Assembly (NCBI GenBank): GCA_018816865.1
Contig: JAHIUW010000017.1
Span: forward strand, 186,001 to 250,000
Origin: Pseudomonadota bacterium
Lineage (GTDB): Bacteria; Desulfobacterota; Desulfovibrionia; Desulfovibrionales; Desulfovibrionaceae
Length of the DNA: 64,000 nt
Reading direction: 5' to 3'
Position 1 is the stretch's first letter; each line of letters opens with the position of its first letter. The position numbers were made by a program, and so were the translations under genes. The notes under the pieces were generated by a model. That model searched no databases. It was not told the DNA's origin and was given only the letters and a program-made list of their open reading frames with translations. Below, in pieces: positions 1 to 64,000 of this stretch.

Positions 1-117
1 GGAAGCGAGATGCCCCTGGTCACGCAGAAACACTTCCAGAATAAGCCTGCGTTGCGGCGTCATCTTGAGATTGCTCTTGGCAAGATAATCAGAGAAAACG
101 GACTGCGGCTCTTTCAT
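1..117 (-). CDS. Fur-family transcriptional regulator, N-terminal fragment cut by window edge
   Basis: Read on the minus strand, an ATG at 117 opens a frame of 39 codons that is still open at base 1. It starts MKEPQSVFSDYLAKSNLKMT and continues PQRRLILEVFLRDQGHLAS. The LKMTPQR..ILEVF....GHL pattern is the start of the winged-helix domain of the Fur/PerR/Zur family, which are metal-dependent repressors of about 140-150 residues. A GGGAG ribosome site lies about 7 bases upstream of the ATG, and a TTGACA box about 30 bases beyond that. The rest of the protein, including the metal ligands that separate Fur, PerR and Zur, lies outside the window, so the subtype cannot be called. The fragment is too short to stand out by length; family pattern and signals carry the call. 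Confidence 0.85.
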   Translation of the reverse strand, partial: MKEPQSVFSDYLAKSNLKMTPQRRLILEVFLRDQGHLAS

Positions 118-144
118 TACTGTGCTCCCGTAGACGTTCGTGCC

Positions 145-173
145 ATCTATTCAAGCCCGCGCCGCTCTGTCAA
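145..173 (-). promoter_or_regulatory. Candidate sigma-70 promoter of the Fur-family gene
   Basis: On the minus strand a perfect TTGACA (173-168) is followed after 17 bases by ATAGAT (150-145), a weak -10. Transcription would begin near 138, giving a leader of about 20 bases that carries the GGGAG site. The -35 and spacing are good and the -10 is poor. No clear Fur box was seen next to it. Confidence 0.4.
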
Positions 174-315
174 GCCTAAGCGGTCATCGCGGCTGCAGCT
201 TGAGGTCCCCGAACAACGTCGCTGCCATCCGCCACACAAGCCAATTCCCCCAGCACAGAGTGCTTTCCTCATGAGTTGTCCCCATGTTGACGCACTCCCT
301 AGGGGATTTCACTGA

Positions 316-344
316 TTGACACCCACAGCCGTAATCGTGCTAAG
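316..344 (+). promoter_or_regulatory. Candidate promoter of the diguanylate cyclase gene
   Basis: TTGACA at 316-321 and GCTAAG at 339-344 are 17 bases apart, pointing at the ATG at 390. The -35 is perfect and the -10 matches three of six positions. The rest of the 118-389 interval between the divergent Fur-family and GGDEF genes shows no other gene. Confidence 0.3.
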
Positions 345-389
345 GAGACCAAAAGAGTCGTAATCAAAGCGCAGGCACGGAAGATCATC

Positions 390-1673
390 ATGCAGGACAG
401 CCCTTTCTCCATTCTCTATGTTTCGCCCCAAGCTCCCGATCCCTCTTCACATCTGTTGAAGCAATGGGGCGGCGATCTCTGGCGTGCGCAGAGTACGCTG
501 GAGGGCATGAGCATTCTGAAAAGCCTGTTGCCCGACATCGCCATCCTGGACACGGCCCTGCCCTCGCACGGCTGGGAGGAACTGGCCACCGTGATCAAGG
601 GACGCGAACCCGATATCCCGGTAATCCTCACAGGCCTCAGCCCCAACGAACAGGACCTGATGGCCGGCATGCGCGCCGGAGCGGACCTGTTTCTGAAACA
701 GCCCCTGTGCGGGGAGGAAATGAGGCGCGAGCTCGTGCCCCTGGCCCGCCGCGCCGCCCAGATCCGCTCCAACCGCCTGCGGCACAGCACGGCCGCCGCC
801 ATCCTGGACGCCACCCCCGCCCCCATGCTCATCACCGACGGGCAGATCGTGGACTACATGAACCGGCCGATGATGGAACTGGCCAATCTGGGCACGACCC
901 TGAAACCCCGCTCCTGCGCCGAGGTCGAACAGACCCTGCCCCTGGTCCGGCTGCACACCGTGGACGATCACTCGGCGTTTGCCCGCTGGGTCAGCGTGCT
1001 GATGGGCGACCCCCAGAGCGAGTATCTGGTGCGCGCGGGCCACAACCAGAACTGCGACAAGACCTTCCTGCTGCGCTCCATGCCCCTGGCGGGCCTCCGG
1101 GGCAGGCAATCCATCAGCTTTACGGACGTGACATCCATTGAAAACGAAAAACGGATGTACCACCGCCTGGCCACCACGGACCCCCTGACCGGGGTCTGCA
1201 ACCGCCGCAAATTCATGGACGAACTGGATTTGGAACTCACGCGGGCCGGCCGTTACGGCAATCCGCTGTCGCTGATCATGATCGACATCGACGATTTCAA
1301 GAGTGTCAACGACACCCAGGGGCACCAGGCCGGTGACGTGGCCCTGGTGGAGCTGGCCTGCCTGCTCAAGGATAACATCCGTTCCATGGATCTTCTGGCC
1401 CGTTACGGGGGCGAGGAATTCGCCCTGATCATCCCGGAAACGGACCTGGAAGGCGCCAGCTACGTGGCCTCCAAACTCTGCCGCCTGGTGGATTCCACCC
1501 AGTTCGCCATCGTCCCGGAGATGACCTGTTCCCTGGGGGTGGCCTCGTTTCAGAAAGAGGATTCCGTGCACTCACTCATCGAGCGTGCGGACCAGGCCCT
1601 GTACAAGGCTAAGGCCAAGGGCAAGAACCAGGCCTGCAAACTGGAACAGGCCAGCAGCCAGGGCCGCAGCTAG
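390..1673 (+). CDS. Response regulator diguanylate cyclase (REC-PAS-GGDEF)
   Basis: A 427-residue cytoplasmic signalling protein that should make cyclic di-GMP from two GTP when its receiver is phosphorylated. The receiver domain (about 8-125) has the acceptor Asp54 in AILD and Lys103 in LFLKQP, but lacks the usual paired acidic residues at the first strand. A PAS-like region spans roughly 135-250. The GGDEF domain (262-418) has an intact GGEEF active site at 340-344 and an RxxD inhibitory site (RSMD, 331-334) five residues before it, so product inhibition is expected. There is no membrane segment. The gene stands alone with no kinase beside it. The start has GGAAG about 6 bases upstream. Confidence 0.9.
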   Translation: MQDSPFSILYVSPQAPDPSSHLLKQWGGDLWRAQSTLEGMSILKSLLPDIAILDTALPSHGWEELATVIKGREPDIPVILTGLSPNEQDLMAGMRAGADLFLKQPLCGEEMRRELVPLARRAAQIRSNRLRHSTAAAILDATPAPMLITDGQIVDYMNRPMMELANLGTTLKPRSCAEVEQTLPLVRLHTVDDHSAFARWVSVLMGDPQSEYLVRAGHNQNCDKTFLLRSMPLAGLRGRQSISFTDVTSIENEKRMYHRLATTDPLTGVCNRRKFMDELDLELTRAGRYGNPLSLIMIDIDDFKSVNDTQGHQAGDVALVELACLLKDNIRSMDLLARYGGEEFALIIPETDLEGASYVASKLCRLVDSTQFAIVPEMTCSLGVASFQKEDSVHSLIERADQALYKAKAKGKNQACKLEQASSQGRS

Positions 1674-1843
1674 ACCCCAGCCCCGCCGACCCACGTGCCT
1701 TCCCTGACCGGAGGCTCTGCAAGCCCATGGACGCCCCCCGAGCGAGCCACACACGGAGAGCGAACTCGACCCTGCCTTCCCCCCCCGACGCGCGGACATA
1801 CCGCGCACAAAGAAGCCTGCCCAAGAAGTCCTGAGCCCGGCGA

Positions 1844-4729
1844 CTAGAGAACCTTGTTGGTCGCGAACTCAAGGACCGCCCGGTCCATAGCGTCCGCCGA
1901 GCCCAGCACCACGACCTTGCCCCCTGCCATGAGCGGTTCCAGGAACTCACCCAAGGCCCGGACATCCGAGAGTTTGGTCCCCAGCAGCTCTGTACGCATC
2001 TGCTGGCGGTTCTCGGGGCTATCGCCGGTCAGGCCCCTCAGGAGCGAGGTAAAGCCTTGGGCGTCGGGCAGCAGATAGGAATCCACATCGCCCACGGCCC
2101 CAATGATGTTCTTGGAGAATTCTTCCCCTGCAAGGTCCACGTTCCTGAAGAACCCGGGCAGCCCGTCATAGGCCGCAAGGGTCTGCATCAGCGACGGGTC
2201 GCGGTAGGAGACCTGGGCCATGACCCCGCTGAAACGATCCAGAGAGCAGAAGGCCCCATAGGCGCCGCCACGGGCGCGAACGGCATCCCAGAGATAGATC
2301 ATCCGGGCCATGCGCACGGCCGTCAGGTGGGACCCATGGAATGCGTAGCCCGCGGCACGCAGATCCACGACCTTGCCCACATAGTTGACCTGCGCAGGCA
2401 GCACCAGCCCCTCGACATCGGGCAGCAGGCCGGGGGTCCAATCCGCCGCCGGAGCCGTGCCCGACGGCAGGGCCTCGGTCAGCCCGGACAGCAACCTTTC
2501 CACACCCGCGCACTGCCCGGGGTCCGTGGTCAGATTCAGAACCAGCCCGTCGCGGGTCACGATGAGCCGCCGCAGCTCTTCCATATCGGCCCGTACGCCC
2601 GACCAATCGTCCTCCATCCGCGAAGACAGCGCCCGCAAGGCCCCCAGCGCCTCGATACCGCCCATGCACTCCGCAGCCCAGGCCGCCGGCCCACTGCGGG
2701 CCCGCAGGCGCGACATGACCACCAGATGCCCCGAGGGGATCAAGTGCTGCTCCAGACGGGCCTTTTCCTCGGACAGGATCTGGCGGAACCGGTCGCGGTC
2801 CCCGATGCGGGCATCCAACAGGACCTCGCGCAGGATATCCAACATCTCAGGCACGTTGTCCGCAGTGGCCTTGCCCCGCAGGAACAGCCGCGCCGCAACC
2901 CCGGCCCCGCCCAGCACGGCGGAGGTGAATGTCTCATGGTCCAGGCCACCGGTCTTGCGCGCGATGCGCATGGACAGGTCGGCGAAATTCTCGCGCGAGG
3001 TCCCGGTCTCGAACAGGGCCCGGCCGAACAAGGGCACCAGGGGCAACAGCCGCTGGGGCACAGCGCCAAGATCGAACCCCGCGTCCAGATAGACGATGCC
3101 CTGGGCCGGGATCTCATGGACCAGGACCTGGGCCTCGCTACCACGCGCGGGGATGGCCTTCTCCTGGGGAGGGATGTCCGCCAGGTCCAGCTGGGGCAGG
3201 GTGGCCAGGGCCTCGGGGCTATCCTCGGCCGTCTGCAGGCGCTCCAGTTCCCTGCCCTGCTCCATGACCTGCCGACGCTGTCCGGCGTCCATGCCCTCCA
3301 ATGTGGCGGCCAGCCCGGCCTGCTCCTCGGCCTCCATGGCGGCAAGCAGGTCCTCTTGCGGCTTGAAGGTCACCGTTACCCGGTGCGGATTGTCCAGCAA
3401 CTGCTCGCGTATCAACGTCTGGAACAGCGGTTCGCCCAAGGCCAGGCGCTTCTTGAGGGAGGCGATGGGCTCCTCGAAGGCCAGGGGTGCAAAGGGATCA
3501 CCGCCGTAAAGCCAGGTGGTCAGAGAGCGCAGCATCATGGACAGACCACGCGGGAAACTGCCGGAATTGTTCTCCCGCAGATCGAACTCCACGGTGTTCA
3601 ATGCGGCCTCCAGCATGGCTTCGGACGGGCCCTGGGCGGCCAGTTTCTCCAAGACCTCATTGATCAGGGCCTCGGCCCGCTGCACATCGTCGGGTTCGAT
3701 GCCCTTCAGGCCGATGGAGAAAAACAACTGGCGCAGCTCATCTTCCAGGCCCACCCCGGCGAGGTCGTCGCCCAGGCCGGACTCCATGAGCCCCAGCCGC
3801 AGGGGCGAGGACGGCAGGCCGATGAGCATGTGCTCCAGCATCTCCAGAGCCAGGTTCAACTCACGGTCCACTGTGGCCGGCAACAGCCAGTTGCACGTGA
3901 ACATGCCCCGGGATTCCTCGCCTCCGGCAAAGACGTGCTCCGCTCGGCGCGGGGCGGTCCAGCGGGGCTGCAGCCCGACTTCGGACTGCACGTCCAGGGC
4001 CTGGAACCCGGCCAGGGCCTCACCCAGGATGCGCAGGCGCTCGGCCTCGTCGTCATCGCCGTAGAACCAGAACCGGGCGTTGGACGGGTGGTAGTAGGTC
4101 TCGTGGAAGGCCTTGAACTGCTTGTAGGTCAACGCGGGGATGACCTTGGGGTCACCGCCCGAATCCAATCCATAGGTTGTCTGGGGGAACAACTCGCGCT
4201 GGGAGTGTTCGTAGACCAGGCTGTCGGGCGAGGAATACGCGCCCTTCATTTCATTGAATACCACGCCCTTGCGCGTCAGGGGACCGTCCTCGGATTCCAG
4301 TTCGTAGTGCCACCCTTCCTGCAGGAAGACGTGCTCGGGGATCAGGGGATGAAAGACCGCATCCAGATAGACGTCCACAAGGTTGTAGAAATCGCGCAGG
4401 TTGGTGCTGGCCACCGGATAGCAGGTCTTGTCCGGATAGGTGAAGGCATTGAGGAAGGTCTGCAAGGAGCCTTTCAGCAGCTCCACAAAGGGTTCCTTGA
4501 CCGGAAACTTCTTGGACCCACAGAGCACCGAGTGCTCCAGGATGTGTGGCACACCCGTGGAATCCGACGGCGGGGTGCGCAGGCTGACCCCGAAGACCTT
4601 ATTCTCGTCGCTGTTCAGCACGGACATCAGCTCCGCGCCCGTGACCACATGTCGCCAGAGCTTGGCGGTACAGCCGGCCTCGGGAATCTCGCGCTCAGCA
4701 ACCAGTGAAAAACCGTGTATATTCGTCAT
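1844..4729 (-). CDS. M16C-family zinc metallopeptidase, presequence protease (PreP)-like
   Basis: A 961-residue protein of the insulinase/pitrilysin superfamily, subfamily M16C, which in organelles degrades targeting peptides and in bacteria degrades free oligopeptides. The inverted zinc motif HILEH is at residues 62-66, followed by the family pattern SVLCGS.KFP.K.PF.ELLKGSL..FLNA.TYPD. Length matches the two-half clamshell of PreP (about 960-1000). No signal peptide is seen, so it is probably cytoplasmic. The frame stays open 50 codons upstream to 4879, but GGAGG sits about 5 bases before the ATG at 4729 and family homology begins there, so 4729 is chosen. It is monocistronic, between two signalling genes on the opposite strand. 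Confidence 0.88.
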   Translation of the reverse strand: MTNIHGFSLVAEREIPEAGCTAKLWRHVVTGAELMSVLNSDENKVFGVSLRTPPSDSTGVPHILEHSVLCGSKKFPVKEPFVELLKGSLQTFLNAFTYPDKTCYPVASTNLRDFYNLVDVYLDAVFHPLIPEHVFLQEGWHYELESEDGPLTRKGVVFNEMKGAYSSPDSLVYEHSQRELFPQTTYGLDSGGDPKVIPALTYKQFKAFHETYYHPSNARFWFYGDDDEAERLRILGEALAGFQALDVQSEVGLQPRWTAPRRAEHVFAGGEESRGMFTCNWLLPATVDRELNLALEMLEHMLIGLPSSPLRLGLMESGLGDDLAGVGLEDELRQLFFSIGLKGIEPDDVQRAEALINEVLEKLAAQGPSEAMLEAALNTVEFDLRENNSGSFPRGLSMMLRSLTTWLYGGDPFAPLAFEEPIASLKKRLALGEPLFQTLIREQLLDNPHRVTVTFKPQEDLLAAMEAEEQAGLAATLEGMDAGQRRQVMEQGRELERLQTAEDSPEALATLPQLDLADIPPQEKAIPARGSEAQVLVHEIPAQGIVYLDAGFDLGAVPQRLLPLVPLFGRALFETGTSRENFADLSMRIARKTGGLDHETFTSAVLGGAGVAARLFLRGKATADNVPEMLDILREVLLDARIGDRDRFRQILSEEKARLEQHLIPSGHLVVMSRLRARSGPAAWAAECMGGIEALGALRALSSRMEDDWSGVRADMEELRRLIVTRDGLVLNLTTDPGQCAGVERLLSGLTEALPSGTAPAADWTPGLLPDVEGLVLPAQVNYVGKVVDLRAAGYAFHGSHLTAVRMARMIYLWDAVRARGGAYGAFCSLDRFSGVMAQVSYRDPSLMQTLAAYDGLPGFFRNVDLAGEEFSKNIIGAVGDVDSYLLPDAQGFTSLLRGLTGDSPENRQQMRTELLGTKLSDVRALGEFLEPLMAGGKVVVLGSADAMDRAVLEFATNKVL

Positions 4730-5213
4730 CATGTCCTCCACCGCCCGCAGGCGGTCGGTTGATCCTGTGTATTCCATAATCCGAGCCGTTTCCGGGCCCC
4801 GGGGAAACCGGCGGCCACGGCCCGTTGCATGCTGTGAGCAGACTTCATACATGAGCTTTCCCGCGAACAAAACCCTCATTGTCCGGGTGCGATCCCGGGC
4901 CAGGGCCGGAGAAGAGTTGAGAAGATGGCGCGGACCAAGGCGTTGAGAGCGCTGAAGGCCCGAGGTGCTACGCGGCGGCGGGGATAATCCATAAGCAGAG
5001 GTTTTTGGGGAGAGATTCTGAGGGAGAGGACTGTTGCAGAGGGGCCATCCGGGGAAGGGCTGTCCATCGTTTCACGGCCAGAGGACGAACGTGGAACATT
5101 ACGAGACAATTTAGCCAGAAGCCACGGGGGTAAACGACTAACTTGCCACACTCCTTTCCATTGGGCCCAGCTTGGCATAGACTGCGACCATAGCCAGGAG
5201 CACATCACAAGCC
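4730..5213. other. Intergenic region between divergent peptidase and HDOD genes
   Basis: A 484-base divergent intergenic stretch. The first 150 bases keep the peptidase frame open but carry no family homology. No RNA gene, repeat or strong stem-loop was seen. Promoters for both genes must lie here; none with both boxes close to consensus was found. A GGAG at 5197-5200 lies 13 bases before the HDOD start, far for a ribosome site. Confidence 0.5.
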
Positions 5214-6272
5214 ATGCATACGCCCGCAACTCCGACGCCTGAATACTTCGCCCTGGGCCGCTCATTCGCCGCTCTGCGCTTCAGTTTCGACGACCCGCGC
5301 CACAAGGCCGTGGACACCCTGAGAAGGCTCTGCGCCACCGCGACCGCCCACGCCCTGGCCCGGGGAGAGCTCCTGCCCCCCCTGCCTGCTCCGGACAGGC
5401 AGCCAAGCCCCGGGGAATACCCCAAAGCCCCCGTGGACCCCTTCGAGCTGCTGCGCCACGAGATGGGGCTGCCATCCTTGCCCACCATCTACGCCGAGTT
5501 GCAGGAGGTCATCGCCGCCCCCGGGACCTCGGCCGGCAACGTGGCCCACGTCATCAGCCGGGATACCGGCCTGACCGCATCCCTGCTGCGCCTGGTGAAC
5601 AGCTCGTTCTACAGCTTTCCGTCCCAGATCGAGACCATCAGTCGCGCCGTGACCCTGGTGGGCACGGCCCAACTCACGACCCTGGCCATAGGCACCACGG
5701 TCATGAAGCTGTTCTCGGACATCCCCGACGAGCTGGTGAGCATGGAGACCTTCTGGCGGCACAGCATCGCCACGGGCATCCTGGCCAGAAACCTGGCCAG
5801 ACGGGCTGGCGAGAAGGATCCGGAGCGGCTATTCGTGGCCGGCCTGCTGCATGACGTGGGCCTGCTGATGATGTACCAGGCCATTCCCGACAAGTGCCGC
5901 CTGGTGCATTCCTTCGTCCGCGACCACGGCGCAATCCTGCACAGCGCCGAGATGAACATCCTGGGGTTCGACCACGCCATGCTCGGTGGCATGATGCTCC
6001 GCAAATGGAACCTGCCCTACCCCCTGGTCAATGCGGTGCTGCGCCACCACACCCCGGACAAGAGCGAAGAACACCTTGAACCCACCCTGGTGCACATCGC
6101 CAACAATCTGGCCGGGGCCCTGGATGGTACCGCTCACGGTGAGCCGTTCATCCAGCCCCTGAACATCATCGCCTGGGACGCCACAGGCCTGACCTCCGAG
6201 GACCTGGAAGCCACGGCGCTGGAATCCGAGACCCAAATCAACGAGGCCTGCCAGGCCATGCTCAATGCCTGA
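5214..6272 (+). CDS. HDOD-domain signalling protein
   Basis: A 352-residue protein with an HDOD domain at about residues 80-280. HDOD domains are HD-superfamily relatives that usually lack the full metal site and act as non-catalytic hubs in signalling and motility. Visible signatures are LPSLP at the domain start, the RDTGLTASLLRLVNSSFYS segment, and LLHDVGLL with the HDVG at 213-216. The C-terminal RHHTPD keeps a histidine pair, so residual metal binding cannot be excluded. The first 75 residues are Pro/Ala-rich and have no recognised domain. No other output domain is fused. It is alone on its strand and converges with the lysozyme-like gene. Confidence 0.85.
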   Translation: MHTPATPTPEYFALGRSFAALRFSFDDPRHKAVDTLRRLCATATAHALARGELLPPLPAPDRQPSPGEYPKAPVDPFELLRHEMGLPSLPTIYAELQEVIAAPGTSAGNVAHVISRDTGLTASLLRLVNSSFYSFPSQIETISRAVTLVGTAQLTTLAIGTTVMKLFSDIPDELVSMETFWRHSIATGILARNLARRAGEKDPERLFVAGLLHDVGLLMMYQAIPDKCRLVHSFVRDHGAILHSAEMNILGFDHAMLGGMMLRKWNLPYPLVNAVLRHHTPDKSEEHLEPTLVHIANNLAGALDGTAHGEPFIQPLNIIAWDATGLTSEDLEATALESETQINEACQAMLNA

Positions 6273-6315
6273 CCCGGCTGATCGCCGCCCTCCCCCGGAC
6301 CCCATCCAACAAAAA

Positions 6316-6341
6316 ACGCCCACGGCTCACACCCTGGGCGT
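6316..6341 (-). terminator. Rho-independent terminator of the lysozyme-like gene
   Basis: The arms ACGCCCA (6316-6322) and TGGGCGT (6335-6341) form a 7-bp stem. Read on the minus strand the stem is followed directly by a T run (6316-6311). It lies 29 bases past the stop of the minus-strand gene and has no T run in the plus direction. Confidence 0.7.
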
Positions 6342-6369
6342 CTGATATTCAAGACCGGTTCACAACAGG

Positions 6370-7761
6370 CTAGGCGTTGGAGTCCAGGAGCGAAGAGCCT
6401 TGGAGCATGGACATGACATCCCTCAACTCGTTCTCGAAACGGTTGTTCACAGCCCCCCGGACATGCTCCGAGGACGAGCCGAACTGCCGGGAACGGTTGT
6501 GGTAGACGGCCTGGAGCAGCTTCTTGTCACCCCCAAGACCACCCGCATCGCCCACGGCTTCCAGGGCCTTGGCAAAAATCCGGGCCGAACCAGTGGCTCC
6601 GTGCTGCACGGCCGTGGACCACAGGGCCTGCGCAATGGCCTGATGCCTGCCTGTCAGATCCACGCCGGTCATCTCGGCGACCTTTTTCAGGGCAGGCTGA
6701 AAATGGGATTCACGGATAAACTCGTGCTGCAGGGAGGAGAACCTCTTGGGCTCATCGTGAGCCAGGGTCTTCCAGGCCGCAGGCATGGGCCCGGTCTTGG
6801 AACCGGTATCGGCCTCGCCGGCAGCGCGCAGGCGCGAGGCCATGTCCGGGGCCTTGGAATCCAGGAACTGTAGAAAATCATCAAAGGTCCCGGCCCGGGA
6901 GGAAAGCTGGTAGGTGCCATAGGACGTGCCGCCCACCCGGTCGTAGCCCACCGAACCGGAATCGCCGCCGGACTCGAAGCGCGCGGAAAGCGCCCCGAAG
7001 GGATCGGAGACCGGATTGGAGCCGTAGGCCTTGTGGGCCATGGCCGCCCGCGCGGCTTTCAGTGAAGGGCTCGGCCTGGCTTCGGGGGCGTTGATCATGG
7101 CCTGAACCGAGGCATCCATGGGCTTGATGGGGATGCTCAGCGCCGGTTTCTGTACCGCAGAAGTATCCTGCACCGAGGACAGCGAACTCTCGTGCGGGAG
7201 GGGATGGGACCCTGTCCGGGCCATCCCCGGCAGCCCGTCGGTACCGGGCGACAGAGTGTTCAGAGCCGACTGCGGCTCGATCCCCGGCTGCTTGGCGCTG
7301 GCCCCCAGCGCCTCGGCAAGTTTGCCAAGGTCCATGCCGGACAGGCCCGAGGGAATCGCGTTCCCCACCAGACCCATCAGGTCCAGGGCCCGGCTGTTGC
7401 CGCCACCGCCGCTGCCGCCGCCTAGGAGCGCAGTGAAATCCAACTCACCGCCGGGCTTACCAGAGGTGTTCGTCAGGGCGTCCAGCAGCTGATTCATTTC
7501 AGTGGTTTCGGCCAGCTTGGTGGCATCGCTGCCCTGCATGAGCGACATGAACTGCCCGCCCATGGACAACTGGGCCGTCAGATCCAGGGCTTCCACACCA
7601 CCGGTCTGGAGGGCGGACTTGAGCATCTTGGCGAAGGCACCGGCCTTGCCGGAAAGATCGGGGAGCCCGGCACCGGCGGCACCCTTGTCGCCAATCCCAA
7701 ATCCACCACTGATCGGTTCCAGCGGCTTGATGGGAATGAATTTGATGGGAATGATGCTCAT
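6370..7761 (-). CDS. VgrG-related / lysozyme-like C-terminal domain protein
   Basis: A 463-residue protein with two unlike halves. Residues 1-250 are low complexity (Gly, Ser, Ala, Leu) with a Gly/Ser stretch near 114-123 and no known fold. Residues about 255-463 look like the lysozyme/chitosanase-like domain of proteins annotated as VgrG-related: FESGG with a candidate catalytic Glu263, then GYDRVGGTSYGTYQLSS (about 272-288) and an all-helical remainder. That domain would cut peptidoglycan or a related glycan. No signal peptide, transmembrane segment or VgrG spike domain is present, and no secretion genes adjoin it. The ATG at 7761 is chosen because GAGG lies about 9 bases upstream; the frame is open 16 codons further. 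Family match is by motif memory only. Confidence 0.6.
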   Translation of the reverse strand: MSIIPIKFIPIKPLEPISGGFGIGDKGAAGAGLPDLSGKAGAFAKMLKSALQTGGVEALDLTAQLSMGGQFMSLMQGSDATKLAETTEMNQLLDALTNTSGKPGGELDFTALLGGGSGGGGNSRALDLMGLVGNAIPSGLSGMDLGKLAEALGASAKQPGIEPQSALNTLSPGTDGLPGMARTGSHPLPHESSLSSVQDTSAVQKPALSIPIKPMDASVQAMINAPEARPSPSLKAARAAMAHKAYGSNPVSDPFGALSARFESGGDSGSVGYDRVGGTSYGTYQLSSRAGTFDDFLQFLDSKAPDMASRLRAAGEADTGSKTGPMPAAWKTLAHDEPKRFSSLQHEFIRESHFQPALKKVAEMTGVDLTGRHQAIAQALWSTAVQHGATGSARIFAKALEAVGDAGGLGGDKKLLQAVYHNRSRQFGSSSEHVRGAVNNRFENELRDVMSMLQGSSLLDSNA

Positions 7762-7864
7762 AGCTGTTTCCTCAAGGACCCGTCTGCATGCGTCGAAACT
7801 TTGGCGCACGAGGGCCTCGACACAGGTTTGAGCAAATTCCGTGCCCGGGGCTTAAATCCGGGTT

Positions 7865-7892
7865 TGCCCTTTTTGCACGCTTGTTTATAGTA
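7865..7892 (+). promoter_or_regulatory. Candidate sigma-70 promoter for the HD/YihY/Cys-rich run
   Basis: TTGCCC (7865-7870), a 16-base spacer and TATAGT (7887-7892) lie 53 bases before the ATG at 7946, in a locally AT-rich patch. The -10 is near consensus. The AGGAGAGAG ribosome site just before 7946 is strong. Confidence 0.45.
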
Positions 7893-7945
7893 TGGGCCAC
7901 AGGCTCATTGGTGTGGGCTGAACCTACGGACTCAAGGAGAGAGCA

Positions 7946-8500
7946 ATGCTGTCCAGGGACCAAGCGCTAGAACTGGTGAAATCACAGAATCCCGAACCGC
8001 ATCTGGTGAACCACGCCGTGCAGACCGAGGCCATCATGCGCAGCCTGGCCCTGAAGCTGGGCCAGGATCAGGAGCTGTGGGGTGTGACCGGGCTGTTGCA
8101 CGACCTCGATTACCCCCGGACCAAGGACAACCCCGCCCGCCACGGCCTGGATGCCGCCGAGATGTTGCAGGGCAAGATGCCCGAGGACGCCCTGCACGCC
8201 ATCATGGCCCACAACGAGGAATACACACAGGTCGCCGCGGCCAGCACCTTCGACTACGCCCTGCGTGCAGCCGAGAGCGCCACGGGCCTCATCGCCACGG
8301 CGGCCCTGGTGCGGCCCACCCGCATGGAGGGCATGCAGCCCAAGAGCCTGACCAAGAAGATGAAGGACAAGGCCTTTGCCGCTGCCGTGAGTCGTGAGCG
8401 CATCCGCGAATGCCAGAAACTGGACATGGAACTGGCGGAATTCTTTCAGCTGGCCATCCCGGCCATGGCCGAAGTCGCCTCCCAAACGGGCATCGGCTAG
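7946..8500 (+). CDS. HD-domain metal-dependent phosphohydrolase
   Basis: A 184-residue, single-domain HD protein. The metal-binding signature is present: His23 in NHAVQTE, the His52-Asp53 doublet in LLHDLDYPRTKDNPARHG, and His66. Proteins of this group hydrolyse phosphate esters of nucleotides or similar small molecules, but the substrate of this subgroup is unknown. It is cytoplasmic and lacks fused sensor domains. It has a strong ribosome site and its own promoter candidate, and is followed after 19 bases by the YihY-type membrane protein, so the two are likely co-transcribed. HD proteins of this size are sometimes annotated HDIG; the exact subfamily is not certain. Confidence 0.85.
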   Translation: MLSRDQALELVKSQNPEPHLVNHAVQTEAIMRSLALKLGQDQELWGVTGLLHDLDYPRTKDNPARHGLDAAEMLQGKMPEDALHAIMAHNEEYTQVAAASTFDYALRAAESATGLIATAALVRPTRMEGMQPKSLTKKMKDKAFAAAVSRERIRECQKLDMELAEFFQLAIPAMAEVASQTGIG

Positions 8501-8519
8501 GAACCGGAAGGGGAACGCA

Positions 8520-9869
8520 ATGAACAAGCAACGGGCCTTTCTGTACCCCGGCGTACCGGTCCAGGGCCTGAACTTTATCCAGGCCCGGCTCCAGACGCTG
8601 GTGCGCTGGGCCTACATGGTGGGCAAGGGCTTTGTGGCGGACAAGTGCCTGCTCTGGGCCTCGGCCCTGGCCTTCACCACGGCCCTGTCCCTGGTGCCGC
8701 TGTTGGCCGTGGCCTTCTCCATCTCCAAGGGCTTCGGCTTCCAGAACTCCGACTTCATCCGCGACCTGTTGATGCAGGTCGCCGCCGGACGGGCCGAGAC
8801 CGTGGACGCCATCGTCGGCTACATCAACAACACCAACGTCCGCACCCTGGGAGTGGTGGGCGTCGGCTTTTTGTTCGTCACCGTGCTCTCGCTGCTCACC
8901 AACATCGAAAAATCCTTCAACTCCATCTGGGGGGTCAAGGCCACCCGCGGGGCCTGGCGCAGGCTCTCGGACTATCTGTTCATCACGCTGATCTGCCCGC
9001 TGCTGATCATCATCGCCATCAGCGCCACGGCCTCCATGCAGAGTTCGGCAATGGTCCAGACCCTGTTGTCCTATTCCGTGGCCAGCGTGGCCTACGTGGC
9101 GCTGTTGAAGCTGCTGCCCTACCTGAGCACCTGGATCGCGCTGCTGTTCGTCTACAGCTTCATGCCCAACACCCGGGTCAGACTCCACTCCGGCATCGCC
9201 GGGGCCGTGGTGGCCGGTACCTTGTGGCAATTCGTGCAATGGGGCTACATCCACTACCAGGCCTCCTTCAAGAACTACAACGCCATCTATGGCAGCTTCG
9301 CCCAAGTTCCGTTGTTTCTGATCTGGCTGTTCATCAGCTGGGTCATCGTGCTGCTCGGCGCTGAAATCTGCTTTGCCGTCCAGAACAGCGGGACCTATTT
9401 CCGCGAATCGCGCATGGGCAGCTACAGCCACGACGACCGCCAGAAACTGGCAGCGCTGGCCCTGGCCCTGCTGACCAATGCCTTCATGAACGGCGTAAAG
9501 CCCCTGCCCAACGAGGAACTGGCCCAACGCCTGGACGCGCCGGTCAAGCTGGTCAACGACGTGCTGCGCATGCTTGAAGGAGCCGGGATCGTGGTCAAGC
9601 TGGAGCACCCGGAGCTGGACATCTACGGCCTGTCGCGGCCGCCGGACAGCGTACGCATGGTGGACGTCATCGTCGCCCTGTCGCGCTTCAAGGAAAACAC
9701 CAGCGCCCAAGCCCTGACAGAACATCTGGACTTTCTGGAACCCGTGTTCGCGGGCATCATCGGCTCGGCTGCGGACAGCCCGCAGAACATGACCCTGTCC
9801 GAGTTCTCCCGCCACTGCGAAGGAAACGCCATCTGCCAGACCGAGGGCAAAAACCATGACCAAGTCTGA
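8520..9869 (+). CDS. YihY/BrkB-family inner membrane protein (UPF0761)
   Basis: A 449-residue inner membrane protein. The first 300 residues hold about six hydrophobic segments with family patterns ASALAFTTALSLVPLLAVAFS near the N-terminus and VAGTLWQFVQWGYIHYQ, YNAIYGSFAQVPLFLIWLFISW near the end of the membrane domain. The remaining 140 residues are soluble and look like a winged-helix region. The family was once misnamed ribonuclease BN; its function is unresolved. The start follows GGAAGGGGAACGCA. The frame is open 42 codons upstream, but those overlap the HD gene and have no family match. The 3' end overlaps the next gene by 14 bases. Confidence 0.88.
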   Translation: MNKQRAFLYPGVPVQGLNFIQARLQTLVRWAYMVGKGFVADKCLLWASALAFTTALSLVPLLAVAFSISKGFGFQNSDFIRDLLMQVAAGRAETVDAIVGYINNTNVRTLGVVGVGFLFVTVLSLLTNIEKSFNSIWGVKATRGAWRRLSDYLFITLICPLLIIIAISATASMQSSAMVQTLLSYSVASVAYVALLKLLPYLSTWIALLFVYSFMPNTRVRLHSGIAGAVVAGTLWQFVQWGYIHYQASFKNYNAIYGSFAQVPLFLIWLFISWVIVLLGAEICFAVQNSGTYFRESRMGSYSHDDRQKLAALALALLTNAFMNGVKPLPNEELAQRLDAPVKLVNDVLRMLEGAGIVVKLEHPELDIYGLSRPPDSVRMVDVIVALSRFKENTSAQALTEHLDFLEPVFAGIIGSAADSPQNMTLSEFSRHCEGNAICQTEGKNHDQV

Positions 9870-10170
9870 TCACAGGTATATCCGCAACGCGGACTGCCAG
9901 TACTTCCCCTGCCACAAGGTGGCCGACGACTCGTTCTTCAACTGCCTGTTCTGCTTCTGTCCCCTGTACTGGCTGGAAAACTGCGGGGGCAACCCAGGCT
10001 ACCGCGAAGGGATCAAGGATTGCACAGGCTGCACCCTGCCCCACAAGCCGGGGGGCTACGAGCACGTCATCGAACGCCTGAAGCAGGAAATCGGGCAACG
10101 CCGCGCCAAGCATCATCAGGAAGGCGCGAAGGGCGACGCATCGCCCGGTGCACCCATGGACGAGGGTTGA
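9856..10170 (+). CDS. Cysteine-rich small domain protein
   Basis: A 104-residue protein matching the cysteine-rich small domain family, a putative metal-binding domain sometimes found with cobalamin genes. Eight cysteines (14, 19, 30, 33, 35, 43, 56, 59) lie in the first 60 residues in the pattern C...C..........C..C.C.......C............C..C, with aromatic residues around them (YFPCHK, FCFCPLYW). The last 40 residues are charged and lack structure signals. It overlaps the end of the YihY gene by 14 bases, which implies translational coupling. The role in this context is unknown; a zinc or Fe-S site is an inference from the cysteine spacing. Confidence 0.82.
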   Translation: MTKSDHRYIRNADCQYFPCHKVADDSFFNCLFCFCPLYWLENCGGNPGYREGIKDCTGCTLPHKPGGYEHVIERLKQEIGQRRAKHHQEGAKGDASPGAPMDEG

Positions 10171-10302
10171 CGAACACCGTCCCGACTCGTAATCCACTGA
10201 GCGCAAGATCTTCTCCGCAACGACTGCGGCATGCTCCAGAAGAGGTCACACGATGGTCACCCCTGTCTGCGAGCATTGACTCCCCAAGGGGCACGGAACG
10301 GT

Positions 10303-10452
10303 ATGAATATCCAGGACATCAAGGCCACGACCGAAGAAGGTCTTCGTTTCCCGCCCCAACGCTGCCGCGAGCGCTTCATTGATGCGGACTGCGGACTGCT
10401 TGAGGGTCCATCCGTCTATTACAGCAAAACCACGCCACTGGAGGCCCTATGA
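10303..10452 (+). CDS. Possible 49-residue ORF coupled to the next gene
   Basis: An ATG at 10303 opens 49 codons ending in a TGA that overlaps the next ATG (ATGA at 10449-10452). The start of the peptide reads MNIQDIKATTEEGLRFP. The overlap and the GGAGG inside its last codons are what one expects if translation of this frame couples to the next gene. The ribosome site for this ORF itself is weak (GGAACGGT) and nothing is recognised in the peptide. The 278-base gap otherwise holds no feature. Confidence 0.25.
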   Translation: MNIQDIKATTEEGLRFPPQRCRERFIDADCGLLEGPSVYYSKTTPLEAL

Positions 10453-11567
10453 GCGACAAGCACGGTGCACAGGAAACCAGCCCCAGCAAGGCAGTGGGAA
10501 GCGGCCCCCGCAAGGCCGCGATCCTGCTGGTCATCGCGGCTCTGGCCGTGGTGACCGTCCTGGGCGTCAAATTCATGGAAAAGCAACAGGCCCTAGACGA
10601 AGTCATCGTGGGCAGCGGTGAGGCAGCCCACAAGGGAGTCCTGGACCTGCCCCTGTTCGCGCCCAAACCCGACCCCACCGCCCCGGATCAGGGCGCGGCC
10701 GGGGACACAACGCAACCCCCCGAGGGCCCGGCCGCTTCCAGCGTGACCATGAGCGCCGCCCCGGCCGAACCCCGAACCGACCGGGTTCTGACCAACGCCT
10801 TTGTCCGTGACCTGGCCAGCACCCTGGCGACCCATTACCAGCCCGCCGGAACCCGCGCCAATCTGGGCAACCGGGGCGTGGTCAGCCTGACCTTCAAGAA
10901 GCTAAACATGCGCTACGGCACCGAACTGACCGGAATGAACGTGGACGACCAGGACGCCACAGCCGGACGCAAACAAGCCCTGTCTCACCTGTTTTCGCCC
11001 ATCGTGCTGCGCCTGGTGTTCGACATCTTCTCCCAACCCCTGATCGACGAACTCATGGTCCAAGGTTCTGCCCAGCAGCGGGAGTTCAAGAACGGGAATT
11101 CCTACGTCGGACGCCCCCTGTCCGATGCCCAGATCAGGGAAATGCTGAAGCTCTACGCCTCTCTGGTGTCCGACACGGGTAAAGCCTTCGAGGCCTTTGC
11201 CAGCCGCCCCGACCTGACCACCGCCCTGAACCGGTATTTCGAGGCCTCGGCCCGGGTCAACGCCGCCTACGGCAAATACTCGGACCGCGCAGCCGTGGAC
11301 GCCCCGCAGCAAGAACTGGATGAGATCTCCCTGGAGATCAAGAACGCCATCCAGGCCCGCGAGCAGGCCCGTAGCGGACTACTCACGGGCATCAGGCTCG
11401 GCCCCGGCTCCACCCTGGCCGAAAGCGACGTCATCGACATCGCCTCCTGGATTCACCGCCGTCTGGCGACCGATGCCGACGCCATGAACGCGGTGGGGGC
11501 CATCGCCTCCCTGAGCAAAGAATTCTCGGTCAGGCTGGGGGAAGCCACCTATCCCCCCAAGGGCTGA
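10449..11567 (+). CDS. Membrane-anchored protein of unknown function
   Basis: A 372-residue protein with one N-terminal transmembrane segment (about 24-43, AAILLVIAALAVVTVLG), preceded by a basic cytoplasmic tail, so the bulk should be periplasmic. Residues about 65-115 are rich in Pro, Ala and Thr and look like a flexible linker. The C-terminal 260 residues are polar and mainly helical, with no recognised domain or catalytic motif. There is no lipobox and no cysteine. GGAGG lies a few bases before the ATG. A perfect terminator follows after 23 bases, so the transcript ends here. The function cannot be named from sequence. Confidence 0.75.
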   Translation: MSDKHGAQETSPSKAVGSGPRKAAILLVIAALAVVTVLGVKFMEKQQALDEVIVGSGEAAHKGVLDLPLFAPKPDPTAPDQGAAGDTTQPPEGPAASSVTMSAAPAEPRTDRVLTNAFVRDLASTLATHYQPAGTRANLGNRGVVSLTFKKLNMRYGTELTGMNVDDQDATAGRKQALSHLFSPIVLRLVFDIFSQPLIDELMVQGSAQQREFKNGNSYVGRPLSDAQIREMLKLYASLVSDTGKAFEAFASRPDLTTALNRYFEASARVNAAYGKYSDRAAVDAPQQELDEISLEIKNAIQAREQARSGLLTGIRLGPGSTLAESDVIDIASWIHRRLATDADAMNAVGAIASLSKEFSVRLGEATYPPKG

Positions 11568-11590
11568 GGACGCACCTCGGAAAATTCACA

Positions 11591-11624
11591 TGCAAAAGGC
11601 CGGGGTCATCCCCGGCCTTTTGCA
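11591..11624. terminator. Strong bidirectional terminator
   Basis: A perfect 15-bp stem, TGCAAAAGGCCGGGG (11591-11605) with CCCCGGCCTTTTGCA (11610-11624) and a four-base loop. T-rich arms on both sides let it stop transcripts from 10449-11567 (plus) and from the HD-GYP gene (minus). Confidence 0.85.
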
Positions 11625-11961
11625 TCAACGGTCCCCCAGACAAGAGTCCTGTCCATCACCCGGCCCGAAGTCGGGCCGGGTCCAACCAGGGAGGCCGCAC
11701 TCCTGACGGGAGCCGGTCCTTGCCTCGGCATCCGGCGACCCGCAAACGTCAGCCAGAGCATTGACCAAAGCATCCAAAGACACCCCGGCACCATCCCCGG
11801 CACTGCGAACACCAGCTCCATTTCCAGGGTGTTGATCATGCCTCTCCGTAGCCCTTGCCCGCACGACTCACCAGTCGTGCACCATAGGAACCGAGACACG
11901 ACGGATACCGTCGCGTCCAAGGGTTCAAGCAATGCATGGAAACAGGAATGGCCCCAGGACC
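11625..11961. other. Intergenic region with two stem-loops and a possible frameshifted gene remnant
   Basis: This 337-base stretch lies between the bidirectional terminator and the HD-GYP gene. It holds two perfect small stem-loops: GCACGACT/AGTCGTGC (11861-11868 with 11873-11880) and CGACGG/CCGTCG (11899-11904 with 11908-11913). On the minus strand an ATG at 11839 with GGAGAGGC upstream starts a protein-like frame (MINTLEMELVFAVPG). Its likely continuation (SLDALVNALADVCGSPDAEA) is in the neighbouring frame and ends at 11625, right against the terminator. This could be a small gene broken by one frameshift, or chance. Confidence 0.3.
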
Positions 11962-13404
11962 CTAGCAGGTGATCTTGTCGCACTCCATCAGGCGGCACCA
12001 GACGCGCACGAGGTGCTCGTCCCACTGGGACCCGGCCCCGGCAAGCAGAATCCGGCGGGCCTCTTCCGGGGTTCGACGCTGCTGGTAGGCACGGTCGGTG
12101 GTCATGGCTTCAAAGCCGTCGGCCACGCTCACGATACGCGCCATAAAGGGGATGGAATCACCGTGCAGACCGTCAGGATAACCCGCGCCGTCCACGCGCT
12201 CGTGGTGATGATAAACGATCGGCAGCACGTCTTGCAGTGTGTGAATGTTGGAAAGGATGTCGCGGCCCATGACCGGATGCCTGCGCATGACCAGCAGTTC
12301 GTCTTCAGTCAGCGGACCGGGTTTGCCAAGGATGCTGTCGGGCACGCCGATCTTGCCCACGTCGTGCAGAATGCCCGCAAAGGACAACCGCTCCACCTCG
12401 CGCTCCGGCAGGCCGATCTCCCGGCCCAATTGCGAGGCAAAAGCCCCCACTCGCTCCGAATGGCCCTTGGTGTAGATGTCCTTAGCCTCCACCGAACAGA
12501 CATGGGAGGTGATGATCTCCAGGTTCATGTCGCTCAGGCGGCATTGGGCCGACAGGTTTTCCATGGCCGAAGCGGCCTGAGAAGCGAACACCGTGAGCAT
12601 CTGGAGGCTCGGCAGGGCGTAAGCACCATGCTTCAGATCGCGCACGATCACTGCCGCCCCCAGTGCGCCGGAGCCGTCCATCACCGGACAGACCATGGCG
12701 GACACCGTGCACGACCCCGAACCGGTGCTCATGACCAGGGAATCGAACAGTTTGGGGCTGCCGCTGCTCATGAGTCGCTCCGAGACGGCATCGAACCACG
12801 TGCGGGCGCGGGATTGTTCACGCAGCAAAGGCCCCCAGGCCACGCACCGGCCCAGCCCCTGCGCAAAATCCTCGCGAAAGAACAAGGCCATGGCATCAGG
12901 GCGGAAGGTCTCGCGCATCTGGACCAGGAATTCCTTGACCAGGGCCTTCAAGTCCCGCTGGCTGCGCAGGGCCGTCCCCAGGTCCAGCACCCTGTCCAGC
13001 TCGGACCGCTCACCATCGAGAGCCCGGCGGCGCAGGGTGCATTGCTCCAGGATATTTTCGACCTTGGTCACAAACTGGCGAAGGTCGAAGGGCTTGAGCA
13101 GATAGTCGGCGGCGCCTTGCTGGATACATTCAACAGCACTTTCTATGGTGCCATACCCCGTCAGGATCATCACCTCGGCATTGATGTTCCGGCTGCGCAT
13201 CTCATCGAGCAATTCATGCCCGCCGAGCTTGGGCATGCGTAGGTCGGTCACGACGAGGTCAACGGGGGTGGAGGAGAGAATATCCAGGGCTTCGGAGCCG
13301 TTGCCCGCAGTCATAACGCAATAGCCGCAGCCCTCAAGGGTTTCCCTGTTAACCGCGAGAAGTTCAAGCTCGTCATCGACGAGCAGGATGGTGCGTTGAT
13401 TCAT
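11962..13404 (-). CDS. Response regulator cyclic-di-GMP phosphodiesterase (REC-GAF-HD-GYP)
   Basis: A 480-residue soluble response regulator. The receiver (5-120) has the full set: Asp10-Asp11, acceptor Asp54 in VVTDLRMP, Thr82 and Lys104 in LLKPF. A GAF-like sensor region covers about 135-285. The HD-GYP domain (295-465) has HDVGK (347-351), HHHERVDGAGYPDGL (399-413) and DGFEAMT, so the metal site and GYP loop are intact and cleavage of cyclic di-GMP is expected. It is divergent from the HDOD-kinase/MinD pair with 265 bases between the starts, which makes that kinase its natural candidate partner. Confidence 0.9.
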   Translation of the reverse strand: MNQRTILLVDDELELLAVNRETLEGCGYCVMTAGNGSEALDILSSTPVDLVVTDLRMPKLGGHELLDEMRSRNINAEVMILTGYGTIESAVECIQQGAADYLLKPFDLRQFVTKVENILEQCTLRRRALDGERSELDRVLDLGTALRSQRDLKALVKEFLVQMRETFRPDAMALFFREDFAQGLGRCVAWGPLLREQSRARTWFDAVSERLMSSGSPKLFDSLVMSTGSGSCTVSAMVCPVMDGSGALGAAVIVRDLKHGAYALPSLQMLTVFASQAASAMENLSAQCRLSDMNLEIITSHVCSVEAKDIYTKGHSERVGAFASQLGREIGLPEREVERLSFAGILHDVGKIGVPDSILGKPGPLTEDELLVMRRHPVMGRDILSNIHTLQDVLPIVYHHHERVDGAGYPDGLHGDSIPFMARIVSVADGFEAMTTDRAYQQRRTPEEARRILLAGAGSQWDEHLVRVWCRLMECDKITC

Positions 13405-13669
13405 GCGTCCTGCATTGGCGGAAGATTCACCCGGTCATTGGCGTGCAACACCGGGCTGTGCTGCAAATACTGGGCATTTCTACCCCAGCCTGAAATGCAT
13501 GTCCAGACCGGCAGCAAATCACCTCAAAATTACAGGGATATACATAATATTTGCGAAAGACTTTTATACTGCAGAAGCATGTTTTGCCTTTTCTCCATAA
13601 ATTTCTTATGGATTTCCATGCGGCACAAGCTTGCCGCGCACAGCCACCGCAGACGCAAAGGAAGGCGCG

Positions 13670-16330
13670 ATGCATACCGTTGAGAGCCCCAGCGACGTCC
13701 CCAATATCCGGGACATTGTCCGGCATATCGGGGAACTGCCCGCCCCTCCGTCCGTGGCCACCAAGATCCTGAACAGCGTCCTCGCCGAGGATGTCGATTT
13801 TCACAAAGTCTCCGAACTGATCGAATCCGATCAGGCCCTGACCCTGAAGATCCTGCGCCTGGCCAACTCCATGGCCTACGGCTACCGGGGCAAGATCGAA
13901 AACGTCGAGCAGGCCATCGCCACCATCGGCTTCGACACGCTCAAGACCTCGCTGCTGTCGGTGATCATTCGCGACAGCCTCTACAAGGACCCTCAGGGCG
14001 GCGACCCCCTGCTGATCCATATCTGGAAACACACCCTGGCCTGCGCCGTGGCCTCCGGCCTGGTGGCCGCACGTGTTCTGCCGCAGTTCAAGGATGTGGC
14101 CTTTGCGGCGGGCATGGTTCACGACTGCGGGCAATTGGTGCTGCTCTCGGGCATGGCCGGGGAATACGAACCGCTCCTGAAACGCAGCATCGCCGGCGAA
14201 GCCTGCCTCTCGGACCTGGAAACAGAGGTCTTGGGCGTGGAGCACACCCTGGTGGGCAAATGGCTGCTCTCGGCCTGGAAAATGCCCCAACGCCTGATCG
14301 ACAGTGCCTGGCTCCATCACCAGGACCCCGTGGCCCTGGGCGAACTGGGTGAGGAAGGCAAGCTCGTGACCGCCGTGGCCATGGGCGACATCCTGGCCCA
14401 TGAGGTGATGCACGATGCCCCCTGTGCGGCCTCGGCGGGCCAACGCGCCGAATTGGCCGCCGCCCTTGGGCTGGACGAAGCCGCCCTGGAATCCATCAAG
14501 GGCCGCATCGGCGAGGGATTCGCCAAGCGCGCCGATCTCTTTGACCTGGATGACGACGCCGCCCTGTTCTACTTCCAGGCCCTGCAGCGGGCCAACTCCA
14601 AACTGACCGGCATCAACACCCGATTGGCAGCCAGGGAGGAACGCCTGTCCAGCGGAAACACCCTGCTCAGCGCCGTGGCCACCGCAGGCCCCAGGCTGGC
14701 AGTGGCTCCCGACAGCGAAAGCGTTTTCCGGGCCGTGGCCCGGGCCATCCAGGACGGACTCGGAGCAGGCCGCGTCTTTGCCTACCGCATCGACGCCGGC
14801 GGCAAGCTCCTGGAAGGCCTGTTGTCCGACAACGGCAGCAGCCACCATTTTTCGGTCATCCTGGATGAGGATCTGCGCCCCCTGTGGGGCAAGGCGGACA
14901 ATGAGCCTCCGCGCGACATGCAGTCCCTGCTCTCGGCCTACCTGACCCGCATCCCGGCAGACGGACCGAGCGAGGAACTGCCCCGCCCCATCCCGGTCCC
15001 CCCGTGGCAATTGCTGCCGCTGCTGGCCGAGGACGGCTTCCTGGGCGAGATCGGCATCGAACCGCCCATCGAGGCGGCGCTGCTTCCCGAACAGGCGGCG
15101 GGCTTGGCCCAGCTGGCCAGCCTGGCGGCGGCCGCCCTGCATCGTCTGGAACTGCATGACCGGCTTGAGGAACGGGCCGACCGGCTGAGTTCGGCCCTGC
15201 GCAAGATCAGGCGCATGAACCACAAACTGTTGCAGACCGAACGCCTTGCCGCCGTGGGCCAGCTGGCCGCCGGAGCCGCCCACGAGATCAACAACCCCCT
15301 GGCCATCATCTACGCCCGTGCCCAACTCCTGGAGCTCCGCGAGAGCGACGACAAGAAGAAGAACGATTTCCAGCAGATGATGACCCAGATCGAGCGGATC
15401 ACCGCCATCCTCACAAACCTGATGGATTTCGCGCGTCCCACTCCGCCACGCATGGAGAGCACTGCCTTAAGCGGCGTCATCCGCCGCTCGCTGAGCCTGG
15501 TGGAAAGCGGTCTGGATAAACAGGGCATCACCCTGGACGCCCAGGTGGAGAGCCTGCCCTCCATCACCGGCGACGGCAACCAGCTGGAGCAGGTGGTCCT
15601 GAACCTGCTGATCAATGCGGAACACGCCGTGAGCGAGGCCCATCCCGAGGAAGGGGGCATCATCACGGTGCGTGCCACCGTCCAGGGCGACAAGGCCGTG
15701 CTCACCGTGGCCGACAACGGTGTGGGCATCAAGGCCGAGAACCTGAACAAGATCTTCGACCCCTTCTTCACCACCAAAGAGGAAGGCAAAGGCACGGGCC
15801 TGGGCCTGTCCACCTCCTACGGCATCGTCCAGAGCCACGGTGGCGACATCCGCTTTCATTCAGTGCCCGGAGAAGGCACTGAAGTCACGGTGGTCTTGCC
15901 CCTGTCCGCCCAGGCCGGGCCACCGGAAAAGATACCCGCACGACCCGAGGCGAATCAGGCCAAGGCCATCCTGGTGGTTGACGACGAGAAGCATATCCGG
16001 GATATCTTGCGCGAAGCCCTTGAAGCCCGAGGCTACCGGGTGGAGACCGCCAACGACGGCGAACAGGGGCTGGCCAAACTGGCCGCCAATTCCTACCGCT
16101 TGCTGCTGCTGGACATCCGGATGCCCTCCCTGGACGGTTTGTCCCTGCTGGCCGAGGCCAAGAATCGCATCGGCAGCATGCCGGTCATCGTGCTCACGGG
16201 CATGGCCGGACCCGAGGAAATCGAGAGGGCCCTCAAACTCGGGGCCTACAAATGTGTGCGCAAACCTTTCAACATCGATGCCCTGCTCGAAGACATCTCC
16301 GCTGCTTTCAAACCGGAGGATGCGGCATGA
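13670..16330 (+). CDS. HDOD-domain hybrid histidine kinase (HDOD-GAF-HisKA-HATPase-REC)
   Basis: An 886-residue soluble hybrid kinase. An HDOD domain (about 20-290) opens the protein with [27 protein letters not shown] and MVHDCGQ (HD at 151-152). A GAF-like region spans about 330-490. The kinase core has a short coiled linker (495-525), phospho-acceptor His538 in [14 protein letters not shown] (682-686) and GTGLGL (708-713). The C-terminal receiver (766-882) has Asp771-Asp772, acceptor Asp815, Thr843 and Lys865. No membrane segment is present, so the signal is cytosolic. The ATG at 13670 follows AAAGGAAGG by 5 bases. Its TGA overlaps the ATG of the MinD-like gene (ATGA), so the two are translated together. 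Confidence 0.88.
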
Positions 16331-17808
16331 AGATCGTCCCCCTGAACCCAGACATCCCCCCCACACGCGTGGTCTCCGTGGCCAGCGGCAAGGGTGGAGT
16401 GGGCAAGACGAGCGTCACGGTCAACCTGGCCTATGCCCTGGCTGAACTGGGCAACAAGGTCTGTATTCTGGATGCTGACCTCGGTCTGTCCAACGTGGAC
16501 ATCCTGCTCGGGGTGCAGCCCCGCTGGACCCTGGAAGACGTCCTCTTCGACGGTCTGCCCATGTCCCAGGCCATCCTGCCCGTGGGCCGGGGCGTGGACC
16601 TGATCTCGGGCTCGTCGGGCGTGCCCCGGCTGGCCGAATTGACCCTGCCGGAACGGCGCAGGCTTATGGACCAGTTCAAGGCCCTGGACACCTACGACTA
16701 CCTGCTGGTGGACAACTCCCCGGGCATCACCCAACAAATCCTGTCCATCTGCCTCTCCTCCAAGGACATCATCGTGGTGGTCACCCCGGACGCAACCTCC
16801 ATCACCGACGCCTATGCCCTGATCAAGGTCATGAGCCAGAACGGCCTGTGGTGGAGCCCGCAGATACTCATCAACCGCGCCAACAACCCGCGCCATGCGC
16901 GACTGATCTTCGAAAAAATCCGCGCCACCGCCGGCAAGCACCTGGGCCTGAACTGCAACTATCTGGGCAGTATCATGGAGGACCGGGCCATGTCCGCCGC
17001 CGGGGCCGCACAGCGCCCGCTGATGCTGCTGTCCCCCGGCTCCCCCGCGGCCCAGGACATCGCAGCCGTGGCCAAGGCCCTGGACGACGCAGGGCTTGAG
17101 CGCAAGGGCCGCGAGGTCACCCCGCTTCGTTTTCTGGACGGCTCCATCATGCGCCTGAAGCAGCAGGATCGCAGTCGCATAACCGTGACCACCACGGCCA
17201 AACGCTTTTCACAGCGCAACGCCACCCTGGAGGCCTCGACCCTGCTGGATGGTCTGGACCACCTCTCCCTGTGTCTGGATCGGTTGGATCTGCCACACAC
17301 CGAAAGCGAACAGCAGCAACTTCTGATCTCCATGCGCCGCGAACTGGGAAACCTGCACGCGCTCCTGGCACCCGCGGGTACCGCGCAACCCGTCAAGCCG
17401 GTGCGCCGCACCTCGCAGCCCCGCAAACAGGACGGCAACATTCCTGCACCCCGGGCCGCAGGCAACGGCAAGGCACTGCTGATCTGCCCGCCTTCGCCCA
17501 TGCGCGACGTGCTGACCGAGGTGCTTACGGCCTCGGGCCTGGACACTGTCTCGGCACATCCTCGCGCCTCGAACGGTCCCGACTTCACGGGCTACAGCTT
17601 GGGACTGATCTGCTGGGACGCCCCCAGGCAGGAACTGGAACGCATCGTATCCTGCGCCGAGGGCACTCCGGTGGTCCTGCTGCGCGGCTACCGGCGCACC
17701 CCGGAACACGAGCCCGACCTCGCCAACCAGGCCGTCACCGTGCTGCACAAGCCCTTCAAGGTCACCGACCTGACCGGTGCCATCCGCAAGGCCGCCGGCC
17801 TGTCCTGA
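16327..17808 (+). CDS. MinD/FlhG-like ATPase with C-terminal receiver-like domain
   Basis: A 493-residue protein. Residues 1-280 are a deviant-Walker ATPase of the ParA/MinD/FlhG class: GKGGVGKTS at 21-29, DADLGLSNVDILLG (49-62) and DNSPGI. The wording of the second motif is closest to FlhG/FleN, which set flagellar number. A linker rich in Pro, Arg and Lys follows, then a receiver-like domain (about 373-493). That domain keeps an Asp in LICWD at the acceptor position and Lys-Pro in LHKPF, but has CPPS where the acidic pair should be, so phosphorylation is doubtful. No amphipathic membrane-targeting tail of the MinD type is evident. It is coupled to the HDOD-kinase by an ATGA overlap. Confidence 0.82.
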   Translation: MKIVPLNPDIPPTRVVSVASGKGGVGKTSVTVNLAYALAELGNKVCILDADLGLSNVDILLGVQPRWTLEDVLFDGLPMSQAILPVGRGVDLISGSSGVPRLAELTLPERRRLMDQFKALDTYDYLLVDNSPGITQQILSICLSSKDIIVVVTPDATSITDAYALIKVMSQNGLWWSPQILINRANNPRHARLIFEKIRATAGKHLGLNCNYLGSIMEDRAMSAAGAAQRPLMLLSPGSPAAQDIAAVAKALDDAGLERKGREVTPLRFLDGSIMRLKQQDRSRITVTTTAKRFSQRNATLEASTLLDGLDHLSLCLDRLDLPHTESEQQQLLISMRRELGNLHALLAPAGTAQPVKPVRRTSQPRKQDGNIPAPRAAGNGKALLICPPSPMRDVLTEVLTASGLDTVSAHPRASNGPDFTGYSLGLICWDAPRQELERIVSCAEGTPVVLLRGYRRTPEHEPDLANQAVTVLHKPFKVTDLTGAIRKAAGLS

Positions 17809-17833
17809 TTTCGGCCCTTCCCGGGCACAAAAA

Positions 17834-17860
17834 AAGGCCGGAGCGCAACGCCCCGGCCTT
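17834..17860. terminator. Terminator between MinD-like and fadL genes
   Basis: AAGGCCGG (17834-17841) pairs with CCGGCCTT (17853-17860), with GCG/CGC able to extend the stem across a mismatch. On the minus strand a run of T follows, so it fits the end of the fadL transcript. It also lies just past the stop of the plus-strand gene. Confidence 0.75.
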
Positions 17861-17881
17861 ATTCTTTTGATGATTCCGGTC

Positions 17882-19159
17882 CTAGAACTTGTAGCCCAGG
17901 CTGACACCCACGATGTGGGTCTCGAGGTCATGGGCCTGACCAGCACGAACGCCTTCGGCGGCACGCTCGTTGTAGTCCCGCTCCTTGCTCTGCAGATAGA
18001 TGTAGGACAGGTCCACAAGCCAGTTGTCCCAGTGCAGGCCCAGGCCCGTGGAGTACAACTGACGGTCGTTGGTGGGCAGCATGTAGTCCGCATGATCGCC
18101 GCTGATGGGGGATTGGTCATAGATGTAACCGGCGCGCACATCCAACCAGTCGAGCAACTCGTACTCCGCACCGATCTGGTAGCGGAAGGTGTTGTGCCAG
18201 GCCTTTTCGGACACGGACTGGGTGGAAGCCGCAACCCCGGGAATCAGCTGCCTGTCATAGTCGATACGCAGTTCCTGATAGGACTCCCAACGAGTGTACA
18301 GGACATCAGCCTCCACGGTCAGCTTGTCCATGGGCTTGACTGACACGGCCAGGGTCAGACTGTCGGGCAGGGTGATTTCGCCGGAGGCTCCGGCAGTGCC
18401 CCTGTAGGCATTCAAGGGGTTCAAAGTACCAATTGCGCTGAAGGTGGCGTTACCCACGATCTTGTGCCGGACCTGGGTGCGATAGGTCAAAGAGGAGGTC
18501 AGCCAGTCCGTCGGCTTGTACGTGGCGGCAAAGACTCCACCCATGGCAGTGCTGTCACCGTCCAGCATGGCATGAGAATCCGAGTTGGTGGTCAACGGAT
18601 TCTTCACGTTGATATTATCCACGGTCTTGGACTGGCGGAAACGCATGTACATCAGTTCGGGACCGGCGGCGAAGGACCATTGGTCATTCAGCCTGTAGGC
18701 CAGGACCGGATTGAAGGACACGGACTCGATGCTGGCTTCCATCATGTTGTAACGACCAGCCCAGGTCTCCTCGAATTCAGTGCCCAGACCAAAACGGGAG
18801 AAGATGCCCGCGCCGATCCAGAAATTCTCGTTCAACTGGTGAGTCACATAGGCATGGGGCGGCATCCAGACATTGGATTTACCCACTGCATCGTCATAGG
18901 TCCCGTCCGTGAAATCCACCAGGGCCTTGGGAGCGATGGCGCTCACGCCCGTCAAAAAATGTGTGCCCTCCAGATCCGTCATGCCGGACGGATTGGTGGA
19001 AATGGTGGATGCGTCCTTGGCGTCGTTGTAGGTCGCACCGCCCATGGCGTTGCCGCGTCCACTCCATTCGTAGATTCCGAATCCAGAAGCACAGGCGGTG
19101 CCAGCCGTCAGCAGCACCGCAAGCATTGCTATTGCAACAGTTTTCAAGCCCCCATTCAT
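17882..19159 (-). CDS. FadL/OmpP1/TodX-family outer membrane transporter
   Basis: A 425-residue outer membrane beta-barrel for uptake of long-chain fatty acids or other hydrophobic compounds. It has a signal peptide (about 1-24, ending TACASGFG). The mature start GFGIYEWSGRGNAMGGA matches the family, whose N-terminus plugs the barrel. STNPSGMTDLEGTHF is the FadL NPAG-like segment. Many alternating aromatic strands follow and the last residue is Phe (SLGYKF), the usual barrel-assembly signal. The start is taken at ATG 19159 rather than the GTG one codon upstream. No fatty-acid genes adjoin it, so the substrate is open. Confidence 0.88.
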   Translation of the reverse strand: MNGGLKTVAIAMLAVLLTAGTACASGFGIYEWSGRGNAMGGATYNDAKDASTISTNPSGMTDLEGTHFLTGVSAIAPKALVDFTDGTYDDAVGKSNVWMPPHAYVTHQLNENFWIGAGIFSRFGLGTEFEETWAGRYNMMEASIESVSFNPVLAYRLNDQWSFAAGPELMYMRFRQSKTVDNINVKNPLTTNSDSHAMLDGDSTAMGGVFAATYKPTDWLTSSLTYRTQVRHKIVGNATFSAIGTLNPLNAYRGTAGASGEITLPDSLTLAVSVKPMDKLTVEADVLYTRWESYQELRIDYDRQLIPGVAASTQSVSEKAWHNTFRYQIGAEYELLDWLDVRAGYIYDQSPISGDHADYMLPTNDRQLYSTGLGLHWDNWLVDLSYIYLQSKERDYNERAAEGVRAGQAHDLETHIVGVSLGYKF

Positions 19160-19513
19160 CACATCACCCCACTTGCAGCTCGATTCGTTGACATGGCAAC
19201 TATTGCCTTCTACAATTTAATTGCGCCAGCAACCATTTGCCCTAGGTTGTCCAACACACACACGATTTATGGCCCTTACCCCAAAAAAACTGCATTGACC
19301 AGCCTCAATCTCCCAGAATAGATGGAGAAGCTGGAAAGGCACGGCCAATTGCTAAAAAAGTATACTAAATCAGCACATTCATGACGATCAGGGCCAACCT
19401 GCGAAACGCTGAACCCGCCTCCACACATTAAAAAATCATGAGGCACCATATGATACGGTGCCTCATGATAATAACATGCGTTTTCGGCGTTCATGGCCCC
19501 CAAAGGGCCAAGC
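19160..19513. other. Intergenic region upstream of fadL, with pyk terminator
   Basis: A 354-base AT-rich stretch between fadL and pyk, both minus strand. Bases 19435-19469 are the pyk terminator, listed separately. The part next to fadL should hold its promoter, but no pair of boxes close to consensus was found. An 8-base palindrome AGTATACT occurs near 19360. No ORF with a credible ribosome site was seen. Confidence 0.5.
19435..19469 (-). terminator. Rho-independent terminator of pyk
   Basis: A perfect 13-bp stem, ATCATGAGGCACC (19435-19447) with GGTGCCTCATGAT (19457-19469). On the minus strand it is followed by a run of T. It lies 45 bases past the pyk stop. Confidence 0.88.
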
Positions 19514-20941
19514 TTACTTGTAGAACAGGCGGATGGTGTTGGTCTTGATCTCGGTTTGCCCGGGAGGCATCGCCTGACCGGAGGTGATCACCACGCTGTC
19601 CCCAGGAGCGAACTCACCGCAAGCTCTCACGAATTCAAGGGCGCGTTCGGTATGATTCTCGATACGCGGATCCACGGCGCAGGGCTTCACGCCCCAGAAG
19701 AAGTTCAGCCAACGGATCACCCTCTGATCCGGGGTCAGGGCATAAATCGTCTGGCGGGGGCGACGGCTGGAAAGCAGGCGGGCAGTGGACCCGCTGGCCG
19801 AATGGGCCACCAGGGCCTTGCTCTCGGCCTGCTCGGCCACCAGACAGGCCGAATAGGCCATGTATTTGACGATATTGCGCTGCTTGCTGGGCTTGAGGGG
19901 TTCACCCTGCCGCTCCAGATAGTATTCTTCCGCATTGCTGGCGATGCCTTGGATGAAGCGGCAGGTCTCCACCGGATAGTTGCCAATGGCCGTTTCCTCG
20001 GAAAGCATCACGCAGTCCGCCCCGTCAAGCACGGCATTGGCCACATCCGCAGCCTCGGCGCGGGTGGGGACAGGATTCTTGACCATGGAAAGCATCATTT
20101 GCGTGGCCACGATCACGGCCTTCTGCTGATGGCGGCAGGCCCGGATGATCCGTTTCTGGACCACGGGCAGGGTCATCAGGGAGCACTCGACCCCCAGGTC
20201 GCCCCGAGCCACCATCACGGCATCGGCCGCAGTCACGATGGACTCGACATTGTCCACGGCCCGCTTGCGCTCCAGCTTGGCCACCACGGGCACCCAATGC
20301 CCCGCCCGGCGGATCAATTCCTTGGCCTCGTCGATATCGTCCCGGGTCTGGACAAAGGACAGGGCCAGGGCATCCACACCAATGGCCAGGGCCTCGACCA
20401 GATCCTTGCGGTCCTTGTCCGTCAGTGCGGGCATGGGATGGACCTTCTCCGGAAACGCAATGCCCTTGCTGGAGGTCAAGAGCGCTGCATTATGCGCCTC
20501 CATCTGGTACAGTTTGTCCTGCTCCAGGACACGGGTGATGGTGAACTGCAGCATGCCGTCGGACAGAAACGTCGGCTCGCCCACGGACAGACCAATCAGC
20601 AGCTCAGGCACGCCCAGTTCGATGAACAATTGCCCCTCAGGTGCGCTGTCGCGCATCTGGGGCAGGCCCAGGCAGACGATCTCACCCTTGGCCACCTGGC
20701 GCGGCGAACCCTCCACCCGGCCGATGCGAATCTTGGGGCCGCAGAGATCGCCCATGACCGTCAGCGCGAAGCCCACTTCCACCTCGATCTCGCGGATCGT
20801 CTGGATGATGGGCCGAAAATATTCAGCGTCGGCATGGGAAAAATTAAGACGGAAGATTCGGACCCCGTGGTCGACCATGGCCCGCATCACACTCTTCTCC
20901 ATGGACGCCGGCCCCAACGTGGCGATGATCTTGGTACGCAT
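19514..20941 (-). CDS. pyk: Pyruvate kinase
   Basis: A 475-residue protein that converts phosphoenolpyruvate and ADP to pyruvate and ATP, the last step of glycolysis. Family features in order: TKIIATLGPAS at the N-terminus, RLNFSHAD (31-38), the catalytic-lysine region AKLERKRAVDN (221-231), VMVARGDLGVE (242-252) and PTRAEAADVANAVLDGADCVMLSEETAIG (292-320). Length is normal for the single-polypeptide enzyme. It is monocistronic, with its own terminator and an inverted repeat in the leader that overlaps the ribosome site. With Pgi 5 kb away it points to a working lower glycolysis/gluconeogenesis route. Confidence 0.95.
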   Translation of the reverse strand: MRTKIIATLGPASMEKSVMRAMVDHGVRIFRLNFSHADAEYFRPIIQTIREIEVEVGFALTVMGDLCGPKIRIGRVEGSPRQVAKGEIVCLGLPQMRDSAPEGQLFIELGVPELLIGLSVGEPTFLSDGMLQFTITRVLEQDKLYQMEAHNAALLTSSKGIAFPEKVHPMPALTDKDRKDLVEALAIGVDALALSFVQTRDDIDEAKELIRRAGHWVPVVAKLERKRAVDNVESIVTAADAVMVARGDLGVECSLMTLPVVQKRIIRACRHQQKAVIVATQMMLSMVKNPVPTRAEAADVANAVLDGADCVMLSEETAIGNYPVETCRFIQGIASNAEEYYLERQGEPLKPSKQRNIVKYMAYSACLVAEQAESKALVAHSASGSTARLLSSRRPRQTIYALTPDQRVIRWLNFFWGVKPCAVDPRIENHTERALEFVRACGEFAPGDSVVITSGQAMPPGQTEIKTNTIRLFYK

Positions 20942-20949
20942 GAGCTGTC

Positions 20950-20990
20950 TCCGTGTTTGTGTTCTTGGTGTCTTTTACCATAAACACGGA
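20950..20990 (-). promoter_or_regulatory. Inverted repeat in the pyk leader overlapping the ribosome site
   Basis: TCCGTGTTT (20950-20958) and AAACACGGA (20982-20990) are a perfect 9-base inverted repeat. On the minus-strand mRNA the second arm contains CGGA of the pyk ribosome site just before the ATG at 20941, so folding would mask it. It could equally be a protein operator. Confidence 0.35.
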
Positions 20991-21155
20991 ACAAAGCCAC
21001 TAGCGAGAGGACAAAGCTTCTGGTTTGTCAAACCACCCGACGCCCCCTCCTGGAGCCCTGAAACCATCGCCGCAGCGCGAGGGCAAGGACAGAAAAGCGG
21101 GAAAGGGCCATGTGCCCAAGCGAGACGCGCGTTTCAGGCCCTGGAACATAAAAAA

Positions 21156-21172
21156 GCCGCGCATAGCGCGGC
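21156..21172 (-). terminator. Terminator of the UDP-glucuronate decarboxylase gene
   Basis: GCCGCGC (21156-21162) pairs with GCGCGGC (21166-21172) around a three-base loop. On the minus strand a run of T follows. It lies 31 bases past the stop. Confidence 0.8.
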
Positions 21173-21203
21173 CCTTGTGCGTTTCGTGAGCGACGCCGAG
21201 TCT

Positions 21204-22160
21204 CTAAATCACTCCCCTGCTCATCAAACCGGAGAAATAGTCCACGGTTCTGACAAGACCGTCTGCCAGGCGCACCGTAGGCTCCCAGCCGATGGTCTTG
21301 CGGGCCAGGGTGATGTCCGGCTTGCGCTGACGCGGATCGTCCCCGGGCAAGGGTTTGAACACGATCTGCGAGGATCCGCCGACCAGTTTGAGTACATTCT
21401 CGGCCAGTTCAAGGATGGTGAATTCATCCGGGTTGCCCAGGTTCATGGGACCGGTGAACTCATCGGGAGTGCCCATCAACCGAATCATGCCGTCCACAAG
21501 GTCGTCCACGTAGCAGAATGAACGGGTCTGGGATCCATCGCCATACACGGTGATGGGCTTGCCCTTCAGGGCCTGGACGATGAAATTCGAGACCACGCGC
21601 CCGTCGTTGGGATGCATGCGCGGCCCATAGGTATTGAAAATGCGGCAGACCTTGATGCGCAGGCCGTGCTGACGGTAATAATCAAAAAACAGGGTCTCGG
21701 CGCAGCGCTTGCCCTCGTCGTAGCAGGCCCGCTCCCCAATGGGGTTGACCCGGCCCAGATAGTCCTCGGGCTGAGGATGGATTTCCGGGTCGCCGTAGAC
21801 CTCGGAGGTGCTGGCCTGAAAAATCTTGGCTTTCACGCGCTTGGCCAGGCCCAGCATGTTGATGGCCCCGTGGATGGAGGTCTTGGTGGTCTGCACCGGA
21901 TCGTGCTGATAATGGATGGGCGAGGCCGGACAGGCCAGGTTATAGATCTCGTCCACTTCCACATACAGGGGGAAGGTCACATCGTGGCGCAGCAATTCGA
22001 AATCCGGATTGCTCAACAGATGCGCCACGTTGCCGCGTGTACCCGTGAAAAAATTATCCACGCACATGACTTCGTTCCCTTCATCCAGCAAGCGCTCGCA
22101 CAAAAAAGAGCCCAGAAATCCAGACCCGCCCGTGACGAGAACACGATTTTTCAGATGCAT
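21204..22160 (-). CDS. UDP-glucuronate decarboxylase (UDP-xylose synthase)-like epimerase
   Basis: A 318-residue extended short-chain dehydrogenase that makes UDP-xylose from UDP-glucuronate for polysaccharide or LPS synthesis. The NAD-binding motif GGSGFLG is at 11-17, the STSEVYGDP segment follows, and the catalytic Tyr147/Lys151 pair lies in [32 protein letters not shown]-type residues (here [10 protein letters not shown]) mark the UXS branch rather than GalE. Length is typical of the soluble bacterial enzyme. GAGGG is 6 bases before the ATG. It stands alone with a strong terminator; no glycosyltransferases adjoin it. Confidence 0.88.
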
Positions 22161-22295
22161 TGCAGCCCTCTTCCTTGATTCGCCTGTTTGAAACCGATGC
22201 CGGAAAGCCGACGCCCTTGGCCCCTTATTGCAAAGAGTGCGCCGGGAGGCAAGATCAACCCTTCAGCAGGACACTCTTTTGCACCCTCCCGCCTC

Positions 22296-22322
22296 TTGAC
22301 ACCCGCACAAACAAGAGATAAT
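22296..22322 (+). promoter_or_regulatory. Candidate promoter of the tetR/TRAP region
   Basis: TTGACA (22296-22301), a short 15-base spacer and GATAAT (22317-22322). Transcription would begin near 22329, just upstream of the large palindrome at 22336-22366. Both boxes are near consensus; the spacing is shorter than usual. Confidence 0.45.
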
Positions 22323-22335
22323 CGATCATCTTCTG

Positions 22336-22366
22336 TAACCACCGGTCACTTATTGACCAGCGGTTA
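22336..22366. promoter_or_regulatory. Probable TetR operator, 31-bp palindrome
   Basis: TAACCACCGGTCA (22336-22348) and TGACCAGCGGTTA (22354-22366) are inverted copies matching at 11 of 13 positions around a 5-base centre. The inner GGTCA/TGACC is perfect. Position 28 bases before the tetR ATG and just past the candidate promoter fits autorepression, the normal habit of the TetR family. Confidence 0.6.
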
Positions 22367-22393
22367 TTAACCATTACCCAATCATCTAAAATC

Positions 22394-22990
22394 ATGAGCA
22401 AACAGCAGGAAAAATCCCAGCAGACCCGCCACGAGTTGGAGGCCGCAGCCATCCGACTGTTCGGCCAGAAAGGCTTTCTGGAGACCTCCATTGCCGAGAT
22501 CACCTCCAGCGCCGGGTATTCCAAGGGCAGCTTTTACCGCCACTGGGAGAGCAAGGGCGAACTGTTCCTGCAGATCATCGAGGACAAGCTCAAGTCCTAT
22601 CGCGAACAGCGCGATGGGCAGCACCCCAAGGCCCGCGATCTGGATGAGGCCATGGGCGCGATCTGGGATTTTCTGGAGACCATCATCGATGACAACGACT
22701 GGTCGCGGATCTTCCTGGAATTCACCATGCATGCCACGCGTAACAAGGCCTTGCGCCAAGCCCTGAACCAGGGGGCCTACCGACTGTCCAACGAACTGTT
22801 CGCCTCCCTGGTGGGCGAGCACGTGGACAGCGGCTACCCACCCGAAAAGATCGGAGCGCTGAACACAGCCCTGTTCGAGGGCTTCCTGATCCACAGTGCT
22901 CTGGGCACCGGGGTCCTGAACAAGACCGACGTGCGCCGGGCAGCCCTGCTCCTGGCACGCAGCAACGCACTAAAATCAAACGCAGAATAA
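22394..22990 (+). CDS. TetR/AcrR-family transcriptional regulator
   Basis: A 198-residue repressor. The N-terminal helix-turn-helix (about 28-57) reads TSIAEITSSAGYSKGSFYRHWESKGELF, the classic TetR pattern. The C-terminal ligand domain is all helical, with no recognised effector pocket. The ribosome site before the ATG is poor, and the gene directly follows a 31-bp palindrome. The TRAP binding-protein gene starts 55 bases downstream on the same strand, so this protein most likely controls that transporter and itself in response to the transported acid or a metabolite. Confidence 0.9.
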   Translation: MSKQQEKSQQTRHELEAAAIRLFGQKGFLETSIAEITSSAGYSKGSFYRHWESKGELFLQIIEDKLKSYREQRDGQHPKARDLDEAMGAIWDFLETIIDDNDWSRIFLEFTMHATRNKALRQALNQGAYRLSNELFASLVGEHVDSGYPPEKIGALNTALFEGFLIHSALGTGVLNKTDVRRAALLLARSNALKSNAE

Positions 22991-23045
22991 TCGTCGGGGC
23001 TGAGGCCCCGGCGGATGATATCAAAAACATCACACGGAGGAATCC

Positions 23046-24044
23046 ATGAAAAAACTGCTGCTCGCCGCCCTGGCCATCCTATGCATCACGCTGCCCGCCC
23101 AGGCGGAGTCCATGAAGCTGACCTACTCCAACTTCTTTCCTCCGACCCACGTCCAGTCCCAACTGGCCGAAGCATGGTGCAAGGAAGTGGAGACCCGCAC
23201 CCACGGCGCAGTGAGCATCGACTACTTCCCCGGCGGCACCCTGACCCAGGCCAAGCAGTGCTACGACGGCGTGGTAGAAGGCCTGTCCGACATCGGCCTG
23301 TCCGTGCTGGCCTATTCCCGCGGCCGCTTCCCCACCATGGCCGCCGTGGACTTGCCCCTGGGCTACAAAAACGGAGTGGCCGCCACGAAGATCGCCAACG
23401 GCGTGTTCGAACATTTCCAACCCAAGGAATTTGACGACGTCCAGGTCATGTATTTCCACGCCCACGGCCCGGGTCTTCTGCACACCGCCCAAAAGCCCGT
23501 GCACAGCATCGAGGACATGCAGGGTCTGAAGCTCCGCGCCACGGGCAATTCGGCCAAGGTTGTCGAAGCCCTGGGGGGCACCCCGGTGGCCATGTCCATG
23601 CCCGACTCCTACCAGGCCATCCAGAAAGGCGTGGTCAACGGCGGCATGTATCCCGTGGAGACCAACAAGGGCTGGAAAATGGGCGAAGTCGTTGACTTCA
23701 TGACCGATTCAGGGGCCGTGGCCTACACCACCACCTTCTTCGTGGTCATGAACAAGGACAAGTGGGCCGAGATTCCCGCTGATGCCCAGAGGGCCATCCT
23801 GGAGCTCAACACCGAGTGGGCCGACAAGCACGCCCAGGCCTGGGACGAGAGCGACAAGGTCGGCATGGAGTTCTTCAAGGCCCAGGGCGGAGAAGTCATC
23901 TCCCTGACCGACGCCGAGGCCGATCGCTGGAAGGCCGCCTGCGCCCCCATGCTGGATGTGTACACCTCCGAGGCCGCCGAGAAGGGGCTGGACGGCAAAG
24001 CCATCCTGGATTACATCCTCGCCAGTCTGAACTCGCTGCAATAG
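23046..24044 (+). CDS. dctP: TRAP transporter solute-binding protein, DctP family
   Basis: A 332-residue periplasmic binding protein with a clean signal peptide (1-20, cleavage after PAQA). The mature part has the DctP-type pattern: KLTYSNFFPPTH at the start, YFPGGTL, LKLRATGN (the arginine region that in DctP proteins pairs with the ligand carboxylate) and AMSMPDSYQAIQKGVVNGG. It captures a small organic acid and hands it to DctQM. GGAGG precedes the ATG. Ligand identity cannot be read from the sequence; a carboxylate is expected from the family. Confidence 0.92.
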   Translation: MKKLLLAALAILCITLPAQAESMKLTYSNFFPPTHVQSQLAEAWCKEVETRTHGAVSIDYFPGGTLTQAKQCYDGVVEGLSDIGLSVLAYSRGRFPTMAAVDLPLGYKNGVAATKIANGVFEHFQPKEFDDVQVMYFHAHGPGLLHTAQKPVHSIEDMQGLKLRATGNSAKVVEALGGTPVAMSMPDSYQAIQKGVVNGGMYPVETNKGWKMGEVVDFMTDSGAVAYTTTFFVVMNKDKWAEIPADAQRAILELNTEWADKHAQAWDESDKVGMEFFKAQGGEVISLTDAEADRWKAACAPMLDVYTSEAAEKGLDGKAILDYILASLNSLQ

Positions 24045-24073
24045 TGGCTTGAGATCATTAAGTGAACACCCTG

Positions 24074-24109
24074 GGCAGGGAGGACGGTCCCATGGCCGTC
24101 CCCCCTGCC
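24074..24109 (+). other. Intercistronic stem-loop between dctP and dctQ
   Basis: GGCAGGGAGGACGG (24074-24087) pairs with CCGTCCCCCCTGCC (24096-24109) with one A.C mismatch and an 8-base loop. No T run follows. Such hairpins after a binding-protein gene protect its mRNA 3' end or partly attenuate the permease genes, giving more binding protein than permease. Confidence 0.6.
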
Positions 24110-24141
24110 TGTTTGAACCCACGCCACCCCCGGATTCGCCC

Positions 24142-24627
24142 ATGAAGAAATATCTCGCCCTGCTGGCCAAACTGGAAACAGCCATGAAGGTCCTGGCGGC
24201 CTGTTGCCTGATGGGCATGACGCTGCTCACCGGGGCCGATGTCCTGGGCCGTGGGACCCTCAATATCCCCATCTTCGGCTCCGAGGAGATCGTGACCATC
24301 CTGGCGACCCTGGCCATCGGGCTGTCCTTGCCCTACGCCCATTCCCAGCGTGTGCACATCGGGGTGGAGATCGTCGTCCGGCGCTTTTCCCGCCGCACCC
24401 GGGACATCATCAAGCTGCTCACGGACCTGGCCGCCTTGGCTCTGTTCACCCTGGTCTGCTGGCGCATGGCGATTTACGCGACCACCCTCAGACAGGCCGG
24501 GACCGTGTCCATGAACCTGGAACTGCCGGAATACTACGTGGTCTACGTCCTGGGCTTCGGCTTCATGGTCTTTGCCCTGAATCTCCTGGGGGACGTTCTG
24601 AGCTTCTTCAACAAGGACGGGGAATAG
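24142..24627 (+). CDS. dctQ: TRAP transporter small permease, DctQ family
   Basis: A 161-residue inner membrane protein with four hydrophobic segments, the small subunit that pairs with DctM. Visible family features are the GADVLGRG motif after the first helix, the conserved IPIFGSEEIV and the polar turn QRVHIGVEIVVRRF. The ATG at 24142 is chosen because the mature family match begins at MKKYLALLAKLE; a longer frame upstream runs through the stem-loop. It lies 3 bases before dctM. Confidence 0.9.
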   Translation: MKKYLALLAKLETAMKVLAACCLMGMTLLTGADVLGRGTLNIPIFGSEEIVTILATLAIGLSLPYAHSQRVHIGVEIVVRRFSRRTRDIIKLLTDLAALALFTLVCWRMAIYATTLRQAGTVSMNLELPEYYVVYVLGFGFMVFALNLLGDVLSFFNKDGE

Positions 24628-24630
24628 CCC

Positions 24631-25944
24631 ATGGACGCGACCCTGGTGGGAATCATCGGCATCGTGGTCATGATCGCCCTGTTCATGACCCGGATGCCCG
24701 TAGCCTACGTCATGACCTTGGCCGGGTTCATCGGTTTTTCCTTCCTGACATCCCCCAAGGGCGGGATGAATCTGCTCTCGCGCAGCATCTACGACGCATT
24801 CTCGTCCTATAGTCTGTCCACCATCCCGCTGTTCATTCTGATGGGCCAACTGGCCTTCAACAGCGGCATCAGCCGCAGACTCTACAACACCGCCTACCAT
24901 TTCCTGGGCCATGTCCAGGGTGGTCTGGCCATGGCCACGGTCGCAGCCTGCACGGCCTTTGGCGCGGTCTGCGGCTCCAGCCCCGCCACGGCCGCCACCA
25001 TGGCCACCGTGGGCATCCCCGAGATGAAACGCTACGGCTATGCCAATTCCCTGGCCGCCGGCAGCGTAGCCTCCGGGGGGGGCCTGGGCATGATCATGCC
25101 CCCGTCCGTGGTGCTCATCGTTTACGGTGTGCTCACCGAGCAGTCCATCGGCGCGCTCTTTGTGGCGGGCATCCTGCCCGCACTGATGCTGACCGTGCTG
25201 TTCATCATCGCCATCGCCATCCAGTGCCACTTCGATCCTAAACTGGGACCGGCGGGAGAACGATTCAGCACCAAGGCCAAACTGAAGTCCCTGTTGGGCC
25301 TGCTGGACACGCTCATCGTCTTCGCCCTGGTCATCGGCGGGATGTTCTTCGGCTGGTTCACACCCACCGAGGCGGCGTCCATCGGAGTGCTGGGCATCCT
25401 GGTCCTGTCCATCATCAAGCGCCAGCTCAGCTGGCAGGCCTTCGTCAACTCGCTCTACGAGACCCTGCGCACTTCAAGCATGGTGCTCTTTCTGGTGGCG
25501 GGCGCGATTGTCTTCGGCAAGTTTTTGGCCGTGACCCGCATCCCCTTCAACGTGGCCTCGTGGGTGGCCGGTTTCGAACTGCCCGCGTTCATGGTCATGG
25601 GCGTGATCATCCTCATCTATTTCCTGGGCGGCTGCTTCATGGACGCCCTGGCCCTGATCATGCTGACCATCCCGGTCTTCTACCCCGTGGTTTCCCACCT
25701 GGGCTACGACCCCATCTGGTTCGGCGTGATCATCGTGCTGATCACCCAGATGGGGGTCATCACCCCCCCCGTGGGCATCAACGTCTATGTGGTCTACGGC
25801 ACGGCGCAATCCATCATCCCGGGCATCACCCTGGAGTCCATCTTCAAGGGCATCGTGCCCTTCATGTGGGCCATCGTGGCGGGCATCGCCCTGCTGTTCC
25901 TGTTCCCGCAGGTCATCCTGTACCTGCCGGGCCTGATGTACTGA
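24631..25944 (+). CDS. dctM: TRAP transporter large permease, DctM family
   Basis: A 437-residue membrane protein with about a dozen hydrophobic segments, the sodium-coupled transport subunit. Family signatures are [18 protein letters not shown] in the first half, [20 protein letters not shown], and in the second half [19 protein letters not shown] and [16 protein letters not shown]. Length is typical. It completes a dctPQM operon behind the TetR gene. After the stop, 103 bases separate it from pgi. Confidence 0.94.
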
Positions 25945-25992
25945 GCCCCTTCCAAGACCGCCTCCCCCGTTGACACAGGCCTGCAATTCACC

Positions 25993-26004
25993 CATCCTAG
26001 GATG
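25993..26004. promoter_or_regulatory. 12-bp perfect palindrome upstream of pgi
   Basis: CATCCTAGGATG is a perfect palindrome 44 bases before the pgi ATG. A TTGACA lies at 25970-25975, so the palindrome would cover the -10 region (here only weakly TATAAT-like). A regulator site is possible but unsupported by a second copy in this window. Confidence 0.25.
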
Positions 26005-26047
26005 CTGTGAATATCGCTTGCATTCATTCACGAACAGGAGAGAGGCC

Positions 26048-27694
26048 ATGTCCGCGCTGACCGCTTCCCCTCAGTGGAAGGCCCTTGAGGGCCACTACCT
26101 TGAGTTGGAACGCCTGCACCTACGGGAACTTTTCAAGGATGATCCCCACAGGTTCGAAAAATTCTCCCTGACCCAGGGGGACCTCCTGCTCGACTATTCC
26201 AAGAACCGCATCAACGAAAAGACCATGGGCCTGTTGATGGATCTGGCGCGCTCCAGCGAAGTGCCCGAACGCACACAGGCCATGTTTGCGGGCCAGAAAA
26301 TCAACACCACCGAGGACCGCGCCGTGCTGCACGTGGCCCTGCGCAACCGGGCCAACACCCCCATCAAGGTGGACGGTGAAGACGTGATGCCCGGCGTGAA
26401 CGCGGTGCTCCAGAAGATGCGCAGCTTCACCCAGGCCGTGCGATCCGGAAAATGGACCGGCTATACCGGCCGCCCGGTGGCCGACGTGGTCAACATCGGC
26501 ATCGGCGGCTCGGACCTCGGCCCGCTGATGGTGACCACCGCCCTGGCGCATTACGCCGACGGACCGCGTGCCCATTTCGTGTCCAACGTGGACGGCACGC
26601 ACATGGCCGAGACCCTGAAACGCCTGAATCCCGAGACCACCCTGTTCATCGTGGCCTCCAAGACCTTCAGCACCCAGGAAACCATCCTGAACGCCACCAC
26701 GGCGCGCACCTGGTTCCTGGAAGCAGCCGGCAACAAGAAGCACGTGGCCAAGCATTTCGTGGCCCTGTCCACCAACACCCCGGCCGTGGCCGAGTTCGGC
26801 ATCGACACCGCGAACATGTTCGAATTCTGGGACTGGGTCGGGGGCCGCTTTTCCCTGTGTTCGGCCATCGGGCTGATCATCGCCCTGTCCGTGGGTATGG
26901 ACCGCTTTGAGGAACTGCTCTCGGGCGCACATGAGATGGACGAGCATTTCCGCACCGCACCCCTAGAGGAAAACCTCCCGGTGGTCATGGCCATGCTGGG
27001 CATCTGGTACAACAACTTCTTTTCCTGCGGCACCCACGCCATCTTGCCCTACGACCAGTATCTGTCGCGCTTCCCCGCCTATTTCCAACAGGGCGACATG
27101 GAATCCAACGGCAAGTCCGCCACCCTGGACGGCCTGGTCGTCAACTACGGCACCGGGCCCATCATCTGGGGCGAACCCGGCACCAACGGCCAGCATGCCT
27201 TCTTCCAGCTGCTCCACCAGGGCACCAAACTGGTGCCCTGCGACTTCCTGGCCCCAGCCCAGGCCCTGAACCCTCTGGGCAAGCACCACGAGGTGCTGTT
27301 GGCCAACTTCCTGGCCCAGTCCGAGGCCCTGATGCGCGGCAAGACCCCCATAGAAGCCGAGACCGAGATGCGCGCGGCCGGGCTGCCCGACACCGACATC
27401 GGCAGGCTCATGCCCCACCGCTCCTTCATGGGCAACCGGCCCAGCAACTCCATCCTCTACAAACGCCTGACCCCGCACGTGCTGGGCATGCTCATCGCCC
27501 TGTACGAACACAAGATCTTCGTGCAGGGCACGGTCTGGAACATCAATTCGTTTGATCAGTGGGGCGTGGAACTGGGCAAGCAGCTGGCCCGCGCCATCCA
27601 GCCCGAACTCGCGGACGACAAACCCGTGGACGGGCATGACAGCTCCACCAACGGCCTGATCAACGCCATCAAGGCCATGCGCAAAAAGGACTAG
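26048..27694 (+). CDS. pgi: Glucose-6-phosphate isomerase
   Basis: A 548-residue enzyme that interconverts glucose 6-phosphate and fructose 6-phosphate. It is the long, E. coli-type form. Family signatures are [68 protein letters not shown] and [17 protein letters not shown], covering both SIS domains and the catalytic Glu, His and Lys regions. The ATG at 26048 follows CAGGAGAGAGG. An upstream open stretch of 26 codons has no homology. It lies behind the TRAP operon but probably has its own promoter. Confidence 0.96.
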
Positions 27695-27765
27695 GGCCCA
27701 CCCCGGAAACAGTGCAAACCCGGTTCCCTCCCGCAGGGAGTGAAAGGTCACCCCGCCCAGGGCGG

Positions 27766-28704
27766 CTAGAGGGCATCCAGAGCGTACTTGGCGGCCGTAA
27801 ACAACAGGATGACGCAGAGCATCCCCTTGATGACCCGGGCGGGAACAAACTTCTGACAACGAGCCCCCAGGTACATCCCCGCCATGCCGCCCAGGCCGAA
27901 CAACAGGCCCAAGGCCCAATCAGGGGCCACATGCATCCCCGGGTACCAGGGCTGAATCAACTGATAGAAGACCACTCCCGCCACCGAGGTCACGAACGTC
28001 CCCATCAGCGCGGCACCGGCCACGGTGTACACCGGCAGCCCCAGGATGGAGACCAGGAACGGGGCCACGATGGACCCCCCGCCAATGCCATAGACCCCGC
28101 CCACAATGCCCACCACGAAACACAGCGCCGACACGCCCAGGGTCGAGACCTCGAAGGTCTCCTCGTAGAAGCGATACTCCAGCCTGGTCCTGGTGAAACT
28201 TAAGACCTCCACGGGGCGCATCCCCTGTTGTCCGTCTTGCCTGGTGTGGAACCGTGCCGCCATCTCCTGAAAGTGCGACTCCGCTGCGCCCTTGGCGCTG
28301 CCGCCGGAGCGGGTCACAAGGTCCCGTGCCATGCGCAACCCGATGTAGGCCAGGACCAGTGCGGCAAACAGCTTGAAATGGCCGGGGTCCGGCAGCCAGG
28401 CCACACGGATGATGGCCCCCAGAAACACCCCCGGAAGGGTCCCGAGGATCACGATCCACGTCAGGGGCCAGACCATGCGCCCCTCGCGCATGTAACGCCA
28501 AACCCCGCTGGGAATGGCCACAATATTATAGACTTGGTTGGTGGCGCTGACCGATGGCGAGGTGAAACCGAGAAACGTCATCTGGAACGGCAACAACAGG
28601 AAAGCCCCGGACACGCCCCCCATGGACGTGAAGAAAGACACCACAAAGGCCACCAGGGGAGGGATCCAGAACTGAACGGAGATATCGGCCACGGGGAAAT
28701 ACAT
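27766..28704 (-). CDS. TauE/SafE-family anion permease
   Basis: A 312-residue inner membrane protein with eight or so hydrophobic segments in two repeats. The repeats are marked by FFTSMGGVSGAFLLLPFQ near the N-terminus and GGVYGIGGGSIVAPFL in the second half, the glycine-rich TauE/SafE signatures. Members export sulfite, sulfoacetate or related organosulfur anions, or move other anions. A charged cytoplasmic loop of about 60 residues separates the halves. The ATG at 28704 is chosen because GAGGG is 5 bases upstream; a TTG start 15 bases further out is less likely. It converges with pgi and is divergent from the GntR gene. Confidence 0.88.
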   Translation of the reverse strand: MYFPVADISVQFWIPPLVAFVVSFFTSMGGVSGAFLLLPFQMTFLGFTSPSVSATNQVYNIVAIPSGVWRYMREGRMVWPLTWIVILGTLPGVFLGAIIRVAWLPDPGHFKLFAALVLAYIGLRMARDLVTRSGGSAKGAAESHFQEMAARFHTRQDGQQGMRPVEVLSFTRTRLEYRFYEETFEVSTLGVSALCFVVGIVGGVYGIGGGSIVAPFLVSILGLPVYTVAGAALMGTFVTSVAGVVFYQLIQPWYPGMHVAPDWALGLLFGLGGMAGMYLGARCQKFVPARVIKGMLCVILLFTAAKYALDAL

Positions 28705-28845
28705 TCGACCCTCGGACAAATCAGGGCATACATTTGACTGGCATGATTGCTGAAATTTTACGTTCTAGTGAAGATAGCCAACCAAAAACAGGTTGTCACC
28801 TCCCTTTTTCATACCCCCACCTCCCCACTGCCTGGCGCACTCGGG

Positions 28846-28874
28846 TTGACAGAACCGCACGCCGCCTGCATAAT
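28846..28874 (+). promoter_or_regulatory. Sigma-70 promoter of the gntR-betA-betB operon
   Basis: TTGACA (28846-28851), exactly 17 bases, then CATAAT (28869-28874), five of six matches. It is among the best promoters in the window. The first TGGTnnnACCA operator begins on the last base of the -10, so a bound repressor would block polymerase. Confidence 0.65.
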
Positions 28875-28884
28875 GGTCCTACCA
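28874..28884. promoter_or_regulatory. FadR/GntR-type operator 1
   Basis: TGGTCCTACCA is a TGGT-N3-ACCA palindrome, the known operator form of FadR-subfamily GntR regulators such as PdhR and LldR. It overlaps the -10 and start point of the upstream promoter. It is embedded in CATAATGGTnnnACCA, shared with operator 2. Confidence 0.65.
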
Positions 28885-28983
28885 AATACGTGATCTCAAA
28901 CGCACTGGCCACCTCATATCTTAGGTTATCGCGCTTAAATAATGGCTATTTTAAATATCTTCACCTGTCGACAACCCTCATAA

Positions 28984-28994
28984 TGGTAAGACCA
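28984..28994. promoter_or_regulatory. FadR/GntR-type operator 2
   Basis: TGGTAAGACCA, again inside CATAATGGTnnnACCA, lies 7 bases before the regulator ATG and 110 bases after operator 1. CATAAT here could be a second -10, but no good -35 precedes it. Two sites could allow looping or a block of elongation. Confidence 0.6.
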
Positions 28995-29001
28995 TAGGCC
29001 T

Positions 29002-29823
29002 ATGAACAACGCACAGCTATTCATTCCTGCCCGTGCGGGCAGAGCCAGCGAGGATGTGGCCCTCCAATTGGAGGCCGCCATCATCAACGGCAAGGTGCTC
29101 CCCGGCGAGAGCCTTTCCAGCGAGCGCGAATTACAGACCCTGTTCAAGACGGGCCGCGGCGTCATCCGCGAGGCGATCAAGGTCTTACGCCAGAAGGGGC
29201 TGGTTGAGGTCCGCAAAGGGGCCAAGGGCGGCACCTACGTCAAACAGCTCGATGTGGCCAACGTCAGCGAATCCCTTGCGCTGTTTCTACGCCAAAACAA
29301 GGTCGCCCCCGAACATGTCATCACCTTCCGCGAAAGCACCGACCAGACCATCGCCGCCCTGGCCATCGTCAATGCCAGCAAGGAAGACAAACAGGCACTG
29401 CTGGATGGTGCCCAGGCCCTGGCCGAACAGGCCCACGGCCCCGAGCCCGACCAGCATCTGCTGGGTGAGATGGACAGGGAGTTGAACATCCGCTTTGCGA
29501 AGATGAGCTACAACCCCGTATTTGAATGGATCATGGGCGCCATCCAGCTCGGTTTCAGCTCCGAAGACTACGCCCTCTACGCCCACCAGCAATTTCGCGA
29601 ACAGACCGTCCGCAACTGGCAAAACACCGCCAAGGCCATCGCCGATGGCGACCTGTTCAAATGCCATGCGCTCATCGGCAGGCACTACCTGCTGTTACGC
29701 GAATGCGTGGAAGCAGCTGAACAGCAAGCGCCACTGCTCACGGAACAGTTGGGCACCACGGACAAAAACGAACAACCTGCAACCCGGTTGCAGAAAGAAC
29801 AAGGAACAACCAATGACCCTTAA
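29002..29823 (+). CDS. FadR-subfamily GntR transcriptional regulator
   Basis: A 273-residue regulator. The winged helix (about 17-82) has PGESLSSERELQTLFKTGRGVIREAIKVLRQKGLVEVRKGAKGGTYV-type residues in register with GntR proteins. The C-terminal all-helical FCD-type ligand domain spans about 95-235. FadR-subfamily members sense small acids. It opens the operon with betA (11-base overlap) and betB, and two TGGTnnnACCA sites lie upstream, so it most likely represses its own operon. Choline oxidation genes are more commonly controlled by the TetR-type BetI, which is absent here. Confidence 0.9.
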   Translation: MNNAQLFIPARAGRASEDVALQLEAAIINGKVLPGESLSSERELQTLFKTGRGVIREAIKVLRQKGLVEVRKGAKGGTYVKQLDVANVSESLALFLRQNKVAPEHVITFRESTDQTIAALAIVNASKEDKQALLDGAQALAEQAHGPEPDQHLLGEMDRELNIRFAKMSYNPVFEWIMGAIQLGFSSEDYALYAHQQFREQTVRNWQNTAKAIADGDLFKCHALIGRHYLLLRECVEAAEQQAPLLTEQLGTTDKNEQPATRLQKEQGTTNDP

Positions 29824-31483
29824 AACATATGATTACATCATTGTGGGCGGCGGCTCCGCCGGCAGTGTGCTGGCCAATCGCCTAAGCGCAAATCCCAAAG
29901 CCAGCGTCCTGGTCCTGGAGGCGGGCCTGCCCGACTTCAAAATGGATTTCCGCATCCACATGCCCGCCGCCCTGACCTATCCCCTGCAAGGCAAGACCTA
30001 TAATTGGTGGTACGAGTCCGAGCCGGAACCCCACATGAAGGGTCGCCGCATCTACCAGCCCCGAGGCAAGGTCCTCGGCGGTTCCAGCTGCATCAACGGC
30101 ATGATCCACATCCGTGGCAACGCCATGGATTATGAAAAATGGGCCACGAACAAGGGCCTGGAAGATTGGGATTACAGCCACTGTCTGCCGTATTTCCAGC
30201 GCTTCGAACAGAGTCTGTCCGGGTCCGATGGCTACCAGGGCGTCAGCGGCCCCATGTATCTGACTGAGCCCGACTGCGAAAGCCCACTGTTTGACGCCTT
30301 TTTTCAGGCCGCCCAGCAGGCTGGGTATCCCCTGACCTCCAACGTCAACGGCTATCAGCAAGAAGGCTTCGGCAAGTTCGAACGCACCACCTATCGGGGC
30401 CGCCGCCACAACGCCGCCCGCGCCTATGTCCATCCGGTCAAAAACCGCAGGAACCTGACCATCAAATGCCTGTCACAGGCGACGCGCATCCTGTTCGAGG
30501 GCACCACCGCCGTGGGCGTCGAGTTCAGACGCGGCAAGAAGCTGCACAAGGCCTTCGGCGGTGAAATCATCAGCTGCGGCGGGGCCATCAATTCCCCCCA
30601 GCTGCTCCAGCTTTCGGGCGTCGGTAATGCCGAAGAACTCAGCCGCTTCGGTCTGCGTTCGGTGGTGGACCTGCCCGGGGTCGGCGAGAACCTCCAGGAC
30701 CACCTGGAGCTGTACGTCCAGTACTCCTGCAAAGAACCCGTCAGCATGTACCCGGCGCTGAAGTGGTACAACCAACCCAAGATCGGCCTGCAATGGCTGT
30801 TCGGGCGCAAGGGTGCGGCAGCGACCAACCATTTCGAGGCCGGCGGCTTTGTCCGTGGCAACGACCAGGTGGAGTACCCCAACCTGCAGTATCATTTCCT
30901 GCCCGTGGCCATCCGCTACGACGGCTCCTCACCGCAGCAGGGGCACGGCTATCAGTGCCACGTCGGCCCCATGAACACGGACGTGCGCGGCCATGTCAAA
31001 CTCAAGTCCGCCGATCCGTTCGAACACCCGGCCATCCTCTTCAACTACCTCTCCACGGAGCGCGAACGCCGCGAATGGGTCGAGGCCATCCGCTGCACCC
31101 GCAACATCATGGAGCAGCCGGCGTTTGACCGCTACCGGGGCGAGGAACTGGCCCCGGGCAAAGAGGCCCAGACCGACGAACAGATCCTGGACTTCGTGGC
31201 CCGCGAAGGAGAGAGCGCCTATCACCCCAGCTGCACCTGCAAGATGGGCTACGACAAGATGGCGGTGGTGGATGCCAAACTCCAGGTCCATGGAGTCAAG
31301 AATCTGCGCGTGGTGGATGCCTCGGTCTTCCCCGATGTCACCAACGGCAACATTTACGCCCCGGTGATGATGACCGCCGAGAAGTCCGCCGACATCATCC
31401 TGGGCAACACGCCCATGGAAGCCTCGCGTGCCCCGTTTTACAAGCACCAGCCCCAACAGCCCGCAGGCGCCGGGGGGGGATGA
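29813..31483 (+). CDS. betA: GMC-family oxidoreductase, choline dehydrogenase-like
   Basis: A 556-residue FAD enzyme of the glucose-methanol-choline family. The FAD-binding GGGSAGS is at 12-18, GMC signature 1 (PRGKVLGGSSCINGMIHIRG) at 83-102, and signature 2 near GGAINSPQLLQLSGVG. The catalytic His471 is in SAYHPSCTCKMG, the form typical of BetA, followed by TNGNIYAPVMM with the second active-site residue. BetA oxidises choline to betaine aldehyde and passes electrons to the respiratory chain. The ATG at 29813 overlaps the regulator gene by 11 bases. Neighbouring betB supports the choline assignment, but other alcohols are possible. Confidence 0.85.
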   Translation: MTLKTYDYIIVGGGSAGSVLANRLSANPKASVLVLEAGLPDFKMDFRIHMPAALTYPLQGKTYNWWYESEPEPHMKGRRIYQPRGKVLGGSSCINGMIHIRGNAMDYEKWATNKGLEDWDYSHCLPYFQRFEQSLSGSDGYQGVSGPMYLTEPDCESPLFDAFFQAAQQAGYPLTSNVNGYQQEGFGKFERTTYRGRRHNAARAYVHPVKNRRNLTIKCLSQATRILFEGTTAVGVEFRRGKKLHKAFGGEIISCGGAINSPQLLQLSGVGNAEELSRFGLRSVVDLPGVGENLQDHLELYVQYSCKEPVSMYPALKWYNQPKIGLQWLFGRKGAAATNHFEAGGFVRGNDQVEYPNLQYHFLPVAIRYDGSSPQQGHGYQCHVGPMNTDVRGHVKLKSADPFEHPAILFNYLSTERERREWVEAIRCTRNIMEQPAFDRYRGEELAPGKEAQTDEQILDFVAREGESAYHPSCTCKMGYDKMAVVDAKLQVHGVKNLRVVDASVFPDVTNGNIYAPVMMTAEKSADIILGNTPMEASRAPFYKHQPQQPAGAGGG

Positions 31484-31486
31484 CGC

Positions 31487-32962
31487 ATGAACCAGGGTCT
31501 GTACATCAATGGCGAGTGGACCATGGGCCGCGGCGTTGCCAGCCGCGAGATCATCAACCCCTTCAACCGGAAAGTGATCGCCACCGTGGCCGAAGGCACG
31601 CGCGAGGACACGCAGGATGCCATTGCCGCCGCCCGCGAGGCCTTCGATTATGGGCCCTGGCCACGGCTGAAGGCCTCGGAGCGTGCCGCCTTGGTGCGCG
31701 CCCTGGGCGACGCCGTGCAAGAGCACAGAGAAGAGCTGGCCAGCCTGGAAAGCCTCGACACCGGCAAAACCCTTGAGGAAAGCCGCTGGGACATGGACGA
31801 TATCGCCGGAATCTTCCGCTACTACGCCGACATCGCCGTGACCGACATGGCGGATGCCCCCATCGACAGCCCCGTGGCGGACAGCACGAGCACCATCGTT
31901 CGCGAGCCCGTGGGGGTCTGCGGCCAGATCTCACCCTGGAACTATCCGTTGCTGCAGGCCTCCTGGAAGATGGCTCCGGCCCTGGCGGCTGGCTGCACCC
32001 TTGTCATCAAGCCCAGCGAGATCACCCCGCTGACCACCATCCGCATCACCGAACTGGCGCAGGAAGTCGGCTTCCCGCGCGGGGTGATCAATCTGGTGCT
32101 GGGAGCGGGCAACCCCGTGGGCGCAGAGCTGGCGGAAAGCCTGGACGTCGATCTGATCTCCTTCACCGGAGGCATCGAGACCGGGCGCAAGATCATGCAG
32201 GCCGCCAGCGGCAACGCCAAGAAAATCGCCCTGGAACTGGGCGGCAAAAACCCGAATATCGTCTTTGCCGACGCGAACCTGGAAACAGCCGTGGACTACG
32301 CCCTGAACGCTGTTTTCTTCCACGCCGGACAGATTTGCTCCGCCGGGGCACGCCTGCTGCTCGAATCCTCCATCCACGACGACTTCGTGTTCGCTCTGCG
32401 CGCCAGGATGGAACGCATCGTCATCGGCAACGGAATGACCGAAGGCACGCAGATGGGCCCGCTGATCTCCGAGCAGCACAGGGACAAGGTGGAACGCGCC
32501 ATCCAACTCGGTCGACAGGAAGGGGCCACGCTGCTCAGCGGCGGCACCCGCCCCACGAACCCTGAACTGCAAGACGGCTTCTTCGTGCTGCCCACCCTGT
32601 TCACCGACTGCACCAGCTCCATGCGCATCGTCCAGGAAGAGGTCTTCGGCCCGGTGATCACCGTGGAACGCTTCGAGAGCGAAGACGAGGCCTTACGCCT
32701 GGCCAACGACACCACCTATGGCCTGTCCGCCGGATTCTGGACCAACGATGCACAGCGCCAACAGCGCATGTCCCGCGGCCTGCGTTTCGGAACCGTCTGG
32801 GTCAACGATTTCAACGTTTATTTTGTCCAGGCCCCCTGGGGCGGCTACAAGCAATCCGGCATTGGCCGAGAGCTCGGACGGGCCGGACTTGAAGAATATC
32901 TGGAGACGAAACACGTCTTCCAAAACCTTGCCCCCAAATCCCTGAACTGGTTTGGAAGGTAA
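31487..32962 (+). CDS. betB: Betaine-aldehyde dehydrogenase-like aldehyde dehydrogenase
   Basis: A 491-residue NAD(P)-dependent aldehyde dehydrogenase. Active-site residues are intact: Asn152 in SPWNYP, Lys175 in VIKPSE, Glu250 in ALELGGKNP and Cys284 in AGQICSAGARL. The pattern is close to BetB/GbsA, which oxidises betaine aldehyde to glycine betaine, an osmoprotectant. It starts 3 bases after the betA stop, so both steps of choline to betaine are in one transcript. The exact substrate rests on context. Confidence 0.88.
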   Translation: MNQGLYINGEWTMGRGVASREIINPFNRKVIATVAEGTREDTQDAIAAAREAFDYGPWPRLKASERAALVRALGDAVQEHREELASLESLDTGKTLEESRWDMDDIAGIFRYYADIAVTDMADAPIDSPVADSTSTIVREPVGVCGQISPWNYPLLQASWKMAPALAAGCTLVIKPSEITPLTTIRITELAQEVGFPRGVINLVLGAGNPVGAELAESLDVDLISFTGGIETGRKIMQAASGNAKKIALELGGKNPNIVFADANLETAVDYALNAVFFHAGQICSAGARLLLESSIHDDFVFALRARMERIVIGNGMTEGTQMGPLISEQHRDKVERAIQLGRQEGATLLSGGTRPTNPELQDGFFVLPTLFTDCTSSMRIVQEEVFGPVITVERFESEDEALRLANDTTYGLSAGFWTNDAQRQQRMSRGLRFGTVWVNDFNVYFVQAPWGGYKQSGIGRELGRAGLEEYLETKHVFQNLAPKSLNWFGR

Positions 32963-33025
32963 AGGTACGCTGCACCCTGCTTTGTAGATGCGGCTGATTC
33001 CACTACTCATAACAGAGGAGAGATG

Positions 33026-33976
33026 ATGGTTTTTTCAAAGAAAGCTCCCTTGGCGGCCCTGATGGTTCTTTTGTTGCTCCTGTCCCTGACCGTAGCGGCC
33101 CAGGCCCGTGACAATATTCGGTTCGCCAGCGTCAGCTGGACCGGCGTGACGGTCAAGACCGAACTGGGGGTCAGCGTCCTCAAAGCCCTTGGCTACGACG
33201 CTGAAAACTACATGCTCTCGGTGCCTGTGGCCTACAAAGCCATGGCCACCGGCGAAGCCGACGTCTTCCTCGGCAACTGGATGCCCTCCATGGCCGGCAT
33301 CGCCCAGCCCTACTTCGACGACGGCTCCGTGGTGAAGTCCGTGGCCAACATGGAAGGTGCGCAATACACCCTGGCCGCGCCCAGCTATGTCCTTGAAGGC
33401 GGTCTGAAGGACTTTTCCGACCTCGCCAAGTATGCCGACAAGCTGGATCACAAGATCTACGGCATCGAGGAAGGCAATGACGGCAACGAGATCATTCAGG
33501 CCATGATCGACAAGAACATGTTCGGCCTGGGCTCCTTCGAGCTGGTCCCCTCCAGCGAGGCCGGAATGCTGGGCCAGGTCAAGGACTGCATCCGCACGGG
33601 CAAGTGGGCCGTCTTCCTGGGCTGGACCCCGCACTACATGAACGAGGTCCTGGACATCGGTTATCTCACGGGGAGCACCGACGAGACCTTTGGCGGCAAC
33701 GATGGTCTGGCCACCGTGTACACCAACTACCGCAAGGGTTTTGATGCCGAGCAGCCCAATGTCATGGCGTTCATCAAGAATTTCAAATTCCCCCTGTCCA
33801 TGATGAACCAGATCATGACCCGGATGTATGAAACCCCCGATCTGAAGCCCCTGCAGGCAGGCCTGACCTGGGCCAAGCAGAACCCAGAAACCTGCAAGGC
33901 CTGGTTCACGGGCGTGACCACCAAGGACGGCAAGCCCGCCCTCGCCGCCTGGGAAGCCTGGCTCAAAAAGAACTAA
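33026..33976 (+). CDS. Glycine betaine/choline-type ABC substrate-binding protein (OpuAC family)
   Basis: A 316-residue periplasmic binding protein with a signal peptide (about 1-27, ending AAQARDN). Features shared with ChoX/ProX-like proteins are the early SWTGV, FLGNWMPSM, the EEGNDGNEI segment and FLGWTPHYMN, where the aromatic residues of the quaternary-amine box usually lie. No ABC permease or ATPase gene follows, so it must use a transporter encoded elsewhere or is an orphan. AGGAG is 5 bases before the ATG at 33026; an ATG one codon upstream is possible. It is 63 bases after betB and ends at a terminator, consistent with the choline/betaine operon. Confidence 0.85.
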   Translation: MVFSKKAPLAALMVLLLLLSLTVAAQARDNIRFASVSWTGVTVKTELGVSVLKALGYDAENYMLSVPVAYKAMATGEADVFLGNWMPSMAGIAQPYFDDGSVVKSVANMEGAQYTLAAPSYVLEGGLKDFSDLAKYADKLDHKIYGIEEGNDGNEIIQAMIDKNMFGLGSFELVPSSEAGMLGQVKDCIRTGKWAVFLGWTPHYMNEVLDIGYLTGSTDETFGGNDGLATVYTNYRKGFDAEQPNVMAFIKNFKFPLSMMNQIMTRMYETPDLKPLQAGLTWAKQNPETCKAWFTGVTTKDGKPALAAWEAWLKKN

Positions 33977-34008
33977 ACCCTCAACGACTCTCTGTCCGAA
34001 TCAACAAC

Positions 34009-34038
34009 AAAGCCTCCAGATTTTTTTCTGGAGGCTTT
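34009..34038 (+). terminator. Rho-independent terminator of the bet operon
   Basis: AAAGCCTCCAG (34009-34019) pairs perfectly with CTGGAGGCTTT (34028-34038) around an A/T loop, followed by TTC. It lies 32 bases past the binding-protein stop. Confidence 0.85.
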
Positions 34039-34198
34039 TCTGCGGACATCGTGTTGCTGGTCTGCGCCCATTCCCCCCGGCACCCGGTCCCGGGCCAAAG
34101 CGCACAATTCGATCATCACCCGAAAGATTATCAGCCAACATGCCGGGCAGTCTTTTCAGGCCGCTCCGCATCCTGAATGCCAGGGGGAAACCAGCCCT

Positions 34199-34624
34199 TC
34201 ATTGGTCGGCAATCAGGCGCTTTCCCAGCACCCTGACCGGCTCGTCGGCGTAGCCCAGGTGGCGGTAGAATTCCAGAACACTGGTATTGCTGTCGCGAAC
34301 CATCAGTTCCACCTTGGGGCAGCCGCGGTCCAGGAGTGCGGCCTCGGCGTGGTCCAGCAAGGTCCGGGCGAGTCCCTGCCCCCGGCTCTCCGGAAGTACG
34401 GCCAGGTAGAAGATCCAGCCCCGGTGGCCCTCGTAACCAGCCATGCACGTGCCCACAATTTGGCCATGCGCCTCGGCCACGAAAAACAGTTCCGGCGAAT
34501 CCTCCAGCTTGCGGTCGATATCCCTGGCCGGATCGTTCCAGGGCACCACCAGCCCGCATTCCTTCCAGAGCCGGATCACCGGTTCCTGGTCCCCGTCCCG
34601 AAACGTCCTCAGCAGCAACTCCAT
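34199..34624 (-). CDS. GNAT-family N-acetyltransferase, YpeA-like
   Basis: A 141-residue single-domain acetyltransferase that moves acetyl from acetyl-CoA to an amine. The acetyl-CoA loop PESRGQGLARTLL matches the Q/RxxGxG/A motif, and DSNTSVLEFYRHLGY is the typical C-terminal motif of the YpeA subgroup. Substrate is unknown. The ATG at 34624 has AGGAGG upstream; a GTG two codons further is less likely. It stands alone between two plus-strand transport operons. Confidence 0.88.
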   Translation of the reverse strand: MELLLRTFRDGDQEPVIRLWKECGLVVPWNDPARDIDRKLEDSPELFFVAEAHGQIVGTCMAGYEGHRGWIFYLAVLPESRGQGLARTLLDHAEAALLDRGCPKVELMVRDSNTSVLEFYRHLGYADEPVRVLGKRLIADQ

Positions 34625-34800
34625 CACCACCTCCTCTCTTCATGGTCCCTGCACCCTGCGGACACGCAACGCACCACGTCGACCAGACAACGCCCCACAA
34701 CGCGAGGTCTCTTCCGTAACGTCGTACCGGACTCGATCATGCGTCGAATCCTCTGTTTTCTCAACCCAATGCAGTCAGACATCCGTTCATTTCCCGTATA

Positions 34801-34829
34801 TTGACAGATCATCGATTATCAATCATAGT
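34801..34829 (+). promoter_or_regulatory. Sigma-70 promoter of the first branched-chain-type binding protein
   Basis: TTGACA (34801-34806), 17 bases, CATAGT (34824-34829). The perfect -35, ideal spacing and good -10 lie 52 bases before the ATG at 34882. Confidence 0.6.
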
Positions 34830-34881
34830 TCGGCTCAACATTTTTTCATAATCCATCAATCCCCAAAGCGGAGAGCACGGC

Positions 34882-36021
34882 ATGAAGATTCTACGGATTC
34901 TGACCTTGGTGTTGCTGGCTCTGGGCCTTTCGGCCCTGGCCATGGCTTCGGAGACCATCAAACTCGGTGCGGTCCTCTCCGTTACCGGTCCGGCCTCGTT
35001 TCTGGGCGAGCCCGAGCGCAACACCATGGAGATGCTGGTCGAGGAGATCAACGCCAAGGGCGGGGTCCTGGGCAAACAGCTCGAGCTGGTGGTCTACGAC
35101 GACGAGACCAACGTCAACAATTGCGTGCTGGCCGTGGACAAGCTCCTGAAAATGGACAAGGTCTGCACGGTGCTCGGCCCCACCGTGTCCGGCAACACCC
35201 TGGCCGTCATGGCCAAGTTCTCCAAGGCCGGAATCCCGTTGGTGTCCTGCGCAGCCGCAGAAAAGATCGTCAACCCCGTCGATCCCTGGGTCTTCAAGAC
35301 GCCCCAGTCCGACCGCCACGCCGTGACCAAGATCCTGAAGCACGCCCAGGCCCAGGGCTATAAAAAGATCGCCATCCTCAGCGTGTCCAACGGCTTCGGC
35401 CAGGCCGGGCGCGCCGTGCTGCAGGAACTCGTCCCCGCCCAGGGCATGGAACTGCTGGCCGACGAGGTCTACGGGCCCAAGGACACGGACATGACCGCCC
35501 AGCTGACCAAGATCAAGGGCCTGGGGCCCGACGCCATCATCTGCTGGGGCACCAACCCCGGCCCGGCCGTGGTCGCCATGAACCGCGTCCAGCTGGGGAT
35601 CAGCACCCCGCTGTACATGAGCCACGGCGTAGCCTCCAAGAAATTCATCGAGCTGGCCGGCGATGCCTCCGAGGGCATCCTGCTGCCCGCCGGTCGGCTG
35701 ATCGTGGCCGACCAGATCGCCGACTCCAATCCGCAGAAGGCCATGCTCACGGCCTATGCCAATGACTATCAGGCCAAGTTCAAGGCACCGGTTTCCACCT
35801 TCGGCGGCCACGGCTACGACGCTCTGGTGCTGACGCTCAAAGCCATCGAAATGGGTGGCTCCGCTGATCCCCAGTCCATCCGTGACAACCTGGAAAAAAT
35901 CAGCGGATTCGTCGGCACCGCCGGAATCTTCAACTTCTCGGCCAGCGACCACAACGGCCTGGACGAGAGCGCCTTCGAGATGATCCGCATCAAGAACGGC
36001 GAATGGACGATAGTCCACTAA
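34882..36021 (+). CDS. Branched-chain amino acid-type ABC substrate-binding protein, copy 1
   Basis: A 379-residue periplasmic type-I binding protein of the LivJ/LivK family with a signal peptide (about 1-22, ALAMAS). The mature start ETIKLGAVLSVTGPASFLGEPERN and the later GPTVSGNTLAVM and GFGQAGRAVL are typical. It is a close paralogue of the gene at 36554 and of the same length; a central run of 66 residues (LLADEVYGPK through VASKKFI) is identical in both. It has its own promoter and a strong stem-loop behind it, so it is expressed as a separate unit. The ligand may be an aromatic rather than a branched-chain acid, given phenylacetate-CoA ligase downstream. Confidence 0.92.
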   Translation: MKILRILTLVLLALGLSALAMASETIKLGAVLSVTGPASFLGEPERNTMEMLVEEINAKGGVLGKQLELVVYDDETNVNNCVLAVDKLLKMDKVCTVLGPTVSGNTLAVMAKFSKAGIPLVSCAAAEKIVNPVDPWVFKTPQSDRHAVTKILKHAQAQGYKKIAILSVSNGFGQAGRAVLQELVPAQGMELLADEVYGPKDTDMTAQLTKIKGLGPDAIICWGTNPGPAVVAMNRVQLGISTPLYMSHGVASKKFIELAGDASEGILLPAGRLIVADQIADSNPQKAMLTAYANDYQAKFKAPVSTFGGHGYDALVLTLKAIEMGGSADPQSIRDNLEKISGFVGTAGIFNFSASDHNGLDESAFEMIRIKNGEWTIVH

Positions 36022-36081
36022 CCTGCTGCATCCAGCCTCCGCCTTGCGGAGGCAAGAAGCTCGTCACCTCCGCGACGATGA

Positions 36082-36118
36082 GGAAGGGGCCCTCGGCATC
36101 GGGTCGAGGGCCCCTTCC
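36082..36118. terminator. Stem-loop terminator after binding-protein copy 1
   Basis: A perfect 14-bp stem, GGAAGGGGCCCTCG (36082-36095) with CGAGGGCCCCTTCC (36105-36118), and a 9-base loop. The downstream bases are only moderately T-rich. A second small stem, GCCTCCGC/GCGGAGGC, lies at 36035-36053 just after the stop. Confidence 0.65.
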
Positions 36119-36553
36119 CACTCCTTGTATGCTGTGGAGAAAACTGACATATCATACCCCCTCCCTTGACAATAACCTCCTTGATTTGACAAGAATGTGG
36201 CACACTGCCAACTGGGTTCATCATTCCACTGACAGTGTCCTGTCTTTGCACGCACCGCCAACCACGAACCAACGAGGGCGACATGATCCGCTTCGCAGAC
36301 CACGCAACCGTAGCCCTTCGAGGCTTCATGCGTGTCCTCGCCCCTGCTGGGTCCTCCTCCACCAAGACGTGCACCGCCAGCATCGGGGAGATGCTGCCCG
36401 CTTCTGTCCACGGGCTCTCCAGGCGACTATCCCGGGGGGTCGCGGGCACAGGCGGCATCTTCAGTTTTAGCCGCTAGCCCCCAGTCGGACACGAATCTGG
36501 GCAGACCTGACGCCCACCCCATTTTTTTATATTCACCCAAAGGAGGGATCCGC
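36119..36553. other. Region between the tandem binding-protein genes
   Basis: A 435-base stretch that must hold the promoter of the second binding-protein operon. TTGACA occurs twice (36166-36171 and 36186-36191), but neither has a good -10 at the right distance. An ATG at 36283 with GAGGGCGAC upstream opens a 64-codon frame to 36477 (MIRFADHATVALRGF...). It has high-GC third positions but no recognisable motif, so it may be a small gene or chance. AGGAGGG at 36541-36547 is the ribosome site of copy 2. Confidence 0.4.
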
Positions 36554-37693
36554 ATGAAGACCATGCGCGCTTTGATTCTCTTGGCCCTGGGCCTGATGAT
36601 CGCCGTTCCGGCAATGGCTTCCGAGACCATCAAGATCGGTGCGGTGCTGTCCGTCAGCGGCCCGGCCTCGTTTCTGGGCGAGCCCGAAAAGAACACCCTG
36701 CTGTTGCTTGAAGAGAAGATAAACGCCGCCGGCGGCATCCTGGGCAAGCAGCTCGAACTGATCATCTACGACGACGAGACCGACGTGAACAAATGCGTGC
36801 TCGCCGCCGACAAGCTGATCAAGAAGGACCGCGTGGCCGCAGTCGTCGGGCCCACCGTCTCCGGCAACACCCTGGCTATCATGAACAAGTTCAGCGCTTC
36901 CAAGATTCCCCTGGTCTCCTGCGCGGCCGCCGAAAAGATCGTCACGCCGGTCAATCCCTGGGTCTTCAAGACACCCCAATCCGACCGCCACGCCGTGATG
37001 ACCATCCTGGCCCATGCCCGGGCCGCCGGAATCAAGAGCGTGGCCATCCTCACCGTGTCCAACGGTTTCGGCCAGGCCGGACGCACCGTGCTCAAGGAAC
37101 TCGTTCCCGCCCAGGGCATGAACCTGCTGGCCGACGAGGTCTACGGGCCCAAGGACACGGACATGACCGCCCAGCTGACCAAGATCAAAGGCCTGGGTCC
37201 CGACGCCATCATCTGCTGGGGCACCAACCCCGGCCCGGCCGTGGTCGCCATGAACCGCGTCCAGCTTGGCATCAGCACCCCGCTGTACATGAGCCACGGC
37301 GTGGCCTCCAAGAAATTCATCGACCTGGCTGGCGATGCCGCCAACGGCTTGATGCTGCCTGCCGGGCGGATGATTGCCGTTGATCAGATCCCCGCCGACC
37401 ATCCGCAGCGCCCCGTGCTGACCGACTACGCCAAGGACTACCAGGCCAAGTTCAACATCCCGGTCTCCACCTTCGGCGGTTACGCCTTTGATGCCCTGAT
37501 GCTGGTCAAGACCGCCATCGAGAAGGCCGGGAGCACCGAGCCCATGGCCATCCGCGACGCCCTGGAATCCATCACCGGTTATGTAGGCGCCACCGGCGAA
37601 TACAACTTCTCCGCAACCGACCACAACGGCCTGGACGAACAGGCCTTTGTCATGGTCGCCATCGAAAACGGCGACTGGAAGGTGCTGAGGTAG
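36554..37693 (+). CDS. Branched-chain amino acid-type ABC substrate-binding protein, copy 2
   Basis: A 379-residue LivJ/LivK-type periplasmic binding protein with a signal peptide (about 1-22, AMAS). It is the paralogue of the gene at 34882 and is joined directly to the permease genes (livH starts 7 bases after its stop), so it is the operon's own receptor. AGGAGGG lies 6 bases before the ATG at 36554; the frame is open further upstream without homology. Differences between the two copies cluster in the N-terminal lobe and the last 120 residues, so ligand range may differ. Confidence 0.93.
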   Translation: MKTMRALILLALGLMIAVPAMASETIKIGAVLSVSGPASFLGEPEKNTLLLLEEKINAAGGILGKQLELIIYDDETDVNKCVLAADKLIKKDRVAAVVGPTVSGNTLAIMNKFSASKIPLVSCAAAEKIVTPVNPWVFKTPQSDRHAVMTILAHARAAGIKSVAILTVSNGFGQAGRTVLKELVPAQGMNLLADEVYGPKDTDMTAQLTKIKGLGPDAIICWGTNPGPAVVAMNRVQLGISTPLYMSHGVASKKFIDLAGDAANGLMLPAGRMIAVDQIPADHPQRPVLTDYAKDYQAKFNIPVSTFGGYAFDALMLVKTAIEKAGSTEPMAIRDALESITGYVGATGEYNFSATDHNGLDEQAFVMVAIENGDWKVLR

Positions 37694-37700
37694 CCGCAAC

Positions 37701-38582
37701 ATGGATTTCGCCTCAATACTGCAATACCTGGTGTCCGGTCTGACCATGGGCAGCACCTATGGTCTGACCGCCCTGGGTTTCACCATCATCTTCAACACCA
37801 CGGGCGTCATCAACTTCGCCCAGGGCGAGTTTGTGATGCTCGGGGGCATGCTCAGCGTCTACTTCATGAAGGCGCTGGGCCTGGCCCTTGTTCCGGCCAT
37901 CGTGCTGGCGGTGGTCGTATCGGTGATCGTGGGCGCGGCCTTCGAACGCTTCACCATCCGCCCGGTGAAGAACGCCAGCGTGATCCAGCTGATCATCATC
38001 ACCATCGGCGTCTCCATCCTCATCCGCGGCCTGGCCATGTTGGCCTGGGGCAAGGACACCTTCGCCCTGCCGCACTTCTCGGGCATGCAGCCCCTGCACT
38101 TCGGCGGCGCAACCATGCTGCCACAGACCCTGTGGGTGCTGGCCATCACCCTGGCCATCCTCGCGGGACTGAAGCTGTTCTTCTCCAGCACCATCTATGG
38201 CAAGGGCATGCTGGCCTGCTCCTACGACGTCAAGGCCGCCTTCCTGGTGGGCATCGACGTGCGACGCATGGTGCTGTTGTCTTTCATGATCTCCGCACTG
38301 GTGGGGGCCGTTGGCGGGGCCATCCTCGCGCCGCTGACCTTGACCAGCTACGACGTGGGCATCCTGCTGGGCCTGAAGGGCTTCGCGGCCTGCATTACCG
38401 GCGGGCTGGGCAACCCCTTTGGCGCGGCAGCAGGCGGACTCATCCTGGGTGTACTGGAGTCCTTTGGCGCAGGGTTCATCTCCTCGGCCTACAAGGACGC
38501 CTTCACCTTCATCATCCTGCTGCTGCTCTTGTTCGTGAAGCCATCCGGGCTCTTCGGTCAGGCCAGTTCGGACCGGGTCTAG
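37701..38582 (+). CDS. livH: Branched-chain amino acid-type ABC permease, LivH family
   Basis: A 293-residue inner membrane permease with about eight hydrophobic segments. Family signatures are GLTMGSTYGLTALGFTIIFNTTGVINFAQGEFVMLGG at the N-terminus and AVGGAILAPLTL and GGLGNPFGAAAGGLILG near the C-terminus. It pairs with LivM to form the membrane channel. It sits 7 bases after binding-protein copy 2 and 3 bases before livM, in an unbroken operon. Confidence 0.94.
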   Translation: MDFASILQYLVSGLTMGSTYGLTALGFTIIFNTTGVINFAQGEFVMLGGMLSVYFMKALGLALVPAIVLAVVVSVIVGAAFERFTIRPVKNASVIQLIIITIGVSILIRGLAMLAWGKDTFALPHFSGMQPLHFGGATMLPQTLWVLAITLAILAGLKLFFSSTIYGKGMLACSYDVKAAFLVGIDVRRMVLLSFMISALVGAVGGAILAPLTLTSYDVGILLGLKGFAACITGGLGNPFGAAAGGLILGVLESFGAGFISSAYKDAFTFIILLLLLFVKPSGLFGQASSDRV

Positions 38583-38585
38583 GCC

Positions 38586-39563
38586 ATGACCACCGGCAAG
38601 AAAAACACCCTGGGCGTCACGACCTTCGCCGCCCTGGCCGCAGCCCTGCCCTTTCTGCTGACCAACGACTATTACATCAGCACCCTGATCCTGGCCTTCC
38701 TGAACGCCATCATCGTCATCGGGCTGAACCTGCTGCTGGGCTATGCGGGGCAGATTTCCCTGGGCCACGGCGCGTTCTACGGGCTGGCCGCCTACACCAC
38801 CTCCATCCTGACCACCACCTACGGCTGGCCCATGGAGGCCGGACTCGTGGCCGGCGTCGTGCTCACCGTGGCCGCGGCCTATCTGATCGGCGTCCCGACA
38901 CTCAAGCTCTCCGGCCACTACCTGGCCATGGCCACCCTGGGCTTCGGGCTCATCGTGTACATCGTCTTCAACGAGTCCATCGAGCTCACGGGCGGCCCCA
39001 GCGGATTCGTGGGCGTACCCCGGCTGGAGCTGTTCGGCTTCGCCTTCGAGTCGGACCTCTCCTACTATTTCCTGGTGGCAGGCGTGTTGACCCTGATCGT
39101 CTTGTTGTCCCTGAACCTCATCGACTCGCGCTTCGGGCGCGCCATGCGCGCCATCCACACCAGCGAAAAGGCCGCCCAGGTCTCGGGTATCGACATCACC
39201 GCCTACAAACGCTTCATCTTCGTGCTCTCGGCCGGGTACGCCGGGGTCGCGGGCGTACTCTATGCGCACTACCTGTCGTTTGTGGCCCCCTCGTCCTTTG
39301 GCTTCCACTTCTCGGTGACGCTCATCGTGATGGTGGTTCTGGGCGGCATGGCCAGCGTCTGGGGGGCAGTGGCGGGGGCGGTCTTCCTGTCCGTGCTGCC
39401 CGAGTTCCTGCGGGCCTTTGAAAACATCGAGACCCTGCTCTACGGCGGCATCCTGGTGCTGGGCATGATGTACCTGCCCGACGGCATTGCAGGGGGCGTG
39501 AAGCGCTTGGCCAAGGCCGCCGTGAACAGGATGGCCCCGACCAGGAGGGCGCCCAATGAATAG
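38586..39563 (+). CDS. livM: Branched-chain amino acid-type ABC permease, LivM family
   Basis: A 325-residue inner membrane permease, partner of LivH. Typical features are LNAIIVIGLNLLLGYAGQISLGHGAFYGLAAY near the N-terminus, RFGRAMRAIHTSEKAAQVSGIDITAYKRFIFVLSAGYAGVAGVLY in the ATPase-coupling loop region and the GGMASVWGAVAGAVFL segment. About eight to ten membrane segments are present. Its 3' end overlaps livG by 8 bases, so translation is coupled. Confidence 0.94.
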   Translation: MTTGKKNTLGVTTFAALAAALPFLLTNDYYISTLILAFLNAIIVIGLNLLLGYAGQISLGHGAFYGLAAYTTSILTTTYGWPMEAGLVAGVVLTVAAAYLIGVPTLKLSGHYLAMATLGFGLIVYIVFNESIELTGGPSGFVGVPRLELFGFAFESDLSYYFLVAGVLTLIVLLSLNLIDSRFGRAMRAIHTSEKAAQVSGIDITAYKRFIFVLSAGYAGVAGVLYAHYLSFVAPSSFGFHFSVTLIVMVVLGGMASVWGAVAGAVFLSVLPEFLRAFENIETLLYGGILVLGMMYLPDGIAGGVKRLAKAAVNRMAPTRRAPNE

Positions 39564-40335
39564 CGCGCCCCTGCTGGCCTGCCAGGACGTGACCGTGCGC
39601 TTCGGCGGGGTGCTGGCCTTGGACTGCGTCAATTTCAGCGCTCGCAAGGGTGCGGTGACCAGCATCATCGGCCCCAACGGGGCGGGCAAGACGACCCTGC
39701 TCAACGCCATCACCGGGCTGGTCCGGGTGGGCGAGGGCCGCATTGCATTCGCCGGGGACGAGATCACCAACCTGCCGACCCACAAACGCGGCCAGGCGGG
39801 GGTGGTGCGCACCTTCCAAAACCTGGAGGTGTTCTCCAACATGTCGGTCATCGAGAACGTCATGACCGGCTGCCACCGCCATGTGCAATACTCCGTGCCG
39901 GACTGCCTGCTCAAGACCCCGCGCTATCGCCGCGAGGAACGCCGCTGTACCGAACTGGCCATGGACAAATTGGCCTTCGTGGAGCTGACGGAATTGATCC
40001 AGGCCCCGTCGGGCGACCTGGCCTTCGGCCAGCAACGGGCCATGGAACTGGCCCGCGCCCTGGCCTCCAAGCCCGAGCTGCTACTCCTGGATGAGCCCGC
40101 TGCCGGGCTGAACATGAAGGAGACCAAGGCCCTGGGAAAGCTCATCACCCGCATCCGCGACGAACTGGGCGTGACCGTGGTCCTGGTGGAACACGACATG
40201 GACCTGGTCATGGGCATCTCGGACGAGATCATGGTGCTCAACTACGGCAAGGATCTGGCCGTGGGCACACCCCTGGAAATCCAGAAAAACCCGGAGGTCA
40301 TCAGGGCCTATCTGGGCGAAGACGACGGGATCTAG
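39556..40335 (+). CDS. livG: Branched-chain amino acid-type ABC ATP-binding protein, LivG family
   Basis: A 259-residue ATPase. Walker A GPNGAGKTT is at 39-47, a modified signature (LAFGQQR, in place of the common LSGGQ) precedes Walker B LLLLDEPAAGLN, and the switch His is in VEHDMDLVMGI. The longer insert after the Q-loop (residues about 100-150) is typical of LivG. It works as a heterodimer with LivF to power the LivHM channel. It overlaps livM by 8 bases and ends 2 bases before livF. Confidence 0.95.
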   Translation: MNSAPLLACQDVTVRFGGVLALDCVNFSARKGAVTSIIGPNGAGKTTLLNAITGLVRVGEGRIAFAGDEITNLPTHKRGQAGVVRTFQNLEVFSNMSVIENVMTGCHRHVQYSVPDCLLKTPRYRREERRCTELAMDKLAFVELTELIQAPSGDLAFGQQRAMELARALASKPELLLLDEPAAGLNMKETKALGKLITRIRDELGVTVVLVEHDMDLVMGISDEIMVLNYGKDLAVGTPLEIQKNPEVIRAYLGEDDGI

Positions 40336-40337
40336 CC

Positions 40338-41072
40338 ATGCTCAGACTGAGAAACATCGACGTGTTCTACGGCAAGATCCATGCGGTCAAGCGCGCCTCG
40401 CTGCACGTGGACAAGGGCGAGATCGTGGCCCTTATCGGCGGCAACGGCGCGGGCAAGACCACCCTCTTGACCACCATCTCCGGGCTGAACCGTGCCTCGG
40501 ACGGGGACATCGAGTTCGATGGCCGGGACATCACCCGCACCCAGGCCAACACCATCGTCAAGCTGGGTGTCTCGCACGTGCCCGAGGGCCGGCTGGTGTT
40601 CAAGCCCATGAAGGTCGAGGACAACCTGCTGCTCGGGGCCTTCAACCGCTTTTCGTTCAAGTCTCGCGCGCAGGTGGGCCGCGACATTCAGACCATGTAC
40701 GACATGTTCCCCGTCCTGGGCGAGCGCCGCCGTCAGGCCGCCGGGACCCTGTCCGGAGGTGAGCAACAGATGCTGGCCATCGGCCGGGCTCTCATGGCGC
40801 GGCCCCGAATGCTGCTCCTAGACGAACCCAGCATGGGCCTGGCCCCGCAGATCACCCGCGAGATCTTCCGGCACATCCGGGAGCTGCGCGACAAGTTCGA
40901 TCTGACGGTGCTGGTGGTGGAACAGAACGCCCGCATGGCCCTGAGGATTGCGGACCGGGGCTACGTGCTGGAGACCGGGCGCATCATCCTCCAGGGGCCA
41001 AGCGAGGAACTCTTGGAAAACAGGGATGTGCAGCGCGCCTATCTGGGCCGCGACCTGGACGTGGAGCAATGA
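40338..41072 (+). CDS. livF: Branched-chain amino acid-type ABC ATP-binding protein, LivF family
   Basis: A 244-residue ATPase, partner of LivG. Walker A GGNGAGKTT is at 35-43, the signature LSGGEQQML and Walker B LLLDEPSMGLAP are intact, and the switch region reads VVEQNARMAL, with Gln in place of His as is usual in LivF. The VPEGRLVF motif after the Q-loop also marks LivF. It ends the transporter; phenylacetate-CoA ligase follows after 128 bases. Confidence 0.95.
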   Translation: MLRLRNIDVFYGKIHAVKRASLHVDKGEIVALIGGNGAGKTTLLTTISGLNRASDGDIEFDGRDITRTQANTIVKLGVSHVPEGRLVFKPMKVEDNLLLGAFNRFSFKSRAQVGRDIQTMYDMFPVLGERRRQAAGTLSGGEQQMLAIGRALMARPRMLLLDEPSMGLAPQITREIFRHIRELRDKFDLTVLVVEQNARMALRIADRGYVLETGRIILQGPSEELLENRDVQRAYLGRDLDVEQ

Positions 41073-41200
41073 TATCCCGGGGCCTTGGTGCCCCGGACCC
41101 CGCCCCAGGTGCCCCATCCCCGGGACACCCTAGCAAGAAGGGGCCTGCCGAACACCTTCGGGAACGTGGCCGGGGAAACGATCGAATCAAGGAGCCTTGA

Positions 41201-42502
41201 ATGTACTTCGACGAGAAGAACGAATGCATGAGCCGGGACGAACTGACCCAGCTGCAATTGGAACGGCTGCAGTCCACGCTGTACCGCCTGTCGCGCAATG
41301 TGCCGTTCTACAAAAAGAAGTTCGAGGACCTGGAACTGGACGTGGACGACCTGCGCAGCCTGGATGACGTACGCCGCCTGCCCTTCACCACCAAGAACGA
41401 TCTGCGCGACAACTACCCCTATGGCATGTTCGCCGTGCCCATGCGCGAGGTGGTGCGCCTGCATGCCTCCAGCGGCACCACGGGCAAGGCCGTGGTGGTG
41501 GGCTACACCAAGAACGACGTCCGGCGCTGGGCCCAACTCGCGGCACGGGTGCTCACCGCAGGCGGCGTGACCAAGGACGACGTGGTCCAGATCGCCTTCG
41601 GCTACGGCCTGTTCACCGGAGGCTTCGGCTTCCACTACGGGGCCGAGCTGCTCGGTGCCTCCGTGATCCCCAGCTCCTCGGGCAACACCCGCCGCCAGAT
41701 CCAGATCATCGAGGATTACAAGACCACGGCCCTGCTCTGCACCCCGGGTTACGCCCTGTACCTGGCCGAGGCCATGCACACCCAGGGCATCAATACCAAC
41801 GCCCTGACATTGAAGCATGGCCTATTCGGTGGGGAGACCTGGTCCGAGGGCGTACGCCAGCGCATCCAGGACGGCCTGAAGCTGACGGCCACGGACAACT
41901 ACGGCCTGTCCGAGATCATGGGCCCGGGCGTGGCGGGCGAATGCCTGGAACGCCGGGGCCTGCACATCAACGAGGACCACTTCCTGGCCGAGATCATCGA
42001 CCCCGAAACCCTGGAGCCCGTGGCCCCGGGCGAGGTGGGCGAACTGGTGCTGACCACCCTGACCAAGGAGGCCTTCCCCATGCTCAGGTTCCGCACCGGC
42101 GACCTGACCCGGCTGATCCCGGGCCAGTGCCCCTGCGGGCGGATCCACCAGCGCATGGACCGGGTCCAGGGCCGTACGGACGACATGTTCATCCTGAAGG
42201 GCATCAACGTCTACCCCAAGCAGGTGGAGAACGTGCTGGCCGAGATCGAGGGCGTTGATCCCTGCTTCCAGATCATCCTGGAACTGGACGGGGTGCTGGA
42301 CAAGGGCACCGTGCTGGTGGAGGCCGCCACCGACGAATTCTTCGACGAGATCAAGAAGCACCAGCAGATGTGCGCCTCCATCCGCAAACGCCTGGAATCG
42401 GTGCTGGGGGTGGGCTTCGACGTACGCATCGTTGAACGCGCCAGCCTGTTCGACACCAACGCCTGCAAGATCCAACGCGTCCTGGACAAACGCAAGATCT
42501 AA
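41201..42502 (+). CDS. paaK: Phenylacetate-CoA ligase
   Basis: A 433-residue AMP-forming ligase of the PaaK family, which makes phenylacetyl-CoA (or a related aryl-acetyl-CoA) from the acid, ATP and CoA. The nucleotide loop SSGTTGK is at 90-96. FGYGLFTGGFGFHYG, YGLSEIMGPGV and FRTGDLTRLIPG are typical, and TDDMFILKGINVYPKQVE marks the C-terminal domain. Length is normal for the family. AAGGAG precedes the ATG. Position behind livFGHM on the same strand suggests that the operon imports amino acids that are degraded to aryl-acetates, or that it helps form aryl-acids from aromatic amino acids; this is inference. Confidence 0.92.
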   Translation: MYFDEKNECMSRDELTQLQLERLQSTLYRLSRNVPFYKKKFEDLELDVDDLRSLDDVRRLPFTTKNDLRDNYPYGMFAVPMREVVRLHASSGTTGKAVVVGYTKNDVRRWAQLAARVLTAGGVTKDDVVQIAFGYGLFTGGFGFHYGAELLGASVIPSSSGNTRRQIQIIEDYKTTALLCTPGYALYLAEAMHTQGINTNALTLKHGLFGGETWSEGVRQRIQDGLKLTATDNYGLSEIMGPGVAGECLERRGLHINEDHFLAEIIDPETLEPVAPGEVGELVLTTLTKEAFPMLRFRTGDLTRLIPGQCPCGRIHQRMDRVQGRTDDMFILKGINVYPKQVENVLAEIEGVDPCFQIILELDGVLDKGTVLVEAATDEFFDEIKKHQQMCASIRKRLESVLGVGFDVRIVERASLFDTNACKIQRVLDKRKI

Positions 42503-42526
42503 CCACTTCTCCCCAATATCACATAG

Positions 42527-42560
42527 CAAAAGGCCGCTCCCCCGGGGGAGCGGCCTTTTG
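42527..42560. terminator. Terminator after paaK
   Basis: A near-perfect palindrome of 34 bases (42527-42560), stem AAAAGGCCGCTCC with GGAGCGGCCTTTT around CCCGGG. T-rich arms on both sides let it serve paaK and, on the minus strand, the acetolactate decarboxylase gene. Confidence 0.85.
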
Positions 42561-42643
42561 AATTAGCGACCAAAAGAATCTGCAAGAAACTGGATTCTCG
42601 GACCCTGCGCTCCGAAGAGCGGACGGCCTTCACGAGGCGGGCT

Positions 42644-43444
42644 TTACTGCTCGACCTTGTGCAGGTCCGCGGCCCGGTCAAGGGTAAGGTTCGTGGTTGC
42701 AAAGTCCTCGCTCTGGGGCAGGACCACGGTGAAGGCCGGGGTGGCATCCAGGGTCAGGGTCAGGTGCTCGAAAGAACAGTCCAGCATGTGCCCACCACCG
42801 GTGCGCGCGGCATTCACGAAATGCAGATGGAACCCGGGCACGCCCACACCCTTGACGAAGGCCGGGGACCAGAGGCCCACGATGTCGCCGGGCACGTCCG
42901 AAAAGTCAAAGACGGGCTGGGTGGCGGCCACCACCTTCAGCGGTGGATAAGGCTTGGTCTGACGCGGCACGCTGCGCGTCTTGACCGTGCGGAACTGCCC
43001 TGTGGCCCGGATGGCGTAAAAGATATTGGGATTGGGCAGCAGGGCTTCCAGTGCCGAATTCAGCTCGCGCATGGACGAGACATTGCCCAGGGTCAGGGTC
43101 AGGTCGGGCTCAAAGGGGGTCACCGCCGCAAATGGCGTGCTCGCCCCCTGTTCGGCCACGCGCACCGAGCCGTCGGACCGGATCTGGTAGACCACGCCGT
43201 CGATCACGGCCATCTCCCCGTCCAGGGCGTGAAACGTTCCCAGCCCCGTATTGCCCATGGCAATCAGCCGGGCCACGGGCATGGCCCCGTCGTAGACCCC
43301 GTCCAGCAAAGCGTCGATGGTCGATACCTGGAATAGGGTGTCGTTTCCCTGTTCGGCCTTCACGGCGGCGGCGGTGGTCAGCACGGCCAGGGCATAGAGG
43401 ACGATGCCCAGGATAATTTTAAACAGCAGGCGTGTACGCTTCAT
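42644..43444 (-). CDS. Alpha-acetolactate decarboxylase with N-terminal export signal
   Basis: A 266-residue homologue of alpha-acetolactate decarboxylase, which turns acetolactate into acetoin. The zinc ligands His206, His208 and His219 lie in GVPGFHLHF and GGGHMLDC, and the active-site Glu77 (LDGEMAVIDG) and Arg146 (YAIRATG) are in the expected places. Unlike cytoplasmic enzymes, it begins with a clear signal peptide or anchor (residues 1-30, basic start, hydrophobic core, VKA cut site), so it should act in the periplasm. The ATG at 43444 has AAGGAGGG upstream. No acetolactate synthase gene adjoins it. Two G-rich stem-loops lie upstream. Confidence 0.87.
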   Translation of the reverse strand: MKRTRLLFKIILGIVLYALAVLTTAAAVKAEQGNDTLFQVSTIDALLDGVYDGAMPVARLIAMGNTGLGTFHALDGEMAVIDGVVYQIRSDGSVRVAEQGASTPFAAVTPFEPDLTLTLGNVSSMRELNSALEALLPNPNIFYAIRATGQFRTVKTRSVPRQTKPYPPLKVVAATQPVFDFSDVPGDIVGLWSPAFVKGVGVPGFHLHFVNAARTGGGHMLDCSFEHLTLTLDATPAFTVVLPQSEDFATTNLTLDRAADLHKVEQ

Positions 43445-43578
43445 GCGAAAGGCCCTCCTTGGATCGGCACTCCATAGCAACCAAGCGCGCAAATGGAAAG
43501 CCCGTGGAACAATCGATTGCAGCCGGACAAGCCGGACTGCGATTGAACCCCACCCGACGGGCTGCCGCAAGGGCAAGG

Positions 43579-43616
43579 AAAAGCCGCCTTCTCGGGGGGG
43601 AGAGAAGACGGCTTTT
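43579..43616. terminator. Stem-loop 1 with G-tract loop
   Basis: AAAAGCCGCCTTCTC (43579-43593) pairs with GAGAAGACGGCTTTT (43602-43616) with a single C.A mismatch; the loop is seven G plus A. T-rich arms make it terminator-like in both directions. It lies between the zinc-ribbon gene and the decarboxylase gene on the minus strand. Confidence 0.6.
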
Positions 43617-43627
43617 ATTGGGGGGAA

Positions 43628-43658
43628 GAGACGGCTCTATAGGGGGGGGAGCCGTCTC
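43628..43658. terminator. Stem-loop 2 with G-tract loop
   Basis: GAGACGGCTC (43628-43637) pairs perfectly with GAGCCGTCTC (43649-43658); the loop again contains a long run of G. It shares GACGGCT with stem-loop 1, 12 bases away, as if one arose from the other. Confidence 0.55.
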
Positions 43659-43723
43659 ACCAGGTCTGCAGGCTTCGCAGGAGGAACGCCCGCAGACCAA
43701 ATAGTATAACTGGAGCAACCCGG

Positions 43724-43966
43724 CTACATGGTCCGGAACGATGGCCCTTCTTGCAGCAGGGGGTCCCGGGAGCTACGCACACAGCCGACCTCGTCAAAAC
43801 CCCGCAACAGGGGGGCCAGATAGATCCACTGCCTGGCGTTGCACTCCGGACAGTCTTCGGTGTCGTGGACGGTCCAGCAGACAGTGCACAGTCGTGCGGC
43901 TTCCAAGGAAACTCCGCCGTAAACGGCCTTTTGTGCCAGATTCAGGATGTTGGTTGCGGTACTCAT
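43724..43966 (-). CDS. Small zinc-ribbon-like protein of unknown function
   Basis: An 80-residue protein with two CxxC pairs, CTVC (27-30) and CPEC (39-42), spaced like a zinc ribbon or rubredoxin knuckle. The N-terminal 25 residues look helical. After the ribbon comes an aromatic WIYLAPLLRGFDEV. There is no signal peptide. The ATG is preceded by AGAGGGTAAG, and a sigma-54-like promoter ends about 25 bases upstream. It lies between a sigma-54 activator gene and the exported acetolactate decarboxylase gene, all on the minus strand. The function is not known; metal binding is inferred. Confidence 0.6.
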   Translation of the reverse strand: MSTATNILNLAQKAVYGGVSLEAARLCTVCWTVHDTEDCPECNARQWIYLAPLLRGFDEVGCVRSSRDPLLQEGPSFRTM

Positions 43967-43989
43967 TTTCTTACCCTCTGCCCCATATT

Positions 43990-44005
43990 ATCAAGATGCG
44001 TACCA
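43990..44005 (-). promoter_or_regulatory. Candidate sigma-54 promoter
   Basis: On the minus strand TGGTACGCATCTTGAT (44005-43990) matches TGGCACG-N4-TTGC with GG at -24 and TTG at -12; the C of the -12 GC is A. A start near 43980 gives a 14-base leader holding the ribosome site of the 43724-43966 gene. A sigma-54 activator gene ends about 190 bases upstream. Confidence 0.4.
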
Positions 44006-44198
44006 CTTCCGCAGATGCGCGAGGAGTTTTGCAGATATCTTAAAAAACCGGGGTGATGAGAAAAAGACAGGGAGTGAGGTGTGGGTGCAGGGCGTCCCCC
44101 AGGACGCAAAACTGTCTACGTGAACAGGATTTGTCCAATGCAGAGAGACACACTGCGCGAGTTCGTCTAACAAAATCAGACAAGCTCACAGGGGGGAC

Positions 44199-45665
44199 TC
44201 AGTGCAGGCGCTTGATGTCGTGCTTTTGCAGAATCTGGTACAGACGCGCCCGGGAGACACCTGCGATCTCACAGGATTCCCTGATATTTCCATGGGTAAA
44301 CGCCAGGAGCCGCTTAAAATAATCCTGCTCGGCATGGCCCACGGCCCGTTCTCGATAAACGCTCCAGCTCTCCTGAGATCCTGGCTGCGACGGGTCCCCA
44401 CCTTGAGCGGCCTCAACCCGGGACGGAAGAGAAGCCGAATCGGCCCCGTCAACGGTGCCGGGATAGGGCTTGCTGGGCCCTTCGCGATTGACCAGGGTCC
44501 GGGCGTAACTGACCCGCACATTCTCGGGAAGATGGGTCAAAAACAGGGTCCTGTCCGCATGGGCCGTTGCCAGGGAGCGCTCAAGACAATTCACCAGCTC
44601 ACGCACGTTCCCCGGCCAAGGATACGATGCCAGGGCGTGCACGAATTCCGGGGAAAAGCCCTTGGCCTGGAACCGCCCCTGACTGGTCATCCGGGCCATG
44701 TGCACACTGACGATCTCCTCGATATCCTCCACACGCTCCCTGAGCGGCGGCACCTCGATGGAGAAGGACCGGATGCGGTACAACAAATCCTTGCGGAACT
44801 CGCCCCGCTCCACCATCTCATCCAGGTGGCGGTTGGTGGCTGCCACCAACCGAAAGTCACTGCCCAGTTCATTTTTGCTGCCCACGGGTCGGAAGGTGTG
44901 CCCCTCCAGCACCCGTAAAAAGGAGCGCTGCATGGCAAACGGCAGTTCACCCACCTCGTCCAGAAACAAGGTGCCCCCGTTGGCCAGCATGACCAGTCCA
45001 TCCCGGGCCTTTTCCGCCCCGGTGAACGCCCCCTTGACGTGTCCGAAAAGGATGGACTCCACTAGGTTTTCAGGCAGGGAGGCGCAGTCCACGACCACGA
45101 ACGGTTTCGTCGCGCGCGGACTGTTGGCGTGAATGGCCCTGGCGAACAGTTCCTTGCCCGTCCCCGTTTCTCCGGTGATGAGCACACTGGCCCCGCTCTC
45201 CCCGGCCATGGCCACGGTGGACAGCAAGGCCCGGATCAACGGACTCGAACCAGCGATCCCCTCACGGCGCACGGCCTTCTTCACGGCCGACCCGTGCCGT
45301 TCCCCCCGATACTTCAAGGCGCGTTCCAGAGGGCCCAGCACCCCGTCCAGGTCCAGGGGCTTGGCCACGAAATCCCAGGCCCCTTCACGCATGGCCCTTT
45401 CGGCCACATGGGTCTCGCCGGCACCGGTGATGATGACCACCTCGGGGCGACCCGGTGCTTCCTTGAGTTGGGGCAAAAGATCCAGCCCCATGCCGTCGGA
45501 CAGGTACACATCCTGAAAGACCACATCGAACCGCCCGGACAGGGCCTTGGCCAGCCCAGCCCGCAGTGAGTGTGCCGAGTCACAACTGTGCCCGACGTCC
45601 TGAACGATATCTGTGATCATCTCGCAGATCATTTGGTCGTCATCGATCACCAGGACATTCGCCAT
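44199..45665 (-). CDS. Sigma-54-dependent response regulator, NtrC family
   Basis: A 488-residue activator. The receiver (1-120) has Asp8-Asp9-Asp10, acceptor Asp52 in FQDVYL, Thr80 and Lys102. The AAA+ domain has Walker A GETGTGKE (165-172), the sigma-54 contact loop GAFTGA (212-217), Walker B GTLFLDE (231-237) and YPWPGNVREL. A linker of about 60 residues rich in Pro, Ser and Gly leads to a Fis-type helix-turn-helix at the C-terminus (NIRESCEIAGVSRARLYQIL). All parts for activating a sigma-54 promoter are present. The kinase gene ends 3 bases upstream, so the pair is one operon. A sigma-54-like site lies just downstream at 43990-44005. Confidence 0.93.
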   Translation of the reverse strand: MANVLVIDDDQMICEMITDIVQDVGHSCDSAHSLRAGLAKALSGRFDVVFQDVYLSDGMGLDLLPQLKEAPGRPEVVIITGAGETHVAERAMREGAWDFVAKPLDLDGVLGPLERALKYRGERHGSAVKKAVRREGIAGSSPLIRALLSTVAMAGESGASVLITGETGTGKELFARAIHANSPRATKPFVVVDCASLPENLVESILFGHVKGAFTGAEKARDGLVMLANGGTLFLDEVGELPFAMQRSFLRVLEGHTFRPVGSKNELGSDFRLVAATNRHLDEMVERGEFRKDLLYRIRSFSIEVPPLRERVEDIEEIVSVHMARMTSQGRFQAKGFSPEFVHALASYPWPGNVRELVNCLERSLATAHADRTLFLTHLPENVRVSYARTLVNREGPSKPYPGTVDGADSASLPSRVEAAQGGDPSQPGSQESWSVYRERAVGHAEQDYFKRLLAFTHGNIRESCEIAGVSRARLYQILQKHDIKRLH

Positions 45666-45668
45666 CTG

Positions 45669-46853
45669 CTACTCCCCTGCCTGCGGCAGACAGACCGTCA
45701 GCGCCGAGCCGAGCCCCGGCTCGCTTTCCAGCCCGATCCAACCGCCATAGCTCTGGATGATGCCATGCACCACGGCCAGGCCCATGCCGGTCCCCTCGCC
45801 CGAGGCCTTGGTGGTAAAGAACGGGTCAAAGGCCCGGCTGCGCACCACCTCGCCCATGCCGCACCCCGTGTCGCGGACCTCCAGCTTCACACAGGTGCAA
45901 TCCTGATCGCCGACCTCGATCTGCCTATCGAACATCGGCAGACAGACCGCGGCCTCGGGGTCCGCCTGAGAACCCATGACCAGACTGACACTCAGCAGGC
46001 CTCCGCCCTGGACCATGGAGTCCGCGGCATTCTTGAGCAGATTCAGAACGACCTGGTGCATCTGGGTGGAGTCGACCTTGACCAGACACGGTCCCTCGGG
46101 CAACGAAACTTCGGTGCGCACCCCGGTTGGCAGCGAGGGTGACAGCATGTCCAGAACCTCCAGAACGAGAGGGCCAAGGTCCACGGACGCCAGATCCACT
46201 CCCGCCGGCCGACTGAACTCCAGGAGTTGCTGCACCAGATTCTTGGCTCTGCGTCCAGCCTTATGGATACGGTCAAACATCTTGTGCAGGGGGTCCGCGT
46301 CATTCACTTTGGAGAGCCCCATCTCGGAATAACCGATAATGGCCGACAGGATATTGTTGAAATCGTGGGCAATGCCGCTGGCGAGCGTACCCACAGCCTC
46401 CAGCTTCTGGGCCTGGCGCAGACGCTGTTCGCTGATCCTGAGCTTCTCTTCCATGCCGCTCTTGTAGAGGGCGGTCTCCACGGTGATCCGCAAATCCGTC
46501 TGGTCAAAAGGCTTGATCAGATAGCCATAAGGAGCCGTGGGCTTGACCCGGGCCAGGGTCTCGTCGTCCGTGTAGGCCGTGGAAAAAACGATGGGAATGT
46601 GACTCTGGCGACGGATCTCGGCTGCGGCCTCGGTTCCATCCATATCGCCGGCAAGCATGATGTCCATGACCACCAAGTCCGGCCGCTCGCGCAGAGCACG
46701 CTCCACGGCTTCCTCTCCCGTTGATACGACACCGAGCACCTCATAGCCAAGGCCCTTGAGACTCAGCTCAATTTCCTTGCCGATGATGGCCTCGTCCTCA
46801 ACGATAAGAATTCTGCCGTGATCCATACGCGTATCCTTGAACATCCCGGTCAT
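45669..46853 (-). CDS. Sensor histidine kinase with N-terminal receiver domain
   Basis: A 394-residue soluble kinase. The receiver comes first (14-130: Glu19-Asp20, acceptor Asp64 in VVMDIML, Lys114 in LIKPF). The kinase core then has His163 in [20 protein letters not shown], the DTGCGMG box and [13 protein letters not shown]. There is no membrane segment or PAS domain, so its input is probably phosphorylation of its receiver by another kinase, making it a relay. It is co-transcribed with the NtrC-type regulator. The ATG at 46853 (AGGGAAC upstream) is chosen; ATGs at 46844 and 46826 are alternatives. Confidence 0.88.
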
Positions 46854-47042
46854 GTTCCCTGTCAAATTAAACTATACATAGCAAATTAGACTGGAATGTA
46901 AAAGGAATCAGGCGCATCACGAGTCGCAGGCGCGTTGACTGGCTATCCCCCCGAACCACTTGAGCAAGTCTGCACGAAGCTGTATGACAGGGCTGTCCGC
47001 CCCACCGCAGGGCGGTTATCACTACAACCTGACGAGGAAAGA

Positions 47043-47384
47043 ATGAAAAACGGAACCACCTCCTACGAGGGCTGGATCTTCGGCATCGGCGAATGGCAGT
47101 ACAGCAAACTCAGCAAGCTTCTCAAGAGCGCGTTTCCCGAGGTCTCCTACCAGTACCTCGAAGAGAATACCGGCACGGTCTGGATTTCCGGTCCGGCGCC
47201 CATGTTTGAGGAAGACGAAGACAACCTGCTGGCCACCTTCGACCTTGTGGCCGACCAGATCGACGCAACGGGCAAGGGCCTGCTCCTGGCCCGTAAATGG
47301 GACCACCATGGCAACGTCGAATTGAAAGCCTACCAGTTCGGGCCCAGCACCTGGTCCCAAAAGGAACTCCAACTGGGTGACTAA
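47043..47384 (+). CDS. Hypothetical small protein
   Basis: A 113-residue soluble acidic protein with no recognised domain. It has aromatic-rich segments (SYEGWIFGIGEWQYSKL near the start, VWISGPAPMFEEDEDN in the middle) and no cysteine. GAGGAAAG precedes the ATG at 47043, and the coding pattern agrees with neighbouring genes, so it is likely real. An ATG at 46935 in the same frame has no ribosome site. It is divergent from the kinase gene and 57 bases upstream of the DUF4139 gene, possibly in the same operon. Confidence 0.65.
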   Translation: MKNGTTSYEGWIFGIGEWQYSKLSKLLKSAFPEVSYQYLEENTGTVWISGPAPMFEEDEDNLLATFDLVADQIDATGKGLLLARKWDHHGNVELKAYQFGPSTWSQKELQLGD

Positions 47385-47441
47385 CTGCGGCATCCATACC
47401 GCAAGGTCCGCCCGGCACTCATGACTCGAGGGAGGTGCCCC

Positions 47442-48986
47442 ATGACGACTCTGGAACGCGCATTGGCCGCAACTTTCCTGATTTGCCTGATCCTGACGCC
47501 GCAGGCGGCGTCCGCACGACCTGTGGCCGTGACCCTGTACCCCGACTCAGGGGTCGTCACCGAACGAGCCACAGTACAGCTCACCTCCCTGGCGGGCCGA
47601 ATGGAGGCCACACTGACCTTGCCCGCAGCGGCGGACCCAGCAAGCCTGCGCATCTTCCCGCCCACGGGCTCCGACCTCCTCCCCGCTGACGTCTCCATCC
47701 GCAGCGTTGAACGGCGCGACGAGGGGCGCATCAAGATGGTGGGGGACAAACTGGACCAGGCCAAGGCCAAACGCCAGGAGCTGACGGACAAACACGTGGC
47801 CCACGAAGGGGCGGCGGCTTACTGGCGGTCCATCACAGGCAAGGAAGGTCCCAAGGCCTCCGATGCGGCGGTCATGGCCCTGGCCGTGCGCCAGGGCCTG
47901 ACCTCCGAGCTTGCGGCGGCCTCGGCCCTGACCCGCGACATCAAGACCTTGGACAAAGAAATCAGGGAGCTGGAAGAGGAGCTGGGTCGCCTGACCGGCG
48001 GCAGCGTGAGCATCCTCGTAGCCACGGTCGCCCTGACGGGCAGCCCGACCAAACAGGTCGATCTCAGCTGGTCTTATCTCCTGAATGCCGCGGGCTGGAC
48101 CTCCCGATACACTTTGAACGCCAAGCCCGAGGCGGCCCTTGTGGAATTCTCCTGGGACGCCGAACTCTGGCAGAACACCGGCAGCCCCTGGAACGACGTG
48201 GCCGTAACCCTGGCCACCGCCGAATTCAGGGGGGGACAAACCCCTCCGGATCTGCCCCCCTGGCGGATTCGACCCGATGCGCCGATCATGCGCAAGGCCG
48301 CACAAATGTTCAACAGCGACGCACCGCAAGAGGCTCTGACCATGATGGCGGGGGCATCGCCAACGCCCGTGGTCCGTAGCCAGGGGCACATCTTCGATTC
48401 CTTCGATGCCGGCCGCGCCACCCTGGAGTCCGGCAGCCGCAAACGACTCTCCATGGAACGGGCCGCGTGGAAAGCCGAATACGACTACCTCGTCCGCCCG
48501 GCAGTGGGACCGGGGGCCTATACCCGTGCGGCCCTCAAGTTCGACGCAGCCCCCAAATACCCCCAGGGACCCGCCGCCTTTCTCCTGGATTCGGCCCTGG
48601 TCCGCAAGGCGGACTTCTCGCTCTATGACAAGCAATTCGAGCTGTTCTTTGGTGCCGATCCCCAGGTCAAGGTGCAGTTCATCCCCCTGGTTCGCCAGTC
48701 CGGTGAATCCGGATTCCTGAGTTCCAAGAAATCCCACGTCTGGGATTGGCGGGTGTCCATCGACAATGCCAAGGCCGTTCCCGTGTCCCTGCGCCTTGAA
48801 GAACGTATCCCCCAGATCGGTGACGAACGCATCGAACTGGAAAAACGACTGCCCGGCGCCGAGGAAGAACAAGGCGGACTGGCCATCTGGACACTCAAGC
48901 TGCCTCCCGGCCAGAAAACCACCCTGGAATACGGCTACAGCGTCACCTACCCCAAGGAAATGAACCTGGATTTCGGAGGCCGCTGA
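47442..48986 (+). CDS. DUF4139 / mucoidy inhibitor A-like exported protein
   Basis: A 514-residue protein with a signal peptide (about 1-26, ending ASARP). The N-terminal domain (VTLYPDSGVVTERATVQL) fits DUF4140. A coiled-coil stretch (about 95-180) with heptad-like Leu and Glu, including a DKEIRELEEELGRL segment, follows. The DUF4139 core starts near WSYLLNAAGWTSRYTLNAKPEAALVEFSWDAEL, a characteristic phrase of the family. The role is unknown; members are periplasmic or surface proteins. GGGAGGTG precedes the ATG at 47442. A perfect 17-bp stem-loop follows 8 bases after the stop. Confidence 0.8.
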   Translation: MTTLERALAATFLICLILTPQAASARPVAVTLYPDSGVVTERATVQLTSLAGRMEATLTLPAAADPASLRIFPPTGSDLLPADVSIRSVERRDEGRIKMVGDKLDQAKAKRQELTDKHVAHEGAAAYWRSITGKEGPKASDAAVMALAVRQGLTSELAAASALTRDIKTLDKEIRELEEELGRLTGGSVSILVATVALTGSPTKQVDLSWSYLLNAAGWTSRYTLNAKPEAALVEFSWDAELWQNTGSPWNDVAVTLATAEFRGGQTPPDLPPWRIRPDAPIMRKAAQMFNSDAPQEALTMMAGASPTPVVRSQGHIFDSFDAGRATLESGSRKRLSMERAAWKAEYDYLVRPAVGPGAYTRAALKFDAAPKYPQGPAAFLLDSALVRKADFSLYDKQFELFFGADPQVKVQFIPLVRQSGESGFLSSKKSHVWDWRVSIDNAKAVPVSLRLEERIPQIGDERIELEKRLPGAEEEQGGLAIWTLKLPPGQKTTLEYGYSVTYPKEMNLDFGGR

Positions 48987-48994
48987 GCCGTGAC

Positions 48995-49037
48995 TCCTCC
49001 ATGGATTCGACTTGCTCACGGTCGAATCCATGGAGGA
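48995..49037. repeat. Perfect 17-bp inverted repeat (stem-loop)
   Basis: TCCTCCATGGATTCGAC (48995-49011) and GTCGAATCCATGGAGGA (49021-49037) are perfect inverted copies around a 9-base loop. It lies 8 bases past the DUF4139 stop. No T run follows, so it may be a terminator of unusual type or an mRNA-protecting stem. Confidence 0.75.
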
Positions 49038-49062
49038 TACCCTACCTATCTGCTCGGAATAA

Positions 49063-49092
49063 TTCCACTTTTTACAGATAAGTTCCACTTTT
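49063..49092. repeat. Direct repeat TTCCACTTTT x2, 20-bp period
   Basis: Two exact copies of TTCCACTTTT (49063-49072 and 49083-49092) start 20 bases apart, two turns of the helix. They may be a tandem protein-binding site or the remains of an insertion-sequence end. Confidence 0.45.
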
Positions 49093-49364
49093 GATGGACG
49101 ATTTGTCTACCCGGAATGGACCCCCTCGTGCCCAAGGCGAAGCCCCATCGCTAACCACCTGAAATATCTAACCATAGAATTTATATATTTTGGAATATTT
49201 TTTGTAACATCCCCGTGATAGAGCTGGATAAGTTTCCGCACAAGGCACCTCTATCAGCCTGGATTCACCTGAACCAAGAATCGAAAAACCGATCACGCAG
49301 GTCAGGTACACCCATCCCTGTTTTCGCGTCCTTGCAAACGGCATCACAAAAAGGGAGTTAGCAA

Positions 49365-51368
49365 ATGTTCAAAGACATGAGACTCGGTCTGAAACTGGCC
49401 CTGGGGTTTACCGTGGTCCTCGTTCTGACAGCCCTTGTGGCCGGGGTTGGCCTGAGCGGGATGAGCTCCGTGCGCGACCGCGTCGCCAAGACCAGCGAGG
49501 TCAATCTCATCGTCAAGGACATCAAGGATGCCCGCCTGCAGGAAAAGAATTTCATGCTGCGCAAGGACCAGGCTTCCATCGACGGGCAGGCCAAGTTCAT
49601 TGAGTCGCTCACATCCAGGGCCAGCGAACTGAAGGCTCTGTTCAATGATCCTGCGAATAAGAATCAGATCGATCAGATCCTGGACAAGGTCAATACCTAT
49701 AAAAACGCCTTTGGCCGGTACGTCAGCCTGGAAAAACAACGCACCGAGCTGCTCACCACACTGGGTACCGTTGCCAAGCAGGCCCTGGAGGAGATCGAGG
49801 CCGTTCGCGCAGGACAAAAACAGCAACTGGCTGATCTTCGCCTCCAAGCCAACGCCCCCAGGGCGGCCGTGGACGACAAACTGTCCAAGGCCGACAACGC
49901 CAACCGGATGGTCAAGCTCTTCTTGAACGCCCGCATCAAGGCCCTCTACTACATGTGGAACAACCAGGAATCCGCCTATACGGAGACCCAGGGCTTCATC
50001 AACGAAACCCTGGCCCTGGTCACCACTGAACGCGCCAAGTATCACCAGACAGAAAACATCGCCCAACTGGACAGCATCACAGCTGGTCTGCGCAAATACT
50101 CCAAAGCCATGGACGATTATCACATGGCCGTGTTGGCCCAGGTCACAGCCAATCAAGTCATGGTCAAGTCCGCGCACGAGGCCCAGGGCGTGTGCGAAAC
50201 CGCCCGCATGGATCAAGCGGCCACGATGGAGGCCGAGATCCAGAACAGTAATTTGATGATCCTCATCGGGGCGGCCATCGCGCTGATCATCGGCGTCCTC
50301 GCCGCCTGGACCATCACCCGGGCCATCACCGGCCCCGTGCGCCAGGGCGTGGCCTTTGCCCAGGCCATTGCCGCAGGGGACCTGACCGCCACCGTGGACG
50401 TCGACCAGAAGGACGAAATCGGACAACTGGCCGAGGCCCTGAAACAGATGGTGGCCAAGCTGGCGGGGGTGGTCGGGGATGTTCAATCCGCCGGCGAGAA
50501 CGTGGCCTCCGGTTCCGAAGAGCTGTCTGCCTCCTCCGAAAGCCTCTCCCAGGGGGCCACGGAGCAGGCCGCCAGTGTGGAGGAAATCTCCTCCTCCATG
50601 GAGCAGATGGCTGCCAACATCCGCCAGAACGCCGAGAACGCCCAGACGACTGAGCGCATTGCCGTGCAGTCGGCAACGGATGCCGAATCCGGCGGCAAGG
50701 CCGTGACCGATACGGTGCGGGCCATGAAGGAGATCGCCAGCAAGATCACCATCATCGAGGAGATCGCCCGCCAGACCAACCTTCTGGCCCTGAACGCGGC
50801 CATCGAGGCCGCCCGGGCCGGCGAACACGGCAAGGGTTTTGCCGTGGTGGCCGCCGAGGTCCGCAAACTGGCCGAACGTAGCGGCAGTGCCGCCTCCGAG
50901 ATCAGCGAATTGTCGACCAACAGTGTCGGGATCGCTGAAAAGGCCGGAGAAATGCTTGTGAAGATGGTGCCGGACATCCGCAAGACCGCCGAACTGGTCC
51001 AGGAGATCGCCGCGTCCAGCAACGAGCAGAACTCAGGGGCCGAGCAGATCAACAAGGCCATCCAACAACTTGACCAAGTGGTCCAGCAAAATGCCTCGGC
51101 ATCCGAAGAAATGGCCTCCACCTCCGAGGAACTCTCCAGTCAGGCCGTCCAGATGCAAGAGACCATCGGTTTCTTCAGGCTGCACAGCAGCGCCCGGGGC
51201 TCCAGCGCCCCCCGTCGTGTTGTGACGGCACATGCTGCCCCGGCCAAGAAACTGCCGTCGCCAACCGTGCTGCACCGCGAAACAGACAAACAGAGCAAGC
51301 CCGTCACTGGTGGATTGTCCCTGGACATGGGGGCCGATGCGAACGACGACGAGTTCGAACGCTTCTAG
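49365..51368 (+). CDS. Methyl-accepting chemotaxis protein with HBM-type sensor
   Basis: A 667-residue transmembrane chemoreceptor. Transmembrane helix 1 is at about 10-32 and helix 2 at 297-318. The 260-residue periplasmic part is all helical with the [23 protein letters not shown] start of the helical bimodular (HBM) sensor, a class that often binds organic acids. A HAMP domain (318-370) and the signalling domain follow, with the highly conserved tip at 464-505 ([38 protein letters not shown]). The C-terminus has a flexible Ala/Pro/Lys tail ending DDEFERF, which might be a tether. CheW follows after 106 bases. Confidence 0.93.
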
Positions 51369-51474
51369 GCTGACAGAAAACCTCGGATGAGATACGCTGT
51401 CCGAAGGTCGCACAATCCGACCCGGGCAATGCGCCACAGGGCGACACGCAACGACGAGACATGGAGCGCAGACC

Positions 51475-51981
51475 ATGAGCAATCAGCAAACCGACGAAAC
51501 CAACCAGTACCTGACGTTCAGCCTGGACAACGAGATCTTTGCGTTGGACATCACCCAGGTGCGCGAGGTCCTTGAATTGGCCACGGTCACCCGCATCCCG
51601 CGCACCCCGGAATTCATGCGCGGGGTCATCAACCTGCGGGGGCACGCCGTGCCGGTGGTGGACATGCGACGTAAATTCGGCATGCCCCCGGTGGAGGACA
51701 CCGTGGACACCTGCATCGTGATCACCGAGGTCAATCTGGGCGGCGAATCCGCCGTGATCGGCGCGCTGGTGGACTCCGTGCGCGAGGTCTTCGAGATGCT
51801 GCCCGAGGGCATCGAACCCGCGCCACGCATGGGCATGTCCATCCGCACGGACTTCATCCACGGCATGGGCAAACAGAACGACAACTTTGTCATCATCTTG
51901 GACATCAACCGCATCTTCTCCTCCGAAGAACTCGCGGTGCTTTCCGCCACGGACGATCAGGAAGCCGCGGAAGCCGTCTAG
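51475..51981 (+). CDS. cheW: Chemotaxis coupling protein CheW
   Basis: A 168-residue CheW, the adaptor that links receptors to the kinase CheA. The family pattern is clear: YLTFSLDNEIFALDITQVREVLEL, TRIPRTPEFMRGVINLRGHAVPVVDMRRKFGM and the later GALVDSVREVFEM and FVIILDINRIFSSEEL. It probably serves the receptor encoded just upstream. A strong terminator follows. Confidence 0.95.
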   Translation: MSNQQTDETNQYLTFSLDNEIFALDITQVREVLELATVTRIPRTPEFMRGVINLRGHAVPVVDMRRKFGMPPVEDTVDTCIVITEVNLGGESAVIGALVDSVREVFEMLPEGIEPAPRMGMSIRTDFIHGMGKQNDNFVIILDINRIFSSEELAVLSATDDQEAAEAV

Positions 51982-52003
51982 GTCTCACCCTCACCCCACA
52001 AAA

Positions 52004-52028
52004 AAGGGCGGCCCTCAGGGCCGCCCTT
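52004..52028. terminator. Bidirectional terminator after cheW
   Basis: AAGGGCGGCCCT (52004-52015) and AGGGCCGCCCTT (52017-52028) form a compact GC-rich stem with A run before and T-rich sequence after, so it can stop both cheW and the convergent Dabb gene. Confidence 0.8.
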
Positions 52029-52052
52029 CATTTTCACAACCCTCTTTCAAGG

Positions 52053-52355
52053 CTAGCATTCATAATCCGTGGCACGCCGTTCGGCGGCCACGGCCTTGAT
52101 GAAGGCCACGCACTTCTGATGCTCGGGATGGGCCTGATAGGCATCCATCTCGGCAAGATTATTAAACTCGCTGTACAGACAGACGTCGCAGCAGGTCTCG
52201 GACGCAACCACGTTGATCCCCACTTCCAGCTTCAGCACGCCGGGCACCTTAGCAGGCAGGGCTTCCAGAATCTCTTTCATCTTCTTGGCGTTCTCGGCCT
52301 TGGTTCCACCTTCGGCCTCGTCCTTCAAGCGCCACATGACGATATGCTTGAGCAT
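52053..52355 (-). CDS. Dabb (stress-responsive alpha/beta barrel) domain protein
   Basis: A 100-residue protein matching the Dabb family, small dimeric alpha/beta barrels of unclear function. The start MLKHIVMWRLKDEA and the later DVCLYSEFNNLAEMDAYQAHPEHQKCVAFIK are the family's typical segments. It is cytoplasmic. It lies 19 bases after the thioesterase gene on the minus strand and probably shares its transcript. Confidence 0.88.
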   Translation of the reverse strand: MLKHIVMWRLKDEAEGGTKAENAKKMKEILEALPAKVPGVLKLEVGINVVASETCCDVCLYSEFNNLAEMDAYQAHPEHQKCVAFIKAVAAERRATDYEC

Positions 52356-52374
52356 CTATCCCTCTCCTCTCAGT

Positions 52375-52890
52375 TCAGATTCCATCGGATTTGCATTCAC
52401 TCCCCCCCTCCTGGGAACAGCGCTCGCGAGCCTTTTCAGCCATACGCGCCTTGCGGCGGTCCTTGGCTTCGCGCCAGCGACGCTTCTCGCCCTCGGTTTC
52501 CAGGATCAGCGGAGCTATGGGCGTGGGCCGTCCATTCTCGCCCAGAGCCACAAATGTCAGATACGCTGAATTGGTGTAGCGGACTTCGCCGGTGAACAGA
52601 TTCTCGGCCTCCACGCGTACGCCGACCTCCATGGATGTCGTGCCCACATAATTCAGGCAGGCCTTGAAGGTCACCAACTCTCCCACATAGACAGGGGCCA
52701 AAAAATCCATGCGGTCCAGGGAGGCCGTGACCACATTGCCCCGGGCGTGGCGCATGGCCACGGTGCCTGCCGCCGTATCGATATACTTAAGAATCACGCC
52801 GCCGTGCACGTTGCCCGCGGGGTTGGCGTCTTGGGGCAGCACCCGCTGCGAGAGGGTGATGCACGATTCCTTGCTGGTCTTACCCTTCAT
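52375..52890 (-). CDS. Hotdog-fold acyl-CoA thioesterase (YciA-like)
   Basis: A 171-residue thioesterase that releases CoA from acyl-CoA. The hotdog signature LPQDANPAGNVHGGVILKYID (about 18-38), with the catalytic Asp38, is followed by the DRMDFLAPVYVGELVTF strand pair. The C-terminal 40 residues are highly charged and unlike YciA. AGGAGGG lies before the ATG at 52890; a longer frame has no homology. It is located between the oxidase homologue and the Dabb gene on the minus strand. Confidence 0.9.
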   Translation of the reverse strand: MKGKTSKESCITLSQRVLPQDANPAGNVHGGVILKYIDTAAGTVAMRHARGNVVTASLDRMDFLAPVYVGELVTFKACLNYVGTTSMEVGVRVEAENLFTGEVRYTNSAYLTFVALGENGRPTPIAPLILETEGEKRRWREAKDRRKARMAEKARERCSQEGGSECKSDGI

Positions 52891-52966
52891 GGCCGGCCCT
52901 CCTGGGGGTTCAGTTCGTCCGCCATCCCCGCACCCAAACAATCACACGCAGTCTGCCGCCGGGAAA

Positions 52967-53983
52967 CTATCTGACGTAGAGCACGGAGCGGCTGACCGCA
53001 TCGACGCGCATGGTGCCGGTCAGCACCATGACCTGTTCAAGCTCCCGTTTCAACTGCCGGGCACACTCCTCCACGCCCTTGCGGCCGCTGCCCAGAGCGG
53101 CGATGGCAAATGGTCGCCCAATCATAACGGCATCCGCACCCAGCGCAAGCATCTTCAGTATGTCCGCGCCGCTGCGCACCCCGCCTGCGGCCAGGATACG
53201 CACCTGGCCTTTCACCGCCTCGGCGATCCAAGGCAACACCTCGGCCACTCCGGGGGTATGTTCCAGGACCCGCCCCCCATAGTTGGAGACCACGATGGCG
53301 TCAGCCCCGGCATCCACGGCAATGCAGGCCTCATCCGGGGTCATGATGCCCTTGACCACGCATCTGAGCGGCGTGTGGCGGATAATCCGCGCCAGCCTGG
53401 CAGGAGACGCAGGTGCCACCGACCGCCCCTGTTGCTGCAGTTCGACCAGTCCCACCGCGTCCACATCCAGGCCCACGGCAGCCACGCCCAGGGCCTCGGC
53501 CCGGTCTATCTTGCGGAACAATTCCGTCTCGTTCCAGGGTTTGAGGAACGGAATGCCCCGGCCCCCAACCTTGCGTAGGGTCTGGAACCCGGCCTCGCAG
53601 ATGAACTCCTGCCCTCCGTCGGCGGTGCAGCCAGCAATGCCGCTATTCAGCGCGCCGTCGAGCATGTCCTTGAGGAAGGTCTCCTCGGAGATCTGGGCGC
53701 CCATGCTGGAAGACACGTCCCCAAGGGGTGCAATCAGCACCGGAAACGCCAGATCCATACCCAACAGGTTCATCCGGGTCTCGGGCTGTGTCACGCCATG
53801 CAGCACACGCATGTTCAGGCGACAGGCATCCAGGGCCTGGATATTGGCCGAAAAAGAACGGCCCGTTCCCAGACCGCCCATGCCCGGGGCCTCGCCCACA
53901 CAGGGCATGGCACCACAGGTCGGACAGACGTGGCACAATCCCTGAAAGGATTCCCTGGCTTTCTGATAGCTGTTGTCGGTCAT
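52967..53983 (-). CDS. Alpha-hydroxy-acid oxidising family FMN protein with Tyr in place of catalytic His
   Basis: A 338-residue TIM-barrel flavoprotein of the lactate/glycolate oxidase family. An N-terminal Cys cluster (Cys17, 20, 23, 28 in CHVCPTCGAMPC) is typical of the anaerobe branch. The C-terminal FMN-phosphate region DAIVVSNYGGR...HTPG and ILAAGGVRSGADILKMLALGADAVMIGRP is well conserved. The family has SNHGGR, where His is the catalytic base; here the codon is TAT (Tyr). The enzyme may therefore be inactive, use another base, or act on a different substrate. It lies 144 bases after the lactate dehydrogenase gene on the same strand. The ribosome site is weak, so the start at 53983 is tentative. 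Confidence 0.82.
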   Translation of the reverse strand: MTDNSYQKARESFQGLCHVCPTCGAMPCVGEAPGMGGLGTGRSFSANIQALDACRLNMRVLHGVTQPETRMNLLGMDLAFPVLIAPLGDVSSSMGAQISEETFLKDMLDGALNSGIAGCTADGGQEFICEAGFQTLRKVGGRGIPFLKPWNETELFRKIDRAEALGVAAVGLDVDAVGLVELQQQGRSVAPASPARLARIIRHTPLRCVVKGIMTPDEACIAVDAGADAIVVSNYGGRVLEHTPGVAEVLPWIAEAVKGQVRILAAGGVRSGADILKMLALGADAVMIGRPFAIAALGSGRKGVEECARQLKRELEQVMVLTGTMRVDAVSRSVLYVR

Positions 53984-54127
53984 GCTTGCGCCCCGGTTGC
54001 CCCCGAATCGGTGTCCGCCCGGCCCGCCGCACCCGAGGGGGGACAAGGGCGTCGGCAGGCGGACGGACCGAACCGGAGGTCCTGTATGAGCTGGCAGGGG
54101 GACGCAGGCGCCCCCCTCACCTGATCA

Positions 54128-56287
54128 CTATTTTATCTGATCGGCCAGGGCCTCGGCGATATGGCGCACCTTGAGCCCGTCACCCCGGACCTCGGCACCA
54201 CCGCGCAGCTGCATCACGCAGCCGGGGCAGTCGGTGACCAGTTGCTGGGCACCGGTATTGGCGGCGTTGTTCAGCTTCTTGTCCAACAATTCCTTGGACT
54301 CCTCGGGGAACTTCAGGGAGAAGGTCCCGCCGAACCCGCAGCACACATCCTCCTCGACGGACGGGATGTATTCCAGGCCGGACTCCACCAGCAACTGACG
54401 GGGGGCCTCGGTCACATCCAGGCCCCGGCAGAGGTGGCACGGGGCATGATAGGTGGTCTTGGTGTGGACATTCAGCTCCTTGAAGTCCTCCTTGCGCAGG
54501 CCCAGCACATCGTAGACGAAGGAGCTGAAGTCGATGACCTTGTCGGCAAAGCGGCGCGCCGCGTCGGCCATGCGGGGGTCGTCGCCCAGGATCTTGGGAT
54601 AGGTATGCTTCAGGTGCGAGGCGCACGAGGCGCACAGAGTCACGATGTAGTCGAACTTTCCAGGGTCGATGGCCTTGACGTTCTGCTCGGCCACGTCGCG
54701 GGCCGGGCCGGTCTCGCCCATCATTGTCAGCGGCAGGCCGCAACAGGACTGGCCCATGGGGTAGTCCATAGCCGCGCCGTGCCCGGACATGACCTTGACT
54801 CCGGCCATCATCTGCTCGGGATACACGAAGTCATTCACGCAGCCCGAGAACAGGGCCACGCGGTACTTGGCGTTCTCCACCACGGGTTTGATCTTGTCCC
54901 ACTCGTCGCGGAAGGCCTTGTCGGCCACCACGGGCAGGGCGCGAAAGTCCTGGTCCTTGCCGAAGATCATGGGCAAGTGACGGATGTAGCCGGTATTGCC
55001 CCTCTTGATGGGCATCTGGCCCCATTTGGCGGTCTTGAGCAGGGTGTGGAAAAGCTTGCGGTTCTTCATGACCTTGCCGAGCAGCACGCTGGGCAGGGCA
55101 TGGCCCTCCTCGTCCTGGATGCGGGCGTGGACTTCCTTGATCAGCCGGGGCAGGTCAATGCCCGCAGCGCAGACGCTCTTACACGCGCCGCAGTTGATGC
55201 AGTTCTGGACCAGGTTCTTGGCCTTGTCGCGGCCATGGAAGAAGTAGGTCAAAAGCAGGCCGATGGCCCCGATGTAGATATGGCCCATCTTGTGCCCGCC
55301 CACCAGCCTGTAGACCGGGCAGACGTTGGCGCAGGCGCCGCAGCGCACACAGCGCAGGATCTGGCTGAAGTCCTTGTCCTGGGACATGGCCAGACGACCG
55401 TTGTCCAGGAAGATGATGTGCGAGACCTTCTTGCCCTCGGGACCGGGGGCGCATTCGTTGGCCCCGGTGATCCAGGTCACATACGAGGTGATGGCCTGGC
55501 CCGTGGCGTTGCGCGGCAGGGCCTTGATGATGCGCAGAGCGTCGTGCAGCGTGGGGGTCAGCTTCTCCAGACCGCACAGAGCCACATGCACCCGCGGCAG
55601 GGTCGTCACCAGGCGGGCGTTGCCCTCGTTGGTGATCAGCCCGATGCCGCCGGTCTCGACCACGGCGAAGTTAGCGCCGGTGATGCCCATGTCGGCCTGG
55701 ACATACTCGACGCGCAGTTCACGCCGGGCGACCTTGACCAGCTTGTCGATGTCCACTTCCTGCTTCTTGCCGGTGACATCGGTGAACAGATCGGCCACCT
55801 GATAGCGGGACAGATGGATGGCGGGCATGACCATGTGCGACGGGCCCTCATGGCGCAATTGGATGATCCACTCACCCAGATCGGTCTCCACCACCTCCAG
55901 GCCATCGGCCTCCAGGTGGTGGTTGAGCAGCGTCTCCTCGGCGGTCATGGACTTGGACTTGACGATCTTCTTGCAGTTCTCCTCACGGGCGATGCGCGCG
56001 ATCATCTCGTTGGCCTCGGCAGCGGTCTTGGCCATGTGCACCTTGACCCCGGCCTTTTCCGCATTGATCTTGAACTCCTCGTAAAGCTCGAGCAGGCGGG
56101 GGATACTCTGGTCCTTGGCGGCGGCGATCTCGGCAATCAACTCACGCTCGTCCATGCCCGCAAAGGCGTTGACGCGATTGGTGCGGTAGGCCACGGCAAA
56201 GGCATCCATGGCCTTACGCAGAAACTCGTCGTTCAGGGCCTCGTGGCAAGTCGCTCGGTATTCCTGAAGATTTTTAGAATCTTGCAT
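54128..56287 (-). CDS. L-lactate dehydrogenase Fe-S subunit, LutB/LutA-type fusion (LdhH-like)
   Basis: A 719-residue fusion. Residues about 70-300 are a LUD (LutB-type) domain with VETGGIGLITNEGNARL. Two 4Fe-4S motifs follow (Cys313/316/319/323 and Cys363/366/369/373). The last 300 residues are LutA-like with two CCG domains (SCCGLPLT and CCGFGGTF with their partner cysteines). In Bacillus LutA, LutB and LutC are separate subunits of lactate oxidation; here A and B are fused. It should oxidise L-lactate to pyruvate at the inner face of the membrane together with LutC, whose gene ends 2 bases upstream. Confidence 0.92.
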   Translation of the reverse strand: MQDSKNLQEYRATCHEALNDEFLRKAMDAFAVAYRTNRVNAFAGMDERELIAEIAAAKDQSIPRLLELYEEFKINAEKAGVKVHMAKTAAEANEMIARIAREENCKKIVKSKSMTAEETLLNHHLEADGLEVVETDLGEWIIQLRHEGPSHMVMPAIHLSRYQVADLFTDVTGKKQEVDIDKLVKVARRELRVEYVQADMGITGANFAVVETGGIGLITNEGNARLVTTLPRVHVALCGLEKLTPTLHDALRIIKALPRNATGQAITSYVTWITGANECAPGPEGKKVSHIIFLDNGRLAMSQDKDFSQILRCVRCGACANVCPVYRLVGGHKMGHIYIGAIGLLLTYFFHGRDKAKNLVQNCINCGACKSVCAAGIDLPRLIKEVHARIQDEEGHALPSVLLGKVMKNRKLFHTLLKTAKWGQMPIKRGNTGYIRHLPMIFGKDQDFRALPVVADKAFRDEWDKIKPVVENAKYRVALFSGCVNDFVYPEQMMAGVKVMSGHGAAMDYPMGQSCCGLPLTMMGETGPARDVAEQNVKAIDPGKFDYIVTLCASCASHLKHTYPKILGDDPRMADAARRFADKVIDFSSFVYDVLGLRKEDFKELNVHTKTTYHAPCHLCRGLDVTEAPRQLLVESGLEYIPSVEEDVCCGFGGTFSLKFPEESKELLDKKLNNAANTGAQQLVTDCPGCVMQLRGGAEVRGDGLKVRHIAEALADQIK

Positions 56288-56289
56288 GG

Positions 56290-56919
56290 CTATTTGTCCT
56301 CCCAGAGCAGGATATGCAGTTCCAGCGGTCCATGAACGCCCAGGGCCAGCACCCGTTCGATGTCGGCGGTGCGGGAAGCCCCGGTGATGAACGCCAGGTA
56401 GTTGGGCGTCTTTTTCATGAACGCCAGGACCTCGGTCTCGGCGTCATAAGAGGTCGCACGCAATTTTGATTTGGGCAGCACGGCCACATGCGTCTCGGCC
56501 ACCATGGTGGCCAGGCGCACGTCCTCGCTGTCGGAATTCAGGACCAGGGTGCCTGTCTCGGCAATGCCCAGGTCGCAGAGGGTGAAGCCAATGTCGATCC
56601 CGGCGAGGTATTTGCGCAGGCCAGCGTCGATGAGCTCGAAGCCCTTGCCATCGGAGACCTTCTTCAGGGCATTGTACTGTTGTGTCTTCATGCCCGGAGC
56701 GGCGATGATCTTGGCCGTTTTCTCGTCGCAGAGCTGCTCCGAGGATTCGGAGAGATTCAGTTCGCAGCCGGAAACCAGCAACTGGCACATTTCCTTCTTG
56801 TCGCACAGATCCACGGTGTATTCGTAGGCCTCTTGCAAGGTCTTGACCTCGGAGACAACCGCTGAGACGAGCTTGGCCTTAGCGGTGAAGGTCTCCACCA
56901 TTTGTTTGGTCACTGTCAT
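56290..56919 (-). CDS. lutC: LutC/YkgG-family lactate utilisation protein (LUD domain)
   Basis: A 209-residue protein with one LUD domain. Characteristic is IGFTLCDLGIAETGTLVL in the middle and AFITGASRTADIERVLALGVHGPLELHILL at the C-terminus, the latter nearly diagnostic for LutC. It is the partner of the fused LutA/LutB protein. GGGAG lies about 9 bases before the ATG. A stem-loop (56945-56976) separates it from ackA, which may set its level apart from the upstream genes. Confidence 0.92.
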   Translation of the reverse strand: MTVTKQMVETFTAKAKLVSAVVSEVKTLQEAYEYTVDLCDKKEMCQLLVSGCELNLSESSEQLCDEKTAKIIAAPGMKTQQYNALKKVSDGKGFELIDAGLRKYLAGIDIGFTLCDLGIAETGTLVLNSDSEDVRLATMVAETHVAVLPKSKLRATSYDAETEVLAFMKKTPNYLAFITGASRTADIERVLALGVHGPLELHILLWEDK

Positions 56920-56944
56920 TAGTCTACTCCCTCTGGGGTAAAAT

Positions 56945-56976
56945 CCCCTGCGGCCCTGTCCCTAAGGCCGCAGGGG
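56945..56976 (-). other. Intercistronic stem-loop between ackA and lutC
   Basis: CCCCTGCGGCC (56945-56955) pairs perfectly with GGCCGCAGGGG (56966-56976). On the minus strand it is followed by ATTTTACC, so it could be a partial terminator inside the lactate operon. Confidence 0.65.
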
Positions 56977-56990
56977 GGTAAAAACAAATA

Positions 56991-58196
56991 CTAGCCGACG
57001 AGTGCCACGGTCTCCCGTGCGATCTCCAATTCCTCATTGGTGCGCACGACGAGCACCTCGACCTTGCTTTCGGGGGCGCTGATGCGCGACCATTCGCCCG
57101 GACGCACGGCGTTGGCTGCCTCGTCCAGAACAAGGCCCATGGGCTCCAGTCCCCGCACGGACTCCAGACGCACGACGTCGTCATTCTCGCCGATGCCGGC
57201 GGTGAAGACGATGGCGTCCACGCGCCCCAGCTCGGCCCAATAGGCGCCGATGTACTGACGTACGCGATGGCAGGCCATGTCCAGGGCCAGCTTGGCGCGT
57301 GCGTCGCCCTTGGCGATGGCCGCATGGATGTCGCGCATGTCGCTCATGCCGCAGATGCCCACCAGGCCGGAGCGCTTGGTCAGCATCTCGTCGATTTCCT
57401 GGATGGTCATGCCCTTCTTCTCGGCGATGTATTTCAGCACCGAAGGGTCCACGTTGCCCGAGCGGGTGCCCATGATCACGCCCGCCAGGGGGGTCATGCC
57501 CATGGAGGTGTCGATGCACTTGCCGCCCTGGATGGCCGCGACGGATGAGCCATTGCCCAGGTGCACGGTGATGATGTTCAGGTCCTCGGCAGGCCTGCCC
57601 AGCAGTTCGGCGGTGCGCCGGGCCACGTATTTGTGGGAGGTGCCGTGGAAGCCGTAGCGGCGCACGTGCAGCTCCTCGTAGATCTCATAGGGGATGGCGT
57701 ACTGGTAGGCCTTGGCCGGGATGGTCTGGTGGAAGGCGGTGTCGAACACGGCCACATGCCCGCAGTCCTTGAAGATGGACTGGGCCACCTCGATGCCCGT
57801 CAGGTGGGCTGGATTGTGCAAAGGCGCCAAGTCAGAGACCTCCTTGATGCCCTCGATCACGGTCGCGTCGATGAGCACCGGGGCCGTGAACTTCTCGCCG
57901 CCGTGCACCACGCGATGGCCCACGCCGTCGACCTCCGAGGCGTCGGTGATCACGCCATGCTCGGGGTGCGTCAGGGCCGCAACCGCCAGATGCATTCCAA
58001 CGGCGTGGTCAGGAATCGACTGCTCAATGACGATCTTCAGTGCGGCGTCGGTATCAGGGTGTTTCTTATGTGTCAGCATGCCCTGTTCCAGCCCAATGCA
58101 TTCAATCACGCCGGAGGCCAGCGCCGAATTGCTGTCCATGTCCAGCAGCTGGTACTTGATGGACGAACTGCCGGAATTGATGACCAGAATCTTCAT
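56991..58196 (-). CDS. ackA: Acetate kinase
   Basis: A 401-residue enzyme that makes ATP and acetate from acetyl phosphate. The start MKILVINSGSSSIKYQLLDM, the VGHRVVHGGEKF region, FDTAFHQTIP, YGFHGTSHKYV and the GNGSSVAAI loop are all typical, and FTAGIGEN is near the C-terminus. Length is normal. The stop of pta lies one base before its ATG, so the two are translated as a pair. It is the substrate-level ATP step of incomplete lactate oxidation to acetate. Confidence 0.97.
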   Translation of the reverse strand: MKILVINSGSSSIKYQLLDMDSNSALASGVIECIGLEQGMLTHKKHPDTDAALKIVIEQSIPDHAVGMHLAVAALTHPEHGVITDASEVDGVGHRVVHGGEKFTAPVLIDATVIEGIKEVSDLAPLHNPAHLTGIEVAQSIFKDCGHVAVFDTAFHQTIPAKAYQYAIPYEIYEELHVRRYGFHGTSHKYVARRTAELLGRPAEDLNIITVHLGNGSSVAAIQGGKCIDTSMGMTPLAGVIMGTRSGNVDPSVLKYIAEKKGMTIQEIDEMLTKRSGLVGICGMSDMRDIHAAIAKGDARAKLALDMACHRVRQYIGAYWAELGRVDAIVFTAGIGENDDVVRLESVRGLEPMGLVLDEAANAVRPGEWSRISAPESKVEVLVVRTNEELEIARETVALVG

Positions 58197-58197
58197 G

Positions 58198-60309
58198 TTA
58201 GATCAGTCCTTGATTGGCCTGCGCCTGGATGGCGGTGATGGCCACGGTGTTGACGATATCGGGAACGGTGCAACCGCGGGACAGGTCGTTCACGGGCTTG
58301 TTCAAGCCCTGGAGGACCGGGCCGATGGCCACGGCACCAGACGAACGCTGCACGGCCTTGTAGGTATTGTTACCGGTGTTCAGGTCCGGGAAGATGAACA
58401 CCGTGGCCTTTCCGGCCACTTTGCTGTCGGGCATCTTGGTGCGCGCCACATCCGGGTCCACGGCGGCGTCGAACTGCAACGGGCCTTCGATGGCCACGCT
58501 CTGCCCTGCGCGCTCCTGGGCGATGCGGGTGGCTTCCTTGACCTTGTCCACCTGCTCACCGCTGCCGGACTGGCCGGTGGAATAGGAGAGCATGGCCACA
58601 CGGGGTTCCACGCCGAAGACCCGGGCGGTCTCGGCAGAACTGAGCGCGATCTCGGCCAACTGCTCGGCGGTGGGGTTGGGATTCACGGCGCAGTCGCCAT
58701 ACACATGCACCCGATCCTTCATGCACATCAGGAACACCGAAGAGACGATACTCGCGCCGGGCTTGGTCTTCACGAACTCGAAAGCCGGACGGATGGTATG
58801 GGCGGTGGTGTTCTGAGCGCCGGAAACCATGCCGTCGGCGTCACCCTGCTGGACCATCATCGTCCCGAAATAGGTGGCGTCCTGCATGCGATCGCGGGCG
58901 TCCTCCAGGCGGATGCCCTTGTGCTTGCGGGCCTCGAAATAGGCCTGGGCATAGCTTTCCAGCCATTCGCTCGTCCGGGGGTCCACGATCTTGACGGTGT
59001 CCAGGGTCAACCCCAGGTTGGAGATCTTGGCCCGGATGCCCTCCTCGCGCCCCAGCAGAATCATGTCGGCCACGCCCCGGCGGGACAGAATGTCCACCGC
59101 GCGCAGGACCCGCTCGCACTCGCCCTCGGGCAGCACGATGCGCATCTTGTTGGCCTTGGCCTTGGCCACCAGGTTATACTCGAACATCTTGGGGGTGACG
59201 CGGCTGGTTTTGGTCTGCCCCAGACGGCCCCGCAGTTCGGGCACGTCCACGCAGGACTCGAAATTGCCCAGCGCCGAGGCGATCTTGCGCAGATCCTCGG
59301 GGTCGATGCGCCCATACAGCTCGGACAGCAGACGGGTGGTCTTAAAGGTGTTGTCCGGCACGGAGATCACGGGGACCGGGACGCCGGTCCAACCCTCGAT
59401 CAGGCGATGGACATTGGCCGAAGGCTGCAGGCCTCCTGTCAGCAACATACCCGCGATGTCGGGATAAGAGGACGACAGCCGCGAGGCCAGGCTGGCGAGG
59501 ATGATGTCCTCGCGGTCGCCGGGGGTGATGATCAGGCTGCCCGCCGTGGTGTATTCCAGAAAATTGCCGACCTGCATGGCGGCGATGACGTAGTCCTGGA
59601 CCAGGGTGTCCATGCGCCCGTGACCGTACAAAACCTGACCGTCCAGCCACTTGCGCACGTCGCCCATGGTGGGATTGCCCAGGGACGCGTCCTCGGAGAT
59701 GGCATACACCAAGAGCGGCTGCTCACAACGGATCTTGCACTTCAGGTTGCCGGTGATCTCCTGTCCGTCATTGTTCTCAACCCGATTGACGATGCAGGCC
59801 ACGAGTTCAAGGCCCTTCTCTTCCAGGGTCTCGATGGTCATCTGGGTCGACTCGACCACCTCCTTAGAGCCCTTGTTCCTGCCGCTGGCCACCAGGACCA
59901 CCGGCGCGCCCATGTTGGAGGCAATGTCGACGTTCAATTCGAACTCGAACGCCGGATCCTTGCCCAGAAAATCAGACCCCTCGCAGAGCACGAAGTCATA
60001 CTGGCTCTCAAGCGTCTTGAACTTGTTCAGGATGTTTTCCAGCAGCAGGGCATGCTGGCCCGCATTGATCAACTCCCGCGCCTCGGAAAGCGTGTAGGCG
60101 TACGTATCCTGATAGGGGATCTCAAGATTGAAGTGTGACAGGATCAGATTGATGTCGTGATCCGGGCGGCCGCCCACGTTGTCGTTGATGATCGGACGGA
60201 AGAAGGCCACATTGCGCAGGTCGGTCAGCAGCATCTGCATGACGCCCAAGGCAATGGCGCTCTTTCCACTCCGTGACTCGGTGGCAGTGATGTACAGGGA
60301 CTTGGTCAT
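58198..60309 (-). CDS. pta: Phosphate acetyltransferase, long form
   Basis: A 703-residue long-type Pta, converting acetyl-CoA and phosphate to acetyl phosphate and CoA. The N-terminal 220 residues are a BioD-like P-loop domain (ATESRSGKSAIALGV). A DRTGG-type regulatory domain lies at about 220-340. The catalytic PTA domain is at about 370-700, with LPEGECERVLRA, MVSGAQNTTAHTIRP and AMLSYSTGQSG. The long form is usually allosterically controlled. GAGGAG precedes the ATG at 60309. Confidence 0.96.
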   Translation of the reverse strand: MTKSLYITATESRSGKSAIALGVMQMLLTDLRNVAFFRPIINDNVGGRPDHDINLILSHFNLEIPYQDTYAYTLSEARELINAGQHALLLENILNKFKTLESQYDFVLCEGSDFLGKDPAFEFELNVDIASNMGAPVVLVASGRNKGSKEVVESTQMTIETLEEKGLELVACIVNRVENNDGQEITGNLKCKIRCEQPLLVYAISEDASLGNPTMGDVRKWLDGQVLYGHGRMDTLVQDYVIAAMQVGNFLEYTTAGSLIITPGDREDIILASLASRLSSSYPDIAGMLLTGGLQPSANVHRLIEGWTGVPVPVISVPDNTFKTTRLLSELYGRIDPEDLRKIASALGNFESCVDVPELRGRLGQTKTSRVTPKMFEYNLVAKAKANKMRIVLPEGECERVLRAVDILSRRGVADMILLGREEGIRAKISNLGLTLDTVKIVDPRTSEWLESYAQAYFEARKHKGIRLEDARDRMQDATYFGTMMVQQGDADGMVSGAQNTTAHTIRPAFEFVKTKPGASIVSSVFLMCMKDRVHVYGDCAVNPNPTAEQLAEIALSSAETARVFGVEPRVAMLSYSTGQSGSGEQVDKVKEATRIAQERAGQSVAIEGPLQFDAAVDPDVARTKMPDSKVAGKATVFIFPDLNTGNNTYKAVQRSSGAVAIGPVLQGLNKPVNDLSRGCTVPDIVNTVAITAIQAQANQGLI

Positions 60310-60333
60310 GGATTCGGGCTCCTCAATGGCGTA

Positions 60334-60355
60334 GGGCGGGCCCAAAGACCCGCCC
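60334..60355 (-). other. Intercistronic stem-loop before pta
   Basis: GGGCGGG (60334-60340) pairs with CCCGCCC (60349-60355). It lies between the GlcF-like gene and pta, with no T run, and may protect or slow the transcript. Confidence 0.45.
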
Positions 60356-60363
60356 AAGCCTGA

Positions 60364-61662
60364 CTAATCCAGAGATTCCGCGTAGATTTCCAGGGTGTGG
60401 CGCACGGCGATGCGATCGCCGTTGCGGGACAGCGAGTCCGTCAGCTGCATCATGCAGGCCGGACAGCTGGTGGCCACAACCTCGGCCTTGGAAGCCGCGA
60501 CATTGTCACGCTTGCGCTGGCCGATCTTCTTGGAGACCTCATAATGATGAAGGTTGAAGGTGCCGCCGTTTCCGCAACAGCGATTGGCCTCTGCCATTTC
60601 AACAAACTCGTAATCCTTGCAGGCTCCCAGCACGGTGCGGGGCTGGGCGGAGACGCCCAGGGACTTCACCAGATGACAGGGGTCGTGGTAGGTCACCCGC
60701 GTACCGCCAGGGGAGGACTCCACGGCCTTGACCCCGACCTTGTCCACCAGGAACTGGTTCACGTCCATGGCCTTGGCGGCCATGGACAGGACATCGGCCT
60801 TCAGGTCGGCGGGATAGTTCTCGGCGAACTTGGGCCACATCTCCTTGATGGTCGCGGTGCAGGTGGCGCACGGGGTAATCAGCACATCAAAGCTGCCCTT
60901 CTTGAAGGCCGCGACGTTCAGCTTGACCAGCTTGTCGAAGGACTCGCGGTCACCGGAACTGAGTGTCGGGATGCCGCAGCAGGCCTGGTCCTTGGGCAGG
61001 AACACGCCCACCCCGTGGTGCTTCATGACCTTGAGCACGGCCTCGCCCACGCGGGGCAGCATCTTGTCCACCACGCAACCGGGAAAGAACGCCACCTTCA
61101 AGCCGGACTTGCCGGGGGCGGTGTCCAGGCCGGAAGCGATCTTGCGGAACGGGGTCGCAGCCAGGGTCAGGAAATGCCGATCGCCGATCAGCGGGGACAT
61201 GATCTTCGAGCAGGAAGAACCCAACAGGTCGTCCACCTTGGTGGTGAACAGGCCCTGGAACTTGCCGCCAAAGGAGAGCAATGCGTTGAACAGGGTCGGC
61301 TTGGTGAGCATGCCCCTGAAGATGGCCTTCTTGATCGGGGACAAGCCCAGATAGCCGTTCACGATGACCCGGCCCTTGAGGAAGATGTCCATGACCTGCA
61401 CGCCAGACGGGCAGTTGGCGGCGCAGGAGCCGCACAGCAGGCACTTGTTCAACTTGTCCTTCACGCCTTGGGCGTCGGCGATCAACTCGTGGGCCAGGTT
61501 CTCCAGCAGCGCGATCTTGCCGCGGGTCACGTCGGATTCATTCATGGTCTCCGCGAAGACCGGACACACAGCCTGGCACATCCCGCACTTCATGCAGGCA
61601 ACCATCTGATCGTCCAGTTCCTGGAGCATGAGAGCCAATTTATGGAGGTCTGCCATGTTCAT
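60364..61662 (-). CDS. GlcF-like Fe-S oxidoreductase subunit of D-lactate dehydrogenase
   Basis: A 432-residue protein with two 4Fe-4S motifs at the start (Cys23/26/29/33 and Cys74/77/80/84) and two CCG domains after it (QACCGIPTLSSGD and NRCCGNGGTFNLHHYEVS, with their upstream partner cysteines). It is the electron-transfer partner of the FAD protein encoded just upstream. The GlcD stop and this ATG overlap (TAATG at 61664-61660); an ATG at 61656 has better distance from GGAGG and may be the true start. Confidence 0.93.
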   Translation of the reverse strand: MNMADLHKLALMLQELDDQMVACMKCGMCQAVCPVFAETMNESDVTRGKIALLENLAHELIADAQGVKDKLNKCLLCGSCAANCPSGVQVMDIFLKGRVIVNGYLGLSPIKKAIFRGMLTKPTLFNALLSFGGKFQGLFTTKVDDLLGSSCSKIMSPLIGDRHFLTLAATPFRKIASGLDTAPGKSGLKVAFFPGCVVDKMLPRVGEAVLKVMKHHGVGVFLPKDQACCGIPTLSSGDRESFDKLVKLNVAAFKKGSFDVLITPCATCTATIKEMWPKFAENYPADLKADVLSMAAKAMDVNQFLVDKVGVKAVESSPGGTRVTYHDPCHLVKSLGVSAQPRTVLGACKDYEFVEMAEANRCCGNGGTFNLHHYEVSKKIGQRKRDNVAASKAEVVATSCPACMMQLTDSLSRNGDRIAVRHTLEIYAESLD

Positions 61663-63044
61663 TAACCTCCGATGATCTTGCCGGGGTTCAGGATCCCCTT
61701 GGGATCAATGGCTGCCTTCAGGGCCTTGGCGTAGGCGATGGTGGCCGGCGATGTTTCCTTGACCAGCCACTTGGACTTGGCCAGGCCGATGCCGTGCTCT
61801 CCGGACAACGTGCCCTTCAAGGACAGGGCCACGTCGAAGATCTCGTCCACGGCCTGCTCCACGCGATGGAACTCTTCCTTGTCGCGCTTGTCGCAGAGGA
61901 TGGTCGGGTGCAGGTTGCCGTCACCGGCATGGCCGAAGGTGCCGATGTCCAGCCTGTATTTCTTGCCGATCTCATTGATGGCGCGAATCATGGCCGGAAT
62001 CTGGGAACGCGGCACAGTAGCATCCTCAAGCACTGTGGTCGGCTTGGCACGGGCCAGGGCGGGCAGCGCGGCGCGGCGGGCTTCCCACAGCTTGTTGCGC
62101 TCGGCTTCGTCCTTGGCGGCCTTGACCTCCACGGCTCCGGCCTTCTTGCAGATGGTCACGATCTTCTCGGCTTCCTCGGCCACCTGGGCCGCGTGGCCAT
62201 CGACCTCGATCAGCAGGATGGCCTGGGCGTCGGTGGGCAGACCGGCCTTGGTGAAGGCCTCGACGTAGTTAATGGTGGCGTTGTCCAGGATCTCCAGGGT
62301 GCAGGGCACGATCTTGGCGGCGATGATGGCGGCCACGGTCTCGGAGGCCTTGTCGATGTCGTCATAGATGGCCATCATGGCCTTGTTGGCCGCCGGGGGC
62401 GGGACAAGCTTGAGGATGATCTCGTTGAACACGCCCATGGTGCCTTCGGAGGCGATCTGCAGGGCGGAGAGGTTCAGGCCGGTGACACACTTCACGGTGC
62501 GCGAACCTGATTTCACGAGTTCGCCGTTGACGTCAAAGAAGTCGACGCCCATGACGTAGTCCTTGGTCACGCCGTATTTCAGACCGCGCAGGCCACCCGC
62601 GTTCTCGGCCACGTTGCCGCCCAGGGTGGACACGGCCTGGGAGCCCGGGTCCGGGGGATAGAACAGGCCACGCTTGGCCACTTCATTGGCAAAGGTGGCA
62701 GTGACCACACCGGGCTGGACCACGGCGTAGAGGTCCTGCTCGTTGATCTCGATGATCTTGTTCAGGGAGTTTGTCAGCAGCACGATACCGCCCGCGGGGG
62801 GAATGGTGCCGCCGGAGAGATTGGTCCCGGCTCCACGGGGCGTGAGGGGCAGGCCGTGTTCGTTGCAAAGGCGAACGACTTGACCCAAGGCCTCACTCGT
62901 TGTGGGTCGCACGGCCATCTCGGGGATGACGGGATCGAGCACGGCCGCGTCGTAGGAATAGGAGTGACGATCGGCCTCGGAGTCCAGGACGTTCTCCTTT
63001 CCTACGATTGCCTGAAATTCTTTAGTAAGGGCAGCACTGGGCAT
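61662..63044 (-). CDS. FAD-linked D-lactate dehydrogenase, GlcD family
   Basis: A 460-residue FAD protein of the vanillyl-alcohol oxidase fold. The FAD-binding PRGAGTNLSGGTIP is near residue 75. The C-terminal catalytic part has the typical GTFGHAGDGNLHPTI and GTLSGEHGIGLAKS with the metal-binding histidines. It oxidises D-lactate (or glycolate) to the keto acid. Its place after lactate permease and before the GlcF-like gene and pta-ackA makes D-lactate the likely substrate, as in Desulfovibrio. AGGAGA precedes the ATG. Confidence 0.93.
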   Translation of the reverse strand: MPSAALTKEFQAIVGKENVLDSEADRHSYSYDAAVLDPVIPEMAVRPTTSEALGQVVRLCNEHGLPLTPRGAGTNLSGGTIPPAGGIVLLTNSLNKIIEINEQDLYAVVQPGVVTATFANEVAKRGLFYPPDPGSQAVSTLGGNVAENAGGLRGLKYGVTKDYVMGVDFFDVNGELVKSGSRTVKCVTGLNLSALQIASEGTMGVFNEIILKLVPPPAANKAMMAIYDDIDKASETVAAIIAAKIVPCTLEILDNATINYVEAFTKAGLPTDAQAILLIEVDGHAAQVAEEAEKIVTICKKAGAVEVKAAKDEAERNKLWEARRAALPALARAKPTTVLEDATVPRSQIPAMIRAINEIGKKYRLDIGTFGHAGDGNLHPTILCDKRDKEEFHRVEQAVDEIFDVALSLKGTLSGEHGIGLAKSKWLVKETSPATIAYAKALKAAIDPKGILNPGKIIGG

Positions 63045-63078
63045 GAACTTATTCTCCTAAAGAGTCTATTGGATGATA

Positions 63079-63110
63079 CCCCCGGGGCAGGGTCTGCCCG
63101 GCCCCGGGGG
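63079..63110 (-). other. Intercistronic stem-loop between lactate permease and glcD genes
   Basis: CCCCCGGGGC (63079-63088) pairs perfectly with GCCCCGGGGG (63101-63110). There is no T run. As in other operons of this window it could limit read-through or stabilise the permease mRNA. Confidence 0.6.
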
Positions 63111-63180
63111 ATTCTTATCGGTTTTGCCTGTGCGCGTCGGATACCGATAGAGGACCAACGCGCCGTTCATCACTCCGCGC

Positions 63181-64000
63181 CTAGAACAGGTGCGGAAGGA
63201 AAACGAAGCTCATCAGACTGGTGACAATGGCCACCACGGTGCCATAGAGCAGGAAGGGCCACACGGTCTTCTTCAGGATCTGGCCTTCCATGCCGGAGAG
63301 TCCGACGACCGCGCACACAGCCACGATGTTGTGGATGCAGATCATGTTGCCCATGCCGCCACCAACGGCCTGAGCGGCCACGATGATCTGATGGGGCAGA
63401 CCCAACTGACCGGCAACGCCCCACTGGAACTCGGCGAACAGCAGGTCGGACACGGTGTTGGAGCCGGTGATGAACGCACCCAGACCGCCCACAAAGGAGG
63501 CGAACACCGGCCAGGCGTTGCCGGCGATGCCGGCCACTGCCTTGGCCATGGCCAGAGGCATGGAGGGGTAGGCGTGGGGGTTCAGGGCGACGTCCGCAAT
63601 GCCGGAACCGCGGAAGATGGACACCAGGGCCACTGCGGCAAACAGGGCGATGGTGGGGTTCTTCATGGTGGCGATGGACTGGCTCCAGGCGGCCTTGACC
63701 TTGTCACCGGGCATGCCGTGGATGAAGATCGTCAGGATGGCCACCAGGGTGAAGGGAATGGTACCGGGCAGGTACAGGTAAGCGATGGCTGCGTTGACGG
63801 ACTCGTAGCCAAGGATGTGGCTGAACTTGATGGCCACGGGAGCGAGCATACCCTTGATGCCCAGCTCGGGAATGCGGGTCACGACCAGAATCAGGCCGAT
63901 CAGGATATAGGGCAACCAGGCCTTGAACTGGCTCATGTTTGCCGTGAACTGCTTCGTGCCACCCTCGGACTTGACGGAACCGGTCCACTCGGGCTCCCAC
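63181..64000 (-). CDS. L-lactate permease (LctP family), C-terminal part cut by window edge
   Basis: The visible 272 codons run to the window edge without a start. They begin WEPEWTGSVKSEGG and pass through FTANMSQFKAWLPYILIGLI, so the ATG at 63936 is internal, not the gene start. Family features are LYLPGTIPFTLV, FVGGLGAFITGSNTVSDLLF and QAVGGGMGNMICIHNIVAVCA. LctP proteins are about 550-570 residues, so roughly half is present. It carries lactate into the cell with protons or sodium and heads the lactate operon in this window. Confidence 0.95.
   Translation of the reverse strand, partial: WEPEWTGSVKSEGGTKQFTANMSQFKAWLPYILIGLILVVTRIPELGIKGMLAPVAIKFSHILGYESVNAAIAYLYLPGTIPFTLVAILTIFIHGMPGDKVKAAWSQSIATMKNPTIALFAAVALVSIFRGSGIADVALNPHAYPSMPLAMAKAVAGIAGNAWPVFASFVGGLGAFITGSNTVSDLLFAEFQWGVAGQLGLPHQIIVAAQAVGGGMGNMICIHNIVAVCAVVGLSGMEGQILKKTVWPFLLYGTVVAIVTSLMSFVFLPHLF

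Follow-up and report, generated by a model that had tools for sequence, protein, structure and literature searches.

We found that a response regulator (H), a hybrid histidine kinase (K), and an FlhG/FleN-like ATPase (M) are encoded side by side in a genome from the Desulfovibrionaceae, in a real and conserved arrangement of known parts that is apparently undescribed. A literature search of open-licence papers returned no described unit of an HDOD kinase and an FlhG-like protein. When and where ParA/MinD-type ATPases act, and how they are signalled to, is largely an open question. A kinase gene that overlaps the gene for an FlhG paralogue with a degenerate receiver is a compact and testable meeting of two-component signalling, cyclic di-GMP (c-di-GMP), and an ATPase.

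Domains of the regulator and the kinase

By the window, we mean the whole stretch of DNA that was analysed (64,000 nucleotides). The original prediction placed the three genes at positions 11962-17808 of the window, with an ATGA overlap between the kinase gene and a MinD/FlhG-like ATPase gene. The three reading frames are real and lie there, and the overlap is present:

11962..13404, minus strand: H, a REC-GAF-HD-GYP response regulator of 480 amino acids (from Pfam and an ortholog alignment)
13405..13669, no strand: the divergent intergenic region between H and K, 265 bp (141-348 bp in eight related loci)
13670..16330, plus strand: K, a soluble HDOD-(GAF-like)-HisKA-HATPase-REC hybrid kinase of 886 amino acids, with an ATG start at 13670
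16327..16330, plus strand: the ATGA overlap of the K stop and the M start, 4 nt
16327..17808, plus strand: M, an FlhG/FleN-like ATPase with a helical linker and a pseudo-receiver tail, 493 amino acids
17464..17793, plus strand: the pseudo-receiver tail of M, about residues 380-490 (from profile comparison, predicted structure, and alignment)

K matches the Pfam models HDOD (E = 6e-47), HisKA (1.5e-11), HATPase_c (7e-26), and Response_reg (2e-27), and H matches Response_reg (1e-26) and HD_5 (2e-38). GAF domains had been proposed for both proteins. The one in H stands, being weak in the window's protein (GAF_3, E = 0.02) and clear in an aligned ortholog (GAF_3, 6e-10), but the one in K is a positional guess: Pfam gave no GAF match in the middle of the protein (about residues 340-500), and we call that part GAF-like by its position only.

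Both proteins have the residues expected of working signalling enzymes. Across 22 aligned orthologs of K, H538, the N and G boxes, and D771, D772, D815, T843, and K865 of the receiver are invariant; with its HisKA histidine, N/G boxes, and intact receiver, K is a hybrid histidine kinase by motif content. Across 11 aligned orthologs of H, the receiver residues D11, D54, T82, and K104 are invariant, as are H347 D348, H399-H400-H401-E402, G406, and G408-Y409-P410 of the HD-GYP domain. H thus carries the HD and HHExxDGxGYP motifs of HD-GYP phosphodiesterases and is a predicted c-di-GMP phosphodiesterase.

In the intergenic region between H and K, sigma-54 and sigma-28 sites gave no consistent match across nine loci. 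A scan for consensus promoters and terminators gave no excess over shuffled sequences. The word TGTCCAG (CTGGACA on the strand of H) occurs in this region in seven of the nine loci, and it could be the -35 part of an H promoter. Two other genes lie nearby in the window. One (5214-6272, plus strand, about 5.7 kb from H) encodes a separate stand-alone HDOD protein (Pfam HDOD, 2e-64); HDOD-only proteins belonging to the same loose cluster appear repeatedly close to K-M in family 4, and in locus L041 one is directly downstream of M. The other (10449-11567, plus strand) encodes a 372-amino-acid protein that has no Pfam match; it adjoins H in the nearest relatives (L038 and L039) only.

An FlhG-like ATPase with a degenerate receiver

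The N-terminal part of M is a ParA/AAA_31 ATPase (by Pfam and structure searches). In its core (residues 13-258), SGKGGVGKT, D49, D51, and D129 are invariant among the aligned M orthologs, and the invariant deviant Walker A motif (SGKGGxGKT) marks the core as FlhG/MinD-type. In a sequence search of solved structures, the closest relatives were FleN/FlhG (5j1j, E = 3e-45), ahead of MinD, and the predicted model of M best matched FlhG (4rz2) and FleN (5j1j). FlhG/FleN are short proteins that end in a membrane-targeting amphipathic helix. In M, which has 493 amino acids, the core is instead followed by a long helical linker (residues 266-347), and then by a further domain, about 110 residues long, with a receiver fold.

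The original prediction tied the module to the positioning or number of a polar structure and cited the control of flagellar number by FlhG/FleN. A canonical flhF-flhG-fliA cluster is located elsewhere in the window's genome, on another contig (G000:C5), so M is an extra FlhG-like protein and we rejected it as the flagellar FlhG. It could instead be a second flagellar FlhG/FleN that sets flagellar number or place under the control of K, which would suit its nearest solved relatives and the distribution of its neighbours. Neither K nor H was found in any of the 13 genomes that were at least 90% complete and had no flagellin; among near-complete genomes with flagellin, 31 of 118 had K and 40 of 118 had H (Fisher p = 0.04 and 0.01, respectively, with no correction for phylogeny). 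This distribution fits a motility role for K and H and does not show one. Besides the genuine cluster elsewhere, a second flagellar FlhG is hard to square with the many flagellated genomes of the order, the majority, that lack M, and no flagellar gene recurs beside K-M in the fetched neighbourhoods. We consider this explanation very unlikely.

Other FlhG-like ATPases were seen as well. In the window's genome (L002, G000:C15:84859-88575), a 275-amino-acid FlhG-like ATPase follows a GGDEF protein of 309 amino acids, downstream of an apparent release-factor gene, and this pair is a possible second link between an FlhG-like ATPase and c-di-GMP. In family 5 (L071-L074 and L077), a shorter paralogue of M (353-399 amino acids) has no receiver tail and stands alone, without a neighbouring HDOD kinase.

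The receiver-like tail that had been described from the sequence does have a receiver fold. The tail aligned to the receiver of K with hhalign at a probability of 97.9 (E = 6e-13) and to the receiver of H at E = 1e-10. Folded alone, it was predicted with a pLDDT of 89, and its top Foldseek matches were receivers (TM 0.6-0.7); topology and profile similarity both place it in the receiver fold.

The phosphorylation site is another matter. None of the 22 aligned tails has an Asp in the acceptor column, which holds S, C, N, or Y instead. In the window's protein, the acceptor Asp is replaced by C429, the acidic pair by C387-P388, and the Thr by R453, while K475-P476-F477 is kept. Across these 22 tails, C or S takes the place of the pocket's first acid, most tails keep at most one acid of the acidic pocket and have lost the Thr, and the Lys/Arg-Pro-Phe turn is largely kept. 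Because no tail has the acceptor Asp, the tail of M should be blind to phosphate and should not take it up. In 10 of the 22 tails, the second residue past the lost acceptor is an Asp, and phosphorylation of these tails is unlikely. We therefore rejected the tail as a phosphorylatable receiver, and with it a flow of phosphate from the kinase to the ATPase. The tail is probably a docking piece rather than a relay target.

With a profile of the M tail, we scored 344 receivers of the fetched loci, including 7 M tails. Receivers of K scored highest, with a median of 44 bits; the medians were 29 for receivers of H and 16 for the 222 others, and 58 of 73 K receiver rows outscored every non-K receiver. 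In a tree of 67 receivers, the M tails formed one group whose branching place was not resolved. We therefore describe the tail as K-receiver-like in the sense of profile similarity only, with descent from the K receiver unproven.

Pairing of the kinase with the ATPase and with the regulator

We sampled 150 genomes of the order and found K in 38 and H in 48; M gave high scores in a similar set of genomes. In 36 of the 38 genomes with K, K and M are adjacent. The pairing spans families 1 to 5 (family 1 is the window's), and because adjacency recurs in five families, the arrangement is not due to chance. The same 4-nt overlap of K and M is present in eight fetched related loci, and most others have short overlaps or gaps. 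The two genomes without this adjacency (G039 and G052) have a K that stops before the receiver, and M is absent; these genomes are close relatives, and the joint loss of the K receiver and M may be one event.

Each gene also occurs without the other. Second copies of K in G116 and G089 have a receiver and no neighbouring M, and G138 has M without K. In G076, G103, and G550, M is paired with a different, PilZ-like kinase. In genus g6 (L044:10482-12230 and L205:10472-12157, both on the minus strand), the gene before the tailed ATPase encodes a HATPase protein that has neither HDOD domain nor receiver; the PilZ match of this kinase-like partner is weak (below the Pfam cut-off), and we take it as a second hint of a connection to c-di-GMP.

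In a sample of the phylum, a single genome outside the order (G258) had K. There, an FlhG-like ATPase fused to an N-terminal MerR-like domain (L206, G258:C93, 3094-4212, plus strand) comes right after the HDOD hybrid kinase, as a pair that has diverged in sequence (30% identity). This M has no receiver tail, so K-M pairing does not depend on the tail in every case. A kinase-profile scan of the contigs of named genomes brought up mostly unrelated hybrid kinases, with no additional K-M pair.

The linkage of H to this pair is tight in family 1. Among 90 sampled genomes of this family, the 10 that have K are also the 10 that have H, and with nine further genomes included, K-M has a divergent H in all 19 genomes that carry K. 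One sampled genome of genus g2 has K, M, and H and others have none of them, so the three genes come and go as a unit. In family 3, G047 has the order K-M-H in one direction. A tree of H places all family-1 sequences together in a single clade and groups the H of G047, which is linked to K-M, with an H from family 3; because it nests there, the three-gene linkage was formed or kept at least twice. Linkage of all three genes thus holds in family 1 and in G047, but H is unlinked to K nearly throughout families 2-5.

In those families, H is found with other partners. In families 2 and 3 and in parts of family 4, H opens an operon with the order H-CheB-HEAT-CheR-PilZ-ParA-CheW-CheY-CheA; in family 5 it precedes CheB, and in genus g32 (family 4) it is elsewhere. 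H is present without K in 14 of the 150 sampled genomes, in many of them at the head of a chemotaxis operon. Because H so often heads a CheA3-type chemotaxis operon in other families, it is not exclusive to K, and the view of K as the dedicated kinase of H does not extend across the order.

Perhaps, then, K and M are a two-gene system, and H is an independent regulator that settled beside K in family 1 and takes its phosphate from a CheA-type kinase (of a CheA3-like operon) or from another kinase. Its place at the start of an operon that ends in CheA and its occurrence without K speak for this, and among near-complete genomes of families 2-6, the association of K with H is marginal (Fisher p = 0.06). 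Family 1 itself tells against it. Genomes of this family such as G105 and G106 keep the chemotaxis operon without H at its head; the relatives examined have no HD-GYP gene at its head, and their H is always with K. The window's genome (a draft of 42 contigs) has no copy of the operon's HEAT gene and no close CheA3, and yet it keeps H beside K. That the H-K-M linkage was formed or kept twice also speaks against it. We think that this reading is somewhat unlikely. More generally, the distribution of H suggests that one HD-GYP regulator has switched between two partners, a chemotaxis operon in some families and a HisKA kinase in others.

A possible switch and its relation to known systems

We tentatively favour a kinase-ATPase switch in flagellated cells, formed by the receiver of K and the pseudo-receiver of M and coupled in family 1 to c-di-GMP hydrolysis by H, although we hold it at slightly less than an even chance. 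In this cytosolic switch, K would sense an internal cue via its HDOD and GAF-like domains and then autophosphorylate. The phosphate would pass to its own receiver, and all of the catalytic residues for this transfer are present. In family 1, phosphate would also pass to the receiver of the divergent H and raise c-di-GMP hydrolysis; such a transfer from K to H is plausible. M would be translated in coupling with K, and its tail would dock on K at the surface that is normally used by the K receiver. The phosphorylation state of K would then control the ATP-dependent dimerisation or the release of M, which would go on to act on a client. By analogy to FlhG/FleN, candidates for this client are motility components and sigma-54-type activators.

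Phosphate could also travel by a longer route, in which a free Hpt protein takes it from the receiver of K and hands it on to H and to others, with M as a separate output that is read by protein contact. Hybrid kinases with the architecture of K commonly use a separate Hpt; K is a hybrid with an intact receiver, and there is no Hpt domain in K, M, or H. No candidate Hpt gene recurs in the fetched neighbourhoods, and we judge this relay to be quite improbable.

The kinase-ATPase switch has a bolder version in molecular mimicry. M would carry a phosphate-blind receiver that descended from the K receiver and competes for the docking surface of K, so that a MinD/ParA-type ATPase comes under the direct control of a two-component system and the linked HD-GYP protein sets c-di-GMP. 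We regard this version, with its added claim of descent, as fairly unlikely.

The closest known systems that bear on H are from Desulfovibrio vulgaris. In this species, cheA3 comes last in an operon that includes a parA homologue, and motility requires it (PMC3944678). In families 2-4, H orthologs can similarly be the first gene of an operon with cheB, cheR, parA, cheW, cheY, and a terminal cheA; we equate the two operons by gene content, not by direct comparison. In contrast, H in family 1 is beside K-M and outside that operon. D. vulgaris also has receiver-linked HD-GYP proteins like H (DVU0722, DVUA0086, and DVU2933), whose HD-GYP domains in isolated form hydrolyse c-di-GMP, with pGpG as the main product (PMC4114195). 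The operon of DVU2933 has five genes, among them those for a histidine kinase and a DNA-binding regulator; unlike for H, no HDOD kinase or ATPase partner is reported for the three proteins in the available part of that source.

M shares the ATPase fold and the deviant Walker A motif of FlhG/FleN (PDB 4rz2, 5j1j, and 8pb9), with about 32-37% identity over 240-260 structurally aligned residues. It differs in its long helical linker and C-terminal pseudo-receiver, and it is encoded with a kinase, does not adjoin flhF, and co-exists with a genuine FlhG.

CpaE/TadZ proteins of the Tad pilus are MinD-like ATPases with an atypical receiver domain. M likewise has a ParA/MinD-type ATPase fused to an atypical receiver-like domain, and the Foldseek matches of its tail include a receiver structure related to pilus assembly (4dad). 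No Tad pilus genes were recognised among the recurrent neighbours of K-M in the fetched loci. The receiver of CpaE/TadZ is N-terminal, whereas that of M is C-terminal, and the ATPase of M is FlhG-like and paired with a hybrid kinase.
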